Source of the DNA: Ruminococcaceae bacterium R-25
Lineage (GTDB): Bacteria > Bacillota > Clostridia > Saccharofermentanales > Saccharofermentanaceae
Reading direction: 5' to 3'
DNA: 64,000 nt
Assembly: GCA_003149065.1 (NCBI GenBank)
Contig: QGFZ01000002.1
Location: 620,001-684,000 of the forward strand
The notes below the pieces were generated by a model. It was not told the DNA's origin and did no database searches. It saw nothing but the letters and a program-made list of their open reading frames with translations. A program made the position numbers and the translations under genes. Of this stretch, positions 1 through 64,000 are shown piece by piece. The stretch's first letter is position 1; each line of letters opens with the position of its first letter.

Positions 1-687
1 TCTGGAAAAGCAGGGTGCGGTTTCTGATATCAGCCTGCGGATCGTTGTAGCGCTCGCAAAACTGCTTCCGGCTTCAGCTGCATGATAACCGTCGCCTTCG
101 CGCTTTATCATGATCACATTGATGCGGTTCATCTTATCGATCTTCTTTAATGCCAGAAGGTAATCTAATGCGAGGATGGAATTAGGGGATGAGAGGACCT
201 GGTCTAAGTCGTCGTCTATTCCCTTGGCATTTGCTATATCCTTTATAGCCTTAGCCCTGGCCTCAGGGAAACTGATCCCGGTTGAAATGTATTCGTTAAG
301 TTTGCTATTAAATTCCTCATCATCAGGATTGAGGTTCGCGAGTTTTTTCAGAAGCTCGGTATCATCTGTATCAACGCCGAAAGCAATATCGGTGATCACA
401 CCGGTAGATACCAGTTCGGAAATTGCACCTTCTGCAAATCTTGAAGAAGGTGCGCAGGAAAAACTGAAAGGGAGCTCTAATACCACATCAGCACCGCTGA
501 GCAGAGCCTGCTTTGCGCGTACGGAAGGCGGGCAGATGGCAGGAAGACCTCTTTGTGTGAAAAAACCGGACATGACGGGCATGACGATCGCCCTGGGGTC
601 ATTTACGATCTCACGTGCCTTCTTTATCAGGTACTCGTGACCGTTATGAAATGGATTAAATTCCGCAACAATTCCTACAACCCGCAA
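1..687 (-). CDS. tmcAL: tRNA(Met) cytidine acetate ligase TmcAL (5' part, runs off the left edge)
   Basis: The 229 visible codons start at a TTG (687) with an AAGGA-like site about 10 nt upstream and remain open to the window edge. The N-terminus reads VVGIVAEFNPFHNGHEYLI, the HxGH nucleotidyltransferase signature of the DUF795/TmcAL family. It is followed by family motifs MSGFFTQRG, VVLELPF and SSPNSILALDYL. Family members activate acetate with ATP and acetylate the wobble cytidine (ac4C34) of elongator tRNA-Met. The full protein is usually about 400 residues, so roughly the C-terminal 40 percent lies outside the window. It is divergent from the gene at 756. Family assignment is firm; the TTG start is inferred from homology and the lack of a better upstream codon. 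Confidence 0.9.
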   Translation of the reverse strand, partial: MRVVGIVAEFNPFHNGHEYLIKKAREIVNDPRAIVMPVMSGFFTQRGLPAICPPSVRAKQALLSGADVVLELPFSFSCAPSSRFAEGAISELVSTGVITDIAFGVDTDDTELLKKLANLNPDDEEFNSKLNEYISTGISFPEARAKAIKDIANAKGIDDDLDQVLSSPNSILALDYLLALKKIDKMNRINVIMIKREGDGYHAAEAGSSFASATTIRRLISETAPCFSR

Positions 688-711
688 TTTATGAATATCC
701 TTTGCTTTTGG

Positions 712-737
712 TATAATCTTTGATTATAAAGATTATA
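712..737. promoter_or_regulatory. Divergent -10 boxes forming a perfect dyad
   Basis: TATAATCTTT (712-721) and AAAGATTATA (728-737) form a perfect 10-bp inverted repeat with a 6-nt spacer. Each arm contains a consensus -10 hexamer, one reading right towards the gene at 756 and one reading left towards tmcAL. The right-reading box has a weak -35 candidate (TTATGA, 689-694, 17-nt spacer). The arrangement suggests two back-to-back promoters that may share a symmetric regulator, or compete for polymerase. Confidence 0.5.
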
Positions 738-755
738 TTTCATAAGGCGGAGTTT

Positions 756-2105
756 ATGCAACGCAGGGAAATAGCCGGTGTCGGAATAGGAAAGATATTA
801 ACAGGTGCGATCATTGTTGCACTTGCTTTGGGTGCGACCGTTTTCTATCTGTTTTATACGGGTAGATTCGGAGGCGGCTCCAAGATCAAGATTACCGCTC
901 TGGCACATCCGGGTTATGAGTGGACCAGTATTACCGCTTCCAACAATATCGTGAGCGGATATCTCTTTTCCAGATCCAAAAAGCTGATAGTCGAAAAAGG
1001 CGGCGATGGTGTTTTGGCCGCTACCTCATATACGATAGCGGGGCGTCTCGTTTCGGAAGAAGCAGTCAACTCAGGAATCTATGGCCTGTCTGACCAGGCG
1101 TTGCTCCTTAAATGCTATGTCAGGGCAGGAGACAGAAACAATGCCGTTGCTTTAAAAGAGGCTGTGATCAAGAGATATAAACTGCCGGACGGCTCATACA
1201 AGGCATTTGTATATTCGGATCCCGAAAAAGCCGATGATCTGGTTACGACATCTGCCATGGTTGACTGGCTCGATGCCATGCTCGAATACTATGTAACGTA
1301 CGGAAGCGAGCCGGACTACAAAGAGATCAAGATACTGATCGAAGTCCTTTTCGACAACCAGGGACGGCTCAGGACCGAGAAGCTCTCCGTAGCAAAGTAC
1401 GCTGATTCGCTCTATGTGGCTCTCGAAGATACCAGCAGCATCAAAGAAGATGACAGCGGTTCTTTGGAAAAGGTATACGGTACGCTCTCAGGTGACAGCG
1501 ACAGTGAACTGGTCGACAGCACAGAACTCACGGAAGATGTCGAAGGCGTACTGCTATCAAATCTCAACTTAAGACTTATAAGGGACCTTGAGACAAACGG
1601 CCTGATCGCGGAAGGAGCCTATGAGAAGGCTTTAAAAGCCGTAAAAGACGGATATGCAGGAGCAGGTTTTGCTTTCTATGCATATGCGACTTCCGGTTCC
1701 ATGGACTGCGGCGCATATATCTACAGCGGCCAGAATGTCGGTATGATCGATCTTTTGCAGAATGTAAAGACCATGAAAAACCTGGCTGAGGTCGGTGAGC
1801 TCGACAACAGTACCTTTTCGGAATTTAAAGGATCTGTCATGAACTCCGGAAGGATATACAGAAATTATTCACTGCTGACTGAATCCTATTCCGGTTCAGA
1901 AGCTTTAAGTGCTTATACTGACGGCATTATGATCGCTTATTACATGGGCGACAAAGATCTTTTTGACAAGCTCTCCGATACGCTGGGAAAAAGGGTCGCG
2001 ACCAAGTCCACGAGCCCTGCTCTTTACATGATATTCAGGGAAGAGGGTGAGAGATATGTCTTCTATGCAAAGGATAATTTCAGCACTCGTCTGGCTACTT
2101 CATAA
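756..2105 (+). CDS. Membrane-anchored extracytoplasmic protein of unknown function
   Basis: 449 residues from ATG 756, chosen because AAGGCGGAG lies 4 nt upstream; an earlier in-frame ATG at 720 has no ribosome site. A short basic N-terminus (QRRE) precedes one hydrophobic segment (about residues 9-33), then a long soluble region predicted to lie outside the membrane. Phrases such as SDQALLLKCYVRAGDRN and TTSAMVDWLDAMLEYY look helical and are spaced like an alpha/alpha-toroid (GH8-like) fold, but I see no catalytic signature, so that is only a suggestion. It is transcribed alone between tmcAL and pta. No function can be assigned. Confidence 0.75.
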   Translation: MQRREIAGVGIGKILTGAIIVALALGATVFYLFYTGRFGGGSKIKITALAHPGYEWTSITASNNIVSGYLFSRSKKLIVEKGGDGVLAATSYTIAGRLVSEEAVNSGIYGLSDQALLLKCYVRAGDRNNAVALKEAVIKRYKLPDGSYKAFVYSDPEKADDLVTTSAMVDWLDAMLEYYVTYGSEPDYKEIKILIEVLFDNQGRLRTEKLSVAKYADSLYVALEDTSSIKEDDSGSLEKVYGTLSGDSDSELVDSTELTEDVEGVLLSNLNLRLIRDLETNGLIAEGAYEKALKAVKDGYAGAGFAFYAYATSGSMDCGAYIYSGQNVGMIDLLQNVKTMKNLAEVGELDNSTFSEFKGSVMNSGRIYRNYSLLTESYSGSEALSAYTDGIMIAYYMGDKDLFDKLSDTLGKRVATKSTSPALYMIFREEGERYVFYAKDNFSTRLATS

Positions 2106-2121
2106 TTCCTTCTTTTATTAT

Positions 2122-2150
2122 TTGAAATAACATAGGTTTACGAGTATACT
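2122..2150 (+). promoter_or_regulatory. Promoter of pta-ackA
   Basis: TTGAAA (2122-2127) and TATACT (2145-2150) are separated by exactly 17 nt, a good sigma-A-type promoter, 37 nt before the pta start codon. A strong AAAGGAG ribosome site follows at 2171-2177. Confidence 0.7.
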
Positions 2151-2187
2151 TTTGTGGACAAAAAATTCCAAAAGGAGATTAATATAT

Positions 2188-3270
2188 ATGGCATTTATTG
2201 ATGACATCATGGCCAGAGCAAAAGCTGACAAGAAGACTATCGTTCTTCCTGAGTCAATGGACAAGAGAACTTTTGAGGCTGCCGAGAAGATCCTTAAGGC
2301 AGAGATGGCAAATCTTATCATTATCGGTACACCCGACGAGATCGCAAAGAACTCCGAAGGTTTTGATATCACAGGCGCAACGATCGTTGATCCTTATAAC
2401 GATCCCAACAAGCAGAAATATATCGACAAGTTTGTTGAGCTCCGCGGTGTTGATACCATGGTAGCTGCAGCAAAGAAGAAGGCTGAGAAGAAGGGCCTTT
2501 CCGAAGAAGAGACAGCAGTTCTCATCGCTGACGCTCAGAAGAAGGGCATCACACCTGAGAAGGCTGAAGAGAAGATGAATTCCGACTACATGTACTATGC
2601 ATGCCTCATGTGCAAGTGCGGTGATGCTGACGGTGCAGTTTCCGGTGCATGCCACTCAACAGGAAACACAATTCTTCCTGCACTCCAGCTCCTTAAGACA
2701 AAGCCCGGCATCTCTTCCGTTTCAGGCTTCTTCCTTATGGATGTTCCTAACTGCGATCTTGGTGAGCATGGTCTCTTCATTTTCGCTGACTGCGCAGTTA
2801 ACACAGACGTAGATTCCGCTAAGCTCGCTGAGATTGCTAAGCTCTCCGCTGAGTCTTTCGAAAAGTTCATCGGCGCTCCCGCTAAGGTTGCTATGCTCTC
2901 ATATTCATCTTACGGTTCAGCAAAGCACGCTGATGTTGATAAGGTATCCAATGCAGTTAAGATCGCTAAGGAAAAGTATCCTGAACTCGTAGTTGACGGT
3001 GAGCTCCAGCTCGACGCAGCTCTTGTTGAGGAAGTAGGACAGCTCAAGGCACCCGGATCACCGGTTGCAGGCCACGCTAACACATTGGTATTCCCTTCAC
3101 TCGAAGCAGGCAACATCGGTTACAAGCTCGTTCAGAGACTTGCTAAGGCTCCTGCTTACGGACCTGTCCTCCAGGGCCTCGCACTTCCTGTTAATGACCT
3201 CTCCAGAGGATGCAACGCTGACGATATCGTTGGTACAGTTGCTATCACTGCAGTTCAGGCACAGGGCTAA
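2188..3270 (+). CDS. pta: Phosphate acetyltransferase
   Basis: 360 residues from ATG 2188, preceded by AAAGGAG; an upstream in-frame ATG (2152) would add 12 residues without a ribosome site. Pta interconverts acetyl-CoA and acetyl phosphate in the cytoplasm. The PTA_PTB family is visible throughout: KKTIVLPESMDKRT near the N-terminus, GDADGAVSGACHSTG, SSVSGFFLMDVPN and VAMLSYSSYGSAKH. A Lys/Glu-rich stretch around residues 90-130 (KKKAEKKGLSEEE) is longer than in many homologues. ackA follows 37 nt downstream, so both enzymes of the acetate branch share one transcript that yields ATP from acetyl-CoA. Codon use is strongly biased, consistent with high expression. Confidence 0.96.
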   Translation: MAFIDDIMARAKADKKTIVLPESMDKRTFEAAEKILKAEMANLIIIGTPDEIAKNSEGFDITGATIVDPYNDPNKQKYIDKFVELRGVDTMVAAAKKKAEKKGLSEEETAVLIADAQKKGITPEKAEEKMNSDYMYYACLMCKCGDADGAVSGACHSTGNTILPALQLLKTKPGISSVSGFFLMDVPNCDLGEHGLFIFADCAVNTDVDSAKLAEIAKLSAESFEKFIGAPAKVAMLSYSSYGSAKHADVDKVSNAVKIAKEKYPELVVDGELQLDAALVEEVGQLKAPGSPVAGHANTLVFPSLEAGNIGYKLVQRLAKAPAYGPVLQGLALPVNDLSRGCNADDIVGTVAITAVQAQG

Positions 3271-3307
3271 TAAATTCAGATAAGTTTATAGACAGGAGAT
3301 AAGTCTA

Positions 3308-4504
3308 ATGAAGATTTTAGTAATCAACTGCGGAAGCTCTTCCGCTAAGTTCCAGCTTTTCGACATCGACACAGGCGCTGTCCTTGCTAAGGGTAATGCC
3401 GAGAGAATCGGAATCGACGGTAAGCTTACATATAAGCCCGCTGGCAAGGATGAGTTCGTTTCAACAGAACCCATGCCTGACCACAAGGTTGCTGTAAAGA
3501 TGATCCTCGATGCACTTGTTGATCCTGAGCACGGCGTAATCGCTGACGTATCTGAGATCGCAGCTGTAGGCCACAGAGTACTCCATGGCGGTAAGTACTA
3601 CAGCGCTTCAGTTATCGTTAACGACGACGTTAAGAGAGTTATCAGAGAATGCTTCCCGTTAGGACCTTTACACAATCCTGCAAACCTCATCGGTATTGAG
3701 GCATGCGAGGATGTTCTTCCTGCAGGCACACCTCAAGTTGCAGTATTTGATACAGCATTCCATCAGACAATGCCCCCGAAGGCATACACATATGCTCTTC
3801 CTTATGAGATCTCCGAGAAGTATGATATCCGCCGCTATGGTTTCCACGGTACATCCCACCGTTATGTAAGCCACAGAGTTGCTGATTTCCTCGGCAAGAA
3901 GTATGAAGATCTTAGAATCATCACATGCCACCTCGGAAACGGTTCTTCTTTCGCAGCTGTTAAGGACGGCAAGTGCCAGGATACATCAATGGGTCTTACA
4001 CCTCTTGCAGGTATCTGCATGGGTACAAGAACAGGTGACATCGATCCCGCTATCGTTCCTTTCCTTATGAAGAACGAGAGATACACAGCTGATGAGATGG
4101 ACAACCTCCTCAACAAGCAGTCAGGTGTTCAGGGTGTTTCCGGCGTTTCTTCCGACTTCAGAGATCTCGAAAAGGCTGCTAACGAAGGCAACGAGAGAGC
4201 AAGACTTGCACTCGACATGTTCGCTTACCAGGGCAAGAAGATCATCGGATCTTATGCAGCTGCTATGGGCGGTGTTGACGTTATCGTATTCACGGCTGGT
4301 ATCGGCGAGAACACAGACCACATGAGAAAGGCTATGTGCGAAGGTCTTGAGTTCATGGGCGTTGAGTTCGACGATTCAGTTAACGCTGGCCTCAGAGGCA
4401 AGGAAGCAATCATCTCCAAGCCTTCTTCAAAGGTAACAGTTTGCGTTATTCCTACAAACGAAGAGCTCGCTATCGCACAGGAAACAGAAGCTCTCGTTAA
4501 ATAA
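3308..4504 (+). CDS. ackA: Acetate kinase
   Basis: 398 residues, the normal family length, from ATG 3308 with GACAGGAGA upstream. It transfers phosphate from acetyl phosphate to ADP, making acetate and ATP. Both ACK signatures are present: the N-terminal VINCGSSSAKFQLFD and the internal RRYGFHGTSHRYVS. Other conserved stretches are VAVFDTAFHQTMP, ITCHLGNGSS and FTAGIGENTDHMR (ASKHA fold). It is the second gene of the pta-ackA operon and is followed by a rho-independent terminator. Confidence 0.97.
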   Translation: MKILVINCGSSSAKFQLFDIDTGAVLAKGNAERIGIDGKLTYKPAGKDEFVSTEPMPDHKVAVKMILDALVDPEHGVIADVSEIAAVGHRVLHGGKYYSASVIVNDDVKRVIRECFPLGPLHNPANLIGIEACEDVLPAGTPQVAVFDTAFHQTMPPKAYTYALPYEISEKYDIRRYGFHGTSHRYVSHRVADFLGKKYEDLRIITCHLGNGSSFAAVKDGKCQDTSMGLTPLAGICMGTRTGDIDPAIVPFLMKNERYTADEMDNLLNKQSGVQGVSGVSSDFRDLEKAANEGNERARLALDMFAYQGKKIIGSYAAAMGGVDVIVFTAGIGENTDHMRKAMCEGLEFMGVEFDDSVNAGLRGKEAIISKPSSKVTVCVIPTNEELAIAQETEALVK

Positions 4505-4531
4505 TCCTGGCTTAATAAACTAATAAATAAT

Positions 4532-4563
4532 CGGCTTTTCGATTATTCGAAGAGCCGGTTTTT
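4532..4563 (+). terminator. Rho-independent terminator after ackA
   Basis: Arms CGGCTTTTCGA (4532-4542) and TCGAAGAGCCG (4547-4557) pair with a single G-U, with a 4-nt loop and a T-rich tail (4559-4563). It separates pta-ackA from the converging ktrA gene. Confidence 0.85.
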
Positions 4564-4587
4564 AGTTGGTTTGATTTTCTATTTAGA

Positions 4588-5241
4588 TCAATAGTTGATA
4601 TCGAAAGCTTTCTTAAGATCTTTGTCTGCTCCGAAAACAGTTACCGTGTCGCCTTTGGCGAAAACAAAATCAGCAGGGAATTCCAGAATGGACTTGCCAT
4701 CTCTTCTTATTGATAAGACATTAAGATGCAGCCTGTTTCTGATGCCGAGATCGACAAGGCTCTTTCCCAACCATTCTTGAGGAACATTGACCTCAAAGAT
4801 TGAATAATCGCCAGGATAATCAAGATAATCAACGATGTCTGCAGAGCAGTAACGTACAGCTGACCATTCTGCGAGCTGCTTCTCGGGGAAGACGACTGAG
4901 TCCGCACCGGTTGCAAGAAGGAATCTTTTCTGAACGGACCTTGAAGCTCTTGCGACGATATATTTAGCGCCGTTATCCTTGAGCAGGGCAGTTGTCTCTA
5001 ACGAAGACTGGAAATTATCTCCGATTGCTACGAAGCAGACGTCGAAATTTTCTACGCCCAAAGACTTAATAAATTGCTCGTTTGTCGCATCGCCAATAAG
5101 GGAACTTGTAACCATTCCCAATACGGGTTCCAATCTCTCCTCAGTTCTGTCTACTGCAAGGATCTCATCACCGGCCTTGCTAAGCTGGTCGATAAGGTGA
5201 TATCCGAATCTTCCTATTCCTATTACGAGTACGCTCTTCAT
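4588..5241 (-). CDS. ktrA: KtrA/TrkA-type potassium channel regulatory subunit
   Basis: 217 residues, matching KtrA length, from ATG 5241 with AAAGGAC upstream. The N-terminal RCK domain has the Rossmann glycine motif VIGIGRFGYHL and an acidic ribose-binding residue in ILAVDRTEE. A TrkA-C domain occupies roughly residues 135-217. KtrA rings bind ATP/ADP and NAD(H) on the cytoplasmic face and gate the KtrB channel. It lies 21 nt after ktrB on the same strand, so the two form one operon. In Bacillota the TrkA-C domain is a known c-di-AMP sensor, which may apply here but is not shown by the sequence. Confidence 0.92.
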   Translation of the reverse strand: MKSVLVIGIGRFGYHLIDQLSKAGDEILAVDRTEERLEPVLGMVTSSLIGDATNEQFIKSLGVENFDVCFVAIGDNFQSSLETTALLKDNGAKYIVARASRSVQKRFLLATGADSVVFPEKQLAEWSAVRYCSADIVDYLDYPGDYSIFEVNVPQEWLGKSLVDLGIRNRLHLNVLSIRRDGKSILEFPADFVFAKGDTVTVFGADKDLKKAFDINY

Positions 5242-5262
5242 GTTTTTGTCCTTTCTGCCGGA

Positions 5263-6600
5263 TCAGCCGACCGCTATGTTGTCTGCCGGATATTGTCTGT
5301 TGCCCAAAGATTTCCTGGTTATAGCAGCGAAAACGAGAGTCAGACCGCCGACACGTCCTGTATACATTAAGATGATCAATATAAATTTTGAAACTGTATG
5401 CAAAGTCGGAGTCATGCCCATCGAGAGTCCTACTGTACCTACTGCGGATGCGCTCTCGAAGAGTGCTGTAATGAAAGCCCTGTGCTCGATCTTTGCGATC
5501 GACATGGAACCCAGGACTGCGAGCATAATATCGAGCATGAAGACGGCAACTGCACCGTAGATAGCTTCAGTGGTTATCCTTCGCTTAAAGATCGCAGGTG
5601 ACTTCTCGTGCTTGAAGAAGGCGAGCATTGTAAGGAACAGGATCGTGACGGTCGTGATCTTCATACCGCCCGCAGTAGAACCCGGTGCGCCGCCTATGAG
5701 CATCAGGATTACCGTCATGACAATGCCCGTGCCTGAGAAATCATTGTAATCAGTAGTGTTGAAGCCTGCGGTCCTGGGTGTTACAGCCTGGAAGAGCGAA
5801 GCGAAGAATCTCTGGCCGAAAGGCATATCTCCATATTCGCCGAACCACAGATAGATCATAGGTACCAGTACAAGGATCAATTCCATGACGAGTATGAGCT
5901 TGCTCTGAGTACTGTATTTGTAGAACTTAAAACCGTGTTTTCTGATATCCATCCAGGTAAGGAATCCGAGGCCGCCCGTGAGAATGAGGAATACGAGTGT
6001 TATAACGATAACGGGGTTGTCCATGTAAGGTGTCATGGACGAGAACTCGCCGTGAGAGCCGTTTAAGTCGAATCCTGCATTACAGAATGCTGAGATGGAT
6101 GTGAATACTGAGAGCCAGATGCCCTTCAAAGGACCGTATTCTGAGATGAATACAGGTGACATGGCTACCGCTCCCAAGGCCTCGAAAATGATACATCCGA
6201 GGAAAATAAACCTGGTGTATTTAATGATCTCGCCAAGGTTCGGAGCAGATACAGCTTCCTGCATCGTGGTCCTGGCCTGAAGGCTGAGCCTCTTGCCTAC
6301 GAGCTTGCTTAAGACTGTCGTCATGGTAACGACGCCCATACCGCCGATCTGGATCAGAGAGAGGATCACGAGCTGGCCGAACAATGTCCAGTGAGACCAT
6401 GTGTCATAGAGGACGAGACCGGTAACGCAGCTGGCCGAAGTAGCCGTGAAAAGAGCATCGGTAACGCTTGTCCATTCTCCCGAACGTGAAGAGAAGGGGA
6501 GCATGAGCAGGAGCGCACCTGCAAGTATCAATAAAATGAAGCCCAGGAGTATCGTCTGGGCACCGCTGAGCTTAAAATGTCTTTTTCCACTTTTAGTCAT
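5263..6600 (-). CDS. ktrB: KtrB/TrkH-type potassium uptake membrane subunit
   Basis: About 445 residues with many transmembrane segments. The four pore-loop repeats of the TrkH/KtrB superfamily are visible: TATSASCVTGL, SAFCNAGFD, VTPRTAGFNT and the glycine-rich GGAPGSTAGGMKITT. It takes up K+, usually coupled to Na+. I place the start at ATG 6600; an in-frame GTG at 6624 is the alternative. Neither has a ribosome site. A TATAAT box lies only 6 nt upstream of ATG 6600, so the mRNA may be leaderless. ktrA follows in the same operon. Confidence 0.93.
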   Translation of the reverse strand: MTKSGKRHFKLSGAQTILLGFILLILAGALLLMLPFSSRSGEWTSVTDALFTATSASCVTGLVLYDTWSHWTLFGQLVILSLIQIGGMGVVTMTTVLSKLVGKRLSLQARTTMQEAVSAPNLGEIIKYTRFIFLGCIIFEALGAVAMSPVFISEYGPLKGIWLSVFTSISAFCNAGFDLNGSHGEFSSMTPYMDNPVIVITLVFLILTGGLGFLTWMDIRKHGFKFYKYSTQSKLILVMELILVLVPMIYLWFGEYGDMPFGQRFFASLFQAVTPRTAGFNTTDYNDFSGTGIVMTVILMLIGGAPGSTAGGMKITTVTILFLTMLAFFKHEKSPAIFKRRITTEAIYGAVAVFMLDIMLAVLGSMSIAKIEHRAFITALFESASAVGTVGLSMGMTPTLHTVSKFILIILMYTGRVGGLTLVFAAITRKSLGNRQYPADNIAVG

Positions 6601-6606
6601 GCTGAT

Positions 6607-6636
6607 ATTATAACCAAGTATCACGATTTTTGATAA
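6607..6636 (-). promoter_or_regulatory. Promoter of ktrB-ktrA, placed right against the start codon
   Basis: On the minus strand, TTATCA (6636-6631), an 18-nt spacer and TATAAT (6612-6607). Transcription would start about 7 nt further on, at or next to ATG 6600, which would give a leaderless transcript. Confidence 0.5.
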
Positions 6637-6656
6637 AGAATTAAGCTAATTAAAAA

Positions 6657-6665
6657 TGATATAAT
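6657..6665 (+). promoter_or_regulatory. Extended -10 for the YidC-sulfatase gene
   Basis: TGATATAAT is a consensus extended -10. The best -35 match (TTGATA, 6630-6635) is too far away (24 nt), so recognition would rely on the extended element. A GGAAG ribosome site follows at 6685-6689. Confidence 0.5.
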
Positions 6666-6701
6666 TATCTAGTTATTTTAATTATGGAAGTAAATGTATA
6701 G

Positions 6702-9317
6702 ATGGCATTTTTGTCAGGCCTTTACACTTTAATAATCTCGCCGCTGGAACTTCTGTTTGAAGTCATTTTTTCCATAGCAAACAGAGTTACAGGCAATGCC
6801 GGTGTTTCAATTATTGTTCTAAGTATTGTTGTCAACTTCCTGGTTCTTCCGCTCTACAAAAGAGCTGATCAGCTGCAGGCTGAGGAACGTGATATCCAGT
6901 CTAAGATGGCATACCGCATTAAGCGCATCAAGAAGACATTCAAAGGTGACGAGCGCTTTCTGATGCTTCAGGAGTACTACCGTATCAACAATTATAAGCC
7001 CATCTATGCGCTTAAGAGTTCCGCTTCTCTGCTTCTTCAGATCCCGTTTTTCATAGCAGCCTACAGATTATTATCCGGAATGCAGATCCTTCAGGGTTTC
7101 TCTTTCGGTTTTATTTCGGATCTGGGTAAAGAAGATGCTTCTTTTATGGTGGGAAGCTTTCCGGTTAATGTTCTCCCGATTCTGATGACACTGATAAATG
7201 TAATTTCCGGCATTATCTACACAAAGGGACACCCGTTAAAGGAAAAAATACAGGTCTACGGATTGGCTCTGGTCTTTCTGGTATTGCTCTACCATTCACC
7301 GGCGGGGCTTGTTTTCTATTGGCTCCTGAATAATACATTCTCGTTAGTCAAAAACGCTATTGGCCATTTGAGGAAACCGAAAACAAAGGAAGAGTCAAAA
7401 AAGAAAAAACTCGTTTACGATAAAGGCGGATACGCCCTTGTCCTGCTCTCAAGCGCATCCCTTGCATTGCTTACAGGTGTTTTGATTCCTTCGGATGTCG
7501 TAGTTAAGAATCCTGCTGAGATGATAAACAATTTTATTTCGGATCCGCATAGCCCGGTCAGCTATATTGTCATCAGCGCGCTTATGGCAGCAGGCGTATT
7601 TCTTATCTGGCTTCAGGTGTTCCTGTATCTGCTCAAAACGGGAAAGAAGACGATGTGCGCTCTTTCCGGTATTGCAGTTGTAAGTGTCGTTAACTATGTT
7701 GCCTTTAATAAGAATTTCGGTTTTATCACGAGCAAACTTATATATGAGAACGTCGTAAGTTTTGAGTTGACTGAGATCCTTATAAATATTGCTGTCGACA
7801 TTTTAATCCTGGCCATCATTATCTTCATTGCGTATAAATGGAGCAGAGTTGTCAAAATCCTGATGGCGGGAGCAGTTTTGGTCATTGCATGTCTTTCCAT
7901 AATCAATATCACAGTGATATCGGAAAGAATCGCAAATGAGGATTACAAGTACAGCAATACTGCCGAAGAAGTAGCGATACCTTTGTCAACCACCGGAAAG
8001 AATGTCGTGGTTATAATGCTCGATAAGATGAACGGTTCTTATGTTCCTTATCTGTTTAATGAACGTCCCGACCTTGTCTCAAAATTCGACGGATTTACTT
8101 ATTATCCCAATACAGTCTCGTTCGGAAAGTATACGAATATTGCATCTCCTGCTTTATATGGCGGATATGATTATACTCCCGACAGGATCAATGCACGTTC
8201 AAATGAGGCTCTGGTGGATAAACACAATGAAGCACTTCTTACGATGCCTCTTATATTCTCTGAAAACGGTTGGAATGTAAGTGTAGTTGACCCGTCTTAT
8301 GCGAACTACCAGTGGAAACCTGACTTAAGCATTTACGATCAATACGAAGGAATTAATGCTTATCACATGTCCGGCGTATTCAATTTTAAGGAGCCGCTTC
8401 TTGTAGAAGGCGGAGAGGATCTGGAACACCGTCTTAACCGTAATTTCTTCTGCTATGGAGTTATGAAGGCATTGCCGTATGCCTTGCAGAAGTATGTTTA
8501 TGATGGCGGTGACTATTTCCAGTCAGGTTCGGAAGAAACTATCTTCCTGGGCAATGCATCCGGTATTCATGCACAGGTAGGAATCAATGAGCTGCACATA
8601 AAAGAACATGCTGCTTTAGACTCATTAAGCGATGTAACACGTGAAGCCCAGGACGGAAAGAACTGTTTCTTTATTATCTCCAATAAGTCAACACATGACC
8701 TTTTCCTGTTAAAGGAGCCTGATTATGCACCGGTATCAAGCGTAGACAATACTGCTTATGATGCTGCGCACATGGAGCGCTTTACCGTTAACGGCGTAAC
8801 GATGAACATGGATTCCGATTTTTGCTGTTATGCAGCATATGAATGCAGCATGGAATCTTTGATCTCACTTGCCAAGTGGTTTGATTATCTCCGCGAAAAC
8901 AACATGTATGACAATACCAGGATAATAATTGTGTCCGATCACGGTTACGGAATGAAACAGTTTGAAGATTTCCTCATCAGCGATCCGGAATTTGATGCAG
9001 AGGCTGTAAATCCCGTTCTCATGGTCAAGGATTTTAACAGCACGGGATTTACAACATCCATGGATTTCATGACGAATGCTGACACTCCTACTTTAGCGTT
9101 CAAGGGAGTAGTAGATAATCCGGTCAGTCCTTTTACCAACAATCCGATCTTCCAGGACGTAAAATCAAAGCGTGTATTGATCTATACTTCGGATCTGGCG
9201 AACGTCAATGATAATAACGGAACGCAGTTCGTTGATCCGGAAGCTTTCTGGATCGTCGCCGGTAATAACATATATGACAAAAAGAATTGGAGCGTATATA
9301 CAGGAAAAGACATTTAA
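6702..9317 (+). CDS. YidC/Oxa1-like domain fused to an LTA-synthase/sulfatase-like domain
   Basis: 871 residues from ATG 6702. Residues about 1-225 are YidC/Oxa1-like: five hydrophobic segments, LVLPLYKRADQLQ after the first core helix, and LLQIPFFIAAYRLLSG. Residues about 245-415 add further transmembrane helices. From about 430 the protein is an alkaline-phosphatase-superfamily domain like LtaS or phosphoethanolamine transferases: VVVIMLDKMNG (metal ligand D441), FGKYTNIASP (candidate nucleophile T478) and IIIVSDHGYG (D746, H747). By analogy the C-terminal domain would act outside the membrane on a polyprenyl, lipid or glycan phosphate. In the YidC part, the position of the conserved groove arginine appears to be Asn45, so ordinary insertase activity is doubtful. 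The gene is monocistronic. The activity and substrate of the fusion are unknown. Confidence 0.85.
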   Translation: MAFLSGLYTLIISPLELLFEVIFSIANRVTGNAGVSIIVLSIVVNFLVLPLYKRADQLQAEERDIQSKMAYRIKRIKKTFKGDERFLMLQEYYRINNYKPIYALKSSASLLLQIPFFIAAYRLLSGMQILQGFSFGFISDLGKEDASFMVGSFPVNVLPILMTLINVISGIIYTKGHPLKEKIQVYGLALVFLVLLYHSPAGLVFYWLLNNTFSLVKNAIGHLRKPKTKEESKKKKLVYDKGGYALVLLSSASLALLTGVLIPSDVVVKNPAEMINNFISDPHSPVSYIVISALMAAGVFLIWLQVFLYLLKTGKKTMCALSGIAVVSVVNYVAFNKNFGFITSKLIYENVVSFELTEILINIAVDILILAIIIFIAYKWSRVVKILMAGAVLVIACLSIINITVISERIANEDYKYSNTAEEVAIPLSTTGKNVVVIMLDKMNGSYVPYLFNERPDLVSKFDGFTYYPNTVSFGKYTNIASPALYGGYDYTPDRINARSNEALVDKHNEALLTMPLIFSENGWNVSVVDPSYANYQWKPDLSIYDQYEGINAYHMSGVFNFKEPLLVEGGEDLEHRLNRNFFCYGVMKALPYALQKYVYDGGDYFQSGSEETIFLGNASGIHAQVGINELHIKEHAALDSLSDVTREAQDGKNCFFIISNKSTHDLFLLKEPDYAPVSSVDNTAYDAAHMERFTVNGVTMNMDSDFCCYAAYECSMESLISLAKWFDYLRENNMYDNTRIIIVSDHGYGMKQFEDFLISDPEFDAEAVNPVLMVKDFNSTGFTTSMDFMTNADTPTLAFKGVVDNPVSPFTNNPIFQDVKSKRVLIYTSDLANVNDNNGTQFVDPEAFWIVAGNNIYDKKNWSVYTGKDI

Positions 9318-9407
9318 AGGCTTTTTGCGTACATATATTCAATTCTTCAGCTCTATTCATATAGGGCCAAACTGTCCTATTAATCAAAGATAATTTGTTT
9401 CAATAAC

Positions 9408-9416
9408 TGATATAAT
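9408..9416 (+). promoter_or_regulatory. Extended -10 promoter of pcrA
   Basis: TGATATAAT is an extended -10 with no convincing -35. It lies 35 nt before the TTG start, with AGGAGAG (9439-9445) as ribosome site. Confidence 0.5.
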
Positions 9417-9451
9417 CTCAATATTCGGTTTTTATATAGGAGAGTTTTGCT

Positions 9452-11887
9452 TTGGCAGACGATAATTTCAGCAATTCAGACGAGTTTTTCAGAGACCTGG
9501 AGAGTATTTACGGCCAGGGAACTGAAGCTTTTGGTGATCAGGACGCGGACAGGCTCCTCGAAGGACTTAATAAGGAACAAATGGCGGCGGTCACACACCT
9601 GAACGGACCGCTGCTCATACTTGCAGGCGCAGGTTCAGGAAAGACCAGGGTCATCACATACCGCATAGCCTACATGATGAAGAAGCATAATGTTGCTCCC
9701 TCATCTATTCTGGCGATCACGTTCACAAACAAGGCGGCAAATGAGATGCGCCAGCGTATCGAAGGCCTTGTCGGCGACCGTTCGAAGTATATCTGGTGCG
9801 GCACGTTTCACAGTATTTTTGCAAGGCTCCTTAGAAGGCACGCAGAGCTTTTGGGGTATTCACAGAATTTCTCGATCATTGATACCGATGACCAGTTAAA
9901 GCTTATTAAGGAATCGATGAAGGAATTGGATATCGCAGACAGCCAGTTCAAGCCTAAGAGCGTTCAGATCGAGATATCCAATGCCAAGAATAAATTCGTC
10001 GGAGTCGAGGAATACCAGCTCCTTGCAGGCAAGGAATATTTCTTAGGCGTTGTTGCAAGGATCTACAAGAGATATCAGGAAAAGCTCATTGCAAACAATG
10101 CAATGGATTTCGATGATATCCTCGTTAACATGGTAAAGCTCCTGGAGCAGAATCCGGATATTGCAGAACTATACAGGGCAAAATTCAGATACATCATGGT
10201 TGATGAGTATCAGGATACGAACGAGACGCAGTACCGTGCGGTCATGAAGCTTGCATCGGGAAGCGGCAATATCTGCGTCGTAGGTGATGATGACCAGTCT
10301 ATTTATTCTTTCAGAGGCGCAGATGTCAGGCTCATCTTAAAGTTCGAGAAGGATTTCCCCGGTGCCAATGTCATAAAACTCGAGGAGAATTACCGTTCGA
10401 CAAAGACTATTCTTGACGCGGCGAACTGTGTAATCTCGAATAACACGAAGCGTAAGAGCAAGAAACTGAGGACAGAGGGCGCGCAGGGCGAGAAGATAAT
10501 CGTCATGAATGCCGATACAAGCGCGGGTGAAGCGGACTTTGTCGGCAGGACCATAAAGATGATGGTCGATAAGGGTAAGTTTAAGTTCTCCGACTGCGCC
10601 GTTCTTTACAGAATGAATGCCCTGTCGCGTAACATAGAAACCACACTCCATAATCTGGGAATTCCTTTCAGGGTCTATGGCGGAATGAGGTTCTATGACA
10701 GAAAAGAGATCAAGGATGTTCTCGCTTATTTGAGGCTCATCAACGATCCAAAGGACAATATTTCTTTCGAGCGCATCATCAACGTTCCTAAAAGAGGTAT
10801 CGGTGATGCGACGATCGAGAAGATCAGGCAGTATGCGATGACTGACAACACGAGCATGTTTGATGTTGCACAACACGCCGTTGATTATCCTGAACTTGTG
10901 AGGTCGGCTAACAAGATATGCGCCTTCACTGACCTCATCAATGAGATGAGGGACAAGCTCAAAGAAGATGAGATGGATTTTGCCCATTTCGTTGATTATG
11001 TCGAGAATGAATCCGGCATTATCGAAGAGATAACCGAGCAGCGTGAAAAGAAAGGCGAGATCATCGACCGTGTCGAGAACTTAAAGGAACTTTTGTCTGA
11101 AGCTGCAGAGTACGATAAGGCGCACCGCGCTGAGCCCGTTGACATGGATACTTTGGAGATCGACGACGGCGATGGACTGCCCGTAGAAGTTGATGAAGAT
11201 TTCTTTTTCGACACAGCGACAGCAGATACAACTGAAGGGATCTTAGGCCTTTATTTGGAGAATGCGTCTCTTTTTACCGAAGGCGATGAATTCAACGATA
11301 CCGATGATTTCGTAAAGCTCATGTCGATCCACAGTGCAAAAGGTCTTGAGTTCGGCGCCGTATTCATCATCGGTCTGGAGGAAGGCGTTTTCCCGAGCTA
11401 CAGATCCATCCAGAGCATGGAAGATACCGAGGAAGAGCGAAGACTCATGTATGTTGCCATCACGAGAGCCAAGAAAAATCTCTTCATTGTTCTCGCCAGA
11501 CAGAGAATGCTCTTCGGTCAGACTAACTGCAACCAGCCTTCCAGATTCATAAAAGAGATCAATCCCGAGCTCCTTTATCTCATGGGTTCGAAAAGAGAGA
11601 CTCCTAAAGATCTTCCGCAGGGAGAATCGCAGCGTGAGAAATCCAAGAAGTCTATCGCTTCTGCTATCAAGTCGCAGTTTACCGTGGACAAAAAGAAGGA
11701 AGTTTCGCGCGAAGGACAATTGGGTCCTGGCGATCTTTTCGAAGGACTGAATGTCGTCCATCCGAGATTCGGCGAAGGCGTGATCTTAAAAGTGGAGCCG
11801 GTCGGAGGAGATGCGCTCGTAACGGTCGATTTTGACGGAATGAGAAAGAATATGCTCGCAAATGCGGCAGGACTAAAAAAGGCCTGA
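9452..11887 (+). CDS. pcrA: ATP-dependent DNA helicase PcrA/UvrD
   Basis: 811 residues from a TTG start (9452) with AGGAGAG 6 nt upstream; the protein begins with an extra acidic stretch of about 35 residues before the helicase core. SF1A motifs are clear: LNKEQMAAVTH (Q motif), LAGAGSGKTRVITYR (Walker A), FTNKAANEMRQR (Ia), MVDEYQDTNE (II), VGDDDQSIYSFRGAD (III), LEENYRSTKTIL (IV) and MSIHSAKGLEF/YVAITRAK (V-VI). The C-terminus (VVHPRFGEGVILKVE) is the Tudor-like domain that binds RNA polymerase in PcrA. It unwinds DNA 3'-5' in repair and conflict resolution. Length and order are normal for PcrA. Confidence 0.95.
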   Translation: MADDNFSNSDEFFRDLESIYGQGTEAFGDQDADRLLEGLNKEQMAAVTHLNGPLLILAGAGSGKTRVITYRIAYMMKKHNVAPSSILAITFTNKAANEMRQRIEGLVGDRSKYIWCGTFHSIFARLLRRHAELLGYSQNFSIIDTDDQLKLIKESMKELDIADSQFKPKSVQIEISNAKNKFVGVEEYQLLAGKEYFLGVVARIYKRYQEKLIANNAMDFDDILVNMVKLLEQNPDIAELYRAKFRYIMVDEYQDTNETQYRAVMKLASGSGNICVVGDDDQSIYSFRGADVRLILKFEKDFPGANVIKLEENYRSTKTILDAANCVISNNTKRKSKKLRTEGAQGEKIIVMNADTSAGEADFVGRTIKMMVDKGKFKFSDCAVLYRMNALSRNIETTLHNLGIPFRVYGGMRFYDRKEIKDVLAYLRLINDPKDNISFERIINVPKRGIGDATIEKIRQYAMTDNTSMFDVAQHAVDYPELVRSANKICAFTDLINEMRDKLKEDEMDFAHFVDYVENESGIIEEITEQREKKGEIIDRVENLKELLSEAAEYDKAHRAEPVDMDTLEIDDGDGLPVEVDEDFFFDTATADTTEGILGLYLENASLFTEGDEFNDTDDFVKLMSIHSAKGLEFGAVFIIGLEEGVFPSYRSIQSMEDTEEERRLMYVAITRAKKNLFIVLARQRMLFGQTNCNQPSRFIKEINPELLYLMGSKRETPKDLPQGESQREKSKKSIASAIKSQFTVDKKKEVSREGQLGPGDLFEGLNVVHPRFGEGVILKVEPVGGDALVTVDFDGMRKNMLANAAGLKKA

Positions 11888-11933
11888 AGTCTTAAGAAAC
11901 AGTGCGCTTTAGAACCTGATATGCTATTTGTAG

Positions 11934-11939
11934 TATAAT
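11934..11939 (+). promoter_or_regulatory. -10 box upstream of dgt
   Basis: TATAAT lies 33 nt before the dgt start, with no good -35 at normal spacing. AAAGGAG (11957-11963) provides the ribosome site. It probably drives the long dgt-to-thrC transcript. Confidence 0.4.
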
Positions 11940-11972
11940 AATCTAACGCGTTTTTAAAGGAGACTTGCAAAG

Positions 11973-13202
11973 ATGTCAGATAATCTCAGTTTCCAGGACC
12001 TTTATGCCGACAGTATTGCTTCGATTGGGAAGTCAGACAAGATCTCCGAAGCAACCAGGGCCAAGATCAAGATGCTTCAGGATCAGAAGGACAAGATCTT
12101 AAGCGTCAATGCTACTAGGTGTTCTGAATCAAGAGGCAGGGTCGTTCCTGAAAATGACGGAGATGTCAGAAACTGCTTTGAGCGGGATATGGGAAGGATC
12201 ATATACTCGCAGGCTTTCAGACGCCTTAAGCACAAGACACAGGTCTTCTTCAATCCTGCAAATGACCATATCTGTTCAAGACTTGAGCATGTCCTTTATG
12301 TTGACTATATCGCTTCCACAATAGGAAGCGCTCTCAATCTCAACGTGGACCTCATAAAGGCTATCGCGCTAGGTCACGATATCGGACATACACCGTTCGG
12401 TCACAGCGGTGAAAGAGTCCTTAACAAGAAACTCAAGGAGATCGATCCCAAACTCTATTTTGAGCACGAATCAAACGGTCTGCGCGTTCTCAATATATTA
12501 GAGAAGCACAATGACGATTACGGTCTTAATCTCACGTTTGAGGTAAGGGACGGAATCATATGCCACTGCGGCGAATATTATGACGAGAGAAAGCTCGTGC
12601 CCTGCACGGATAAGACCGAAGAGGATCTGTCCTATCTGATCCCAAAGAAAAAACGCAAGGGTCCTGCCACGATGGAAGGCTGCGTCGTAAGATTTGCGGA
12701 CAAGATCGCTTATGTCGGAAGGGATATTGAAGATGCTTTGAGAACCGGTGTTATCGCGAGTGAATTTGACGTGCCTGTAGTATCAGACATGATAGGAAGC
12801 TCTAATTCCGAGATAATCAATTTCCTCGTTCAGGACATCATTGAGAACAGTATTGATAAAGGCTGCATCATGATGAGTGACCATGCGGGAGAAGCTTTGG
12901 AACATACGCTTAAAGAGAATGTTGCAAAGATCTACACGGCAGGCAAAGTAAAGACTTATGAGAAATATTGCGATGTAATGCTCGAAGGCCTTTTCGATGC
13001 ATTCTATGAAGCAGTAAAGAATATTGAAATGGCTGAAGGATCGAAGTCATCTTCTATCAGGAAGTTCGCGGATTTTGTTAAGAACCATCCTGAATACAAA
13101 GCCGGGATCGACACCCCGCTTCCGGTATATGTATCCGATTACATTGCCGGAATGACAGACTCGTTTGCCGTAAGCTGCTTTAACGAGATCTATAAGAGTT
13201 AA
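11973..13202 (+). CDS. dgt: Deoxyguanosinetriphosphate triphosphohydrolase-like HD protein
   Basis: 409 residues from ATG 11973 after AAAGGAGA. The HD metal site is visible as SRLEHVLYVDYIAS, AIALGHDIGHTPFGHSGE (HD pair) and a later VVRFADKIAYVGRDIEDA aspartate. The preceding FERDMGRIIYSQAFRRLKHKTQVF is the usual lead-in of the dGTPase family. Members cleave dNTPs to nucleosides and triphosphate. It is followed 15 nt later by a second HD nucleotidase, so the pair may tune dNTP pools together. Substrate range cannot be read from the sequence. Confidence 0.92.
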   Translation: MSDNLSFQDLYADSIASIGKSDKISEATRAKIKMLQDQKDKILSVNATRCSESRGRVVPENDGDVRNCFERDMGRIIYSQAFRRLKHKTQVFFNPANDHICSRLEHVLYVDYIASTIGSALNLNVDLIKAIALGHDIGHTPFGHSGERVLNKKLKEIDPKLYFEHESNGLRVLNILEKHNDDYGLNLTFEVRDGIICHCGEYYDERKLVPCTDKTEEDLSYLIPKKKRKGPATMEGCVVRFADKIAYVGRDIEDALRTGVIASEFDVPVVSDMIGSSNSEIINFLVQDIIENSIDKGCIMMSDHAGEALEHTLKENVAKIYTAGKVKTYEKYCDVMLEGLFDAFYEAVKNIEMAEGSKSSSIRKFADFVKNHPEYKAGIDTPLPVYVSDYIAGMTDSFAVSCFNEIYKS

Positions 13203-13217
13203 TGGAGACTATTAAGA

Positions 13218-13853
13218 ATGGATAACAGGGAAGAATACGGATTTTTCGCGATGTTAGACCGCATGCAGTACATCGGCAGATGGGCACTGATGCGCAACAG
13301 CAGAACGGAAAATATCAAGGAGCACAGCTTTGACGTCGCTGTCATCGCACATTGTCTGACGATACTTCACAACAGATTTGAAAAAGATAACGAGGGAGCG
13401 ATCCTGCCTGATCCATACAAGGTACAGGCATATGCTCTTTATCACGACTGCACAGAGATCTTGACGGGCGATCTTCCGACACCCATCAAGTACCGCAATA
13501 AGGAGATCACAAAGGCATATAAGGAAGTTGAGTCTGAGGCTGCTCAAAGCCTTGTAGAGCTCCTCCCGGACGATCCTGAAATGAGAGCTGAGTATTTAGA
13601 ACTCCTTGATCCTTCCAAAAACACGGAAGAAGAAAAGTTGATGCATAAGCTCGTTAAAGCTGCTGACAAGATCGCGGCTTATATCAAGTGTTTAAGGGAA
13701 GAGAGCACGGGCAATGCGGAATTTGCCGCTGCAAAAGAATCCACAGGCAGGATCATTAAGGAGATGAACATGCCGGAAGTCGATTATTTCATGGAACATT
13801 TTGTCCCTTCATACGGATATACATTGGATAAGATAACCGGGAGGGATGCTTAA
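13218..13853 (+). CDS. yfbR: YfbR-like 5'-deoxynucleotidase (HD family)
   Basis: 211 residues from ATG 13218. HD-domain residues are NIKEHSFDVAVIAHCL (first His), YALYHDCTEILTGDLPTPIKY (HD pair plus the conserved TGDxPTPIKY segment) and KAADKIAAYIKC. YfbR removes phosphate from deoxyribonucleoside 5'-monophosphates. Its position directly after dgt suggests a shared role in dNTP turnover. The next gene starts 3 nt after its stop. Confidence 0.9.
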   Translation: MDNREEYGFFAMLDRMQYIGRWALMRNSRTENIKEHSFDVAVIAHCLTILHNRFEKDNEGAILPDPYKVQAYALYHDCTEILTGDLPTPIKYRNKEITKAYKEVESEAAQSLVELLPDDPEMRAEYLELLDPSKNTEEEKLMHKLVKAADKIAAYIKCLREESTGNAEFAAAKESTGRIIKEMNMPEVDYFMEHFVPSYGYTLDKITGRDA

Positions 13854-13856
13854 CCA

Positions 13857-16388
13857 ATGTTTGTAAGACGTGCAGAGTATTTTGCAGTTGCAGCTTTATT
13901 TGTTGTTCTGGCTGTCTTTTCAGCTGTAATAACTGTGTTAAGCCTTGATACGGGTATCACGGATCCTGACAAAAAGGCTTTAAAGACTGCTGATGACATC
14001 GTTGTCAGGGCAGGAGCTTTGACATCCGTTTCAGATGATGAGGTCAAGATAGCAAAAGCCCGTGTTGAAGACGGACTTATTTCCTGCGGCGATTATGTTA
14101 TCGCCGTTATGACATCGCCTGAATACTTATTGACCGGAGTAACTGATGAGAAGTTTGCAGAAGATCTCTGCAACGTAATCTACGGCGAGTCAAAGCAGAC
14201 TGAGATCGGATATATTCTTAATGACCTTAAGCAGTATTCTAGAGTTGTCGCGATCGACAGGGCTCTTGCTTCCGAGAGCAGGAAACTCAGAGCTTCCGGG
14301 ATCCCTTCCGGAAAAGGAAGCGTAATATCGGAAGTAAACCTCGAAAAGACAGGTGTTTCATCCGAACAATATACTGTCGGAATCAGGGAATCCAGAGGTT
14401 CTTATAAGGCGACCGGAGATGAAGTCAGAACAGACTTTTTCGTTGACGGTTCGCTCTTTTACGGTTATCTGAAGTATTCTTACGATAAGAGCGGCAATAA
14501 TTCGAATTCCAGAGAATTTGTTCTGTCATGGGATACTGCTGACTGCGCTCCCGGAAAGCATGAAGTATATGCGCTCCTTAGAAGTTCAGACGGAAGAGGA
14601 ACCGTTATTTCCGGAGGCGAGATCCTGATCCCTGAAAAGACTATTATCGAACCGGGTTCTGTTGAAGAAACACAGCTTCCGGCAGGCAAGGATTCGTCCT
14701 GGTACATGATCGACTGCAAAGATGAAAACTGCTATATCAATTTCTGCGGTCTGTCAGATGACATCAGGGTATCTCTCTACGATCTTAAGGGAGAACTGTT
14801 AGGTACAAATGAGAATCTGGGAATTCCTTATGCGATGCTGAGAGGCAAAAAGCAGGATGCTGATGCCGTAGCAGAAGAAACCGGAATTTTAGGCGTTTCC
14901 AACTGTTTCTACGTGTGTGTCAGCAGGGCAGGCACCACAACTGATATGGATAAAAACATTAATTATACGATGGTTCAGTCCAGAGACTGCGCTTATTTTG
15001 ACGGTGCTTATATGGCTGTCGTAAGTGACGACGGAAACGGAAATGTTAAGCTCAGGGACATTGATCAGAATAATTATGAGGTCGAGAAAACAAAGGCCGG
15101 GATCCTTCCGATAAACGGCACTTTGTCTGCGCTTATTGTTGCAGATTCCGTATCAGCCAATGCAGTAGACCTTTATCCGAAGTTTGAATTCCTTACCCGT
15201 GAGTACGGTTATTATGCAGGAAGCAATAAGGGACTCGCTATAAGATGCGCGTCTTTAGAGGGTTTCTCATCTGAAATAACCATCACTGCTGATTCTATAG
15301 GAGTAGAGAGAACGCTGACACAGGGCGAGATCTTCGAAGTGCCTCAGGGCGAGACATTGATCACCATTACGATAACGAGTTTTGACGGTTTTTCTGATTC
15401 TTACAGTATTTATCTTTTGAACGGGAACGATTCAGGAAATTTCTATCAGAATACCCTGTCGAGATTCCCGACAAGTTATTACAGCGGTCTCTGGCTACTT
15501 CATAACTTAAGACCTGATTACGTCTTCACGCCTTACTATACTAACATCAGTTTCAATACTGCCCTTGAAGCAGAGAGCAGTTACGGCAGAAGCCTTATCG
15601 AGAAGTCACAGTATCCTTCTTATGTTAAACCGAACAGCAAGGTTTACGATAAGCCTGACTGGATGGCTGCAAAATCTGAAGTAGTAAGCTATTTCATGGA
15701 TCCCAGAAACTTCTTTACGCCTGAAAAGATATTCATGTTTGAGCTTTTGGGATTTGATCCCAAGGTCCACACTGTAGAAGGTGTAAGGACAATCATCAAG
15801 GGCTCTTTCATGGACAAAGCAGCTGATTACGATTACGCACAGATCATCTATGAAGCAGGAAAGGAAGCTGGTGTTTCACCTTATTTCCTTGCGAGCAGGA
15901 TCATTCAGGAGATGGGTTATTCCGGTGAGTCGGCTCTGTCCAGAGGCGAAGTAGACGGATTTGAAGGTTTTTATAATTTCTACAATATCGGCGCTTATGC
16001 GACGACAGAACCCGGAGGTGCGGTTATCAACGGCGCCAAATATGCACAGTGGGGCAAGGATTGGGATGGAAAGGAGATCACAGACCAGGAAGCAGCATAC
16101 CTTCTCCCTTGGACTTCCGTTGAAAAGGCTATCAAGGGCGGTGCAAAGTGGATCGCTTCAGGTTATATTGATAGAGGACAGAATACTCTTTATTTCCAGA
16201 AGTTCGATGTCCTTGATGACGGAACTGAAAGGTACAATCATCAGTATGCACAGAATATAATGATGGCATATTCTGAAGGATTGAGATATTACAGAAGTTA
16301 TAATTCGATAGGCATGGCGAATGCAGGATTCGAATTCGTAATACCGGTATATAACTTTATGCCTGATAAGTACGGGAGCTTGCCTTGA
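13857..16388 (+). CDS. Membrane-anchored cell-wall hydrolase with C-terminal glucosaminidase domain
   Basis: 843 residues from ATG 13857, with CGGGAGG about 11 nt upstream. A single N-terminal hydrophobic segment (about residues 7-25) anchors a large extracellular region with beta-rich parts (for example ITADSIGVERTLTQGE around 480). The C-terminal 170 residues are a GH73/LytD-like N-acetylglucosaminidase: SPYFLASRIIQEMG (catalytic Glu candidate E685), YNFYNIGAYAT and EKAIKGGAKWIASGY. It should cut peptidoglycan at the outer face. The next gene overlaps it by one base and encodes a second surface protein, so the two are probably made together. Confidence 0.87.
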   Translation: MFVRRAEYFAVAALFVVLAVFSAVITVLSLDTGITDPDKKALKTADDIVVRAGALTSVSDDEVKIAKARVEDGLISCGDYVIAVMTSPEYLLTGVTDEKFAEDLCNVIYGESKQTEIGYILNDLKQYSRVVAIDRALASESRKLRASGIPSGKGSVISEVNLEKTGVSSEQYTVGIRESRGSYKATGDEVRTDFFVDGSLFYGYLKYSYDKSGNNSNSREFVLSWDTADCAPGKHEVYALLRSSDGRGTVISGGEILIPEKTIIEPGSVEETQLPAGKDSSWYMIDCKDENCYINFCGLSDDIRVSLYDLKGELLGTNENLGIPYAMLRGKKQDADAVAEETGILGVSNCFYVCVSRAGTTTDMDKNINYTMVQSRDCAYFDGAYMAVVSDDGNGNVKLRDIDQNNYEVEKTKAGILPINGTLSALIVADSVSANAVDLYPKFEFLTREYGYYAGSNKGLAIRCASLEGFSSEITITADSIGVERTLTQGEIFEVPQGETLITITITSFDGFSDSYSIYLLNGNDSGNFYQNTLSRFPTSYYSGLWLLHNLRPDYVFTPYYTNISFNTALEAESSYGRSLIEKSQYPSYVKPNSKVYDKPDWMAAKSEVVSYFMDPRNFFTPEKIFMFELLGFDPKVHTVEGVRTIIKGSFMDKAADYDYAQIIYEAGKEAGVSPYFLASRIIQEMGYSGESALSRGEVDGFEGFYNFYNIGAYATTEPGGAVINGAKYAQWGKDWDGKEITDQEAAYLLPWTSVEKAIKGGAKWIASGYIDRGQNTLYFQKFDVLDDGTERYNHQYAQNIMMAYSEGLRYYRSYNSIGMANAGFEFVIPVYNFMPDKYGSLP

Positions 16389-17866
16389 TGAGAAGGATTA
16401 CTGACAGGAGAGTTATTGGTCTTTTTGCAAAGATTTGTGCAGCGCTCTTTGCGTTTGTTTTTGCCGTTTCTTTGTGCCTGTCATGTTTTAAGGCTCCAAA
16501 AGTAAATGCAGATTCCGATATCACGGTCTCACTTTCTTCAAGTAAGACTAATCTGGGCCCGGGAGATCTTGTGTTCATCGATGTTATCGCGAGCAGGATG
16601 CCCGGAATCTCGTCTTTTGGCCCCATAACTTTTAATTTCGATGCTGACAAGGCTGAATATGTTTACTATGAGCACGGAAAAGAAGTTGCCAATTTCGGAT
16701 TTACCGAGACACTGAAAAACGGCGAAGTAACGGTTACCGGAACGGACCGAATGACCAATGCCAGCGGCAACATCGAAGATGATGACTATACTGCGTTTTT
16801 CAATTCCGAAGAACCGGTTGCATTGTTTACCATTGCTCTCAGACTGTTCCCTGACTGCAGGGGCGAGGTCAACTGCTGGATCAGCAGCATCGGAGATTTC
16901 AAATCTGGCGATACCAGTGTTGCTGCCAGGATTGGAAGCGTATTAAAGCTTCCCATTACCAGAACAGGTCCTTCAAGTGATGCAACAATAGCTTCCCTGA
17001 AGGTTGGCGGAACTACGATAAATCCCGAATTCAATCCGAATATTACCGAGTATCACTGCTCAGTTGAGCGTTCTGTCGATAAAGTCCAGATCTCGGTAGT
17101 AGCGAGCAACCGATGGGCTGCTGTCGTAATCAAGAATAACCAGCAGCTCGTGCTGGGCGATAATGTCGTTGAGATAATAGTTACGGCTCAGGACGGACAA
17201 AACCGCATGGTCTACACGATCCATGTCAATCAAAGAGAGAGTAACATTCCTGAGAATTCCTCGCTGGTCGATGTCGACGGCAAAACATACACGTTCCTGG
17301 ATATTCCTGAAGAAGTAAGCGTACCTGAAGGATTTTATCTGACGACCAAGACAATAAACGGATACAGCGTTCCTGCCTATGTTAAGGATGGCGTTTCCAG
17401 TGTTCTTTTATATCTTTTCGACGGAACAAAGACTCCCGGAATGTTTTTTTATAACAGTGCCACGAAAACTGTGATCCCTTATGAGATCGACAATACGGTT
17501 ATTATGGAATCGGCGATCCTTAAGAGAGCAGAAGTGCCTGCTGATGTTATGATACCCAATGAATTCAGGCCTGCGACATTTGATACTGGAAACGGCGTCC
17601 TGCAAGGTTACGAGAACGATGACGGAGATTTCATCTGTTATCTGGCAGATGAAAGCGGCAGCAGGGATTTCTATTACTACGATAAGGGCACAGGTGTTTT
17701 CAGCAGATACAGATTTGCGGATAAGAGAGCGGAACTTTTGTATTCTTATCTGTTTGACGTTTTTCTAGTAATTGCTATTATTGAAGCGGTCATTATCACT
17801 GTTACGGTATATATCGTAAGAAGAATGGTATCTGACAGGACCAATCCTAGACCGAAGAGGGTATAA
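16388..17866 (+). CDS. Surface protein with cohesin-like and cadherin-like beta-sandwich domains
   Basis: 492 residues; ATG 16388 overlaps the previous stop (TGATG). The order is: signal peptide (about 1-38, ending near KVNADS), a cohesin-like domain (about 40-170: TVSLSSSKTNLGPGDLVFID, then a PITFNFDADKAEY strand), a cadherin-like beta-sandwich repeat of the PF12733 type (about 195-285: SDATIASLKVGG, NPNITEYHCSV, VVEIIVTAQDGQN), a unique region, and one transmembrane helix with a basic tail (RRMVSDRTNPRPKRV). It is therefore membrane-tethered with its domains outside. No dockerin protein is seen in this window. The partner and role are unknown. Confidence 0.8.
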   Translation: MRRITDRRVIGLFAKICAALFAFVFAVSLCLSCFKAPKVNADSDITVSLSSSKTNLGPGDLVFIDVIASRMPGISSFGPITFNFDADKAEYVYYEHGKEVANFGFTETLKNGEVTVTGTDRMTNASGNIEDDDYTAFFNSEEPVALFTIALRLFPDCRGEVNCWISSIGDFKSGDTSVAARIGSVLKLPITRTGPSSDATIASLKVGGTTINPEFNPNITEYHCSVERSVDKVQISVVASNRWAAVVIKNNQQLVLGDNVVEIIVTAQDGQNRMVYTIHVNQRESNIPENSSLVDVDGKTYTFLDIPEEVSVPEGFYLTTKTINGYSVPAYVKDGVSSVLLYLFDGTKTPGMFFYNSATKTVIPYEIDNTVIMESAILKRAEVPADVMIPNEFRPATFDTGNGVLQGYENDDGDFICYLADESGSRDFYYYDKGTGVFSRYRFADKRAELLYSYLFDVFLVIAIIEAVIITVTVYIVRRMVSDRTNPRPKRV

Positions 17867-17875
17867 GGTAAAGAT

Positions 17876-18478
17876 ATGGGTATAATTAAAAAAATAGTTT
17901 TTGGTGATCCGAGTTTTAACGAGAGCCAGGAGAAGAAGCGTAAGCTTTTTATGTATTTGGTAAGCGGCGGTCTCACAACTGTTGCAAACTGGGTTGTCTA
18001 TATTATTTTCGACCTGTTGGTCAAAGCTGACATGATGGTGTCACTCTTTAGCCTTGAATTCTCACTTAAGATTGCAGTCAAGCAGATCGTCGGATGGATC
18101 GTTGCAGTCCTTGTCGCATATGTCCTGAACAGAGTCACGGTATTTAGATCAAAAGGCAATGTTTTCAGAGAGCTTATTGCTTTCGCCGGCGCCAGAGTAT
18201 TGTCATTCCTGGTTCTGGAATTAGGAGTCATGTACCTCATGATCTGGATCTGCGAATTGATCACAGGCGTTCCTGCATCATCACCTATGACCATGATCGG
18301 TTCATTCGCATTCACATACGATTATCTGGTAAAGCTAATTAACTGCATTTTTGTAATTATTGCAAATTATGTGCTGAGCAAACTCATGGTCTTCAAGAAG
18401 AAGGATATGGTCGATTACAATGCACAGCCTGAGCAGAAACCGGAAGAATCTTCCGGGAAGGAAGAAGCCGATGCCTGA
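17876..18478 (+). CDS. GtrA-family membrane protein
   Basis: 200 residues, ATG 17876. Four transmembrane helices with typical GtrA phrases: LFMYLVSGGLTTVANWVVY, AVLVAYVLNRVTVFRSKG and ANYVLSKLMVFKKK. GtrA-like proteins are thought to flip or present polyprenyl-linked sugars in cell-surface glycan synthesis. A charged Glu/Lys-rich C-terminal tail ends inside the start of folC (8-bp overlap). Its position between surface-protein genes and folC gives only a weak hint of an envelope role. Confidence 0.87.
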   Translation: MGIIKKIVFGDPSFNESQEKKRKLFMYLVSGGLTTVANWVVYIIFDLLVKADMMVSLFSLEFSLKIAVKQIVGWIVAVLVAYVLNRVTVFRSKGNVFRELIAFAGARVLSFLVLELGVMYLMIWICELITGVPASSPMTMIGSFAFTYDYLVKLINCIFVIIANYVLSKLMVFKKKDMVDYNAQPEQKPEESSGKEEADA

Positions 18479-19862
18479 ATCCAAGGTGCCTGAAGTTTTA
18501 ACCGGAGCGTTGCAATTCGGAATCAAACCCGGCCTTGAACGCATCAGTGAACTTATGAGGCTTCTTGATAATCCCCAGGACCGCTTTAAGTCGGTCCATA
18601 TAGCGGGAACCAACGGCAAGGGTTCCGTTGCTACATTTGTTTCATCAATACTCGCTGCAGGTGACAGAAAAGTCGGAGTATTTACTTCGCCTTATCTTGA
18701 GCGCTTTTCTGAAAGGATCAGGATAATAGACGGAAAAGCCGGCCTGAAAAGATATGCCATAGACGATTCTTATGGCGAGATCGATGGTGAGAGCCTTGAC
18801 CGTTATTCGGATATGGTAAAAAAGGCCAAGGATAAAATGGTTGCTATGGGCCTCACGGATGAGCCTACCGAATTCGAACTCATAACTGCAATCTGCTTTT
18901 TGTATTTTGCCGATCAGAATATTGATGTCGCCGTTCTTGAAGTAGGACTTGGCGGCAGGCTTGATTCGACCAATGTCATAAAAGACCCCATGGTAACTGT
19001 AATTACAGCTTTGGGACTTGACCACACCGGAGTTCTTGGCAATACGATCTCTGAGATAACCGGCGAAAAGGCAGGTATCTTCAAAGAAGGTTCACCTGCG
19101 GTATGTTTTGATCCTGATCTTATGATACTTCCTGAAGAAATGAAGCCTGACGTAAGGTCCGTGCTGATATCAAAGGCAGAAGAAAAGGGTATCGAATTAA
19201 CTTTTGCCGGCAGTAAAGAAGCCTGTGACAGCGCCAAGTTTACAGATGACGGCAAGATGGAATTTACATATGAGGGCACAGTTTACAGCACATCCCTTAA
19301 CGGCAAGCATCAGATTGGAAATGCGGTAACTGCAATAGAAGCTGCCAAAAAGTGCGGTGCTTTGCCGCAAGAGATCAAAGAAGGAATTGCTCTTGCCAGA
19401 TGGAAGTGCAGGGCAGAACTTCTGAGCTTTATGCCCGTGATAATCATCGACGGCGGTCATAATCCCCAGGGAGCCTTAAGCCTTGGCGCAACGATGAACG
19501 AGATGCTCGGAGGTTCACTTAGAGGCAAACCTGTAAGACTTCTTATGGGAGTTATGGCAGATAAAGACGTTGAGGGTATACTTGAAGCCTATAAGACATG
19601 TGGGATAAACATAAAAAGCGCAGTAACGGTAACGCCTGATAACCCCAGGAGTGAACCTGCTGATGTTCTCGCACATAAAATTAATTATGTGTATAATATC
19701 AGCGACGATTTGGAGGCAGTCCCTGATGCCGTTGAAGGCACTAAGGTTGCATACTCCAAATCACTGGAAGATGGCATGATCATTCTTGCTACCGGATCGC
19801 TTTATCTCGCAGGCCAGATCAGAGCCACACTGAAAGGATTGATAGAATGCACGACTATTTAA
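18471..19862 (+). CDS. folC: Folylpolyglutamate synthase / dihydrofolate synthase
   Basis: 463 residues from ATG 18471, which overlaps the end of the gtrA-like gene; GGGAAGGAAG lies 5 nt upstream. Mur-ligase-family features: HIAGTNGKGSVATFVSSIL (P-loop), KVGVFTSPYLERFSERI, VAVLEVGLGGRLDSTNV, TALGLDHTGVLG and IIDGGHNPQGA. It adds glutamate to folates (and may make dihydrofolate) using ATP. The next small membrane-protein gene overlaps its 3' end by 16 bp. Confidence 0.94.
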   Translation: MPESKVPEVLTGALQFGIKPGLERISELMRLLDNPQDRFKSVHIAGTNGKGSVATFVSSILAAGDRKVGVFTSPYLERFSERIRIIDGKAGLKRYAIDDSYGEIDGESLDRYSDMVKKAKDKMVAMGLTDEPTEFELITAICFLYFADQNIDVAVLEVGLGGRLDSTNVIKDPMVTVITALGLDHTGVLGNTISEITGEKAGIFKEGSPAVCFDPDLMILPEEMKPDVRSVLISKAEEKGIELTFAGSKEACDSAKFTDDGKMEFTYEGTVYSTSLNGKHQIGNAVTAIEAAKKCGALPQEIKEGIALARWKCRAELLSFMPVIIIDGGHNPQGALSLGATMNEMLGGSLRGKPVRLLMGVMADKDVEGILEAYKTCGINIKSAVTVTPDNPRSEPADVLAHKINYVYNISDDLEAVPDAVEGTKVAYSKSLEDGMIILATGSLYLAGQIRATLKGLIECTTI

Positions 19863-20836
19863 GCTTATGCATGATGATACAGCCTATAAATGAGGCGAGT
19901 CTCATTCTTTTCGATGTGAGCAATGAAGAAAAGGCCAGAATTGTCCGCCAGTATAACAGAGCATTGCAGAACAGCCAGGGAGAAGGCACCGACGTTGCCC
20001 AGATCTTCTTAAAGCCCTTGATCGCCCAGTATCAGAAGTGGGGAGATCCTGCATTGATCTTCGGACTCTGCCTTGCAAGAGAAGGCCAGTTCAAGAGAGC
20101 TGAAGGTAGCCTTGCTTTCGCTATCCAGGGCGTGCTCGCCACAGAGCAGTATCTGTCGATTGCCCAGGAAGCTTTGAGAATGGTCAGAGAGGATATAAAG
20201 AATCCACCTCCGGATCTTCCGCCTGCCGATATCGCCGGAAAGCTTAAAAATGCACAAATGGCATCAGGATCGTCTCCTGCTGCAAGAGCAAACTTCCAGG
20301 CACCTATCCTTACAAAGGCGCAGAAGACCTCAGAACCCCCGCAAATGGCTTCTTCCAAGGAGAGAAGAGATATCATGATGCGCTCGGGCGGAGTAGCCGA
20401 TGAGCTCCCCGATGATTCAATAGATATTGAGGATATAAAATCTCCCAGAGAGAGAATGAGAAGTTTAGTCGTTGTAGGCGTTGTAATTCTGTCAATGTTA
20501 CTAGTGACGCTGCTCATCATATTTGGTATTATTCCTCTGGTAAAGCAGATCGAAGCCGGCGGTGACGCTCAGGACAGGCTCGAATACCTGCACAGAGAGT
20601 TCTACCGCAACAGATACGATCCTGAAGTTTCAGCTCTCGCAAGCGCTTACGAATCTAGCTTTGGCACATACTCTACTGCAAACATGCCTCAGGATACTGC
20701 AAGGCACACGATTGGAGTAGAAACAGAGTCGGAAACAGAGTCGACCACTACCACTACGGAAACAACGTCAACTGAACTGACAGCGTACACGGCACCGGTA
20801 GCTACAACTACGACAACGGCTCAAGGAGAAGGATAA
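19847..20836 (+). CDS. Single-pass membrane protein with Thr-rich tail, unknown function
   Basis: 329 residues if ATG 19847 is used; ATGs at 19871 and 19874 are alternatives, and none has a clear ribosome site, consistent with coupling to folC. The cytoplasmic N-terminal part (about 1-205) has a TPR-like helical look (LAREGQFKRAEGSLAFAIQG), followed by a Pro/Ala linker. One transmembrane helix spans about 208-232 (VVVGVVILSMLLVTLLIIFG). The outer part ends in a Thr/Glu-rich low-complexity tail (about 285-329), probably a flexible wall-spanning or glycosylated stretch. Its stop overlaps the thrC start (TAATG). No family is recognised. Confidence 0.7.
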   Translation: MHDYLSLCMMIQPINEASLILFDVSNEEKARIVRQYNRALQNSQGEGTDVAQIFLKPLIAQYQKWGDPALIFGLCLAREGQFKRAEGSLAFAIQGVLATEQYLSIAQEALRMVREDIKNPPPDLPPADIAGKLKNAQMASGSSPAARANFQAPILTKAQKTSEPPQMASSKERRDIMMRSGGVADELPDDSIDIEDIKSPRERMRSLVVVGVVILSMLLVTLLIIFGIIPLVKQIEAGGDAQDRLEYLHREFYRNRYDPEVSALASAYESSFGTYSTANMPQDTARHTIGVETESETESTTTTTETTSTELTAYTAPVATTTTTAQGEG

Positions 20837-22341
20837 TGAACTATATAAGCACAAGAGGATATGAAGGAAAGTTTTCTTCAAGCGAGGCCATCATAAGAGG
20901 TATCGCTCCGGACGGCGGTCTTTTTGTGCCTGAGACTATACCTCAGCTTACACAGGAAGACCTGGAGAGAATGCAGACAATGCAGTTCTATGAACTGTCT
21001 GCTTTTGTACTTTCAAAGTTCCTTACAGATTTTACTGAGGCTGAACTCCTCGAATACACAAGACAGGCTTATGCTGAAGAGAAATGGGGCGAGAACCCTG
21101 TTCCTCTCGTTCAGATGAACGAATATAACGACAGGGAATATATCTTAGAGCTCTGGCACGGACCTACATGCGCTTTTAAGGATGTAGCCCTCCAGCTCCT
21201 TCCCCATCTCATGACCGCTTCTGCAAAGAAGACAGGTACAAATAAGAAGATCTGTATCCTTACAGCTACTTCAGGTGATACAGGCAAGGCCGCACTTGAA
21301 GGCTTCAAGGATCTTCCCGGAACAGAGATCATCGTATTCTATCCGACAGGCGGCGTTTCTGAAGCACAGAAGCTCCAGATGACAACAACAGGCGGAGATA
21401 ATACGCATGTAATTGCAGTCAACGGCTGCTTTGACGATGCGCAGACAGGCGTAAAGCAGATCTTCGGTGACATGGAATTTGCGATCACACTTGATGAGCA
21501 TGACGTTATGCTCTCTTCTGCAAACTCCATTAACTGGGGCAGATTAGCGCCTCAGATCGCATATTATGTATATTCATATGTAGAACTTATCAGAAGAGGT
21601 AAGATGGATCTTACCGAATCTTTCAATATTGTTGTTCCTACGGGTAACTTCGGTAATATCCTTGCTGCTTGGTTTGCAAAGCAGATGGGCATCCCTGTAA
21701 GAAAGCTTATCTGCGCTTCCAACAGAAACAAGGTCCTTTGCGACTTCTTCTCCAGCGGTATTTACGACCGCAACAGAGAGTTCTTCAAGACAACATCTCC
21801 TTCAATGGATATCCTTATCTCTTCCAATCTTGAGAGACTTCTTTTCGAAATCACGGACAAGGATTCACAGAAGGTAACAGGCTGGATGAAGGATCTTTTC
21901 GAGAAGGGCAAGTACAGTGTCGACAAGGATACATTGAAGGCATTGCAGAGACTCTTTGTCGGAGGCTTTGCTGATGAGACAGGCGTATCCAAGACGATCC
22001 TTGAAGTGTATGACCGTACAGATCATGTGATCGATCCTCATACAGCAGTAGGATTTAATATCTACGGAAGATATCACACAAGATCCGGTGACGAGAGCAA
22101 GACCGTATTTGCTTCTACGGCTTCTCCGTTTAAGTTTGCACCGGCAGTTATGGACTCATTAAGAGGAGCAGGTTATTCGAATGACAAGTCGATACCTGAT
22201 ATCATTGCCGAACTTGCCGAAGAGAGCGGCCTTGAAATCCCGCAGTCCATTGCCGAACTGCCGTCACTTGAAGTAAGGCATAAGGACGTTATCGAGAAAG
22301 AACAGATGATGAGCATGGTTCGTAAGATTCTTCTCGATTGA
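20836..22341 (+). CDS. thrC: Threonine synthase
   Basis: 501 residues from ATG 20836, one base into the previous stop; CAAGGAGAAGG is the ribosome site. It converts O-phosphohomoserine to threonine with PLP. The N-terminus (YISTRGYEGKFSSSEAI, PDGGLFVPETIPQ) and the PLP-lysine motif HGPTCAFKDVALQLLP are typical of the long threonine-synthase class, as are TSGDTGKAALEGF, SANSINWGRLAPQ and VVPTGNFGNILA. Length is normal. It is the last gene of the run and is followed by a terminator. Confidence 0.95.
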   Translation: MNYISTRGYEGKFSSSEAIIRGIAPDGGLFVPETIPQLTQEDLERMQTMQFYELSAFVLSKFLTDFTEAELLEYTRQAYAEEKWGENPVPLVQMNEYNDREYILELWHGPTCAFKDVALQLLPHLMTASAKKTGTNKKICILTATSGDTGKAALEGFKDLPGTEIIVFYPTGGVSEAQKLQMTTTGGDNTHVIAVNGCFDDAQTGVKQIFGDMEFAITLDEHDVMLSSANSINWGRLAPQIAYYVYSYVELIRRGKMDLTESFNIVVPTGNFGNILAAWFAKQMGIPVRKLICASNRNKVLCDFFSSGIYDRNREFFKTTSPSMDILISSNLERLLFEITDKDSQKVTGWMKDLFEKGKYSVDKDTLKALQRLFVGGFADETGVSKTILEVYDRTDHVIDPHTAVGFNIYGRYHTRSGDESKTVFASTASPFKFAPAVMDSLRGAGYSNDKSIPDIIAELAEESGLEIPQSIAELPSLEVRHKDVIEKEQMMSMVRKILLD

Positions 22342-22351
22342 TTTGATTTTT

Positions 22352-22383
22352 AAGGCTTTTCTCTCAACGGAAAAGCCTTTTTT
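22352..22383 (+). terminator. Rho-independent terminator after thrC
   Basis: AAGGCTTTTC (22352-22361) pairs with GAAAAGCCTT (22370-22379) around an 8-nt loop, followed by a run of six T (22378-22383). It isolates thrC from carA. Confidence 0.9.
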
Positions 22384-22403
22384 ATAAAAGGGGGCATGAT
22401 GTA

Positions 22404-23483
22404 ATGAAACGGTATCTGGTACTGGAAAACGGCAACGTTTACGAAGGCGAAGCAATGGGTGCTTCAGGCAGCGTCATTTCCGAAATAGTTTTTACTACGG
22501 CAATGACAGCTTATTTGGAAACACTGACCGACCCGAGTTATAAGGGGCAGGCAGTAGTACAGACATTCCCCCTGATAGGAAACTACGGAATTATCACTCC
22601 CGATATGGAGAGCTCCAAGGTAAATGTATCAGGCTATATCGTAAGAGAAGCCTGCGATCTTCCTTCAAACTTCAGGTGCGAGACTGATCTCGATACATTC
22701 CTTAAAGAGCAGGGCATTCCAGGACTTAAGGGAATCGACACCAGAGCTCTTACAAAGTGCCTGAGAGAATCAGGTACGATGAACGGCGCTATCTGCGACC
22801 GTCCCGATGAGTTTACTCTGGACGAGATAAAAGCTTATAAGATCAAGGATCCTGTTGCTGAGGTTACAACTCCCGAAGAGACGATCGTATCACCCGAAGG
22901 CGAAGTTAAGTTCAAAGTCGCAATGTTCGACTTCGGTATCAAGAACAATATCGCAAGAGAGCTCGCAAAGAGAGGCTGTGAGGTCCATCTCCTTCCTGCA
23001 GATACTGATGCTGCAAAGGTAATGGAGATCGAGCCTGACGGAATCTTCCTCTCAAACGGCCCCGGAGACCCTGAGGACAATACAAAAGCGATCGAGACAA
23101 TGAAGGTCTTAAAGGATTCAGGGATCCCGATCATGGGAATCTGCTTAGGTCACCAGATCCTTGCACTTGCTCACGGCTTTAAGACATCCAAGCTCAAGTA
23201 CGGCCACAGAGGCGCTAACCACCCTGTAAAGAACCTTGAGACAGGAAGAGTCTATATCACATCACAAAACCACGGATATCAGGTATTGAGCGATTCGATC
23301 GATACCAATATCGCTAAAGAATATTTCGTTAACGTAAATGACGGAACAAACGAAGGAATCAAGTATCTTGATAAGCCCGCTTACTCTGTACAGTTCCACC
23401 CGGAAGCCTGCGGAGGCCCTAAGGATACGGAGTTCCTTTTCGATAACTTTATCAGCATGATGGAAAACAAGGAGGACAAATAA
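22404..23483 (+). CDS. carA: Carbamoyl phosphate synthase small subunit
   Basis: 359 residues from ATG 22404 with AAAAGGGGG upstream. CarA hydrolyses glutamine and channels ammonia to CarB for carbamoyl phosphate (pyrimidines, arginine). The N-terminal CPSase_sm domain (LVLENGNVYEGEAMG, VVQTFPLIGNYG, PGLKGIDTRALTK) is followed by a class I glutaminase: FLSNGPGDPED, GICLGHQILALAHG (nucleophile C247), SQNHGYQV and VQFHPEACGGP. carB starts 1 nt after the stop. No pyrR-type attenuator is visible in the 20-nt gap after the thrC terminator. Confidence 0.96.
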   Translation: MKRYLVLENGNVYEGEAMGASGSVISEIVFTTAMTAYLETLTDPSYKGQAVVQTFPLIGNYGIITPDMESSKVNVSGYIVREACDLPSNFRCETDLDTFLKEQGIPGLKGIDTRALTKCLRESGTMNGAICDRPDEFTLDEIKAYKIKDPVAEVTTPEETIVSPEGEVKFKVAMFDFGIKNNIARELAKRGCEVHLLPADTDAAKVMEIEPDGIFLSNGPGDPEDNTKAIETMKVLKDSGIPIMGICLGHQILALAHGFKTSKLKYGHRGANHPVKNLETGRVYITSQNHGYQVLSDSIDTNIAKEYFVNVNDGTNEGIKYLDKPAYSVQFHPEACGGPKDTEFLFDNFISMMENKEDK

Positions 23484-23484
23484 T

Positions 23485-26400
23485 ATGCCGCTTGATAAAA
23501 CAATTAGGAAAGTCCTTGTTATCGGTTCAGGCCCGATCGTAATCGGACAGGCCGCAGAATTCGACTACGCAGGCACACAGGCCTGCAGAGCCTTAAGAGA
23601 AGACGGCATCGAGATCGTACTCCTTAACTCCAACCCTGCTACCATCATGACAGATAAGTCGATGGCAGATAAGATCTACATCGAACCCCTTACACTTACT
23701 ACAGTTAAGAGAATCATTGAGACAGAAAAGCCTGACTCGATCCTCTCAGGACTTGGCGGACAGACTGCGCTCACGCTCTGCATGCAGCTTGCCAAGGAAG
23801 GATTCCTTGAATCCCACGGCGTTAAGCTCCTGGGCTCATCACCCGAGTGTATCGACAAGGCCGAAGACCGTCAGATGTTCAAGGATACGATGGAAGCTAT
23901 CGGCCAGCCCTGCATTCCTTCAAAGGTCGTAACGACAGTTGAGGATGCTATGGATTTCGCAAAAGAGATCGGTTACCCGGTCATCGTAAGACCTGCATTC
24001 ACATTAGGCGGAACAGGCGGCGGTATCGCAAACGATGAGGCTGAGCTCCACGAGATCGCAAGAAATGGTCTTGCATTATCTCCTATCACACAGGTCCTGA
24101 TCGAGCGCGGAATCGCAGGCTGGAAAGAGATCGAGTTCGAAGTAATAAGAGATAAGGACGGCAACGTTATCACGGTCTGCTCGATGGAGAACTTGGACCC
24201 CGTCGGCGTTCACACGGGCGACTCCATCGTTATCGCTCCTGCAGTAACGCTCTCAGACAAAGAGTATCAGATGCTCAGAACAGCATCACTTAACATCATC
24301 GAAGCATTGGGCGTCGAAGGCGGCTGTAACTGCCAGTTCGCTCTCAATCCTAACTCCTTTGAATATGCTGTAATCGAGGTTAACCCGAGAGTTTCAAGAT
24401 CTTCCGCGTTGGCTTCAAAGGCAACAGGTTATCCGATCGCAAAGGTTGCAACAAAGATCGCTATAGGTTACAGACTCCACGAGATCGTAAATGCTGTAAC
24501 AGGCCATACATATGCAGCTTTCGAGCCTGCACTGGACTACGTCGCAGTTAAGTATCCGAAGTGGCCTTTCGACAAGTTCGTATATGCCAAGAGAAATCTC
24601 GGCACACAGATGAAGGCTACAGGCGAAGTCATGGCAATCTCCGATTCATTCGAGAGTGCGCTCATGAAGGCCGTAAGAGGCGCAGAGATCTCAGCTGATA
24701 CACTCCACCTCAAGAAGATGGAGGAAGTCGCAGACGAAGACCTCATGGAGCGCTGCGTAACACCTACAGACGAGAGACTCTTCTATGTGGCTGAGGCTAT
24801 CAGAAGAGGTGTTGAGATTGAAAAGATCAATAAAGAGACAAAGATCGACATGTGGTTCCTCGCTAAGATCAAGAACCTCGTTGATTTCGAAAAGGCTATT
24901 TCCGGAAAAGAAATCTCTTTCGATGAATACGTAAAGGCAAAGAAATTGGGCTTCACCGACAAGGCTATCGCAAGAATCACCGGCAAGCCCGTAACTTATG
25001 AACTCAAGCCTACATTCAAGATGGTTGATACATGCGCAGGCGAGTTCGAAGCACATACGCCATACTTCTACGCAACATTCAACAGACCTGAAGAAGGCGG
25101 TGAGAATGAAGCTGATTTCGAGAAGGCAGGCGATAAGGACAAGCAGACCGTAATCGTATTCGGTTCAGGCCCGATCCGTATCGGCCAGGGAATCGAATTC
25201 GACTATGCTGCAGTTCACTGCGTACATGCACTCCGCGACTTAGGCTACAGAGTTGTTATCGTAAACAACAACCCTGAGACCGTATCTACAGACTTTGATA
25301 CAGGCGACAGACTCTATTTCGAGCCTCTGACACCTGAGGACGTAATGAACATCGTTCATCAGGAAAAGCCTTTTGGCGTAGTCGTAGCATTCGGCGGCCA
25401 GACAGCCATCAAGCTCACGAAAACATTATCTGAGAACAACATCAACATCATCGGTACATCCGCTGATTCCATCGATATGGCAGAAGACCGTGAGAGATTC
25501 GATGAGCTCTTGGAGCGCCTCGGAATCGCAAGACCTAAGGGCTTCTCCGTACTCACACTCGAGGAAGCACTCAAGGCTGCAAACACACTTGAATACCCTG
25601 TACTCTTAAGACCTTCTTATGTCCTGGGCGGTCAGAACATGATCATCGCCTTCAACGACGAAGACGTTAATGAGTACATGAGGATCATCTTAGCTCAGGG
25701 CATCGAAAACCCTGTCCTCATCGACAAGTACATTCAGGGTAAGGAGATCGAAGTAGACGCTATCTACGACGGCAAGGATGTCCTCATTCCAGGTCTTATG
25801 GAACACGTTGAGCGTGCGGGAATTCACTCAGGCGACTCGATCGCTATGTATCCTGCAAAGCATATCTACGACGATATGTATAAGAAGCTTGCTGATACTA
25901 CGATCGCTCTCTGCGACGGACTTAAATCAACAGGTATCGTAAATATCCAGTACATCGTAAAGGACAACAGGATCTATGTAATCGAGGTCAACCCGAGAGC
26001 ATCAAGAACAGTTCCTTACATGAGCAAGGTTACAGGCATCCCGATGGTAGATGTTGCCGTCGAAGTAAGCCTCGGTACACCTTTGGCAGACATGGACTAC
26101 GGCACAGGCTTCTACAGACAGTCTCCTTATACCGCAGTCAAGGTTCCGGTATTCTCATTCGAGAAACTCACTGACGTTGATACTCAGTTAGGACCTGAGA
26201 TGAAGTCCACAGGCGAGGTATTAGGCGTCGGCAGAAACCTCTCCGAAGCTCTGTACAAGGGACTTGTTGCTGCAGGCTACAAGATGTACAAGCGCGGCGG
26301 CGTATTCATCACAGTAAGAAACTCCGACAAGATGGAGATCGTCGAGATCGCAAAGAAGTTCGATATCATGGGTTTCAAGCTCTATGCGACACACGGTACC

Positions 26401-27543
26401 GCTGAGGCCTTGAGACAGGCAGGAATGGAAGTTTCCGAAGTATCGAAGATCCACGAGTCCGATGAGAACAACACAATGTCGTTGATCGAGAGCGGCAAGA
26501 TCAATTACATCATCTCGACATCCGCAAAGGGCAGACTCCCTGCAAGAGACTCCGTAAAGCTCAGAAGAAGAGCAGTCATGCTCGGAATCCCCTGCCTTAC
26601 GGCTATCGATACAGCAGACGCTCTTGCTGACTCACTCATGAGCCACTTCTCCGAGATCAACACAGAGCTCGTCGATATCAACAACATGCGTGACAAGAGA
26701 AGAAAAATCAACTTCATCAAGATGCAGGGCGCAGGCAACGATTATATCTACATCGACTGCATGGAGAGCATGGTATCCTCACCTGAATCACTCTCTGTCT
26801 ACATGAGTGACAGACACTTCGGTGTCGGCGGTGACGGCATCGTCCTGATCGCTCCTTCAAAGGTTGCAGACTGCAAGATGATCATGTTCAATCTTGACGG
26901 TTCTGAAGGCATGATGTGCGGTAACGCTATAAGATGCGTTGCCAAGTATATGTACGATGAGCGCGGCCACAAGAAGAGACACATGAAGATCGAGACAAAG
27001 AGCGGCATCAAGACGCTTGAGATCATGACTTTGGGCGGCGTTGCATCCAGAGTTAAGGTCGACATGGGCAAGGCTGAACTTGTTCCTGCAAAGATCCCCT
27101 GCACGCTTCCCGGAGACAAGGCGATCAACGTTCCTGTAAATATAGACGGCGATCAATATAACATTACTGCGGTTTCGATGGGCAACCCTCATGCTGTTGT
27201 ATTCACTGATCTTGTTGATGTCTTAGACCTCAACAACATAGGACCCAAGTTCGAATATTCAACTGACATCTTCCCTGAGAGAGTCAACACAGAGTTCGTC
27301 AAAGTCATCGACGAACATACACTCAAGATGAGAGTATGGGAGAGAGGCTCAGGCGAGACAATGGCCTGCGGAACAGGCGCATGCGCAACGGTAGTTGCTG
27401 CCTGCGAGAACGGCTTCTGCAAGAAGGGTGAAGATATCAGGGTAATCCTTAAGGGCGGCGACCTCATTATCAACTATACAGATGACACAGTCTACATGAC
27501 AGGTAACTGCGCCAAGGTCTTTGAAGGATCCATGGAGGTCTGA
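23485..27543 (+). CDS. carB-dapF: CarB-DapF fusion: carbamoyl phosphate synthase large subunit joined to diaminopimelate epimerase
   Basis: One open frame of 1352 residues. Residues 1-1067 are a complete CarB: first ATP-grasp half (IGSGPIVIGQAAEFDYAG), second half (FGSGPIRIGQGIEFDYAA) and the C-terminal MGS-like allosteric domain ending about AIDTADALADSLMSHF. From Met1068 (codon 26686-26688) a full DapF follows without a stop: FIKMQGAGNDYIYID, DRHFGVGGDGIVLI, MMCGNAIRC (catalytic C1145) and GETMACGTGACATVV (C1295). DapF converts LL- to meso-diaminopimelate. The LL isomer would be supplied by the dapL product (36590-37771). Met1068 could also be an internal start, but it has no clear ribosome site. 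The link joins pyrimidine/arginine supply with lysine and peptidoglycan precursors. I know of no characterised example. Confidence 0.93.
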   Translation: MPLDKTIRKVLVIGSGPIVIGQAAEFDYAGTQACRALREDGIEIVLLNSNPATIMTDKSMADKIYIEPLTLTTVKRIIETEKPDSILSGLGGQTALTLCMQLAKEGFLESHGVKLLGSSPECIDKAEDRQMFKDTMEAIGQPCIPSKVVTTVEDAMDFAKEIGYPVIVRPAFTLGGTGGGIANDEAELHEIARNGLALSPITQVLIERGIAGWKEIEFEVIRDKDGNVITVCSMENLDPVGVHTGDSIVIAPAVTLSDKEYQMLRTASLNIIEALGVEGGCNCQFALNPNSFEYAVIEVNPRVSRSSALASKATGYPIAKVATKIAIGYRLHEIVNAVTGHTYAAFEPALDYVAVKYPKWPFDKFVYAKRNLGTQMKATGEVMAISDSFESALMKAVRGAEISADTLHLKKMEEVADEDLMERCVTPTDERLFYVAEAIRRGVEIEKINKETKIDMWFLAKIKNLVDFEKAISGKEISFDEYVKAKKLGFTDKAIARITGKPVTYELKPTFKMVDTCAGEFEAHTPYFYATFNRPEEGGENEADFEKAGDKDKQTVIVFGSGPIRIGQGIEFDYAAVHCVHALRDLGYRVVIVNNNPETVSTDFDTGDRLYFEPLTPEDVMNIVHQEKPFGVVVAFGGQTAIKLTKTLSENNINIIGTSADSIDMAEDRERFDELLERLGIARPKGFSVLTLEEALKAANTLEYPVLLRPSYVLGGQNMIIAFNDEDVNEYMRIILAQGIENPVLIDKYIQGKEIEVDAIYDGKDVLIPGLMEHVERAGIHSGDSIAMYPAKHIYDDMYKKLADTTIALCDGLKSTGIVNIQYIVKDNRIYVIEVNPRASRTVPYMSKVTGIPMVDVAVEVSLGTPLADMDYGTGFYRQSPYTAVKVPVFSFEKLTDVDTQLGPEMKSTGEVLGVGRNLSEALYKGLVAAGYKMYKRGGVFITVRNSDKMEIVEIAKKFDIMGFKLYATHGTAEALRQAGMEVSEVSKIHESDENNTMSLIESGKINYIISTSAKGRLPARDSVKLRRRAVMLGIPCLTAIDTADALADSLMSHFSEINTELVDINNMRDKRRKINFIKMQGAGNDYIYIDCMESMVSSPESLSVYMSDRHFGVGGDGIVLIAPSKVADCKMIMFNLDGSEGMMCGNAIRCVAKYMYDERGHKKRHMKIETKSGIKTLEIMTLGGVASRVKVDMGKAELVPAKIPCTLPGDKAINVPVNIDGDQYNITAVSMGNPHAVVFTDLVDVLDLNNIGPKFEYSTDIFPERVNTEFVKVIDEHTLKMRVWERGSGETMACGTGACATVVAACENGFCKKGEDIRVILKGGDLIINYTDDTVYMTGNCAKVFEGSMEV

Positions 27544-28205
27544 TGGAGAAGGCCAACAGAACTTTTAAAGCGGCAATTTTCGATATGGACGGACTGATCC
27601 TCGATTCAGAGAGGACAGTCCTTTCATGTTGGGAAAAGATCGGCGAAAAATACGGTTTTAAAGATATCGTGACCTACGGTATCAGCGTGATCGGCAAGAA
27701 TAAGAAAGCTACGGTGGACGAGTTCGAGAGAATATACGGCGAACCCGGTGACGGTTATGAAAAAGAGCTCAGAGAGATCTATAACGGATTGGCTGAAAAG
27801 GGCCAGGTGCCTTTAAAGCCTCACACAATAGAGCTTTTAAGCGCAATGAAAAGAGCCGGAATGAAGATAGCGATCGCCTCATCTTCGACAAGAGAAGAAG
27901 TAACTTCCCAGATGGCTGCACTTGGGGCGCTTCCATATTTTGATACATGCGTATGCGGTGACCAGGTAACAAGATCAAAGCCTGATCCGGAGATTTTCCT
28001 TCTTGCCTGTGAGGCGTTGGGTGTAAAGCCTGAAGAGGGCGTAGGCCTTGAGGATTCCTTTAACGGGATAAGGTCATGCAAGGCTTCGGGTCTTTATACG
28101 ATAATGGTGCCTGACATCATCCAGCCTGATGATGAGATGAAGGAATTAGCTGATGTTATCCTGCCTTCGTTAAAGGATGTTCAGGATTTCTTGAACCTTA
28201 AATAA
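27543..28205 (+). CDS. HAD-superfamily phosphatase / beta-phosphoglucomutase-like
   Basis: 220 residues; ATG 27543 overlaps the fusion gene's stop (TGATG). HAD motifs: AAIFDMDGLILDSE (nucleophile and acid Asp), IAIASSSTREE (motif II), a motif III lysine in VTRSKPDPEIFL, and GVGLEDSFNGIRSCKASG (motif IV). The cap after motif I is the small helical C1 type seen in phosphoglycolate phosphatase and beta-phosphoglucomutase. The substrate cannot be told from the sequence. Its 3' end overlaps the converging EamA gene by 25 bp. Confidence 0.9.
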   Translation: MEKANRTFKAAIFDMDGLILDSERTVLSCWEKIGEKYGFKDIVTYGISVIGKNKKATVDEFERIYGEPGDGYEKELREIYNGLAEKGQVPLKPHTIELLSAMKRAGMKIAIASSSTREEVTSQMAALGALPYFDTCVCGDQVTRSKPDPEIFLLACEALGVKPEEGVGLEDSFNGIRSCKASGLYTIMVPDIIQPDDEMKELADVILPSLKDVQDFLNLK

Positions 28206-29098
28206 TTGTTGTTGTAAAGATAGTTCATGACGGATGCGCCGATGATGATGACGTATCCTGTTATGCTTATCGCATCCGGAATCTCACCTAAGATGATGAG
28301 ACCCAAAAGGGCAGTGAAGATTACTGTCGAATAATCGTAGATCGAGATTTCCTTGGCAGGGCATGCTGAATATGCGGAAGTAATGAATAACTGTCCGAAG
28401 CAGGCTGCCACGCCGGTCATGCAGCAGTAGAAAAACTGCAGCCATGATATGGGTTGATATGTGGCGATTATGAACGGGATCAGGGCGACGCAAGAGAATG
28501 TCGAAAAGAACGCGACTACGATGATACCTCTTTCGCCTTTGACGGTTGCTTTCCTTAAGAATGCATAAGCGATTCCGGCAAAGATGCCTCCGATAAGAGC
28601 TATTGCCAAAGGAAAGAGATTATCGCCTGAAACGCCCATGTTTCCGAAAAGGAAAGACGGTTTTACGACAAATACGGCACCTGCAATAGCTGTGAGAATG
28701 CATGCCCACTGGAAGCCGTCTGCAGCCTCCTTGAGGATTATTATCGATGTCAGCATTGCAAAGAAAGGCGACAGTTTGTTGAGCATCATGGCGTCAGACA
28801 TATTCGTTGCAGAGATCGCGTAGAAGTTGCAGATAACGCTTATCGTGCCAAACAATGCGCGCATTAGCACATAGGGGAAGGATTCTTTCTTTATCTTGAA
28901 TTTTTCAGGCGATCTTAAAAGGATCGTATAGGACATTATGATCGCTACAAGGTTCCTGAAAAATGCCTTCTGGAAGACGGGCATGTCTCCTGCGAGGTTA
29001 ATAAACAGTGCCATGCAAGCAAAAGCAAATGACGACAAAAGGAGGAATACTATACCTCTTTTCCTTGGTGATAACCTGTTCAAGAACTTAGCTGACAC
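28181..29098 (-). CDS. EamA/DMT-family permease
   Basis: 305 residues from GTG 29098 (weak GAGAAA ribosome site). About ten transmembrane helices in two repeated EamA halves: the first has FLLLSSFAFACMALFINLAG, the second has LALIGGIFAGIAYAFLRKA and IFTALLGLIILGEIPDA. The early FQKAFFRNLVA segment is common in this family (RhaT/YdcZ-like exporters of metabolites). It is monocistronic. Substrate unknown. Confidence 0.88.
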   Translation of the reverse strand: MSAKFLNRLSPRKRGIVFLLLSSFAFACMALFINLAGDMPVFQKAFFRNLVAIIMSYTILLRSPEKFKIKKESFPYVLMRALFGTISVICNFYAISATNMSDAMMLNKLSPFFAMLTSIIILKEAADGFQWACILTAIAGAVFVVKPSFLFGNMGVSGDNLFPLAIALIGGIFAGIAYAFLRKATVKGERGIIVVAFFSTFSCVALIPFIIATYQPISWLQFFYCCMTGVAACFGQLFITSAYSACPAKEISIYDYSTVIFTALLGLIILGEIPDAISITGYVIIIGASVMNYLYNNNYLRFKKS

Positions 29099-29189
29099 TT
29101 AAGATGTTTCTCTTTTCCCGATCTTTAGCAATAAAAATAAATCAATAAAGCGGGGTTGTCCATAATAAAAGGCTTGTTCATTTCATAGA

Positions 29190-29218
29190 TTGACACACTT
29201 ACTCTCGCTAAATACAAT
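29190..29218 (+). promoter_or_regulatory. Strong promoter of the Gfo/Idh-queT-rsmC-CmpB operon
   Basis: TTGACA (29190-29195), a 17-nt spacer and TACAAT (29213-29218): one of the best sigma-A matches in the window. The leader is about 32 nt and carries a TAGGGG ribosome site (29245-29250). Confidence 0.8.
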
Positions 29219-29257
29219 TAGGAAGTTGCTAAAATATTATAATTTAGGGGTCAGATT

Positions 29258-30217
29258 ATGCTCAAAGTCGGTATCTTAGGTTGCGGATCCATTGCTGCTA
29301 AAGTGGCAGACAGTCTTAAGAGTAGCAAGAAGGTTGTTATAGAAGGCGTTGCGTCCAGAGAAAGGGCGAAGGCCAAGAAATTTGCTGCTGCACACTGTCC
29401 TGACGCGAAGGTCTATACAGGTTATGAAAAACTCGCACAGTCTCCGGACATCGACCTCATTTATATAGCAACGCCCAACACATATCACTATGAACACGCT
29501 ATCCTCTGCATCAAGGAATATAAGAATGTCCTTATCGAAAAGCCTTTTGCTATGAGCAAGGCTGAGACGGACAGCATCTTCTTTGAAGCAAAGAACAGAG
29601 GCGTTTTTGTCGCAGAAGCGATGTGGACATCTTATCTGCCGCTCCATAAGAAAGCCCTCGAGTGGATCGAAAAGGGAAGAGTCGGTCAGGTCAAATATGT
29701 TACCGCAAATCTCGGATATGAGATATCCAATGTTCCCAGACTCAACAGCACAGTCTTAGGTGGCGGCAGCTATCTTGATCTCGGAGTTTATACTACGAAT
29801 TTCGCACTCTCTTTCATGGGTGATGACATTAAGGTTTCCAGGGTATTTGCGAGAAAAGTATCTTCAGGTATCGACCGCGACACAACATACTCTATGGAGA
29901 CAGAAGACGGCGCTATACTCGGTAATTTCTACGTCACTATGTGCGCTGATACTGACAGGGACGGCGTTATCATTGGTGAGAGAGGCAAGATCAAGCTCAC
30001 AAATATAAATAATTACCGCAAGATAACTCTTTATTCGACAGATGACGTCCTTTTGGATGAGATTGAGACAAAAGACAGCTATCTCAAAGGCTATGTATAT
30101 GAATTTGAAGCCTGCGCCGATGCTATCTCAAAGGGCCTCATCCAAGCTCCTGACATGCCCTGGAGCAGAACAGTTAAGATCGCCCAGATCAACGATACCA
30201 TTCGTTCAATGATGTAA
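29258..30217 (+). CDS. Gfo/Idh/MocA-family oxidoreductase
   Basis: 319 residues from ATG 29258. The N-terminal Rossmann fold reads VGILGCGSIAAKVADSL. The family motif is KNVLIEKPFAMSKAE, and YIATPNTYHYEHA precedes it. The C-terminal alpha/beta domain contains LGGGSYLDLGVYTTNFALSF. Members are NAD(P)-dependent dehydrogenases of sugars, inositols or diols (dihydrodiol-dehydrogenase-like). queT follows one base after the stop. Nothing in the operon identifies a substrate. Confidence 0.9.
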   Translation: MLKVGILGCGSIAAKVADSLKSSKKVVIEGVASRERAKAKKFAAAHCPDAKVYTGYEKLAQSPDIDLIYIATPNTYHYEHAILCIKEYKNVLIEKPFAMSKAETDSIFFEAKNRGVFVAEAMWTSYLPLHKKALEWIEKGRVGQVKYVTANLGYEISNVPRLNSTVLGGGSYLDLGVYTTNFALSFMGDDIKVSRVFARKVSSGIDRDTTYSMETEDGAILGNFYVTMCADTDRDGVIIGERGKIKLTNINNYRKITLYSTDDVLLDEIETKDSYLKGYVYEFEACADAISKGLIQAPDMPWSRTVKIAQINDTIRSMM

Positions 30218-30218
30218 G

Positions 30219-30746
30219 ATGACTGATAAGATATCACAACAGACCAAGAACAAAAACCTTACACGATTCATCGTTTTTAACGGGATCGTGGCAGCTCTCT
30301 ATGTGGTACTGACATATCTTCTTGCCCCCATATCTTACGGACCTGTTCAGGCGAGGATCTCGGAAGCAATGACAGTATTCCCGATCTTCTCTTTTAACAT
30401 GATCCCCGGTATTACTTTAGGGTGCCTTATATCGAACCTCTTAAATCCGGATAATCTGGGACCCGTTGATATCATCGGAGGAACTTTAGCGACTCTTTTA
30501 GCCGGTATATTCTCCAGGCTCATCGGCAAGAAAAATATCTGGCTCGGAATAATACCTCCAATCGTTTTTAACGGCCTTATCGTCGGTGGTTATCTGCCAT
30601 TCCTGTTAATGGAGACGGTCACATGGAAGGAAGTATTGTTCACGATGCTCACCGTGGCAGCAGGCGAAGCTGCCGTATTAGTTGTTTTAGGACTTCCGCT
30701 CGTAGCGGTAATTGGAAAGACAGGATTAAAGAAAAAGTTACCATGA
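30219..30746 (+). CDS. queT: QueT-type queuosine-precursor transporter (ECF S component)
   Basis: 175 residues from ATG 30219. Five to six transmembrane helices with the QueT family signature LAPISYGPVQARISEAMTVF, then MIPGITLGCLISNLL and a DIIGGTLATLLAGIFSR helix. The family is the substrate-binding S subunit of an energy-coupling-factor importer for preQ0/preQ1 and normally works with the shared EcfAA'T module, which is not in this window. QueT genes often have their own preQ1 riboswitch; here only one base separates it from the previous gene, so it is transcribed with the operon. Its end overlaps the next start (ATGA). Confidence 0.88.
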   Translation: MTDKISQQTKNKNLTRFIVFNGIVAALYVVLTYLLAPISYGPVQARISEAMTVFPIFSFNMIPGITLGCLISNLLNPDNLGPVDIIGGTLATLLAGIFSRLIGKKNIWLGIIPPIVFNGLIVGGYLPFLLMETVTWKEVLFTMLTVAAGEAAVLVVLGLPLVAVIGKTGLKKKLP

Positions 30747-31354
30747 CACAGTATTTTGACCCTAACCCGACCACTGCTTCTGACCGCAAAGTTATCCCTT
30801 ACAGAATGAACGGGATCAACTTTGAGTTCACTACGGATACAGCCGTTTTTTCGAGAAAAGAAGTGGATTTCGGAACAAATCTCATGATCGATACGATAGT
30901 AAAAGACATCAAGGCAAGGGGCCCGAAAATGGAGCGCTTTGTTGACCTTGGATGCGGCGTCGGAATCGTCGGCATAGTGATCAAGTCATGCTTTATGGCT
31001 TTTGATGTAACAGGTGTAGATATCAACTCCAGGGCGGTTGCACTCGCCAGGGAAAATGCCGCAAATAACGGAGTTAACTGCAGATTTATGTCGAGCGACA
31101 TTCTTTTCGGAGTAAGAGATGAGCATTTTGACATCATCGCTACCAATCCTCCGGTAAGAGCAGGCAAGAAGACTGTCTTCGGTTTTTACGAACAGTCTTA
31201 CGACGTCCTTAATCCTGGCGGATATCTCTATGTCGTGCTCCAGAGAAAGCAGGGCGCGCCTTCTACAATGGATAAACTGAAAGAGCTCTTCGGCAATTGC
31301 GAGACGCTGGCAATAGACGGCGGCTACAGAGTTATGAGGTCGAGAAAAGAATGA
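30743..31354 (+). CDS. RsmC-like class I methyltransferase
   Basis: 203 residues from ATG 30743, which overlaps the queT stop (ATGA); a longer reading from an upstream in-frame codon would run through queT and is unlikely. Typical MTS-domain (PF05175) features: an N-terminal FEFTTDTAVFSRKEVDFGT, the SAM motif RFVDLGCGVGIVG, and the catalytic IIATNPPVRAGK (NPP motif of N-methyltransferases). Homologues methylate guanine N2 in 16S rRNA. It has only the C-terminal half of E. coli RsmC, as is usual in Bacillota. The next gene also overlaps by ATGA. Confidence 0.85.
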   Translation: MTQYFDPNPTTASDRKVIPYRMNGINFEFTTDTAVFSRKEVDFGTNLMIDTIVKDIKARGPKMERFVDLGCGVGIVGIVIKSCFMAFDVTGVDINSRAVALARENAANNGVNCRFMSSDILFGVRDEHFDIIATNPPVRAGKKTVFGFYEQSYDVLNPGGYLYVVLQRKQGAPSTMDKLKELFGNCETLAIDGGYRVMRSRKE

Positions 31355-32322
31355 GTCTGCCATATCCGTTTATCGATTCATATATGATGTTCTTCATCTA
31401 CAGCTTTGTAGGCTGGGTAGTTGAAGTTATCTACTACGGAATTACCGAAGGAAAGTTTATCAACAGAGGCTTTTTGGCAGGCCCTCTTTGTCCTGTATAC
31501 GGTCTGGGCTTTTATGCCGCTGTCTGGATCTTCGAACCTCTGAGCGGTAATTTCCTGATAATTTTCTTCGGAATGGCTGCCGCATGTACGATCGTAGAAC
31601 TCATTGCCGGCGTTATCCTTTATCACGCTTTCCATATGCGTTGGTGGGATTATTCCGAATATAAGCTCAACTTCAGAGGCTATATCTGCTTAAGATTTTA
31701 TATCTACTGGGGTATCGCAGCTTCTTTGGGTATCTATGTCCTGCACCCGCTTGTAAAACATCTCATATCCCTCATCAATTATCCCGTGAGGATAGGAATT
31801 CTCGTTTTCTTTACTGTCATCCTTGTAACTGACCTTGTTACCACGATCATCACGATCGCAGGCTTCAAGAAGAAGTTCGAAGCAATGGAAAAGGTCGTAT
31901 CCGGAACGAAGGTCGTATCAGATCTTATTGGCTCCCAGATCTACGGCGCTGTAGATACGGTGGTAACAGTATCTGAGCCTACCAGAAACCACTACGAGCA
32001 GTACAGGAAACTGATAGACGAGAACCGCAGGCAGGAAAGAGAACTTGCTGCACAGCACAGAGCCGAAGAAAAGGCCTTTGCCAACCAGTTCACCGAAGCC
32101 GAGAAGGAGAGCTTAAGGCTTGCTAAGGACCAGGCCAAGGATACAATGAGTTCTCTCATAAGATCATTCAAGAATAACGAGAAACGTCTCGTAAAAGTTG
32201 TTATGGTGAGATCAAGTGATGCAGGTGCCGCTGTCATGAAGTTCATCAAGAGAAGAACCGAAAGCGGCAATGAAGAGCTTTTTGAGATAGACGAAGAAGA
32301 GCAGATTTTGAAAAAAGATTAA
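31351..32322 (+). CDS. CmpB-like putative ABC transporter permease with coiled-coil tail
   Basis: 323 residues from ATG 31351, overlapping the previous stop. The N-terminal 190 residues have about five transmembrane helices and match the PF06541 family: FFIYSFVGWVVEVIYYG, INRGFLAGPLCPVYGLG and RWWDYSEYKLNFRGYICLR. Despite the database name, an ABC-transport role has not been shown for this family to my knowledge. The last 130 residues are highly charged and predicted to form a coiled coil (RKLIDENRRQERELAAQHRA). It closes the operon; a new promoter lies in its last codons. Confidence 0.82.
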   Translation: MSLPYPFIDSYMMFFIYSFVGWVVEVIYYGITEGKFINRGFLAGPLCPVYGLGFYAAVWIFEPLSGNFLIIFFGMAAACTIVELIAGVILYHAFHMRWWDYSEYKLNFRGYICLRFYIYWGIAASLGIYVLHPLVKHLISLINYPVRIGILVFFTVILVTDLVTTIITIAGFKKKFEAMEKVVSGTKVVSDLIGSQIYGAVDTVVTVSEPTRNHYEQYRKLIDENRRQERELAAQHRAEEKAFANQFTEAEKESLRLAKDQAKDTMSSLIRSFKNNEKRLVKVVMVRSSDAGAAVMKFIKRRTESGNEELFEIDEEEQILKKD

Positions 32323-32336
32323 GCGTTAATTATAAT
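32308..32336 (+). promoter_or_regulatory. Promoter of mrp-lipoprotein-ispF
   Basis: TTGAAA (32308-32313), 17-nt spacer, TATAAT (32331-32336). The -35 lies inside the last codons of the CmpB-like gene. TAAGGAGGA (32353-32361) is a near-perfect ribosome site for the next gene. Confidence 0.75.
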
Positions 32337-32368
32337 AGGCGCGTTGAAAAAATAAGGAGGACATTTTT

Positions 32369-33217
32369 ATGTCATCAGCATGTGATACCTGTCCGTCAAA
32401 GAGCGGATGCACATCCCAGGATTCCTGCCCGTCAGCTAACGGAATCCAGAAAGATCCTCTCGCAAAAGGATCTTCGATCAAGACCGTTATCGGTGTTGCC
32501 AGCGGCAAGGGCGGCGTAGGAAAATCATTCGTAACATCAGTTCTCGCAGTTCAGCTCGCGAGAAAAGGCTATAAGGTTGGCATCATGGATGCCGATATCA
32601 CAGGCCCTTCGATCCCGCAGTCTTTCGGACTTACAGAGAACTTAAGAGCTACTGACGACCAGCTCATCGTTCCTGCAGAGACAAAGACTGGAATCAAGGC
32701 TGTCAGCGTTAACCTCGTACTCGAGAATAAGGAGGCTCCGGTTATCTGGAGAGGCCCTGTTCTTTCATCCCTTTTAAAGCAGTTCTGGGGACAGACAAAC
32801 TGGGAGACCTTAGATGTTCTCCTTATCGACATGCCTCCGGGAACAGGAGACGTTCCGCTCACAGTATTCCAGTCCATGCCTGTTGACGGTATTGTTCTTG
32901 TTGCAACGAGCCAGGACCTGGTTTCCATGATCGTAAACAAGGCAAGAAACATGGCATCCATGATGAAGGTCCCTGTACTCGGTATGGTCGAGAATATGAG
33001 CTATATCAAGTGTCCTCACTGCGGCGATGAGATAAGACTCTACGGCGACGGTTCCACGATCGAGAAGTCTGCTGCTGAGATCGGTTCAAAAGTAACCGAC
33101 AAGCTTCCGCTGGATCCTGAAGTTACAAAGCTTGTTGACTCAGGAAACGCAGAAAAGGTGAGCGTAGATCTCCTTGCCGGAACGACAGAGATGATCAGCG
33201 AACTTATCGAGAAGTGA
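32369..33217 (+). CDS. mrp: Mrp/NBP35-family Fe-S carrier ATPase
   Basis: 282 residues from ATG 32369. The deviant Walker A VASGKGGVGKS and LLIDMPPGTGDVPLT are diagnostic of Mrp/ApbC/NBP35 P-loop proteins that carry and deliver [4Fe-4S] clusters. The N-terminus has four cysteines (C5, C8, C14, C20), resembling the N-terminal cluster site of NBP35 and archaeal forms. A C-terminal CxxC sits in KCPHCGDE, the bridging cluster site. The usual bacterial MIP18/DUF59 N-terminal domain is absent. It overlaps the next gene by GTGA. Confidence 0.93.
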   Translation: MSSACDTCPSKSGCTSQDSCPSANGIQKDPLAKGSSIKTVIGVASGKGGVGKSFVTSVLAVQLARKGYKVGIMDADITGPSIPQSFGLTENLRATDDQLIVPAETKTGIKAVSVNLVLENKEAPVIWRGPVLSSLLKQFWGQTNWETLDVLLIDMPPGTGDVPLTVFQSMPVDGIVLVATSQDLVSMIVNKARNMASMMKVPVLGMVENMSYIKCPHCGDEIRLYGDGSTIEKSAAEIGSKVTDKLPLDPEVTKLVDSGNAEKVSVDLLAGTTEMISELIEK

Positions 33218-33738
33218 AAAAAAGATACCTGACGTTACTTTTGGCAATAGCAGTATCGCTGTCTCTTTTTTGCGGCTGTTCAAAGTCCGGGGAAGAGGAT
33301 CCGATCATGGCTTATCTGGGAGATTATTCCTACAGCGATCCTGCGATATGCATGGTATATGAGCGTGTTGAAGATGAGACCGACGATGACGGCAATCCTT
33401 TATACGGCATCCAGTACCGCAAAGTAACTGATCTGGACGGCCTTAAGGCATCGGGCATTACACTGCTCATATATTTTTACAGTTCAATGGATAACGGCAG
33501 TGCAATGGTAACTGCTTCTGTTGAAGACATCGCGTTAAGCTATAACGGCAAACTCACGGTGCTTATGTTAGATGCCATGGAATATAAAGATCTGATGGAC
33601 AAATACGAGATCGAAGCTGTTCCGGAATTTGTCCTGATCAGGAAAGGCCAGGCTGACAAGGTGTTTGGCGGAATGTCCAGAGAATACTGGACTGTCAACG
33701 ATGTGTTATCGTGGCTTCAGGAAAACGGAATATCATAA
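33214..33738 (+). CDS. Lipoprotein with thioredoxin-like fold, no CxxC
   Basis: 174 residues from GTG 33214, overlapping the mrp stop. The N-terminus is a lipoprotein signal (KKRYLTLLLAIAVSLSL, then FCGC with the last Cys as lipidation site). The C-terminal 110 residues look like a thioredoxin fold: a TLLIYFYSSMDNGSA strand where CxxC would sit, KLTVLMLDAMEYKDLMDKYE, and a cis-Pro-like AVPEFVLIRKG. The redox cysteines are missing, so it is unlikely to be an oxidoreductase. Its tight coupling to mrp is unexplained. Confidence 0.75.
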   Translation: MKKRYLTLLLAIAVSLSLFCGCSKSGEEDPIMAYLGDYSYSDPAICMVYERVEDETDDDGNPLYGIQYRKVTDLDGLKASGITLLIYFYSSMDNGSAMVTASVEDIALSYNGKLTVLMLDAMEYKDLMDKYEIEAVPEFVLIRKGQADKVFGGMSREYWTVNDVLSWLQENGIS

Positions 33739-33750
33739 AGGCGGAACCTT

Positions 33751-34245
33751 ATGGGTAATATCGTATCAATAAGCACAATTGGACAGGACAGTCACAGATT
33801 CGGTGAGCCGGCAGGTGATACCTTCATAAAGCTCGGCGGAACCGACATTCCGTTCGACAGGCCTATTGAAGCAAACAGTGATGGTGATGTTGTCTATCAC
33901 GCAATTACCAATGCGATATCAGGCTTTACAGGAATCAACATCCTTGGCGGAGAAGCTGATAAGATCTGTCTCGAAAAGGGGATCAAGGACAGCAGTGTAT
34001 ATCTCGAAAAAGCACTTGATTACTTGACGGACGGAAAGATCATTCACTGCTCGATAACGATCGAGTGTCTGCGTCCGAAGCTTAAGGCTCACATTCCTGC
34101 AATGAAAGAATCCATAGGTAAGATCCTTGGAATCCCGTCTTCTTCAGTCGGCATTACGGCAACGACCGGCGAGGGCCTTACGGGGTTCGGAAGAGGCGAA
34201 GGAATACAGGTGTTCTGCATCCTGACTTTTACAAAAGAAATCTGA
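33751..34245 (+). CDS. ispF: Divergent 2-C-methyl-D-erythritol 2,4-cyclodiphosphate synthase
   Basis: 164 residues from ATG 33751 (AAGGCGG upstream). Kept features: the metal ligands in IGQDSHRF (D13, H15) and SDGDVVYH (H50), and the C-terminal ATTGEGLTGFGRGEGIQV. Missing: the usual DIGxxFPDTD loop after the third ligand, replaced by INILGGEADKI. The canonical loop contributes substrate contacts, so this is either a divergent enzyme or a specialised paralogue. IspD converges from the other side, which supports the assignment. Confidence 0.78.
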   Translation: MGNIVSISTIGQDSHRFGEPAGDTFIKLGGTDIPFDRPIEANSDGDVVYHAITNAISGFTGINILGGEADKICLEKGIKDSSVYLEKALDYLTDGKIIHCSITIECLRPKLKAHIPAMKESIGKILGIPSSSVGITATTGEGLTGFGRGEGIQVFCILTFTKEI

Positions 34246-34250
34246 ATAAC

Positions 34251-34279
34251 AAAGCCCGCTTCACTTTAAAGCGGGCTTT
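34251..34279. terminator. Bidirectional terminator between ispF and ispD
   Basis: AAAGCCCGCTT (34251-34261) pairs perfectly with AAGCGGGCTTT (34269-34279). T runs follow on the plus strand, and the complementary A stretch serves minus-strand transcripts. It can end both converging operons. Confidence 0.9.
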
Positions 34280-34286
34280 TTAAGTA

Positions 34287-35036
34287 TCAGTCGTGGAAAG
34301 GTTCACTGTCCCCTCTGTTTCTTATGATCTCTGAGGCAAATGCAATATCTTCCGGAGTAGTTATCTTGAGGTTTGAATAAAAGCCCTTTGTAAGATAGAC
34401 ATCAATGCCGCACATTTCCGCGAGTGCCGTATCATCGGTTGCGGTAATGCCCTGGTCTATTGCTTTTATATAGCATGTCTCGATATCTTTGAACTTGAAT
34501 CCCTGAGGGGTAAGGATCTCATAGAACCTGGACCTGTCAGGTGTGGAAGTTACTTTGATTTCGCCTGAGGATAATTTATCGACCTCTTTCAATGTGTTCT
34601 TAACAGGAACTGCAGAAGCACATACAGAGTGGTCTTTGAGTCCGTCGATGCAGGCTTTTATCTCTTCTGAGGTAACAAGGCATCTCGCACCGTCATGCAC
34701 GAGAACAAGGTCATCGTCTTCCGCATCGTTTATCATGTTAAGACCAAGGGATACAGATTCTGTCCTGGTACTTCCTCCCAATGTGAAAATGATCTTTATG
34801 TCGGCGAAGTATTCGGCACACATTGCCTTAAGGATTCCCAAAAGATCTTCTGTCGTTACGAGTATTATCCTGTAATCAAGTCCGACATACCTTTCTCTGC
34901 AGATCTCGGCAATTGCATCCAAAGTCCTCAGGATCACAGGTCTGCCTTCAACAGTCCTCATAAGTTTTGGCTGGCCTGCACCCATTCTTGTTCCGCTGCC
35001 TGCGGCCGGTATCAGAAAATAACATTTGAGACTCAT
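34287..35036 (-). CDS. ispD: 2-C-methyl-D-erythritol 4-phosphate cytidylyltransferase
   Basis: 249 residues from ATG 35036 with AGGAGGT upstream. N-terminal nucleotidyltransferase signature IPAAGSGTRMGAGQPKLM (CTP binding), LGGSTRTESV, VLVHDGARCLV and KNTLKE. The C-terminal TPQGFKFKDI and TATDDTALAEMCGI match IspD. It makes CDP-ME in the non-mevalonate isoprenoid pathway. It lies 15 nt after radA and converges on ispF. Confidence 0.94.
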   Translation of the reverse strand: MSLKCYFLIPAAGSGTRMGAGQPKLMRTVEGRPVILRTLDAIAEICRERYVGLDYRIILVTTEDLLGILKAMCAEYFADIKIIFTLGGSTRTESVSLGLNMINDAEDDDLVLVHDGARCLVTSEEIKACIDGLKDHSVCASAVPVKNTLKEVDKLSSGEIKVTSTPDRSRFYEILTPQGFKFKDIETCYIKAIDQGITATDDTALAEMCGIDVYLTKGFYSNLKITTPEDIAFASEIIRNRGDSEPFHD

Positions 35037-35051
35037 ATGAATACCTCCTGC

Positions 35052-36470
35052 TTATGAGAACAGTATATCAGCTGCTTCCTTTAAGTTATCTGCATAAATG
35101 AATTCAGGAACGGGATTGCCTGCAAAAACATCAGCAGAAGCATTGGCGAGTTCTTTTTCGAGTGCGTCTTTGGAACTGCCGGGAAGTACTACTGTCGTGA
35201 TGCCGAGTCTTGCGGATGCAAGGCACCTCTTAAGGATCCTGGAAACAGGTCTGATCTCGCCTGACAAACCGACTTCGCCTAATATCAGGGTATTGGGTCT
35301 TGCACTTACACCTCTTGCTGAAGATACGGTAGCCATGCAGACTGCCAGATCGGTAACAGGATCTGATACTTTAAGGCCTCCGATAACATTTACGAAACAA
35401 TCCTTTGAAGTAAGGCCGAGATTCAGCATTTTCTCGCAGACTGCAAGGAGCATGAGGACACGGCTCCTCTCCGGTCCTGATGTCATTCTCTGCGGAGTCG
35501 GATAAACGCTCTCGGTGCAGAGTGCCTGTACTTCGATCGTAAGGGCATCGTTGCCTTCGAGTGTGGAAGTCAGTACCGAACCGGGGCTGTTAAGAGGCCT
35601 TCCTGCTACGAGCAGGGCCTTGGAACTGTCAACAGGGATAAGTCCTGTCTCGCCCATCTCGAAGAAGCATATCTCATTGGATCTTCCGAATCTGTTCTTG
35701 GCAGATCTGATTATCCTGTATCCGCCTGTGGCATCACCCTCAAAACCCAATACCGTATCGACCATGTGTTCAATAGTCTTAGGACCGGCAATGGAGCCGT
35801 CTTTGGCTATATGACCGACCATTATGATCGTTATGTTATTTGTCTTGGCGATACGGATGAGGCCTGCAGCAACTTCTCTGATCTGCGCAACACCGCCGGG
35901 TGTTCCGGCGACCTGTTCGGAATACAGAGTCTGGATAGAGTCTATGATCGCAAGGCAAGGCTTATGCGCCTTAAGCTGTTCTGCAATAGCTTCGAATCTG
36001 GTCTCTCCACAGATAAGAATATCGCGCTTTATCTTGAGCCTTGTTGCTCTCATCCCTATCTGGGCAGGAGATTCCTCGCCTGAGATATAAAGGATCTCTC
36101 CTTCGGCTTTATAAGAATCTGCGAGCTGCATGAGGATGGTTGATTTGCCGATTCCCGGTTCGCCTGCAACGAGCGTAACGGAGCCTTCGGTAATGCCGCC
36201 TCCGAAAAGAACATCAAGGCTGGGAATGCCGGTCGAGTGCCTCTTGTAGTTTTCTTTGCCTGCTTCGCTGAGCCTTACCGTTACGGCAGAGTCAGTCCAT
36301 GAATACTGGTTAGCGGTAAAAGCCGGTGAATCGGTCTTTGCCTTGGCAGGGGCCTTCTCGGAGGGTGCTTCAACGAAGGTATTGAACATGCCGCAGCCGG
36401 GACACTTGCCCATCCAGCCGGATGTCTCATAACCGCATTCCTTACAGAAAAAAGTTGTCTTCTTAGCCAT
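35052..36470 (-). CDS. radA: DNA repair protein RadA (Sms)
   Basis: 472 residues from ATG 36470, preceded by GGGCGGAT; a start 11 codons upstream has no ribosome site. The C4 zinc finger has C9, C12, C23 and C26. Next come a RecA-like ATPase (VAGEPGIGKSTILMQ), the RadA motif SAKNRFGRSNE, and a Lon-like C-terminal domain (LILGEVGLSGEIRPVSR). RadA is a DnaB-like helicase that helps branch migration in recombination. ispD is downstream in the same operon, an arrangement also seen in other Bacillota. Confidence 0.96.
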   Translation of the reverse strand: MAKKTTFFCKECGYETSGWMGKCPGCGMFNTFVEAPSEKAPAKAKTDSPAFTANQYSWTDSAVTVRLSEAGKENYKRHSTGIPSLDVLFGGGITEGSVTLVAGEPGIGKSTILMQLADSYKAEGEILYISGEESPAQIGMRATRLKIKRDILICGETRFEAIAEQLKAHKPCLAIIDSIQTLYSEQVAGTPGGVAQIREVAAGLIRIAKTNNITIIMVGHIAKDGSIAGPKTIEHMVDTVLGFEGDATGGYRIIRSAKNRFGRSNEICFFEMGETGLIPVDSSKALLVAGRPLNSPGSVLTSTLEGNDALTIEVQALCTESVYPTPQRMTSGPERSRVLMLLAVCEKMLNLGLTSKDCFVNVIGGLKVSDPVTDLAVCMATVSSARGVSARPNTLILGEVGLSGEIRPVSRILKRCLASARLGITTVVLPGSSKDALEKELANASADVFAGNPVPEFIYADNLKEAADILFS

Positions 36471-36501
36471 ATTTATATCCGCCCATATCTTTATTAATTG
36501 C

Positions 36502-36510
36502 ATTATAACA
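36502..36510 (-). promoter_or_regulatory. Extended -10 of radA-ispD
   Basis: On the minus strand TGTTATAAT (extended -10) lies 31 nt before the radA start codon. No clear -35 is visible. Confidence 0.5.
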
Positions 36511-36532
36511 AAGGCCGGGGTCTAATAATGGG

Positions 36533-36566
36533 ACAAAAAAAGGCTGCAGTGGTATCCTGCAGCCTT
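36533..36566 (-). terminator. Rho-independent terminator of dapL
   Basis: Read on the minus strand, AAGGCTGCAG (36566-36557) pairs perfectly with CTGCAGCCTT (36549-36540) around a 7-nt loop, and seven to eight T follow. Confidence 0.88.
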
Positions 36567-36589
36567 CCGGTTGTATTTGTTCTTGTTTC

Positions 36590-37771
36590 TTACAGTGTTT
36601 TAAAGAACTCGCAAGCTTTCAAAGTATTTTCGTAAGAACCGAAAGCTGTGAGACGGAAGTAGCCTGCGCCGTTCTCGCCGAAGCCTTCTCCGGGTGTTCC
36701 TACGATTCCGAAGCGGTTAAGGATAGAATCGAAGAATTCCCAACCGCCCATGTTGTCAGGGCACTTGAGCCAGATGTAAGGTGAGTTTACGCCGCCTGTG
36801 AAGTAGATGCCCTTTGCGGTAAATACTTCAGCAAGAGCAGCTGCGTTGCGCTTATAGTAAGCGATATTTGCTTTGCAGTCTTCAAGACCCTGGCCGGAAA
36901 GTGATGCGGCAGCACCTCTCTGTGTGATGTAGGATACGCCGTTGAACTTTGTAGCCTGGCGTCTTGACCAGAACTTGGAGAGCTTGATGCCGTCAGATTC
37001 AAGGCTGTCCGGAACTACTGTCCAACCGCATCTGACGCCTGTAAAGCCGGCGAACTTTGAGAATGAAGATATCTCGACAGCGCATGTGTCTGCACCGGGG
37101 ATCTCGTAGATCGTGTGAGGCTTGTCTTCTGTGATGAATGCTTCATATGCTGCATCGAAGATGATGAGTGAACCTGTCTTAAGTGCGAAGTTGACCCATG
37201 CTGTGAGGCCTTCGTAGCTGTAGACTGCGCCTGTCGGATTGTTAGGTGAGCAGATGTAGATTACGGAAGGTTCGATGTTTGTGTTTTCGGGCGGGAGAGG
37301 AAGGAAATCATTCTCCTTGTTTCCTGCAACATATGAGATCTTTCTGCCGTTCATGAGGTTTGAATCTACATAAACAGGGTATACGGGGTCAGGTACGATT
37401 ACCGGGTTGTCGCCTAAAACATCAGGGAGATTTCCCAAATCGCTCTTAGCGCCGTCGCCTACATAGATGGTCTCAGGTGATATTGAAACGCCTAAGTACT
37501 TATAGTGGTCTGAAATAGCGTTTCTTAAGAAATCGTAGCCGTATTCCGGCGGATAACCGTGGAATGTTTCCTTGCTTGCCATCTCTTTTACGGCATCTTC
37601 CATAGCTTTTGTGACTGACTGGGGAAGGGGGAGAGTTACGTCACCGATTCCCATTCTGATGATCTCACGGTCAGGGTTTTCAGCCTGGAATTTCTTGACA
37701 CGCTTAGCGATGTCGGAGAAGAGGTAGGTTTCTTTTACGTCGAGGAAATGAGTGTTGAGCTTGATGTCCAT
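36590..37771 (-). CDS. dapL: LL-diaminopimelate aminotransferase
   Basis: 393 residues from ATG 37771 (GTGAGG upstream). PLP-dependent class I aminotransferase converting tetrahydrodipicolinate directly to LL-diaminopimelate. Diagnostic stretches: the N-terminal FLDVKETYLFSDIAKRV, IRMGIGDVTLPLP, FHGYPPEYGYDFLR, YICSPNNPTGAVY and the lysine motif SSFSKFAGFTGVRCGWTV. Length fits the DapL family. Its product is the substrate of DapF, which is found here fused to CarB, so this organism appears to use the DapL variant of lysine synthesis. Confidence 0.95.
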   Translation of the reverse strand: MDIKLNTHFLDVKETYLFSDIAKRVKKFQAENPDREIIRMGIGDVTLPLPQSVTKAMEDAVKEMASKETFHGYPPEYGYDFLRNAISDHYKYLGVSISPETIYVGDGAKSDLGNLPDVLGDNPVIVPDPVYPVYVDSNLMNGRKISYVAGNKENDFLPLPPENTNIEPSVIYICSPNNPTGAVYSYEGLTAWVNFALKTGSLIIFDAAYEAFITEDKPHTIYEIPGADTCAVEISSFSKFAGFTGVRCGWTVVPDSLESDGIKLSKFWSRRQATKFNGVSYITQRGAAASLSGQGLEDCKANIAYYKRNAAALAEVFTAKGIYFTGGVNSPYIWLKCPDNMGGWEFFDSILNRFGIVGTPGEGFGENGAGYFRLTAFGSYENTLKACEFFKTL

Positions 37772-37803
37772 GTTCTTACCTCACATCAAATAAATTTGGG
37801 AAC

Positions 37804-37834
37804 ATTTTAACACCGGACAAAAAGGAACTGACAA
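37804..37834 (-). promoter_or_regulatory. Candidate dapL promoter
   Basis: On the minus strand, TTGTCA (37834-37829), a 19-nt spacer and TAAAAT (37809-37804) with a TGT extension. It lies 32 nt before the dapL start. The match is moderate. Confidence 0.4.
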
Positions 37835-37892
37835 AAATGTTTTCGTACACATGCACAAATGATTGACCGAAAATATCGTTCCGGTTTGAAAA

Positions 37893-37922
37893 TTATCAGT
37901 TAATTGCCGTAGAGTGTATAAT
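37893..37922 (+). promoter_or_regulatory. Promoter of the AMP-ligase-like gene
   Basis: TTATCA (37893-37898), an 18-nt spacer and TATAAT (37917-37922), the same form as the ktrB promoter. The leader is about 40 nt and has GGAGAG (37958-37963) before a TTG start. Confidence 0.55.
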
Positions 37923-37967
37923 AAACGCGTCTAGGTTATTGCTTTGCATATGTGACGGAGAGAAGCT

Positions 37968-39746
37968 TTGGAAAGTCAGTGGAGTGTCTTTTATCCAGAT
38001 AATTACGCAAATCCTGCTACTGATACGGATGAGACTCTTTACATGCGTATCAAGAGGGCTTGCACCAGATATCCTGACAGGGTCGCTCTCGAATACGGTG
38101 CCAGGAAGATCCTTTATTCAACGCTACTTTCCATGATCGATGAAGTTGCGGTCTCATGGAAAAAATTGGGAGTTCAGAAAGGCGATGTGGTAATGATCGT
38201 CATGGGCAATAACCCCATAAACATCCTGAGCGTTTATGCCCTTGATAAGATCGGTGCTTCGGCTGCCATATCAGTTCCGAATCTTGCTACCGAATATTTC
38301 GTCGGATATGCGAACTGCGTCAATGCAAAGTACTGCGTAATGAGCTGCAACCAGTATCTCAATTATTCATCCGTCCTTAAGGAAACCTCCATTAAGACGG
38401 TCATTATAGGCAAATACAGGGAAACATCGGTAGGCATTACCAAGGTTAAGATCCTTCTCTATCCTTTGGCAAGTTACGATACGCCGAAGCCCAAAAACAT
38501 TCCCGAAGGGATAACGCTCAAATACTGGAAGGATGCTTTCCCGATCAACAATAATTCAACGTCTCATGAGAATTCTCCTCATGACAGAGATAATAACAGG
38601 ACGGTCTTATATCTGTTCCCGAGTCTTCCGGTTGAGTGCAAAGCGGCTGAATTTAATGCCAGAAGCTTAAATGTGTCAGCTAATACGGCCGAGATGGTCC
38701 TTAAGGCAAATGAGGATCTTACGGGCAAACCTGCAAGAATGCTCTGTCTTAATGAGGCATGCTTCTCATTCGGATTTTTATTCGGAATCCATAGTCTTTT
38801 GTCCTGCGGACAGACGGCCCTGCTTTTTACCTGGTATAACGCTGACAAGATATTTTTTGCGATCAGAAAGTATAAGCCTGATGTTCTTATCGGTTATACC
38901 AGCACGGTTGCTTCGATCAACAAGGCAGGCTGGCCATCAGACATCTTAAAGAGCGTGGACAGGATCATTGTAGGAGGAGGCCTTCTTACCAGCAGCCAGA
39001 AGGCAATGCTGTTTGAGAAAGCGCATTCTTCGGGAAAGAAACTGTCTGTATGTTCGATTACAGGATGTGATGATCTGCTTGCATATGCGTACGGTCCGTC
39101 TGATCTTCAGAGCGACAGACTGCTGGGTTTCCCGCTGCCGGGAATCATCATGCGCATTGCTGATCCCGATACGGGCCTTGATGTTCCCGAAGGTGCAGAA
39201 GGCGAGATAATAGTATGCTCGCCGATATCGGGATTTTACGGATCCGCCGAGGAGCTGACCACCTCTCCCAGGTACAGAAAACTTCCGGACGGCAGGATCT
39301 GGTACTTTACCGGAAATATCGGCAAACAGGATGGAAACAAAATGTTTTATCTTGTCGCCAGCAAGAGCAGAGCGGTCAGGATCGGCAGTTATCCTATATA
39401 TCCGAGCAAAGTGGATGAAGTCGTTCAGATGACAGAAGGTGTGACTGAAGCATGTACCGTAGTTATCGACAGGGCGGAAGGTTCTTTCCTTGTTACGGCT
39501 GTAGTTCCGGCCGAGGAGTATTTTTTCGACAATTCACTTATGGAAGACTTAAGAGAACGTATCAGGTCCGAATGCGAGCTGACGCTCCATGAATCTATGA
39601 GACCGTCTGAAATAGCATTCTTTGCATCGCTTCCCAGAAATTCAAAAGGCGTTATCGATTATGATGCCGTCAAAGAAAAGGTCGAAATGCTTCAAATTGA
39701 CGTCAATATGGACGAAAATCTTACAGAAACGCCACCTGCTGATTAA
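37968..39746 (+). CDS. Degenerate AMP-dependent synthetase/ligase-like protein
   Basis: 592 residues from TTG 37968 (GGAGAG upstream). The overall plan is that of the ANL superfamily (acyl-CoA synthetases, NRPS A domains): KRACTRYPDRVALEYG near the start, a core at 60-430, and a C-terminal subdomain. Key motifs are damaged. The P-loop normally [ST]SGTTG[RKxP] reads LFPSLPVE (about 216-223). The A8 aspartate in YxTGD is N450 (FTGNIGKQDGN). The C-terminal catalytic Lys position in PRNSKGVIDYD is V562. Adenylation activity is therefore unlikely. It may act as a binding or scaffold paralogue. It stands before a DUF885 lipoprotein, 83 nt away. Confidence 0.75.
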   Translation: MESQWSVFYPDNYANPATDTDETLYMRIKRACTRYPDRVALEYGARKILYSTLLSMIDEVAVSWKKLGVQKGDVVMIVMGNNPINILSVYALDKIGASAAISVPNLATEYFVGYANCVNAKYCVMSCNQYLNYSSVLKETSIKTVIIGKYRETSVGITKVKILLYPLASYDTPKPKNIPEGITLKYWKDAFPINNNSTSHENSPHDRDNNRTVLYLFPSLPVECKAAEFNARSLNVSANTAEMVLKANEDLTGKPARMLCLNEACFSFGFLFGIHSLLSCGQTALLFTWYNADKIFFAIRKYKPDVLIGYTSTVASINKAGWPSDILKSVDRIIVGGGLLTSSQKAMLFEKAHSSGKKLSVCSITGCDDLLAYAYGPSDLQSDRLLGFPLPGIIMRIADPDTGLDVPEGAEGEIIVCSPISGFYGSAEELTTSPRYRKLPDGRIWYFTGNIGKQDGNKMFYLVASKSRAVRIGSYPIYPSKVDEVVQMTEGVTEACTVVIDRAEGSFLVTAVVPAEEYFFDNSLMEDLRERIRSECELTLHESMRPSEIAFFASLPRNSKGVIDYDAVKEKVEMLQIDVNMDENLTETPPAD

Positions 39747-39829
39747 AAAAGTATATCGATTCCGTGATATTATTTGTACAGCGTTTATACGGGGATAAGC
39801 GTTGGAATAATGGATAAGGAGTTGATTTA

Positions 39830-41800
39830 ATGCGTTTTTTTTCAAAAAGGCTGACAGCGGTCATCTGTTGCTTTGCTATGATTTTGTCCCTTGCGGGCTG
39901 CATGGGCGGTTCTGTCCGTCACGCTTCCAGGGAAACGGGCGGAAACAGCAAACTCGAAAACGGTTACACGGAACCCATAACCACGATCTCAAATCCGTCT
40001 ACAGGTACTTCTGCAGATCCTACATCCAAACCAAAGAAAACTATTAATTCCGCAGATGATCTGACATATCCGGATCATGTTGCGACTTATGAGGAGATTC
40101 ATCCGGACCATGCACCCGGTACGGTAAGCGGTAATATTGCCGTTAATCTTCTTTCTGAGATCGAAATGGATATACTCCGTCACGAGATCACCAGCTATGC
40201 TGACATTGTTATCCTTTTCGAAAATCCGGAAAAATTCGGCCTCGATGTTAAGGATGCAACGTGGGGAGATTTTATTACAGCTGATGAATACGACGAGGAA
40301 AAGCAGTATTACCAAAACCAGTTAAACAGGCTTCTTACGATCGATTACGAGTCACTTAAGGGTGATGACAGGATCTGTTACGATAAACTCGTTTATGACT
40401 GCGAAGAGAACGTCTATAGCTATTCATATACGGCATTCTATTACTACACGATGGTCTTTAATTATCTTGTCGGACCGCAGTCGGAGATATTGTTCATCCT
40501 GGATGTTTTTTCGTTTAAAACGGTTGAGGATGCAGAGAATTATATACTGCTCATAAAAGACCTCGACAGGTATTACGATTATATGTGCGCGTATGAGGAG
40601 ACCAGAGCCAGAATAGGCTGGGCTTCATCTGATGACAGCTATGAAGAAGCTGCGAAATCATTCGACAATCTCGTTAAGCAGAAAGACGACTGTTTCCTCT
40701 ATCAGACTTTTGAAGAACGTCTGGACAATATAAAGGGCTTGTCATCAAGCGACAGGAGCAGGCTTATTTCAGAGCACGAAAAGGCAATGAAGGAAGTTGC
40801 TTTCCCTGAGTTTGAAGAATGCGCAACGAGAATGAGAAATCTCAAAGGCTCAGGCGGTACTGACAAGGGACTTTGCGAGTTCAAGGGCGGAGATGCTTAC
40901 TATGCAATGCTCACAAGGATCATGACTAATAACGGTGCCAGCATAAAGGAGACCACTGACGCGCTCGATAAGAGGATCGAGTATGTCTATAACGATTATT
41001 CGAGGATTGCATCTGCTAACCTTGACTGGTATAAAGAGTACAAGAACCATTCGTATTCCAAGGGTTCTTTGGAAAATAACCTCGATTTTCTTTTGGGATC
41101 GGTAAAGGCTGATTTCCCGGATGTTCCTGCGCATGAATATTACACGATGGATGTTCCTAAGGTGTTTGAGGATAATTTCTCGCCGGCAGCATATCTCGGT
41201 TATCACCTGGATAATTTCAATTCGAATCTTTTGATCATTAATCACAAGAGTGCAGACAGCGATAAGGATTTTGGCGTAACGGTAGCCCACGAAGCATATC
41301 CCGGACACATGTTCCAGTCGCTTTATACCAGGTCTCATACGAGCCATCCTTACATGTATCTTTCAGTCTCGACGGGTTATGCCGAGGGCTGGGCGGTCTA
41401 TGTTGAGAACTATTCGATGAAGTATTTCTCAGAAAATGGCATTAGCGATGCGATGAAGCTCGTAAGATATGAATCCGATCTCTCGCTCCTGGCCAGCACC
41501 AGAGTCGATTACGGAGTACATGTTGAGAACTGGTCGCTCAAGGATTGTGTGGATTATTTCAAGCAGTTCGGCTTCTCGGTTTCCGAGAAATCTTTCAAGA
41601 AATTCTACACGCTTATCGTTACGGATCCGGGCTACTATGCCAAGTACGGCATGGGTTATGTATGGACCCAGCAGATAATGGATGACATGCATTCCAAGTA
41701 CCCGGACAAGACGGACAGACAGATCCATACGGCTTATCTTGACTCACTTACAGGCACTTACGGACAGATAAGAAAGAACACCGAAGCGAACCTGGCATGA
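39830..41800 (+). CDS. DUF885-family lipoprotein (predicted zinc metallopeptidase-like)
   Basis: 656 residues from ATG 39830 (ATAAGGAGTTG upstream). A lipoprotein signal (SLAGC lipobox, Cys about residue 24) is followed by a Ser/Thr/Pro-rich linker to about residue 90 and then a long helical DUF885 domain. The family core is VAHEAYPGHMFQS, with HExxxxH residues H487, E488 and H493, then GYAEGWAVYVENY and YESDLSLLASTRVDYGVH. This resembles M32/M3-like zinc peptidase sites, and DUF885 proteins are generally viewed as secreted or surface metallopeptidases. Substrate unknown. A terminator follows. Confidence 0.88.
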   Translation: MRFFSKRLTAVICCFAMILSLAGCMGGSVRHASRETGGNSKLENGYTEPITTISNPSTGTSADPTSKPKKTINSADDLTYPDHVATYEEIHPDHAPGTVSGNIAVNLLSEIEMDILRHEITSYADIVILFENPEKFGLDVKDATWGDFITADEYDEEKQYYQNQLNRLLTIDYESLKGDDRICYDKLVYDCEENVYSYSYTAFYYYTMVFNYLVGPQSEILFILDVFSFKTVEDAENYILLIKDLDRYYDYMCAYEETRARIGWASSDDSYEEAAKSFDNLVKQKDDCFLYQTFEERLDNIKGLSSSDRSRLISEHEKAMKEVAFPEFEECATRMRNLKGSGGTDKGLCEFKGGDAYYAMLTRIMTNNGASIKETTDALDKRIEYVYNDYSRIASANLDWYKEYKNHSYSKGSLENNLDFLLGSVKADFPDVPAHEYYTMDVPKVFEDNFSPAAYLGYHLDNFNSNLLIINHKSADSDKDFGVTVAHEAYPGHMFQSLYTRSHTSHPYMYLSVSTGYAEGWAVYVENYSMKYFSENGISDAMKLVRYESDLSLLASTRVDYGVHVENWSLKDCVDYFKQFGFSVSEKSFKKFYTLIVTDPGYYAKYGMGYVWTQQIMDDMHSKYPDKTDRQIHTAYLDSLTGTYGQIRKNTEANLA

Positions 41801-41823
41801 GCATTGCCACAGAATTACACCAA

Positions 41824-41860
41824 AGACCCTGCAGGTACGGAGCCTGTAGGGCCTTTATTT
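41824..41860 (+). terminator. Rho-independent terminator after the DUF885 gene
   Basis: AGACCCTGCAGG (41824-41835) pairs with CCTGTAGGGCCT (41843-41854), with one G-U and one mismatch, then a TTTATTTTATT tail. Confidence 0.75.
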
Positions 41861-41928
41861 TATTGGGTTTTCACGAAAATTACCTTTTAATTAAATTTTA
41901 TATAAAATGATTGAGAAAATAATCGTTG

Positions 41929-41937
41929 TGTTATAAT
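41929..41937 (+). promoter_or_regulatory. Extended -10 of the PP2C-like/LysM gene
   Basis: TGTTATAAT is an extended -10. TTGAGA (41911-41916) lies 15 nt upstream as a suboptimal -35. ACGGAGGACGG (41955-41965) is the ribosome site. Confidence 0.5.
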
Positions 41938-41967
41938 TAACCTGAATATTTATACGGAGGACGGCTC

Positions 41968-44900
41968 ATGGCTACCTTAACAAGGCTTGCAAGCACGCTT
42001 ACAGCGCGTTTTTTTCCTTCCAGCTCGCTTACTGATGCGTTCTATCTTGACGGAAGACTTTGCGGAAAGAGAGAATCCAGACAGGCTGATATTACAATCG
42101 ATAAAGATGAGAGAGGCTTTTTCTTCTCACTGTTTACACATCCCAAGATAGAAGGTTTTGAACCCGGATCCATTCCGCCGTTTGAACCCCAGCTCCGCGG
42201 CCTTTGCAACGAAGTTAAGAGCGGTCATAAAGAAATCGATGCCATGATCGAGAAGTTCCTTTCAACAGCAGTTGAAGTTGCAGGGACTACAAAGCTCATG
42301 GACAACGAGGTCAGAGATCCCTATTTCTCAGGTGTTATCGTCAGGGATTCCGAAGCTTTTGCAGTTACGATCGGCGGCGGCCTTGCATTCCTCTACAGAG
42401 ATGACACAATGTTCCCTCTCACAGACGCAGGCATTCCGATGGAACCCATCGATGCTTACGGCAACAGAGTAGGCGACTTCCAGTATTACTGCTCTTCAAA
42501 GACAGCTAATGCTCTTTGGTCCAATTTCTTCACACTCACACCTGATGACTGCATCATCCTCTGCAACAAGGCTGTTTACGATGCTTTGGGACAGAGGGAG
42601 ATCTTAAGGATCCTCACTGATGCCGAAGACCAGTGTGATGCTGCAGGATTGATCCTTACACAGGCTTCCGCAAGAATGCCCAACACACCTATGCAGATCT
42701 CCATCTCATTCGTTGAGAGCGTTACCAAGGAAGAGAAGAGAGGTCTTTTCGGCAGAAAGAAGAAGAAGGACGATTACGACAGCGAGAGCCATGAACTCTT
42801 GGAATCCACTGTTGAAGGTGGTATGGTAGGCGCAGCTGCAAAGGCTATTGCTGATGCAGGTTTCGTAAGCCTTACACCTGATGCTCCTGTCGTTGTTCCC
42901 GGTGCAGATGCTGTTATCCCTGCTGACGGAAGCGTTTCTTTCGGCGATAAGGCAGACCAGCAGGAAGCTCAGAAGATCCCGGAGAACGCTCCTGAATTCC
43001 CTGATAAGAAAGAACCTCTCGAAGAGCTTTCAGCTGAAGATGCAATGAGAAAGATCTTTGGAGAGATGAAGGAATCAGCGATCAGCGATTCTGCTGCAGC
43101 TGCAAAGGCTGAAGAAGCTGCCGCTGCTGAGTCGCCGTTCGTTTTCAATATCGAAGACGCAAGCGTATCTTCTGAACCGAAGGCAGCTGAAGAAAAAGCA
43201 GCACCTGCAATGGAGACAGTTTCCAAGACTGAATTTACTCCCGATGCATCTGACGATTCACCGACAAAGCCGGTAACTGATATCAACTCGCTCCTTTTCA
43301 GCGCAGGCGGTTCAGGCATCCTCGCACAGGCACTCAATGAATCTAAGGAAAAGTCAGCCGTTAAGGAGACTTTGATCTCAGATCTCAAGGAAGAACCTGT
43401 AATTCCGGTCGTTGAAGCACCTGTAGTTGCTCCGGCAGCTCCTGTGGCAGCTCCTGTAGCGGCTCCTGTAATCGAGCCTGCTCCTGCTGTGGTTCCTCCG
43501 GCACCTGCAGTTGTTAACAAAGCTGAAGAGATCGTTTTTGCACCCGGCGAAGTAAAGGTCGATGCAGGTTCTGCTGATGTTACGGCAAATGTTGAAGATA
43601 CATTCGATCCTTACGGCAAGACAAACGTACAGGATCTCAAGAATACAGCACCGCTCGTATTCGGTGAGGACGTAGCTCCCAAGGCTGAGCCCGTTCCTTC
43701 CGAAGAGGCTTCTTCTATTCCTGTTCCCGAATTCGAGATCAAGGAAGAAAAGCCTGAGATCAAGGAAGAAGATAAGCTCGACGTCGATTTCCCTGAAGTC
43801 GAAAAGCCCGTTGAGCCTGCTGCACCCGCAGCATCTGCAGCTCCGGCTGAGCCTGTTGCTCCCGTTATCGAAGAAGTAGTTCCTCAGGCAGCACCTGTTA
43901 TTGCTTCTTCACCTGATGACATCATTCTTCCTTTCGGTGATCCCGCATTTGCTATTGGAGCTGAAGAAGGAGTACAGGCTAAGGCTGATGATATTCCTCA
44001 GATGCCCCTCTACGACTCTGATAACTACAACAATCCGGTAAATGCTGTCGGATCTGAACAGAATATTTCTGAACCTTTTAATAACGCTTCTGTATATGGG
44101 GATTATACTGGCGCTGAAGCTCCTTCGGAGGTACCGCCTTATCAGCCTTATGGTGCGGAAGCATTCTCGACTGCCGATCAGAGCAGTTATGGCACATATG
44201 GCAATCAGAATGTATATATGCAGGGAGGTGTACCAATGGATAACAACGGATATCCTGAAAACGGAAATGCTGACAACGGATACGTTCCGGGTTACGACCA
44301 AGCTCCTGTTGGCGGCTTTGGCGAATATCCCCAGGAAGGATATCAGAATCCTCAGGAGGGATATCAGAACCCTGAAGCCGGACAGTACTATCAGCAGGAA
44401 GCAGCACCTCAGAGCGGTTATACCGATTATTCAGCACAGCCCCAGCAGGGATTCGGCGATGAATATGCACAGCCTCAGGCTTCCGCTTCTTCTTCATCTT
44501 CACTCGATGAAGAGTGGTTCAACAATATCCTTGGCGTTGACGACAGCGGCCAGGTCTATGGCGGAGAACAGACATTCGGTTACAGCGCACCTGTTGAGAC
44601 TCAGCAGCCTGCACCTATGCCTGATCCTGTTCAGCAGGCTCAGTATACAAATCCCGGACAGACTTCTTACAGACCTTCAGGTTCCGGCCCGAACAACAAC
44701 GGCAAGCCTCAGGGCAGCAGCCCCCGCCCGGCAGCTTCTCCCGCAAAGAGCGGAAACGGCGGCAACGGCGGCGGAAAGAAAGTCAAGCTCAACCGCAATG
44801 GTTATATGTTTATTGCGTTCCTCGCGATCCTTTTGATCTGCATCATCGTTGTTGTATCACTGATCGCAAGGGGCTGCAGCAAGAACAAGAAGCCCGCTGA

Positions 44901-45303
44901 GACAGTTCCTTCGACATCTTCTGAAGAGGTCACAACACCGCCTACGACAACAACCACACAGGCAACTTTACCTGATGCTTCTGCTCCTATCGGTTATTTC
45001 TGCTTCTCAGAATACACTGGCTACAGAACATGGTGGGATGTATTCCATTATGTATACGGCATCGATATCGATAAGAACAACGACCCGAGGATCTCGATCA
45101 TCATTACATACAACAAGCTCGATCCTGCTACATATACAGGACCTAACCCCGGAGACAGACTCCTCTTACCTCCGCTTGGTGTAATCACAGGTGAGATCCC
45201 GAATACCTGGAGCGCAGGTGGTGCAACGACTGGCGGCGGCGACGCTACATCAGCTACGACGACCACCCAGGCTGAGGTCAACAGCTCGATCCACCTCACG
45301 TAA
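41968..45303 (+). CDS. Giant single-pass protein: PP2C-like cytoplasmic domain, disordered linker, TM helix, extracellular LysM-like domain
   Basis: 1111 residues from ATG 41968. Residues about 1-255 resemble the PP2C phosphatase fold (AVTIGGGLAFLYRDDTMFPLTDAG, FTLTPDDCIILCNKAVYDAL, ILTQASARM). The metal-binding motifs GDSR and DNIT are not conserved, so it looks like a pseudophosphatase. About 265-660 is acidic and Ala/Pro/Glu-rich, with a PVAAPVAAP run. About 670-925 is rich in Gln, Tyr, Gly and Asn with short tandem repeats. One transmembrane helix (about 948-968, FIAFLAILLICIIVVVSLIA) is followed by a Thr-rich stretch and a C-terminal LysM-like module (WWDVFHYVYGID, IITYNKLDP, NPGDRLLLPPLG). 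The topology suggests a link between the cytoplasm and peptidoglycan. Function unknown. Confidence 0.75.
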   Translation: MATLTRLASTLTARFFPSSSLTDAFYLDGRLCGKRESRQADITIDKDERGFFFSLFTHPKIEGFEPGSIPPFEPQLRGLCNEVKSGHKEIDAMIEKFLSTAVEVAGTTKLMDNEVRDPYFSGVIVRDSEAFAVTIGGGLAFLYRDDTMFPLTDAGIPMEPIDAYGNRVGDFQYYCSSKTANALWSNFFTLTPDDCIILCNKAVYDALGQREILRILTDAEDQCDAAGLILTQASARMPNTPMQISISFVESVTKEEKRGLFGRKKKKDDYDSESHELLESTVEGGMVGAAAKAIADAGFVSLTPDAPVVVPGADAVIPADGSVSFGDKADQQEAQKIPENAPEFPDKKEPLEELSAEDAMRKIFGEMKESAISDSAAAAKAEEAAAAESPFVFNIEDASVSSEPKAAEEKAAPAMETVSKTEFTPDASDDSPTKPVTDINSLLFSAGGSGILAQALNESKEKSAVKETLISDLKEEPVIPVVEAPVVAPAAPVAAPVAAPVIEPAPAVVPPAPAVVNKAEEIVFAPGEVKVDAGSADVTANVEDTFDPYGKTNVQDLKNTAPLVFGEDVAPKAEPVPSEEASSIPVPEFEIKEEKPEIKEEDKLDVDFPEVEKPVEPAAPAASAAPAEPVAPVIEEVVPQAAPVIASSPDDIILPFGDPAFAIGAEEGVQAKADDIPQMPLYDSDNYNNPVNAVGSEQNISEPFNNASVYGDYTGAEAPSEVPPYQPYGAEAFSTADQSSYGTYGNQNVYMQGGVPMDNNGYPENGNADNGYVPGYDQAPVGGFGEYPQEGYQNPQEGYQNPEAGQYYQQEAAPQSGYTDYSAQPQQGFGDEYAQPQASASSSSSLDEEWFNNILGVDDSGQVYGGEQTFGYSAPVETQQPAPMPDPVQQAQYTNPGQTSYRPSGSGPNNNGKPQGSSPRPAASPAKSGNGGNGGGKKVKLNRNGYMFIAFLAILLICIIVVVSLIARGCSKNKKPAETVPSTSSEEVTTPPTTTTTQATLPDASAPIGYFCFSEYTGYRTWWDVFHYVYGIDIDKNNDPRISIIITYNKLDPATYTGPNPGDRLLLPPLGVITGEIPNTWSAGGATTGGGDATSATTTTQAEVNSSIHLT
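44329..44370 (+). repeat. Tandem 21-bp coding repeat (PQEGYQN x2, then a decayed copy)
   Basis: Two 21-bp units (44329-44349 and 44350-44370) encode PQEGYQN twice and differ by three third-position bases. A third, decayed unit (PEAGQYY) follows. They lie in the Gln/Tyr/Gly-rich linker of the PP2C-like/LysM protein. Confidence 0.8.
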
Positions 45304-45341
45304 TCTTTGCCCAAACAGGGGACATAACAAAAACAATCAGA

Positions 45342-45381
45342 CCGCCTGCTCGTGTATTTCACGGCAGGCGGCTTGTTTTTT
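45342..45381 (+). terminator. Rho-independent terminator after the PP2C-like/LysM gene
   Basis: CCGCCTGC (45342-45349) pairs with GCAGGCGG (45364-45371), extended by CGTG/CACG, and a T-rich tail follows (45376-45381). Confidence 0.9.
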
Positions 45382-45404
45382 GGCTATTTAGTCAACTAAC
45401 TTTA

Positions 45405-45434
45405 TTACAAAAAGGTGACTTTCAAGTATATAAT
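45405..45434 (+). promoter_or_regulatory. Promoter of the serine operon
   Basis: TTACAA (45405-45410), an 18-nt spacer and TATAAT (45429-45434), 42 nt before the aminotransferase start codon. Confidence 0.6.
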
Positions 45435-45476
45435 GCTATTGCTCTAATAATAATGCGCGAAAAGAGGATCTCACAC

Positions 45477-46562
45477 ATGCATAAGAAACTGTTTATACCA
45501 GGTCCTATCGAGGTTTCCGATGATGTTTTGGAGAAGATGTCTACTCCTATGATCGGACACAGAACCAAGGATATGTCAGCTCTTCAGCAGTCTATTTCTG
45601 AAAAGCTCCAGAAGGTAATGATGACAAATAACACTATCGTTTTATCCACGTCATCAGGCAGCGGTCTTATGGAAGGTGCTGTAAGAAGCTTTACCAAGAC
45701 AAGAGCCGCAGTTTTCTCAATCGGTGCATTCGGTAAGAGATGGCACAAGATGTGCACATCCAACGGTATCGCAGCTGATCTTTTCGAGTCAGAGCTCGGT
45801 CAGCCTACTACACCTGAGATGATCGAGGCAGCTCTCTCAACAGGCAAGTACGACCTTATCACTATCACACAGAATGAGACATCAACAGGTATCCACAATC
45901 CCATGGATAAGCTCGCTGAGGTCTATAAGAAATATCCCGATGTCATCGTATGCGTTGACGCTGTTTCATCAATGGCAGGCGATTATATCCCTGTAGATGA
46001 GCTCGGTATCGACGTCTGCATCACATCAACACAGAAGTGCTTAGGACTTCCTCCGGGAATGGCTATCGCTTCAGTATCCGAGAAGGCCATCAAGAAGGCT
46101 GAGACAGTTGAGAACAGAGGTCTTTATTTTGACTATCTTGAACTCGTTAAGTTCGTTAAGGAAAAGCCTTACCAGTATCCTTCAACACCTTCCGAGTCAC
46201 ACATGTTCGCTCTTGATTACCAACTCGACAAGATCCTTGCTGAAGGTATCGAGAACAGATATCAGAAGCACGTAAAGCTTGCTAAGATCGCTCAGGATTG
46301 GGCAAGAGAGAATTGCGAACTCTATTCCAATCCCGAGAACCTCTCAGTTACAGTTACATGCGTAACAAATACTACAGGCATCCCTACATCAGATCTCATC
46401 AAGGCTATGGGTGAGAAGGGTTATCTCATGAGCAACGGTTATGGTCCTTTGAAGGACAAGACCTTCAGAATCGCTCACATGGGCGATCTCACAGAAGAGG
46501 AGCTTAAGACTTACTTAAGCGATCTCAAAGACACGATCGAAGAACTTAAAGCAAAAGCTTAA
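45477..46562 (+). CDS. Class V aminotransferase (AGXT type), probable phosphoserine aminotransferase
   Basis: 361 residues from ATG 45477, with AGAGGATC upstream; an in-frame ATG at 45453 has no ribosome site. The fold-type I PLP enzyme starts KLFIPGPIEVSDDVLEKM and has STSSGSGLMEGAVRSF, VCVDAVSSMAGDYIP and the lysine motif ITSTQKCLGLPPGMA. By sequence it belongs to the alanine-glyoxylate aminotransferase group rather than classical SerC. serA follows 36 nt later, and such pairs commonly make phosphoserine from 3-phosphohydroxypyruvate, so that is the best guess for its job. Confidence 0.9.
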   Translation: MHKKLFIPGPIEVSDDVLEKMSTPMIGHRTKDMSALQQSISEKLQKVMMTNNTIVLSTSSGSGLMEGAVRSFTKTRAAVFSIGAFGKRWHKMCTSNGIAADLFESELGQPTTPEMIEAALSTGKYDLITITQNETSTGIHNPMDKLAEVYKKYPDVIVCVDAVSSMAGDYIPVDELGIDVCITSTQKCLGLPPGMAIASVSEKAIKKAETVENRGLYFDYLELVKFVKEKPYQYPSTPSESHMFALDYQLDKILAEGIENRYQKHVKLAKIAQDWARENCELYSNPENLSVTVTCVTNTTGIPTSDLIKAMGEKGYLMSNGYGPLKDKTFRIAHMGDLTEEELKTYLSDLKDTIEELKAKA

Positions 46563-46598
46563 ATCTTATATAGAAGAATAATTACGGGGGGAACAACA

Positions 46599-48224
46599 AT
46601 GAAGATCCTTATCACAGAGAGCATCGCAGAAGAGAGCGTTCAGTACTTGAGAGACAGAGGCTACGAAGTAGAAGAATATCTGGGCCATTCTCAGGAAGAG
46701 ATCGAACAGTATATCAAGGGCTTTGATGCGATTATCGTAAGATCAGCTACAAAGATCAACGAAACACTTTTGAATAACGCTGACTGTCTTAAGGCAGTAG
46801 GCAGAGCCGGAACAGGTATCGACAACATTGATGTTAAGGCTTGTACAGAGCACGGCGTTATCGCTCTTAATACTCCTACAGCAAACAATATGGCAGCAGG
46901 TGAGCTCGCCGTAGGTCATGCATTCTCAATCTTCCGTAATCTCTGCGCAGCTAATGAAGGCGTTCACAACGGCGACTTCAGACGTGGCAACTGGGTAGGA
47001 ATCGAGCTCGAAGGAAAGACAGCAGGTGTTATCGGTTTGGGCCGTATCGGTTCTATCGTTTCCAGAAAGCTCAAGGGCGTAGGAATGAATGTTGTAGCTT
47101 ATGACCCTTATGTTCCCCAAGAGAAATTCGACAAGCTCGGAGTTACAAGATGCAAGACTCTTGATGAGCTCCTTCCTTTGTGCGATCTCATCACACTTCA
47201 CACACCTAAGACAAAGGAAACTTACGGCATCCTTTCCAAGGAACAGCTCTATAAGTGTAAGAGAGGTGTAAGGATCGTTAATGCTGCAAGAGGCGGTCTC
47301 GTAAACGAACAGGATCTTGCTGATGCTTTGTCTGAAGGCCAGGTTGCTGCAGCTGCAATCGACGTTTTCGATAAGGAGCCTTCTTACAACAAGGCACCCG
47401 GCGAGCAGGAGTACGATAACGTTCTCCTCCACGCTCCCCACTGCTACATCACACCTCACCTTGGTGCTTCCACAGTTGAAGCTACAGCTAAGGTAGGTCA
47501 GGGAATCGTTGAGCTTATCGATGGCGCTCTTAAGGGCGAGCTCGTTGCAGCTATCAACATGCCCCAGTTCTCCGGCAGCATCGAAGACATCAAGCCTTAC
47601 TGCTCACTCGCTGAGAAGATCGGCCGTATGTACTTCCAGGCTGAAGCAACACCTATTACAAAGGTTGAAGTAAGATACAGAGGCGAGCTTGCTGAGAGCA
47701 CCGGCACAGGCATCATCACACTCTCACTCATGATGGGCCTTTTGAAGGGTATGGGCAACGATCACGTATCTTACGTTAACGCACAGGAGTGCATGGCTGA
47801 GACAGGCATCGAAGTCGTTGAGACAAAGACAGAGTCTATCCAGAAGTACAACAACCTCATCAACGTTAAGTTCGTTACAGAGGACGGCAGAGAGCTTAAG
47901 ATCAACGGTACAGTATTCGGACCTGACACAGAGGTTATCGTTTCCTTCTTCGGTTACGAGATGAACTGCCCTCTCTCTGATACAGTTCTCGCTCTCAAGA
48001 ACAACGATGTTCCGGGCGTAATCGGAAGGATCGCAACAGTTCTCGGAAGCCACAACATCAACATCGCTTCCATGCATTGGGGAAGAAAGAACCAGGATGG
48101 TTCTGATAACCCGCATGCACAGGCATTCGTTGCTATCGACCAGCCTGTATCCAAGGAGATCATTGACGAGCTTTCAAAGGCTGAGGGCGTACTCAAAGTA
48201 TCTCTCTTAGAGCTCGCTGATTAA
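46599..48224 (+). CDS. serA: D-3-phosphoglycerate dehydrogenase
   Basis: 541 residues from ATG 46599 after a GGGGGGAA site. It oxidises 3-phosphoglycerate, the first step of serine synthesis. The catalytic core has VGRAGTGIDNIDV, the NAD motif GVIGLGRIGSIVSRKL, NAARGGLVNEQDLADAL and the catalytic HLGAST. The long form includes an intervening (ASB) domain and a C-terminal ACT domain (NNDVPGVIGRIATVLGSHNI), which usually mediates serine feedback. It is in an operon with the aminotransferase. No terminator is visible before the next gene. Confidence 0.96.
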   Translation: MKILITESIAEESVQYLRDRGYEVEEYLGHSQEEIEQYIKGFDAIIVRSATKINETLLNNADCLKAVGRAGTGIDNIDVKACTEHGVIALNTPTANNMAAGELAVGHAFSIFRNLCAANEGVHNGDFRRGNWVGIELEGKTAGVIGLGRIGSIVSRKLKGVGMNVVAYDPYVPQEKFDKLGVTRCKTLDELLPLCDLITLHTPKTKETYGILSKEQLYKCKRGVRIVNAARGGLVNEQDLADALSEGQVAAAAIDVFDKEPSYNKAPGEQEYDNVLLHAPHCYITPHLGASTVEATAKVGQGIVELIDGALKGELVAAINMPQFSGSIEDIKPYCSLAEKIGRMYFQAEATPITKVEVRYRGELAESTGTGIITLSLMMGLLKGMGNDHVSYVNAQECMAETGIEVVETKTESIQKYNNLINVKFVTEDGRELKINGTVFGPDTEVIVSFFGYEMNCPLSDTVLALKNNDVPGVIGRIATVLGSHNINIASMHWGRKNQDGSDNPHAQAFVAIDQPVSKEIIDELSKAEGVLKVSLLELAD

Positions 48225-48265
48225 TAAACAGTTTAATTGAATTTCAGACCGCAGAGGTAACCCCA

Positions 48266-49315
48266 GTGAAATACCATTATTCGAGAAAAGAAGGTTGGCT
48301 GGGAAACCCCTGCGGTCTTGTTTATTTCAAAGGTAAATATCACCTTTTCTTCCAGCTTAATCCGTATCTTCCGAGATACGGCTTGATGCACTGGGGACAT
48401 GCAGTATCTGAAGACCTGATTTCCTGGGAAGAGTGCCCTGTGGCGATAAGTCCGGAAGAAGAGATGTGCTGCAATTCAGGATCTGCGATAGTTCACGATA
48501 ACAGGATATGGCTGTTTTATAATGCAACATCTTCTGATGGAAAAGAAACAATAAGGGCAGCATATTCTGAAGACGGCATTTGCTTTTCTAAAAGTGATAA
48601 GAACCCTATATCAGCCTCGCCTTTTGAAGGCAGTTCGAAATTCAGGGAACCATTTGTTTTTAAGTATAAAAACTCTTTCCGAATGATCGTCGGTGCAGGA
48701 AATGACGGCATAGCAAAGGTCCTCCAGTATGAATCTGATGACCTCATCAACTGGAATTACATGGGCGAGCTTCTGTCAGACGGAAGGTTTGGCAGCGTTA
48801 TCGAAGTGCCCCAGTTGGCAGAAGTCGACGGCAAATGGATCTTCATTATCCAGAGCGAGAGACATATACCTACCAAAGTCTTATTTGCTACAGGCGATTA
48901 TGACGGACATGAATTTGTTTTCGATGACGAAAAAGAGCCTTTTAAGCCAGTAGACCTTGGAGATGATTTTTTTAATCCCGTGATCTGCGAAGATGAAGAG
49001 GGCAGGAAGGTCTTAATGGCATGGATGTTCTCCATGAGGATGAATTCTTCTTCGATCTCTATCCCAAGAGAGTTATTCATATCGAGAAAGGGCGAAGTCT
49101 GTCTTATGCCTTACGGAGGCCTTAAGTCCAGACAGATCAGGGAAAGCCGCTTTGTAAGTTATGGTTCAGGCAGGCTCAGGGTCCAGTTTGAAGGCCGCAC
49201 TCTGTTTGACAAGGCATACAGGGAATGTCCCGAGATCAGTGTAATAGAAGACGTCGGAACCGTTGAAGTATTCTTGGACGGCGGCCGCGAAAACATATCC
49301 TTATATATCTGTTAA
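48266..49315 (+). CDS. GH32-like (beta-fructosidase fold) protein with altered active site
   Basis: 349 residues from GTG 48266 (AGAGGT upstream), shorter than most GH32 enzymes (about 450-550); the C-terminal beta-sandwich is reduced. Five-blade propeller phrases are clear: GLVYFKGKYHLFFQLNPY, MHWGHAVSEDLISWEECPVA and SGSAIVHDNRIWLFY. In GH32 the nucleophile is Asp in WxNDPNG; here the motif is WLGNPCG with Asn14 in its place. RDP is REP (127-129), and the acid/base Glu motif ExP is kept (E180). Ordinary retaining hydrolysis of fructosides is therefore doubtful. It lies 41 nt after serA and 5 nt before an RluA-like gene. No signal peptide is seen. Confidence 0.8.
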   Translation: MKYHYSRKEGWLGNPCGLVYFKGKYHLFFQLNPYLPRYGLMHWGHAVSEDLISWEECPVAISPEEEMCCNSGSAIVHDNRIWLFYNATSSDGKETIRAAYSEDGICFSKSDKNPISASPFEGSSKFREPFVFKYKNSFRMIVGAGNDGIAKVLQYESDDLINWNYMGELLSDGRFGSVIEVPQLAEVDGKWIFIIQSERHIPTKVLFATGDYDGHEFVFDDEKEPFKPVDLGDDFFNPVICEDEEGRKVLMAWMFSMRMNSSSISIPRELFISRKGEVCLMPYGGLKSRQIRESRFVSYGSGRLRVQFEGRTLFDKAYRECPEISVIEDVGTVEVFLDGGRENISLYIC

Positions 49316-49320
49316 AGTTT

Positions 49321-49923
49321 ATGTCGAAGATCTTAGCCGAAGGTAATGGATATCAGATCCTTTATAAAGAAAGAGGAGAAGACAGCGAGAAGATCGCTTC
49401 TTCTGGCATGGCATGCCTTTCAAGGCTCGATGTGCCTGTTCCCGGCATAATTGCTGCAGCTGATTCCGGCAAGAGAATAAGAGTATTAGATAAGAAATAT
49501 TTTCTCGTTTGTCAGGGAAGATTAGAGCCTGATGAAGGTATTATGGAAGACCTTCTTTTCCACGATTCCAGGAGTAACCGCACATTTCCCGTAAAGAGGA
49601 TGCGAAAAGGCGTAAAAGAAGCAAGATTAAGCTATAAGGTCCTTTCTTATAACGAAGAAAAAGATATGTCTTATGTGAAAGTTACTCTGGATACCGGAAG
49701 GACGCACCAGATAAGGACCCAGTTCGCATCGAGAAAACATCCTCTTGCAGGGGACGGCAAATACGGGAGCAGGATAAAATGCCCCATAGCTCTTGTCTGC
49801 GGTGAACTGACATACGACGAAGGAGAGGGGACTGATCCCTTCACTGTAAAGATCGATCCTTTAGAAGAACTTCCGATAGGATCGATCAGCCTAAAGAATT
49901 CGGTGTTACCTTATAAACCGTGA
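49321..49923 (+). CDS. Compact RluA-family pseudouridine synthase-like protein
   Basis: 200 residues from ATG 49321, without a good ribosome site (probably coupled to the gene before). RluA-type motifs: CLSRLDVPVPGIIAAA, which corresponds to HRLDxxTSGLLL and keeps the catalytic Asp (D37), LDTGRTHQIRTQFASRKHPLAGD, and KYGSRI. The roughly 40-residue stretch that normally precedes the RLD motif is almost gone, there is no S4 domain, and HRLD is changed to SRLD. It may still modify U to pseudouridine in tRNA or rRNA. Its 3' end overlaps the converging gene by 38 bp. Confidence 0.8.
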   Translation: MSKILAEGNGYQILYKERGEDSEKIASSGMACLSRLDVPVPGIIAAADSGKRIRVLDKKYFLVCQGRLEPDEGIMEDLLFHDSRSNRTFPVKRMRKGVKEARLSYKVLSYNEEKDMSYVKVTLDTGRTHQIRTQFASRKHPLAGDGKYGSRIKCPIALVCGELTYDEGEGTDPFTVKIDPLEELPIGSISLKNSVLPYKP

Positions 49924-52549
49924 GTGTATCGTAGCTGAATACCGGCGTTCCCAATTCATTAAACATATAGGAATTATCGTATCCGTACTTGAAGCGCTCC
50001 ATGTCGCCGATGATGATGTACTGGATATTGTACTTGTTGATCAGTGACTGGATCTCTTCAGGTGATTCACTCAGATAGATAGTATCAACATCGTTATGTC
50101 TCGGAGTGATATAGAGCTCCCATACATCCTTATCGGGATCTGAAACAAGAAGGTCCTGATCCTTATCTACGATGCCGTGGAATCTCCAGAGCCATTCATG
50201 TGTCTGCCATCCGAATACGGTAGGGAGTCCTGTATAAGCTGAGACTATGCAACTGTCGGTATAGCTGTCTCCGTATGCCTCGCAGATAACCGGATCGCCC
50301 TTGACGTTAGTGTTAAACCAGTTGATGCAGACCTGGTAAGATGTGAGGTTTCCGGGATAGTTTTCACTTACTATCGGGGACGTGTAATACTCGAGATAAG
50401 CTGTGCCGTCTAATTGTTTATAATCTTCCTTTTTAAGTTCTTTTCCGCAGCGCTGCTTTAAAGATGCCATAGTGTAATGGGCAGGAATAAAGAGCATCAG
50501 ACCGAAGACTATAGCTACTGCAAAAAGGGCACTGCTGTATTTTCCCTTCTTGTTTACAAACCATAAGAGTCTTACAACGGAATAGATCATGCAGATAGAC
50601 AGGATTATGAATGCCGCAAAGCAGAACTTGAACATCGTGTTGGAACGGAGATATCCTGCTGTGTAGATATCTCTTACGTAGAAAATCTCGGGCGCGATCA
50701 GCATCATGATGCCGACAACGGTCATTCCGCAGACGAAGATATCGATGATGTTTCTTGTTGCAAAGAATTTCTGGATGGGATTCGTATAATTCTCGTTTCC
50801 TCCGATAACGGGTGTTGCACCTGAAAGTTTCTTGGCTTTAGATGTGGAAACATACTGGTAATTCTTAAAGACAAATACCATGACCACAAAGAAAACGCAG
50901 ATTATTACATGTGTTCCGTACAAAATGAAGAGCTGGAACAGAGGGGAAGTGTTCTTAACCTTACCCAAAGAGTTTGAGATCATATCGAAATTGAGATTGA
51001 ACGGAAGTGCGGTCAATGTAGCAAATGTAAAGAGGAAGCTCATCTGGAAAGAAGTTCTCGGAAGAGCCGAAGGACTTACAACCAGGAAGAGGAAGACAGC
51101 TACCATAAGGATCGCTTCCAAAGCATAAAGCAGGAGCGGGTTGCTTCCCTGTGAAAGATAAATAAGGAGTATTCCTCCGACATTTATGACGAAGACGATG
51201 GCTCCGAAAAGATTTACGAACTCGCCTGACTTGATCGTGTTAACGATCAGGAAAGCCATTGAGCAGAAAATGAAATAGATCAGGAAATCCCAGTAGTTTG
51301 TCATCTGTGCACAGCCTAAAAGGATAGCGCACAAGACCAGATGGAGATTAATGGTTGCCGTAAATTCCGGAACGAGTCTCGAGTGACCGGAGCTTAAGTT
51401 CTCAAAGCTCGTGGTAACAGCTGCTTCCTCGCTTGTCGGAAGCTTTACCGAGCTTATGAGCGACAGCATGATCGCCGTGATAAGAAGGACGATCATCATT
51501 GAGATAACGTGTGCGTGGAGGTCGCCTACCAGATAAGAATAGAAAGGGAATTCCTCGATAGTGAAGTCACCGCCGTTTGTGGTTACTTCAGGATTCCATC
51601 CGATGAATCTCGTGCTGTCTGGATAGAAGAAATTATCTGTTCTTCCTACATTGATCCCCCAATTGCTGAATGTTTTAAGGAAGGTGTTTCCGATGCTGTT
51701 TTCGTCATAATAGAAAGAGTGTGAATTGCCCCAGAGAGAAACCGCACATCCTGTAAAGAATCCTGCAACATATTTGATTACCTTGTTGTCAATGAAGCCC
51801 TTCATGGTTGAAGCTTCGATGAGGAATTTGCCTATGGAAAAACTCAAAGCAAACGGAATTGCCGTAGCAGAACACATTGCGAGATTATATCCTACGCCGG
51901 TATTAACTCCTGTAGCCTTGATGATTACCGTCCAGAGGTACTGGCCGAAATAGTAGTAATTAATTGAATATCCTGAAAGCCACATGTCATTTGCAGGAAG
52001 CTTGTCATTTCTCATCATGGACATTATGAAGCCGTAATCCATGTATTTCTCCTGGCCGTTGATGTCAGGAAGGAAGCCCTTGAAATAGCACATGAGGAAA
52101 AGGATAACGATGAAAACGGTCTCTTCGATAACTGCCGCTTCAACAAATCCTTTGGTGTTAAGTTTCTTGACCAAAGACTGCCTGAATGTTTTCGGGATAT
52201 AGCAGCATAAAGCGACTAAGATCACAGATAACAAAATGCATATAACGTTTAATCTGAATAGCTTTACGTGAGTAAGAATCCACAGGACAAGTCCTGTAAA
52301 CACGATTCCCATTGTCTGGGACAATATGAAACCGCCTGAGGAGAAGTTCTCCCAGATCTTGGTTGCAAGAGGAAGAGTGGCAAGTCCTATCAGAAGGAGG
52401 CAGAAAGCCCACCAAAGGCAGCTGGCCGTATCTTTGCTTCCCATGGTGCAGACACCGAGCATAGTGGCAATTGCAAAAGGAAGTAAGAAAAAGAAAAAGC
52501 GCAAAGGTGAAGTAGGACCAAATCTTGAATCCTCAAAAACCTTACTCAT
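49886..52549 (-). CDS. DUF2298 (YYY motif) polytopic membrane protein, GT-C-like
   Basis: 887 residues; ATG 52549 overlaps the previous stop (ATGA). About 18-20 transmembrane helices. The family hallmark is visible: GQEKYMDYGFIMSMMRNDKLP, then SGYSINYYYFGQYLW, giving the YYY motif. The C-terminal soluble part (about 720-887) includes VICEAYGDSYTDS, RISAYTGLPTVFGWQTHEW-like spacing and YIIIGDMERFKYGY. Homologues occur in Chloroflexi, Archaea and Clostridia and resemble lipid-linked-sugar glycosyltransferases of the GT-C fold. Acceptor and donor are unknown. It is the last gene of a three-gene operon. Confidence 0.87.
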   Translation of the reverse strand: MSKVFEDSRFGPTSPLRFFFFLLPFAIATMLGVCTMGSKDTASCLWWAFCLLLIGLATLPLATKIWENFSSGGFILSQTMGIVFTGLVLWILTHVKLFRLNVICILLSVILVALCCYIPKTFRQSLVKKLNTKGFVEAAVIEETVFIVILFLMCYFKGFLPDINGQEKYMDYGFIMSMMRNDKLPANDMWLSGYSINYYYFGQYLWTVIIKATGVNTGVGYNLAMCSATAIPFALSFSIGKFLIEASTMKGFIDNKVIKYVAGFFTGCAVSLWGNSHSFYYDENSIGNTFLKTFSNWGINVGRTDNFFYPDSTRFIGWNPEVTTNGGDFTIEEFPFYSYLVGDLHAHVISMMIVLLITAIMLSLISSVKLPTSEEAAVTTSFENLSSGHSRLVPEFTATINLHLVLCAILLGCAQMTNYWDFLIYFIFCSMAFLIVNTIKSGEFVNLFGAIVFVINVGGILLIYLSQGSNPLLLYALEAILMVAVFLFLVVSPSALPRTSFQMSFLFTFATLTALPFNLNFDMISNSLGKVKNTSPLFQLFILYGTHVIICVFFVVMVFVFKNYQYVSTSKAKKLSGATPVIGGNENYTNPIQKFFATRNIIDIFVCGMTVVGIMMLIAPEIFYVRDIYTAGYLRSNTMFKFCFAAFIILSICMIYSVVRLLWFVNKKGKYSSALFAVAIVFGLMLFIPAHYTMASLKQRCGKELKKEDYKQLDGTAYLEYYTSPIVSENYPGNLTSYQVCINWFNTNVKGDPVICEAYGDSYTDSCIVSAYTGLPTVFGWQTHEWLWRFHGIVDKDQDLLVSDPDKDVWELYITPRHNDVDTIYLSESPEEIQSLINKYNIQYIIIGDMERFKYGYDNSYMFNELGTPVFSYDTLTVYKVTPNSLG

Positions 52550-53697
52550 GACAGAACTCCTTCAAATGAATCTTTTGACATTATTTCCTGGGCATTTAGC
52601 TCAGTAATGGGAGCAGATTCAATGGGTCTTACAAGGGATTCCTCGTAAGATTTAATGATCTCGGCACTGATCTTTCCCGCGAGACTTACGACCGAATCCA
52701 TATGGTTTTCGGGTGTTTCACTAGTAGCATACTTGGTAAGACCTGTTGAACATACATACAGATTCTCGCAGGGATTAGTAAGATCGATCTCCGGATACTG
52801 TGATGTAAGTGCATATCTTGTCTTGGTAAGACGCCATGATTTGACGTCGGATTTACGAAGTGAAGGATAGAGCTTTCTGAGTCCGGAAAAGTACTTGAGC
52901 ATAATCTCGGCATCGTTGTCGATCCAGAGCTCGTCCGTGATAGAACATGAACCTACGAGATAAACTACAAATCCGCCGTAGCCTCTCTCTCCGAAAGCGC
53001 TTGTGTGATTGATTATCGCCTTGAAGGGAAGATCTGAATCTTTCGGCGGAACCTGATAGAACATCTGGGACAGTTCGTGTTTCATTACCATCATCGCAGT
53101 GATCTTCGCACTATATGTGACGTTCATTAAGATGTCTCTGTCATCCATCGGGATAGGAAGACCGTGGCTGACATTAACGAAGGTTCTGCATGAACCTGTA
53201 AATACTACGTAAGCGCTGTCGATCACGACTCTGGTCGAATTGGAAAGAATGCAGCTCGTTCTGTACATTCCGCTTCCGAGTCTTGCGATCTCGGCTACGG
53301 TTGTCGAATAGTAAATATGTCCGCCATTATCTGTTATAGCCTGCATAAGGCTTGAGATAAGGCATGCGAAACCGCCTTCGTAGTAACCGACCTTGCGGTG
53401 TGATGCTTTTCCGGACCATGCCGAATCAAACCAGCCGATCTTGTCATCTACGCCCATCTCTTTTGAAAGCGCCAAAAGTGCTTTGTCACTCTTTCTCAAA
53501 TGGTGGGGGAGGAGCTCTAAATATTCTCTTCCGATTCTTGTATATGCGAGAAGACCGCCGGGAGAAGCGAGCTCCTCAACGACAGTTACATTAAAGCCCG
53601 CTTTTGCAAGCTTCATTCCGCAGGTAAGACCCGATAAGCCGGATCCGATTATGCAGACAGTTTTCTTCTCATCTACAAAAATGCCGTCAGAATCCAT
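52546..53697 (-). CDS. FAD/NAD(P)-dependent oxidoreductase (flavin amine oxidase/desaturase-like)
   Basis: 383 residues; ATG 53697 overlaps the DUF1015 stop (TAATG). The FAD-binding Rossmann motif is VCIIGSGLSGLTCGMKLAKAG, followed by the acidic residue in VTVVEELASPGG, as in protoporphyrinogen oxidase, phytoene desaturase and UDP-galactopyranose mutase relatives. The C-terminal FAD strand appears as NLYVCSTGLTKYATSETPEN. It has no membrane anchor. Translational coupling to a GT-C-like protein suggests a role in a glycolipid or polyprenyl pathway, but this is inference. Confidence 0.82.
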   Translation of the reverse strand: MDSDGIFVDEKKTVCIIGSGLSGLTCGMKLAKAGFNVTVVEELASPGGLLAYTRIGREYLELLPHHLRKSDKALLALSKEMGVDDKIGWFDSAWSGKASHRKVGYYEGGFACLISSLMQAITDNGGHIYYSTTVAEIARLGSGMYRTSCILSNSTRVVIDSAYVVFTGSCRTFVNVSHGLPIPMDDRDILMNVTYSAKITAMMVMKHELSQMFYQVPPKDSDLPFKAIINHTSAFGERGYGGFVVYLVGSCSITDELWIDNDAEIMLKYFSGLRKLYPSLRKSDVKSWRLTKTRYALTSQYPEIDLTNPCENLYVCSTGLTKYATSETPENHMDSVVSLAGKISAEIIKSYEESLVRPIESAPITELNAQEIMSKDSFEGVLS

Positions 53698-54959
53698 TAT
53701 CCGATCTTCTTTGCCTCAAGATAGAATCTCTTTTCGAATGCTTCGCCCATGGAGAAAGTCTTTCTGGGGAAGACACCTTCTTTTTCAACTGTTCCGAAGA
53801 AAGTATCCTTGCCGATGGCAGGAACGAGAATGCCTGTATTGCCTTTTGTGGCAAGCTTTCTAACGGAGTCTTCGCCATGAATGTAATCGCACTCAAGGCC
53901 AAGGCTGTCTATCATCATCTGAACAGAACCTACAGCAAGGGTGTGCGGAGGATTTGCCAGAGATACCTTGACGTCTTCTGCGCCTTCGGTAACTACAACG
54001 AATGTCTGCTTGCCTTCGTCGGCACCATTGATCTCAATGCCGTTGTCCTTGAAGTATTCCTTTGCCTTAGCGATGAATTCCTTGCCTGAGATGTTGAATA
54101 CGACTCTGTGGATAGGCTCAAAATCAAGGCCCTTGTCGTGGATATTTACGATCTCTGCAAGTGCATATCTTGCAGGGTGGTTTTTCTTTTCTTCGTCTGA
54201 GAGGTTTTCTCTGATGTTCTCCCAGTGAGCTTTAGCTGAAGCCAGAGAGTGGTTTCCGTCGCCAACGAGGAACAACAGTCCGTCAGCATTATTGGCCTTA
54301 AGTGTTGAAAGGCCTGAGATTATTGACTCTGCGATAGGTGAGCCGTCAGGAATGAATGTTCCTGTGATGTGGCCTGAACCGAGCATGAGATCGGTATCGT
54401 ACAAAGGCTTTAAGCCTTCTTCCTTTGCCATGTCGAATGCCTTCTCGATCGTAAGTCCCTTGGGGTCATCGATGAGGATCATGATATGGGGGAGCTCCAA
54501 AGGTGAATTGGCTCTGATCCTTACTCTCGGAGGAATTCTCGAAAGTACCGTACCTTCGGTAGCTCTGCATATATTCTTGTTGCCAGGTTCGAAGCTGTAG
54601 CCTTCGAGATCGATCGCAGCCATGAGGCCTCTTCTCGAAGGATGGAGCTCTGTTGCCCTGTCTGTCAGGATGAAGCCTGTGCCGAGATCGGAAAGAATGC
54701 CTTCATCCAAGTATTTTCTTGCTGTTTTTGCAATGGAACCGAGCTTTTCTGTCTCTTTTTCTGTTCCGAGATAAACTTCGGGAAGAACGAGATTCAATGT
54801 GGAAGGAGCATCTCCTACTTCTTTCTCACAGCTCTCCCAATATTCAGGTTCTGATGTGTACTGGTCGCAGGCAATTACTGCCCATTTTTTGAAGTCTGTT
54901 CCTTCTTGCGGAATAAGAATATCCGGCACCGCAAAGCCGAGATCATTAACAGTTCTCAC
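53697..54959 (-). CDS. DUF1015 family protein
   Basis: 420 residues from GTG 54959 with AGAGGGTG about 8 nt upstream. Family features: DILIPQEGTDFKKWAVIACDQYTSEPEYW near the start, IPPRVRIRANSPLELPHIM, LFLVGDGNHSLASAKAHWE (the conserved DGNHR-like motif) and NIHDKGLDFEPIHRVV. DUF1015 proteins relate to the ParB/SbnI/serine-kinase fold and, as I recall, often sit beside serA in Clostridia; here serA is about 5.5 kb away. A role in serine metabolism is possible but unproven. First gene of a minus-strand operon. Confidence 0.88.
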   Translation of the reverse strand: MRTVNDLGFAVPDILIPQEGTDFKKWAVIACDQYTSEPEYWESCEKEVGDAPSTLNLVLPEVYLGTEKETEKLGSIAKTARKYLDEGILSDLGTGFILTDRATELHPSRRGLMAAIDLEGYSFEPGNKNICRATEGTVLSRIPPRVRIRANSPLELPHIMILIDDPKGLTIEKAFDMAKEEGLKPLYDTDLMLGSGHITGTFIPDGSPIAESIISGLSTLKANNADGLLFLVGDGNHSLASAKAHWENIRENLSDEEKKNHPARYALAEIVNIHDKGLDFEPIHRVVFNISGKEFIAKAKEYFKDNGIEINGADEGKQTFVVVTEGAEDVKVSLANPPHTLAVGSVQMMIDSLGLECDYIHGEDSVRKLATKGNTGILVPAIGKDTFFGTVEKEGVFPRKTFSMGEAFEKRFYLEAKKIG

Positions 54960-54995
54960 TTTATATACACCCTCTAAACAATAAAAGTGCTTACC

Positions 54996-55004
54996 ATTCT
55001 ATCA
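54996..55004 (-). promoter_or_regulatory. Extended -10 of the DUF1015 operon
   Basis: On the minus strand TGATAGAAT (extended -10) lies 36 nt before GTG 54959. No good -35 is visible. Confidence 0.4.
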
Positions 55005-55167
55005 CGGACAGGGGCTGTTTTGGGGATAAAATGAGTGTTTTTTAGGTGTTCTTGGCATAGTTTCCGGTAATGACTGAAATGGCCTTTTGACAAATCGCGT
55101 TTCCGCTTAACCCAAAGTACATTTAATGGTACTATTAATCCATCGAAAAACTTGCGGAGGCGGACTT

Positions 55168-56259
55168 ATGGCTAACAGTGAATTATCCAAACTCAAGATC
55201 TTGTTCATATACGATTATTTCAAGAATCAGGTCAGTGCCGAAGGCGGTAAAGAGGCCGTATCCGTAAGCGAACTGATCTCTTATCTCGAGGAGACTACAG
55301 GCACTACTTTCGAGCGAAAATCCATCTATGCGGACATCAGCAAGATCAATGAATATGTGCAGAAATCAGGCCAGACAAAAGACAGCGACTGGATCTACAC
55401 GGAAGGCAAGAAATACAGGCGTTCCGAGCTCAAGGACGAGATCCTTATTGACGAGGCAAGACTTATAGTTGACGCTATCAGCACGACGACTTTCGTCGAT
55501 TCCGATCTGTGCGAGAAGATCATAAAGATGTTCCCGACATATTTCCCCGAAGGCTACCAGAACAGGACACTTTATCCTCACTACGAGAAGATCGACAGGA
55601 AGAGCATCCTTCTCCTGAATAATATAAGGAGCGGCATAGAGGAAAAGTGCGCTCTGAAGATCTCATACGGTTACATGCTTGGAAAGAGCCTTACGGAAAA
55701 GACAGACAAGATAGTCTCACCGATGGCTTTGGACTGGGAGAACAACTGCTATTATCTTATTGCGATCGACAATGAGGAAGCAAAAGATCTCGAGAGAGAC
55801 CACACGCTTTCCAAAGCCTTAAGGCGTTACAGGGTAGACCGTATCGCTTCCACTGTTCTTGAAGATAAGCGTCTTTATGTCGACTACAAGAACGAGAGAA
55901 TGAGAAATCAGGAGCTCAAAGACTTTATCAATAACTCGCTGTCAGCCTTTTCGAGCAGCAGGATGATCCAGCTCGGCATCACGATAAACGGCCTGACCAG
56001 GAAGGACGTGCTGAAGGCTTATGGCGCGTTCAGTTCCAAGGTAAGCGATAAGGTCAGGATCGCAGATGACACCAAACTCGATAAGGGCATCCTGAAGATC
56101 AGCGTGACGACGGGACTTGCGCCGACGCTTTATACGGATCTTTTCGAGCTCTCGACATTCGAAAGAGTAAATATCGAGATCGACAATGAGGAGATCTGCA
56201 AAGAATACGGCGAATTTATCAGGAAAGCGGCCAGGGCGGCAAAACTTGCCTCACTCTGA
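55168..56259 (+). CDS. WYL-domain transcriptional regulator
   Basis: 363 residues from ATG 55168, with CGGAGGCGG 5 nt upstream; an earlier in-frame ATG (55126) lacks a site. The N-terminal winged helix covers about 1-85 (LFIYDYFKNQ, VSVSELISYLEE, FERKSIYADISKINEYV as recognition helix). A WYL domain follows at about 150-245 (ALKISYGYM, VSPMALDWENNCYYLIAID, LRRYRVDRIAS) and a WCX-like C-terminal domain to the end. WYL proteins sense nucleotides or nucleic-acid stress and often autoregulate. No obvious target operon is next to it; alaS follows from its own promoter. Confidence 0.9.
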   Translation: MANSELSKLKILFIYDYFKNQVSAEGGKEAVSVSELISYLEETTGTTFERKSIYADISKINEYVQKSGQTKDSDWIYTEGKKYRRSELKDEILIDEARLIVDAISTTTFVDSDLCEKIIKMFPTYFPEGYQNRTLYPHYEKIDRKSILLLNNIRSGIEEKCALKISYGYMLGKSLTEKTDKIVSPMALDWENNCYYLIAIDNEEAKDLERDHTLSKALRRYRVDRIASTVLEDKRLYVDYKNERMRNQELKDFINNSLSAFSSSRMIQLGITINGLTRKDVLKAYGAFSSKVSDKVRIADDTKLDKGILKISVTTGLAPTLYTDLFELSTFERVNIEIDNEEICKEYGEFIRKAARAAKLASL

Positions 56260-56270
56260 TCTAATCCTGA

Positions 56271-56299
56271 TTGCAAAGCGAAATCAAACGATTTATAAT
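56271..56299 (+). promoter_or_regulatory. Promoter of alaS
   Basis: TTGCAA (56271-56276), a 17-nt spacer and TATAAT (56294-56299), with AAGGAG (56320-56325) before the start. The leader is under 40 nt, too short for a T-box. Confidence 0.7.
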
Positions 56300-56334
56300 T
56301 TCTAAGTTTTATTATTATTAAGGAGTAGCACCCG

Positions 56335-59022
56335 ATGAGACAATTCACTTCAAAAGAGCTCAGAAAGACCTGGAAGGAATTCTATATTGAGAGAGGTCAT
56401 GTAGATGTAGGTGCCGTATCATTAGTATCTGACGGTTCAACAGGCGTTTTATTTAACGTAGCAGGAATGCAGCCTCTTATGCCTTATCTTCTCGGCGAGA
56501 AGCACCCTCTGGGAACAAGGCTTTGCAACGTACAGGGCTGTGTCCGTACAAACGATATCGATTCAGTAGGTGACAGAAGCCACGTTACATTCTTTGAGAT
56601 GATGGGCAGCTGGAGCCTTGGTGACTACTTCAAGGAAGAAAGATGCAAGTGGAGTTATGAACTCCTCACAGACGTTTTCGGTTTTGACAAGGATCACCTC
56701 GCTGCAACAGTATTTGCAGGCGATGAGAATGCTCCGAGAGATGAGGAAGGCGCTCAGTTCAGAATCGCTTCCGGCTTCAAGCCCGAAAATATCTACTATC
56801 TCGGTGCAGACGACAACTGGTGGGGATTGGAGTACGGTCCCTGCGGTCCGGACAGCGAGATGTTCTATATTGCTGACGTTCCTGACTGTGGTCCCAATTG
56901 TGGTCCCGGATGCTCCTGCGGCAAGTATACAGAGATCGGTAATGACGTTTTCATGCAGTATGAAAAGCATCAGGACGGTCACCTCACACCTTTAAAGCAG
57001 AAGAACGTTGATACAGGCTGGGGTCTTGAGAGAATCCTCGCTTTCCTTAACGGAACCAAGGACGTTTATAAGACAGACCTTTTCACTGAAGCAATTGCTT
57101 ATATCGAGAACGCTTCAGGCGTTAAGTACGATTCAGACGAGAAGCTCACAAAGTCAATGAGAGTTCTTGCAGACCATATCCGTACGAGCGTTATGCTGAT
57201 CGGCGACGCTGCAAAGCTCGTTCCTTCCAACGCAGGTGCAGGCTACGTATTAAGACGTCTCATCAGACGTGCAGTAAGACACGCAAGAACTTTGGGTCTT
57301 TCCACAGAACAGATCTTAGGTCTCGCAAAGATCTATATTGACAGCGTTTACGATGACAGCTACCCGCTTCTTGCAAAGAACCGCGAGTTCATCCTTAACG
57401 AGCTCGACAAGGAGATCGCAAGATTCGAGAGCACTCTCGAGAACGGCATCAAGGAATTCAAGAAAATCCTTGATGACAAGAAGGCAGCAGGGTCTTCTGC
57501 GATCGACGGCGATTCCGCATTCTATCTTTACGATACATTCGGATTCCCGATCGAGCTTACGGTTGAGATGGCTTCCGAGGAAGGCCTTAAGGTCGATGAG
57601 GAAGGTTTCAAGGCTGCAATGGAAAAGCAGAAGGAAACAGCAAGAGCTGCTACCAAGGCTAAGGGTGATCTCGCACTTTCCGTAAATGAGATCCCTGATG
57701 AAGTTGCAAAGGATTCCAATGCTACAGAATACGACGGTTACGATAACCTCAAGTGTGATGCAAAGGTCATCTACATCCTGAAGTCCGATGAAGACGGCGT
57801 TAAGGTCGTTGGCAGCGCTTCTGAAGGTGATGACATCATCGTTGTTACTGACAAGACAGTTCTCTACGCTACGATGGGTGGTCAGATCCACGACGAAGGT
57901 AAGATCTCCACAGCAGGCTTTGAGGCTGAGGTTATCTCAGTAGATAAGGATGCTGCAGGCAAGTATCTCCATACTCTTAAGGTCGTTAAGGGTTCTGTTT
58001 CCACAGGCGAGACAGTCAGCATCGAAGTTGATAAGAAGAACAGACTTGCGATCGCAAGAAACCATACAGCTACACACATCCTGCTTTCAGCTCTCCAGAA
58101 GGTCTTAGGTGACCATGTTGAGCAGGCAGGTTCCTATGTAGGCAATGACCGTTTGAGATTCGACTTCAACAACTCCCAGGCAATGACAGCCGAAGAGATC
58201 GCTAAAGTTGAAGAAATGGTCAATGATGTTGTCCTTCAGGCTCTTCCTGTTGAGACAAAGGTCCTTGCTATCGAGGAAGCTAAGAAGCTCGGCGCTACGG
58301 CAATCTTCGGCGAGAAGTACGGAGAGGTCGTAAGAGTCGTTGCAGTAGGCGGATTTGAAGCTCCTTTCGATCTCGAGTTCTGCGGTGGCACACACCTTAC
58401 AAACAGCGCTCAGATCGGTCAGTTCAGGATCGTTTCAGAGTCCGGTATCGCAGCAGGTATCAGAAGAATCGAAGCTGTAACAGGTGAGAGATGCTATGAG
58501 ATGAGCAAGGCAGACAGGGCCCTCATTGATGAGGCAGCAGCTGTTCTTAAAACTCCCAAAGATAAGATCGTAGAGAGGATCGATGCTCTCCACGCAGAAG
58601 TTAAATCTCTCGAAAAGGAACTCGCTGAGATCGAGAAGGCTAAGGCAGGTTCATTCGCTGACAGTGCAGTATCAGGCGCTAAGGATATCGGTGGCGTTAA
58701 GGCAGTCATCGCAGCTTGCGATGCAGCTGATGCAGCAGCTTTGAGAGATACAGCAGACAAGATCAGAGATAAGCTCGAGTGCGGCGTTGTATTCCTCGCA
58801 GCAAACGGCGGCGACAAGCTCCTTTTCACAGCTATGGCTACAAAGTCAGCTAACGAGAAGGGCGCTCACTGCGGAAACATCATCAAGGAAGCTGCTAAGG
58901 TCGCAGGCGGTGGCGGCGGCGGACGTCCCGACATGGCTCAGGCAGGCGGTAAGGACGTATCCAAGCTTGCTGAAGCTCTCGCTAAGGCAGAGGAAGTTCT
59001 GGCTTCACAGGTTAACGCATAA
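56335..59022 (+). CDS. alaS: Alanine-tRNA ligase, divergent form with a Cys-rich insertion
   Basis: 895 residues from ATG 56335. Charges tRNA-Ala. The class II core is present (FNVAGMQPLMPYLLG, TGWGLERILAFLNG), as are the editing-domain HTATHILLSALQ (HxxxH) and CGGTHLTN, and a C-Ala domain with coiled coil and terminal GGGGGRPDMAQAGG. The core differs from the common bacterial type. VGDRSHVTFFEMMGSWSLGD stands in place of the VGKTARHHTFFEMLGNFS form. NWWGLEYGPCGPDSEMFY is followed by a short insertion with four cysteines (C185, C189, C193, C195) that could bind zinc. Similar NWWG/GPCGPDSE forms occur, from memory, in candidate-phylum AlaS. The HIT and trmB genes follow. Confidence 0.93.
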   Translation: MRQFTSKELRKTWKEFYIERGHVDVGAVSLVSDGSTGVLFNVAGMQPLMPYLLGEKHPLGTRLCNVQGCVRTNDIDSVGDRSHVTFFEMMGSWSLGDYFKEERCKWSYELLTDVFGFDKDHLAATVFAGDENAPRDEEGAQFRIASGFKPENIYYLGADDNWWGLEYGPCGPDSEMFYIADVPDCGPNCGPGCSCGKYTEIGNDVFMQYEKHQDGHLTPLKQKNVDTGWGLERILAFLNGTKDVYKTDLFTEAIAYIENASGVKYDSDEKLTKSMRVLADHIRTSVMLIGDAAKLVPSNAGAGYVLRRLIRRAVRHARTLGLSTEQILGLAKIYIDSVYDDSYPLLAKNREFILNELDKEIARFESTLENGIKEFKKILDDKKAAGSSAIDGDSAFYLYDTFGFPIELTVEMASEEGLKVDEEGFKAAMEKQKETARAATKAKGDLALSVNEIPDEVAKDSNATEYDGYDNLKCDAKVIYILKSDEDGVKVVGSASEGDDIIVVTDKTVLYATMGGQIHDEGKISTAGFEAEVISVDKDAAGKYLHTLKVVKGSVSTGETVSIEVDKKNRLAIARNHTATHILLSALQKVLGDHVEQAGSYVGNDRLRFDFNNSQAMTAEEIAKVEEMVNDVVLQALPVETKVLAIEEAKKLGATAIFGEKYGEVVRVVAVGGFEAPFDLEFCGGTHLTNSAQIGQFRIVSESGIAAGIRRIEAVTGERCYEMSKADRALIDEAAAVLKTPKDKIVERIDALHAEVKSLEKELAEIEKAKAGSFADSAVSGAKDIGGVKAVIAACDAADAAALRDTADKIRDKLECGVVFLAANGGDKLLFTAMATKSANEKGAHCGNIIKEAAKVAGGGGGGRPDMAQAGGKDVSKLAEALAKAEEVLASQVNA

Positions 59023-59034
59023 AGGAGAAAGACC

Positions 59035-59376
59035 ATGTGCATTTTTTGCGATATAGTTGAGGGCAAGATCCCTTCAAAGAAAGTATATGAGAACGATTAT
59101 GTTCTTTGCTTCGACGATATTAATCCCGTTGCACCTGTTCATGCTCTTGTTGTTCCGAAAAAGCATTTCGACAACATCAACGAACTCGCAACTGATCCTG
59201 AAGGCGCGCTCTATTCAGCAGAGATCACAAAGGCTATTGCTGAAGTAGCAAAGATCAAGGGCGTAAGCGGTGCTTTCAGAACTATCAATAACTGCGGTGA
59301 AGGTGCAGGACAGACCGTTATGCACGTGCACTTCCACGTTATTGCCGGTGCAGAACTTACGGAGAAGCTTATCTGA
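59035..59376 (+). CDS. HIT-family nucleotide hydrolase/transferase
   Basis: 113 residues from ATG 59035 (AAAGGAGAAAG upstream). The N-terminus CIFCDIVEGKIPSKKVYEND is the usual Hint/PKCI start. The histidine triad is HVHFHV (H97, H99, H101), preceded by NNCGEGAGQTVMH. Hint proteins hydrolyse purine phosphoramidates such as AMP-lysine or aminoacyl-AMP. The position 12 nt after alaS fits a role in clearing aminoacyl-adenylates, but HIT genes occur in many contexts. Confidence 0.93.
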   Translation: MCIFCDIVEGKIPSKKVYENDYVLCFDDINPVAPVHALVVPKKHFDNINELATDPEGALYSAEITKAIAEVAKIKGVSGAFRTINNCGEGAGQTVMHVHFHVIAGAELTEKLI

Positions 59377-59380
59377 TCCT

Positions 59381-60028
59381 ATGGCTAGAATGAGAACTAA
59401 GCGCAATATCCCTGCGCGCATGGAAAAATGTCATGAGCGCTGGTTTGACGCGCCCATGTTAAACCGCGGAAAGTGGAGAGAAGCCTGCGGCTTTGCCGAA
59501 GACGTTCCGGTCTGGCTCGAGATCGGCTGCGGCAAGGGCAAATTCTGCACCGAGATGGCTTTAAGACATCCCGAAGTCCTTTATATCGCTATGGAAAGGG
59601 ATGCTTCCGTTACTCTGGCTGCGATCGAGAAGGCTCATGAACTTGAGATCCCCAACCTCTTCTTTATCAGAGGCGATGCAGGCATTATCGAGAACTATTT
59701 CGCAGAGAATGAAGTAAACAGGATATTCCTGAACTTCTCAGATCCGTGGACAAGGCAGAACAAGCCCAAGAGACGTCTTACTTACAGGGATTTTCTTGCT
59801 AAATACAAGGTCATGATGAGAGATGGCGGAGCCATTGAATTCAAGACCGATAACGACGATCTTTTCGATTTCTCTTTAGGAGAATTTGAGGCTATGGGAT
59901 TCACATTGACAGATGTCACCAGAGACCTTCATAACAGCGAATGGAATGAGGAGAATATCCGCACGGAATTCGAGCAGAAGTTCGCTGACCAGGGCATCAC
60001 GATCAAGAGAGTTGTAGCAAATTTGTAA
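59381..60028 (+). CDS. trmB: tRNA (guanine-N7-)-methyltransferase
   Basis: 215 residues from ATG 59381, 4 nt after the HIT stop; ATG 59390 is an alternative. GGAG (59361-59364) is somewhat distant. TrmB signatures: the SAM motif WLEIGCGKGKFCTEMA, YIAMERDASV, FIRGDAG and the diagnostic IFLNFSDPWTRQNKPKRRLT, then AIEFKTDND and a C-terminal RTEFEQKFADQG. It makes m7G46 in tRNA. With alaS it forms a small tRNA-related operon. Confidence 0.95.
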   Translation: MARMRTKRNIPARMEKCHERWFDAPMLNRGKWREACGFAEDVPVWLEIGCGKGKFCTEMALRHPEVLYIAMERDASVTLAAIEKAHELEIPNLFFIRGDAGIIENYFAENEVNRIFLNFSDPWTRQNKPKRRLTYRDFLAKYKVMMRDGGAIEFKTDNDDLFDFSLGEFEAMGFTLTDVTRDLHNSEWNEENIRTEFEQKFADQGITIKRVVANL

Positions 60029-60046
60029 TTTCAGGACCACACGAAT

Positions 60047-60739
60047 ATGGAACTCAATAAATGTCCCAACTGCTCGGGTAAACTTGCGCTTGCAAAGAAC
60101 AGAAAGAGACTTGTCTGTTCATACTGCGGAAGCGAGTTCCCTTTGGATGAAATCACAAAAAGCGAGATAAGCGGCCAGCCCGTAAACATGGACTGGTTCA
60201 TCTATGATTGGGACTTTGAGAGCCTGATGGCGAATGACGCCTGCAAAACTGTGGTCCAGTCCTTTATCAGGACATTAAATGAGTTCGAGACATCTTCCAA
60301 GATCGAATCCTATATCCGCGAGTACCTTATGGGCTTTGATGATGTATCGGCAAACGGTATCCGCGAAGAGAACATGAGAGATGTCGTAAGGCGCCTTATG
60401 CCGAACTTTCTTCCGGGCGAACGCGTCATCCTCTTTTACGATGACGGAGTGTTTGTCCACGGTAAGACAGGTATCCTGATTACAAATAAGCGCACGTTCT
60501 TTGTCGAGAGAAAGACTTTCAGGGACGTAAAGCATGTGACGATCCCTTATATCGATATCTCTTGTTCAATGGGATATCCAATTGTACGTCTGGGCGATAA
60601 ATATAAAAATGATGTCGGAGGCGGCAGCGGATTTATATCACACTTCGATCTTGAGGGTGCGGTAACGGCACTCATCTGTGCTTTTGCATTCGAAGAAAGG
60701 CCTGACAGACCGAAGATTAAGCTTTGTGACAGCCTTTGA
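60047..60739 (+). CDS. Zinc-ribbon protein with PH/GRAM-like C-terminal domain
   Basis: 230 residues from ATG 60047. An N-terminal zinc ribbon has C6, C9, C24 and C27. It is followed by a helical middle (about 40-110) and a C-terminal beta-rich part (VILFYDDGVFVHGKTGILITNKRTFF) that looks like the bacterial PH/YokE-type domain. No transmembrane segment and no catalytic motif. It is the last gene after alaS-hit-trmB, 18 nt behind trmB. Function unknown. Its stop lies 9 nt from the end of the converging gene. Confidence 0.75.
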   Translation: MELNKCPNCSGKLALAKNRKRLVCSYCGSEFPLDEITKSEISGQPVNMDWFIYDWDFESLMANDACKTVVQSFIRTLNEFETSSKIESYIREYLMGFDDVSANGIREENMRDVVRRLMPNFLPGERVILFYDDGVFVHGKTGILITNKRTFFVERKTFRDVKHVTIPYIDISCSMGYPIVRLGDKYKNDVGGGSGFISHFDLEGAVTALICAFAFEERPDRPKIKLCDSL

Positions 60740-60748
60740 TCTTTAGGG

Positions 60749-62236
60749 TTATTTCTTTTCGAAAAGAAGAACTCCGCCTTCGTGGTAAGTTAATTCATAA
60801 TCATCATCGTGCAGTAGAGATTCCAAAAGGTATCTGTCATTATTCTCGCCCAATATGAGGTAATTGAACTGATATCTGTCTGTGAAGTCACGATAATACA
60901 TGCGTGCGGATCTCAGGTCGTAATATTCGCCAAAATATTCATAATCTTCGTTATTCTGCTGTAAGAATAATTCTGCTCTCCCGTCGATATAAGGGTGGAA
61001 ACCTTTATATTCAAGATACTGACCATCATTGAAATTAGTGTAGAGGATAATGGGTTCCTCACTTCTTTTAAGTATTTCGATAACCTCGTCTAAACGTTCA
61101 TAATGAGCCGTGCTGCCGGGAATGGCTTCTATGGATTTTATGAGCTTATAAGCTGATACAAACACCGTGACCAGTACCAAAATAACAGCTGTAAAAACCT
61201 CCACGCGCTTGGTTATCTTTGTCTTCAACTTATCCGGGATCTTTACTTCAATGTCCTTAAGCACAAAGGAGAAGGCTATGATTCCAAAGATAATGAAATA
61301 AGGTATGCCCTTTACATGCAAAAGACCGAGTAAAAGCGTACCCAGGAACAAGCAGAAGAATCGCACGGAAAATTCTCTCTTCTTGACAAAGAAACTGATT
61401 ATTCCGAGCATAATGACCAGAATGATCAATACCTTACCGTAATGCATACCCATATTGACCGGTTGCATTTCGACTATAGATTCACCAAGTTTATTTGGAC
61501 CATATGAAGAGGTCAGGTATATTACGTTATCGAGTCCGTATGGATTAACAAAACCAATAGCGGCACTGACTGCCAAAGCGGCCATCATATAAAGGATATT
61601 TCCGTTTGCTTCCAATTTAAAGGACTTGATCTTTACCGGAATAGCTCCCGCAATATATGGAAGCATAAACACGAACAGCATGGGCCACATAGAGGCATGG
61701 AGATTGATCAGGGCCAATGACAGCACCGGGATCCAGATCAGATACTTGTTTTTCTTTGTTTGCACATGCTTTTCAAGCAGATAGATCTCTGCCAAAAGGA
61801 TGTTATAGGTGAAAATCTGTGGCCTCGTGACTATGAAAGGGTTGAAGATAATCACATCAGTGACCACGGAAAGGATCACTGTAACCAGTTCGTTCTTTGT
61901 TATAAGCAGGATAATGCGGTAAGTTAACACGCAGATCAATGCGTAGCAAATGTACAATACCGCGAAAAGTCCGATTTTACCTAAACGGGAATAGGCAAGG
62001 TAGAAAATCACAGTGCTGAGCCACTGTTGAAGAACGATTTTCATATTTGAATGCATAGAGAGAAAATCCGTATGCGGGAAGCCATTATTTAATATATATT
62101 CACCGGTCGGATACAGGAAATAAAAGTCGTTGTCTATAGTCCTGAATTGAAAAAAGGCGACAACAATGGGAAATAAGAGGATGATGGCTTTCAGCCATTT
62201 GGGCAGTCTGTTTTTGACAAGTTGAGGTTCTATCAT
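60749..62236 (-). CDS. Polytopic membrane protein, GT-C glycosyltransferase-like
   Basis: 495 residues from ATG 62236, with GGAG 7 nt upstream; an in-frame start 27 codons earlier lacks a site. About ten to eleven transmembrane helices. The first outer loop has FRTIDNDFYFLYPTGEYI and HTDFLSMHSNMKIVLQQWLS, a placement of acidic residues and aromatic/Trp residues as in GT-C enzymes. A C-terminal soluble domain (about 395-495: ILYTNFNDGQYLEYKG, YIDGRAELF) is typical of this group of uncharacterised proteins. Monocistronic. Substrate unknown. AT-rich third positions are slightly more common than in its neighbours. Confidence 0.75.
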   Translation of the reverse strand: MIEPQLVKNRLPKWLKAIILLFPIVVAFFQFRTIDNDFYFLYPTGEYILNNGFPHTDFLSMHSNMKIVLQQWLSTVIFYLAYSRLGKIGLFAVLYICYALICVLTYRIILLITKNELVTVILSVVTDVIIFNPFIVTRPQIFTYNILLAEIYLLEKHVQTKKNKYLIWIPVLSLALINLHASMWPMLFVFMLPYIAGAIPVKIKSFKLEANGNILYMMAALAVSAAIGFVNPYGLDNVIYLTSSYGPNKLGESIVEMQPVNMGMHYGKVLIILVIMLGIISFFVKKREFSVRFFCLFLGTLLLGLLHVKGIPYFIIFGIIAFSFVLKDIEVKIPDKLKTKITKRVEVFTAVILVLVTVFVSAYKLIKSIEAIPGSTAHYERLDEVIEILKRSEEPIILYTNFNDGQYLEYKGFHPYIDGRAELFLQQNNEDYEYFGEYYDLRSARMYYRDFTDRYQFNYLILGENNDRYLLESLLHDDDYELTYHEGGVLLFEKK

Positions 62237-62364
62237 ATCCTGGCTCCGGAGAATTATTAATAAAATTATAGCACGCTGATAATGAAGCAAAAATCGTTTG
62301 AGGGAAAATGGGGGCAATATGCCATTTTTTAATTAAAATTTACATTCTAATGACAAAAATAATA

Positions 62365-62393
62365 TGGAAAACCCCTACCCAGTGGAGTAGAAT
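62365..62393 (+). promoter_or_regulatory. Candidate promoter of gap
   Basis: TGGAAA (62365-62370), a 17-nt spacer and TAGAAT (62388-62393). The leader is about 67 nt, ending in a near-perfect TAGGAGGAATT (62452-62462). Confidence 0.45.
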
Positions 62394-62467
62394 TCTTACG
62401 GTGCAGATGAATTAGCACTAGTTAAAGTTTAATAATCCCGGTTAAGGGAATTTAGGAGGAATTCAAT

Positions 62468-63502
62468 ATGGCAGTAAAAGTTGCGATTAACGGTTTCGGT
62501 CGTATCGGTCGTCTTGCTTTCAGACAGATGTTCGGTGCTGAGGGTTATGAGATTGTAGCTATCAACGATCTTACAAAGCCTTCCATGCTCGCTCACCTTC
62601 TCAAGTATGACACAGCTCAGGGCGGATATGCTGGTGTATTCGGCGAGAATAAGCACACAGTAACATCTGACGACGAAGCTAACACAATCACAGTTGACGG
62701 CAAGTTGCTTAAGATCTACAAGGAACCCGATGCAAACAATTGTCCTTGGGGCGAGCTCGGTGTTGACGTAGTTCTCGAGTGCTCCGGTTTCTACACATCA
62801 AAGGAAAAGGCACAGGCTCACATCAATGCTGGTGCTAAGAAGGTTGTTATCTCTGCTCCTGCAGGAAACGATCTCCCTACAATTGTTTACAACGTTAACC
62901 ACACAACACTTACAGCTGATGATAAGATCATCTCTGCAGCTTCCTGCACAACAAACTGCCTTGCTCCTATGACAAAGGCTCTCAATGATTATGCAGCTAT
63001 CCAGAGCGGTATCATGACAACAGTTCACGCTTACACAGGCGACCAGATGATCCTTGACGGTCCTCAGAGAAAGGGTGACCTCCAGAGAGCAAGAGCTGGT
63101 GCTGCTAACATCGTACCTAACTCTACAGGCGCTGCTAAGGCTATCGGCCTTGTTATCCCTGAGCTCAACGGCAAGCTCATCGGTGCTGCTCAGAGAGTTC
63201 CTACATTCACAGGTTCTACAACAATCCTTCACGCTGTTGTTAAGGGTGATGTTACAGTTGATGGCATCAACGCTGCTATGAAGGCTGCTACAAACGAGTC
63301 TTTCGGCTACACAGAAGAGAAGCTCGTTTCTTCTGACATCGTTGGTATGAGATTCGGTTCACTCTTCGATGCTAACCAGACAATGGTTTCCAAGATGGAT
63401 GACGGCAACTCACTCGTTCAGGTTGTTGCTTGGTACGACAACGAGAATTCTTACACATCTCAGATGGTAAGAACAATCAAGTACTTCGCAGAGCTCGGCT
63501 AA
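62468..63502 (+). CDS. gap: Glyceraldehyde-3-phosphate dehydrogenase
   Basis: 344 residues from ATG 62468 with AGGAGG upstream. NAD-dependent glycolytic enzyme: [18 protein letters not shown] (Rossmann), the active-site [13 protein letters not shown] (C160) and the C-terminal [19 protein letters not shown]. Length is typical. Codon use is extreme (nearly all Thr as ACA, many GCT), a sign of very high expression. It is transcribed alone with its own terminator, not in a pgk-tpi cluster. Confidence 0.97.
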
Positions 63503-63530
63503 TAATTGGCTTTAAGAAATTGATTAAAAG

Positions 63531-63557
63531 AGGCTGTCCGGCGACGGGCAGCCTTTT
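63531..63557 (+). terminator. Rho-independent terminator after gap
   Basis: AGGCTGTCC (63531-63539) pairs with GGGCAGCCT (63546-63554) with one G-U pair, a 6-nt loop and a run of T (63554-63558). Confidence 0.85.
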
Positions 63558-63638
63558 TAGTTGGGAAGAGTTTTTGATGGGTAGCTTATTTGATGGGTTT
63601 CTTTTTCGATGGGCCGCCTTTTTCGCGAATGACTGAAA

Positions 63639-63749
63639 TTGACAGAAAACTGTACGAAAACAGCTCAAATTGTCAATAAAACCGTCAAAAAGGGCGTTAT
63701 TGACAATTTTATTGACGATTTTGGTCATTTCCGTACAGTTTTTTGTCAA
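63639..63749. repeat. Nested inverted repeats with repeated TTGAC/GTCAA units
   Basis: Outer arms TTGACAGAAAACTGTACG (63639-63656) and CGTACAGTTTTTTGTCAA (63732-63749) match at 17 of 18 positions. Inner arms AAATTGTCAATAA (63667-63679) and TTATTGACAATTT (63697-63709) match perfectly around a 17-nt loop. Extra GTCAA/TTGAC units occur at 63684-63688 and 63711-63715. It could form a long hairpin or cruciform, or be a cluster of operator half-sites. No nearby gene explains it. Confidence 0.8.
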
Positions 63750-63913
63750 ACGTTCTGTCACATGTTTATGGGGTAAAGCTTCGCTATCAAGATGGAAAAA
63801 TGTAAACCTTCAACCCGAGCTATATTGGTCTCGAAAAAAGCGTGGCCACGCGCTAATCACATTTATATTATTTATATAAGAAATATACGCGTGCGCGCGA
63901 GAGAAAAGACAAA

Positions 63914-64000
63914 TCAGAGATTAATCTCTACGACAGTTGCTTCAGGCGCAGAGAAGATCCTGAAGGGGAGGATGCCGCAGCCGACACCTCTTGATACGAA
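63914..64000 (-). CDS. Metallophosphoesterase, C-terminal end (runs off the right edge)
   Basis: Only the last 28 codons and stop (TGA, 63916-63914) are visible. They read FVSRGVGCGILPFRIFSAPE and then ATVVEINL. This ending (SRGxG, PxR, PE followed by a hydrophobic strand) is typical of calcineurin-like phosphoesterases of the YkuE/YaeI type. The rest lies outside the window, so the metal-binding motifs cannot be checked. Confidence 0.7.
   Translation of the reverse strand, partial: FVSRGVGCGILPFRIFSAPEATVVEINL

What the first reader, a model, noticed from the sequence alone, without database searches (positions are those of the whole stretch)
6702..9317. YidC-like domain fused to an LTA-synthase/sulfatase-like domain, with the groove arginine apparently lost
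The N-terminal 225 residues align by eye with YidC/Oxa1, but the position of the conserved hydrophilic-groove Arg (as in Bacillus YidC, compared from memory) is Asn45. The extra membrane helices and an extracytoplasmic alkaline-phosphatase-fold domain (D441, T478, D746-H747) suggest a new use of the insertase fold, perhaps as a lipid or polymer conduit feeding a phospho-transferase. This could be an undescribed envelope-polymer enzyme.
Basis: partly seen in the sequence, partly recalled or inferred. Interest (0 to 1): 0.8.

Follow-up and report, generated by a model that had tools for sequence, protein, structure and literature searches.

The report
Insertase fold in surface-tailoring enzyme cassette
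In many gut and rumen bacteria a protein fold that normally threads proteins into membranes has been joined to an enzyme that decorates the cell surface, probably to carry lipids bearing phosphocholine or phosphonate groups across the membrane.

Summary
Window 6702-9317 encodes 871 aa: a YidC/Oxa1 five-helix core, five more helices, and an extracytoplasmic alkaline-phosphatase-fold domain with an invariant Thr/Asp/His set; the AlphaFold2 model (pLDDT 89.8) shows both folds. N45 does sit at the groove-arginine site, but that clue is weak: 5 of 8 housekeeping YidCs examined also lack a positive residue there.

The family is large (96 of 115 genomes of this genome's family), patchy elsewhere. A TagF-like CDP-alcohol phosphotransferase is adjacent to 76 of 105 fusions. 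Genes for CDP-choline or CMP-phosphonate lie within 8 kb in 14 of 77 named loci and in 11 of 18 genomes of a second family, some as one operon. In five genomes the YidC domain is fused to the TagF-like enzyme instead, beside a stand-alone phosphatase-fold half.

Best reading: a three-module tailoring cassette. The TagF-like enzyme loads phospho-X on a lipid, the YidC-like groove moves it out, the ectodomain transfers it to a surface polymer. Cassette and chemistry are well supported by gene context; lipid transport is inferred, nothing was tested at the bench. The window's own copy has no adjacent partner.

The parts
6702..9317 (+). YidC-LtaS-like fusion gene, 871 aa
6702..7367 (+). YidC/Oxa1-like core, residues 1-222 (five membrane helices)
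   Evidence: PF02096 E 2.7e-22; 3wo6 TMt 0.71, rmsd 4.0 over 212 columns
6834..6836 (+). N45, at the site of the YidC groove arginine
   Evidence: alignment; N 142, S 4, Q 3, T 1, gap 2 of 152
6858..7001 (+). cytoplasmic hairpin (C1 region), residues 53-100, with invariant K77, F80, G82, Y93, Y98
7368..7421 (+). basic cytoplasmic linker, residues 223-240
   Evidence: mean 9.0 K/R over 110 rows; entropy 2.71 bits
7422..7934 (+). five further membrane helices, residues 241-411
   Evidence: model helices; PbgA aligned over 232-870 but loosely, rmsd 15.1
7992..9314 (+). extracytoplasmic alkaline-phosphatase-fold ectodomain, residues 431-871
8022..8024 (+). D441, probable metal ligand
   Evidence: invariant 110 of 110; role by analogy
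8133..8135 (+). T478, probable nucleophile
   Evidence: invariant 110 of 110; role by analogy
8694..8696 (+). H665, probable phosphate ligand
   Evidence: invariant 110 of 110; role by analogy
8937..8942 (+). D746-H747, probable metal ligands
   Evidence: invariant 110 of 110; role by analogy

Best explanation
The gene belongs to a three-module surface-tailoring cassette. (1) A cytoplasmic, membrane-tethered TagF-like phosphotransferase takes phospho-X (phosphocholine, aminoethylphosphonate, probably also glycerol phosphate) from CDP-X or CMP-X and loads it on a membrane lipid or lipid-linked acceptor. (2) The YidC-fold domain, with a neutral polar groove (S41, N45, T163, N166, W207, N210, N211 nearly invariant), lets the charged headgroup slide to the outer leaflet. 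(3) The LtaS/EptA-like half, with a Thr nucleophile, moves phospho-X from the lipid to an extracellular polymer. Shown by computation: the domains, the conserved catalytic set, the operon partner, linked CDP-X genes, and two fusion topologies of the same three modules. Inferred: a lipid as carrier, the YidC domain as conduit, the order of steps, the acceptor. The window copy has no adjacent partner and would have to work with a TagF-like protein encoded elsewhere (two others lie beside its paralogues).
For: Partner: in the 77 named loci 76 of 105 distinct fusions have a same-strand TagF-like gene within 200 bp (67 within 20 bp), 10 more within 6 kb. It matches PF04464; its model is GT-B-like, with the TagF-like capsule polymerase Cps3D the best Foldseek and profile hit. 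Fusion and partner distances correlate (r 0.83 over 78 pairs; best of 2000 shuffles 0.18). CDP-X genes within 8 kb: 14 of 77 named loci, 11 of 20 loci (11 of 18 genomes) of a second family, 2 of 2 further genomes (the sets overlap in at least one genome). One-strand operons: FUS-TagF-LicC-AEPT-PepM-Ppd, PepM-FeADH-Ppd-FUS-TagF, LicC-choline kinase-LicB-FUS-TagF, PntC-TagF-FUS. Second topology: YidC-TagF fusions (4 complete; a fifth cut by a contig end) lie with a stand-alone homologue of the C-half in 5 of the 9 genomes that have one. The two sets of YidC domains are separate clades (100/100 and 100/99). The YidC helices are the best conserved part (0.76 bits against 2.08 for the other helices and 1.61 for the ectodomain). 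E. coli YidC scrambles lipids in vitro (PMC10491306 section 5).
Against: No biochemistry. The window gene and its best-matching named relatives L014 and L015 have no adjacent TagF-like gene. In 63 of 77 named loci no CDP-X gene of the kinds sought lies within 8 kb. Co-occurrence with PepM over 115 genomes is confounded by ancestry (p 1.4e-6 for all, 0.0047 without three genera), and in this genome PepM lies far from all three fusions, with LicD nearby. The within-locus test of partner specificity was weak (0.24, -0.01, 0.39, 0.00, 0.76). The distance correlation is not corrected for species ancestry. Nothing here shows that the YidC domain moves lipids.
Confidence: 0.5

Rival explanations
1. 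The YidC domain is an assembly aid: it stays an insertase or chaperone (for the attached half, for the TagF-like partner or for another membrane protein of the pathway), and lipid transport is done by something else.
For: Hairpin and groove architecture are kept. Housekeeping YidCs with Asn at the groove site exist in these lineages, so Asn need not abolish insertase function; R366N E. coli YidC works with an aromatic residue at 517 (PMC8920935 section 5).
Against: A normal yidC is present in this genome and in 7 of 8 others checked; up to 8 or more fusion copies per genome are more than a chaperone needs; other enzymes of the kind need no such aid; the domain appears in two fusion partners of one pathway.
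Confidence: 0.22
2. The C-half is an ordinary LtaS-type enzyme that takes glycerol phosphate from phosphatidylglycerol; the TagF-like gene and CDP-X genes serve a separate polymer, and the YidC domain is a scramblase for phosphatidylglycerol or diacylglycerol recycling.
For: Fold like LtaS, LtaP, EptA, MCR-1; this genome has no other PF00884 protein, so no separate LtaS by that test; one relative is linked to a TagD-like cytidylyltransferase.
Against: Tight operon with TagF-like in most fusions and with choline or phosphonate genes in many; YidC-TagF fusions tie the YidC domain to the CDP-X enzyme.
Confidence: 0.15
3. The TagF-like enzyme builds a phospho-polymer inside the cell, and the YidC domain is a channel for the chain, which the ectodomain caps or anchors outside.
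For: PF04464 enzymes are polymerases in teichoic acid and capsule synthesis (one search hits Cps3D and TarL); the YidC domain is fused to either enzyme.
Against: CDP-choline and CMP-AEP carry end groups without a free hydroxyl for chain growth (general chemistry); the groove of YidC is open to the lipid and not a closed pore (PMC8920935 introduction, outline).
Confidence: 0.08

Closest known systems
YidC/Oxa1/Alb3 insertases (PF02096)
   Same: Sequence family, five-helix core, cytoplasmic hairpin, conserved groove Trp
   Different: Fused to a transferase half; N/S/Q/T instead of Arg/Lys in the groove (as in some housekeeping YidCs); several paralogues per genome; not in the rnpA-yidC locus
LtaS, GacH, EptA/MCR, PbgA/YejM (membrane alkaline-phosphatase superfamily; GacH recalled, not tested)
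   Same: Helices plus ectodomain of that fold, invariant Thr/Asp/His set
   Different: 10-15% identity to LtaS, LtaP and YejM structures; operon with CDP-X enzymes; YidC domain in front
TagF/TarL/Cps3D CDP-alditol phosphotransferases (PF04464): the partner
   Same: PF04464 domain; GT-B-like model; Cps3D best hit
   Different: About 410-450 aa with an N-terminal YIDPGTG helix, or fused to a YidC domain
Lic phosphocholine and Pnt phosphonate tailoring (LicA/B/C, PntC, PepM-Ppd-AEPT)
   Same: Genes for CDP-choline or CMP-AEP beside surface enzymes (PMC6697681 passages)
   Different: TagF-like plus YidC-LtaS stand where LicD would be expected; no LicD hit in 4 of 6 lic- or PntC-linked named genomes

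Membership tests
YidC/Oxa1 insertase | PF02096 sequence match | tested here: met
   E 2.7e-22, 79.9 bits, cut-off 35
YidC/Oxa1 insertase | five-helix core fold | tested here: met
   Model pLDDT 89.8; 3wo6 TMt 0.71, rmsd 4.0 over 212 columns, prob 1.00
YidC/Oxa1 insertase | positively charged groove residue | tested here: not met
   0 of 150 fusion rows with a residue; but 5 of 8 housekeeping YidCs examined lack it too
YidC/Oxa1 insertase | insertase activity | not testable with these tools
   needs complementation or an insertion assay
LtaS/EptA-type membrane phosphotransferase | membrane helices followed by an extracytoplasmic alkaline-phosphatase-fold domain | tested here: met
   outside location from helix count and charge bias, not by experiment
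LtaS/EptA-type membrane phosphotransferase | Thr nucleophile and Asp/His metal ligands | tested here: inconclusive
   D441, T478, H665, D746, H747 invariant in 110 of 110; equivalence to LtaS residues is recalled, not superposed
LtaS/EptA-type membrane phosphotransferase | phospho-headgroup transfer from a lipid | not testable with these tools
   needs biochemistry
Lic/Pnt surface-tailoring pathway | linked genes that make CDP-choline or CMP-phosphonate | tested here: met
   for part of the family: 14 of 77 loci, 11 of 18 genomes; not at the window locus
Lic/Pnt surface-tailoring pathway | LicD phosphotransferase | tested here: inconclusive
   no hit in 4 of 6 lic- or PntC-linked named genomes (three of the four are MAGs), hits in the other 2 and 4 in this genome; in G432 LicD lies directly before the fusion
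TagF-like partner | PF04464 gene adjacent | tested here: met
   76 of 105 fusions; 2 of 3 fusions of this genome; not the window copy

The most novel reading that the evidence does not exclude
The YidC insertase fold was recruited at least twice as a lipid-headgroup conduit: a lipid charged from CDP-X is passed through the groove straight to an attached or adjacent phosphotransferase. This would be the missing downstream machinery of bacterial phosphonate tailoring and of LicD-less phosphocholine tailoring, and the first insertase-fold protein whose job is to move a biosynthetic lipid.
Probability: 0.45. Interest if true: 0.93.

Novelty: new variant of a known kind. Interest (0 to 1): 0.8.

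Why it matters
PMC6697681 (passages seen) says that most bacterial phosphonate capacity serves cell-surface tailoring, and that the steps after activation are unknown. This family supplies concrete candidates for those steps and, in some genomes without a LicD hit, for phosphocholine transfer. It also gives a natural test of the claim that insertases scramble lipids (PMC10491306): here the fold is fused to enzymes that would need a lipid moved. The cassettes occur in rumen and gut Clostridia, in up to eight or more copies per genome.

Tried and rejected
Arginine loss as evidence of a new function: rejected as a strong clue, because housekeeping YidCs of related genomes lack it as well. Vestigial YidC domain: rejected, its helices are the best conserved part. 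Ordinary sulfatase: disfavoured, the invariant residue is Thr, whereas sulfatases use a modified Cys or Ser (recalled). The top structural matches are phosphonate monoester hydrolase and choline sulfatase, which happen to suit the substrates inferred, but LtaS, LtaP, YejM and many sulfatases follow within about 3 Z units, so I draw nothing from it. PbgA is aligned over both helices and ectodomain only loosely (rmsd 15.1). Viral origin: 99 stretches matched a pattern in viral contigs, none a relative.

One search (C-half of the window protein, 291 genomes) found only fusions in its 24 listed matches; with a divergent query found stand-alone C-halves, so the negative was too narrow. One search undercounted partners because a longer shadow ORF hid a TagF-like gene; one search replaces it. 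One search labelled three YidC-LtaS rows cut by locus ends (L214-L216) as YidC-TagF; one search uses the mended labels. A 356-aa 'PntC' hit beside the stand-alone C-half in L198 was not counted, as it is too short for both domains. The tree of YidC domains has 31 rows, 200 columns, two long canonical branches and a midpoint root; grouping of YidC-TagF with canonical YidCs has only 83/78 support, so two recruitments are likely, not proven.

Is it in print? Searches of the held library for YidC with sulfatase, lipoteichoic acid synthase, fused, CDP-glycerol, LicD, phosphonate, teichoic acid, flippase or domain fusion (for Saccharofermentans) listed no paper whose title or start of abstract describes such a fusion; only listed papers could be judged and subscription papers are not held.

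Full report
What is there. Window 6702-9317 (+) is an intact 871-aa ORF. Pfam finds 60KD_IMP (YidC) at 34-219 (E 2.7e-22) and Sulfatase at 433-753 (E 2.4e-6), both over their cut-offs. The AlphaFold2 model on 95 aligned relatives has mean pLDDT 89.8 and pTM 0.84. In Foldseek its N-terminal part matches B. halodurans YidC 3wo6 (TMt 0.71, rmsd 4.0 over 212 columns) and E. coli YidC 6al2 (rmsd 3.7); the rest matches phosphonate monoester hydrolase, PbgA, MCR-1, LtaS and LtaP, and with VIA-align LtaP 4uop at Z 19.7, rmsd 4.1 over 307 residues. Helix count and charge bias put the hairpin and linker inside and the ectodomain outside. So the protein reads as YidC (five helices) plus a complete LtaS/EptA-like enzyme (five helices and ectodomain).

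The groove residue. N45 aligns with E. coli R366 and the B. halodurans Arg. Over 152 distinct fusion N-termini: N 142, S 4, Q 3, T 1, gap 2. But of 8 housekeeping YidCs (each in what reads by eye as an rnpA-yidC locus) three have Asn (L205, L206, L207), two Tyr (L203, L204), two Arg (L001, L202) and one Lys (L201). PMC8920935 (abstract, sections 5 and 6 read) calls the residue strictly conserved, and shows that R366N works in E. coli when residue 517 is Trp, Phe, Asn or Ser, while S. mutans R73Q with native Trp does not. The fusions have Trp at that site (151 of 151 rows with a residue). Arg loss therefore neither proves nor excludes insertase function.

The domain is under strong constraint. 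Mean column entropy over 110 fusions is 0.76 bits in the five YidC helices, 2.08 in the other five helices and 1.61 in the ectodomain. S41 (149 of 149 rows with a residue), T163, N166, W207 and N210 (151 of 151 each) and N211 (149 of 151) make a polar, neutral set. Catalytic D441, T478, H665, D746 and H747 are invariant in 110 of 110.

Distribution. This genome (3.07 Mb, 7 contigs, no name given) has three fusions and one normal yidC (for others), and no PF00884 protein beyond the three fusions. 96 of 115 genomes of its family have a match at E 1e-30 or better, many with several. Elsewhere it is patchy: 3 of 398 genomes sampled across the phylum, this genome included; 12 of 391 across the class, 9 of them of the same genus with this one; 18 of 397 in the family of G360 (17 of 334 genera), whose named look-alikes are Lachnospiraceae. 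In genome contigs 295 stretches encode a relative; the best 80 gave 77 loci, mostly rumen and gut MAGs labelled Saccharofermentans, Ruminococcaceae, Oscillospiraceae and Lachnospiraceae, with isolates such as Butyrivibrio sp. XPD2002, Mediterraneibacter agrestimuris, Hominifimenecus microfluidus and Clostridium punense.

The partner. In those 77 loci, of 105 distinct fusions 76 have a TagF-like gene on the same strand within 200 bp (67 within 20 bp, often overlapping), 10 within 6 kb, 2 farther, 9 none but near a contig end, 8 none. It has a PF04464 domain, an N-terminal YIDPGTG helix, a GT-B-like model (pLDDT 88.9) and Cps3D as best profile hit (E 1.9e-8) and first Foldseek hit; many other GT-B proteins follow closely. 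Distances of 78 adjacent pairs correlate (r 0.83), not corrected for ancestry. In this genome the other two fusions have the partner beside them. In L016 and L017 the window locus holds TagF-like plus fusion(s) between the same neighbours, whereas only 77 bp separate the window fusion from the upstream gene: the partner was probably lost here.

The chemistry. Genes that make CDP-choline (choline kinase, LicC-like NTP transferase, LicB-like EamA, or an HTH-NTP transferase-choline kinase fusion) or CMP-phosphonates (PepM with cytidylyltransferase domain, Ppd, transaminase; PntC-like) sit beside the pair (Pfam). Within 8 kb: 14 of 77 named loci (choline kinase 8, PepM 5, PntC-like 2, one locus in two classes); 11 of 20 loci from 18 genomes of the second family (8, 2, 1; one of them, L170, 6.7 kb away on the other strand); and both loci of G432 and G871. 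These sets were found by searching for the fusion alone; they overlap, as G1048 is the Hominifimenecus genome of L078. A further genome has a TagD-like cytidylyltransferase between TagF-like and a divergent fusion (L176). L157 is one operon FUS-TagF-LicC-AEPT-PepM-Ppd; L167 is PepM-FeADH-Ppd-FUS-TagF; L171 is LicC-choline kinase-LicB-FUS-TagF. At one gene per 2.5 Mb about 0.43 would be expected in the 1.07 Mb of flanks, against 5 PepM and 5 stand-alone choline kinases (a rough yardstick, loci are not independent). Across 115 family genomes fusion and PepM co-occur (84 both, 12 fusion only, 6 PepM only, 13 neither; p 1.4e-6, or 0.0047 without three genera). LicD was not found in 4 of 6 lic- or PntC-linked named genomes; three of these four are MAGs.

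Second topology. A search of 270 genomes with the divergent fusion found stand-alone C-halves in 9 genomes. Beside them, in 5 of the 9, lies a TagF-like enzyme with a YidC domain at its own N-terminus (L193, L194, L197, L200: PF02096 E 9e-26 to 2e-32 plus PF04464 E 3e-11 to 2e-15; L196 cut by a contig end), twice with PntC. The other 9 of 14 stand-alone loci showed no such neighbour. G694 has both topologies. The same three modules thus occur as [TagF]+[YidC-LtaS] and as [YidC-TagF]+[LtaS], with YidC domains from two clades and different groove residues (Asn-type and Lys). This ties the YidC domain to the pathway rather than to one enzyme, and is the strongest evidence here.

How it probably works. 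LtaS and EptA take headgroups from lipids in the outer leaflet (established, recalled). The linked enzymes make CDP-X in the cytoplasm. Something must put phospho-X on a membrane carrier and bring it out. TagF-like fits the first step, the YidC domain the second, the ectodomain the third. E. coli YidC scrambles lipids in vitro and all Oxa1 members simulated did so (PMC10491306, passages and section 5). Steps two and three, and the carrier, are inference. I put 0.5 on the full mechanism; that the protein is an extracytoplasmic transferase in a CDP-X-dependent surface pathway is more certain (about 0.8).

Known or new. The parts are known families; the combination and the role of the insertase fold I did not find described in the library searches listed under Tried and rejected. 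PMC6697681 (passages) names LicD-like transferases near phosphonate genes, mentions neither YidC nor sulfatase, and calls the later steps unknown. I file it as a new variant of a known kind (Lic/Pnt-type surface tailoring), with a bolder reading in the section on the most novel reading.

Noticed in passing
L203, L204, L205, L206, L207 (housekeeping yidC, about 1200-2700 of each locus): Housekeeping YidCs of five Lachnospiraceae-like genomes have Tyr or Asn at the 'strictly conserved' positive groove site.
   Followed up: partly
L134:6981-7964 and L167:6554-7681: An iron alcohol dehydrogenase sits between PepM and Ppd where the AEP transaminase is expected, which suggests hydroxyethylphosphonate instead of AEP as X.
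   Followed up: no
L042:66-18122 and L027:245-12772 (one overlapping region): Tandem array of six or more fusions with a single TagF-like gene; one copy is split into two overlapping frames, by decay or assembly error.
   Followed up: no
L131:8659-9954 (G000:C1:882661-883953): This genome makes its own phosphonate: PepM, transaminase, LicC-like and LicD-like genes together; PepM matches in 90 of 115 genomes of the family.
   Followed up: partly
L155:6900-7691: In G432 a LicD gene takes the place of TagF directly before the fusion, with the AEP genes behind it and a TagF-like gene farther on.
   Followed up: partly
L172:7512-9284, L166:15489-17267: Single-chain HTH + NTP transferase + choline kinase proteins, i.e. 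a CDP-choline maker with its own DNA-binding domain.
   Followed up: no
L169:12370-17199 and L170:2086-6837: BCCT choline/betaine-type transporter, MttB trimethylamine methyltransferase and a LicC-like gene next to a TagF-fusion pair.
   Followed up: no
window 17876-18478: A small membrane protein that by eye resembles GtrA-type lipid flippases; no search was made.
   Followed up: no
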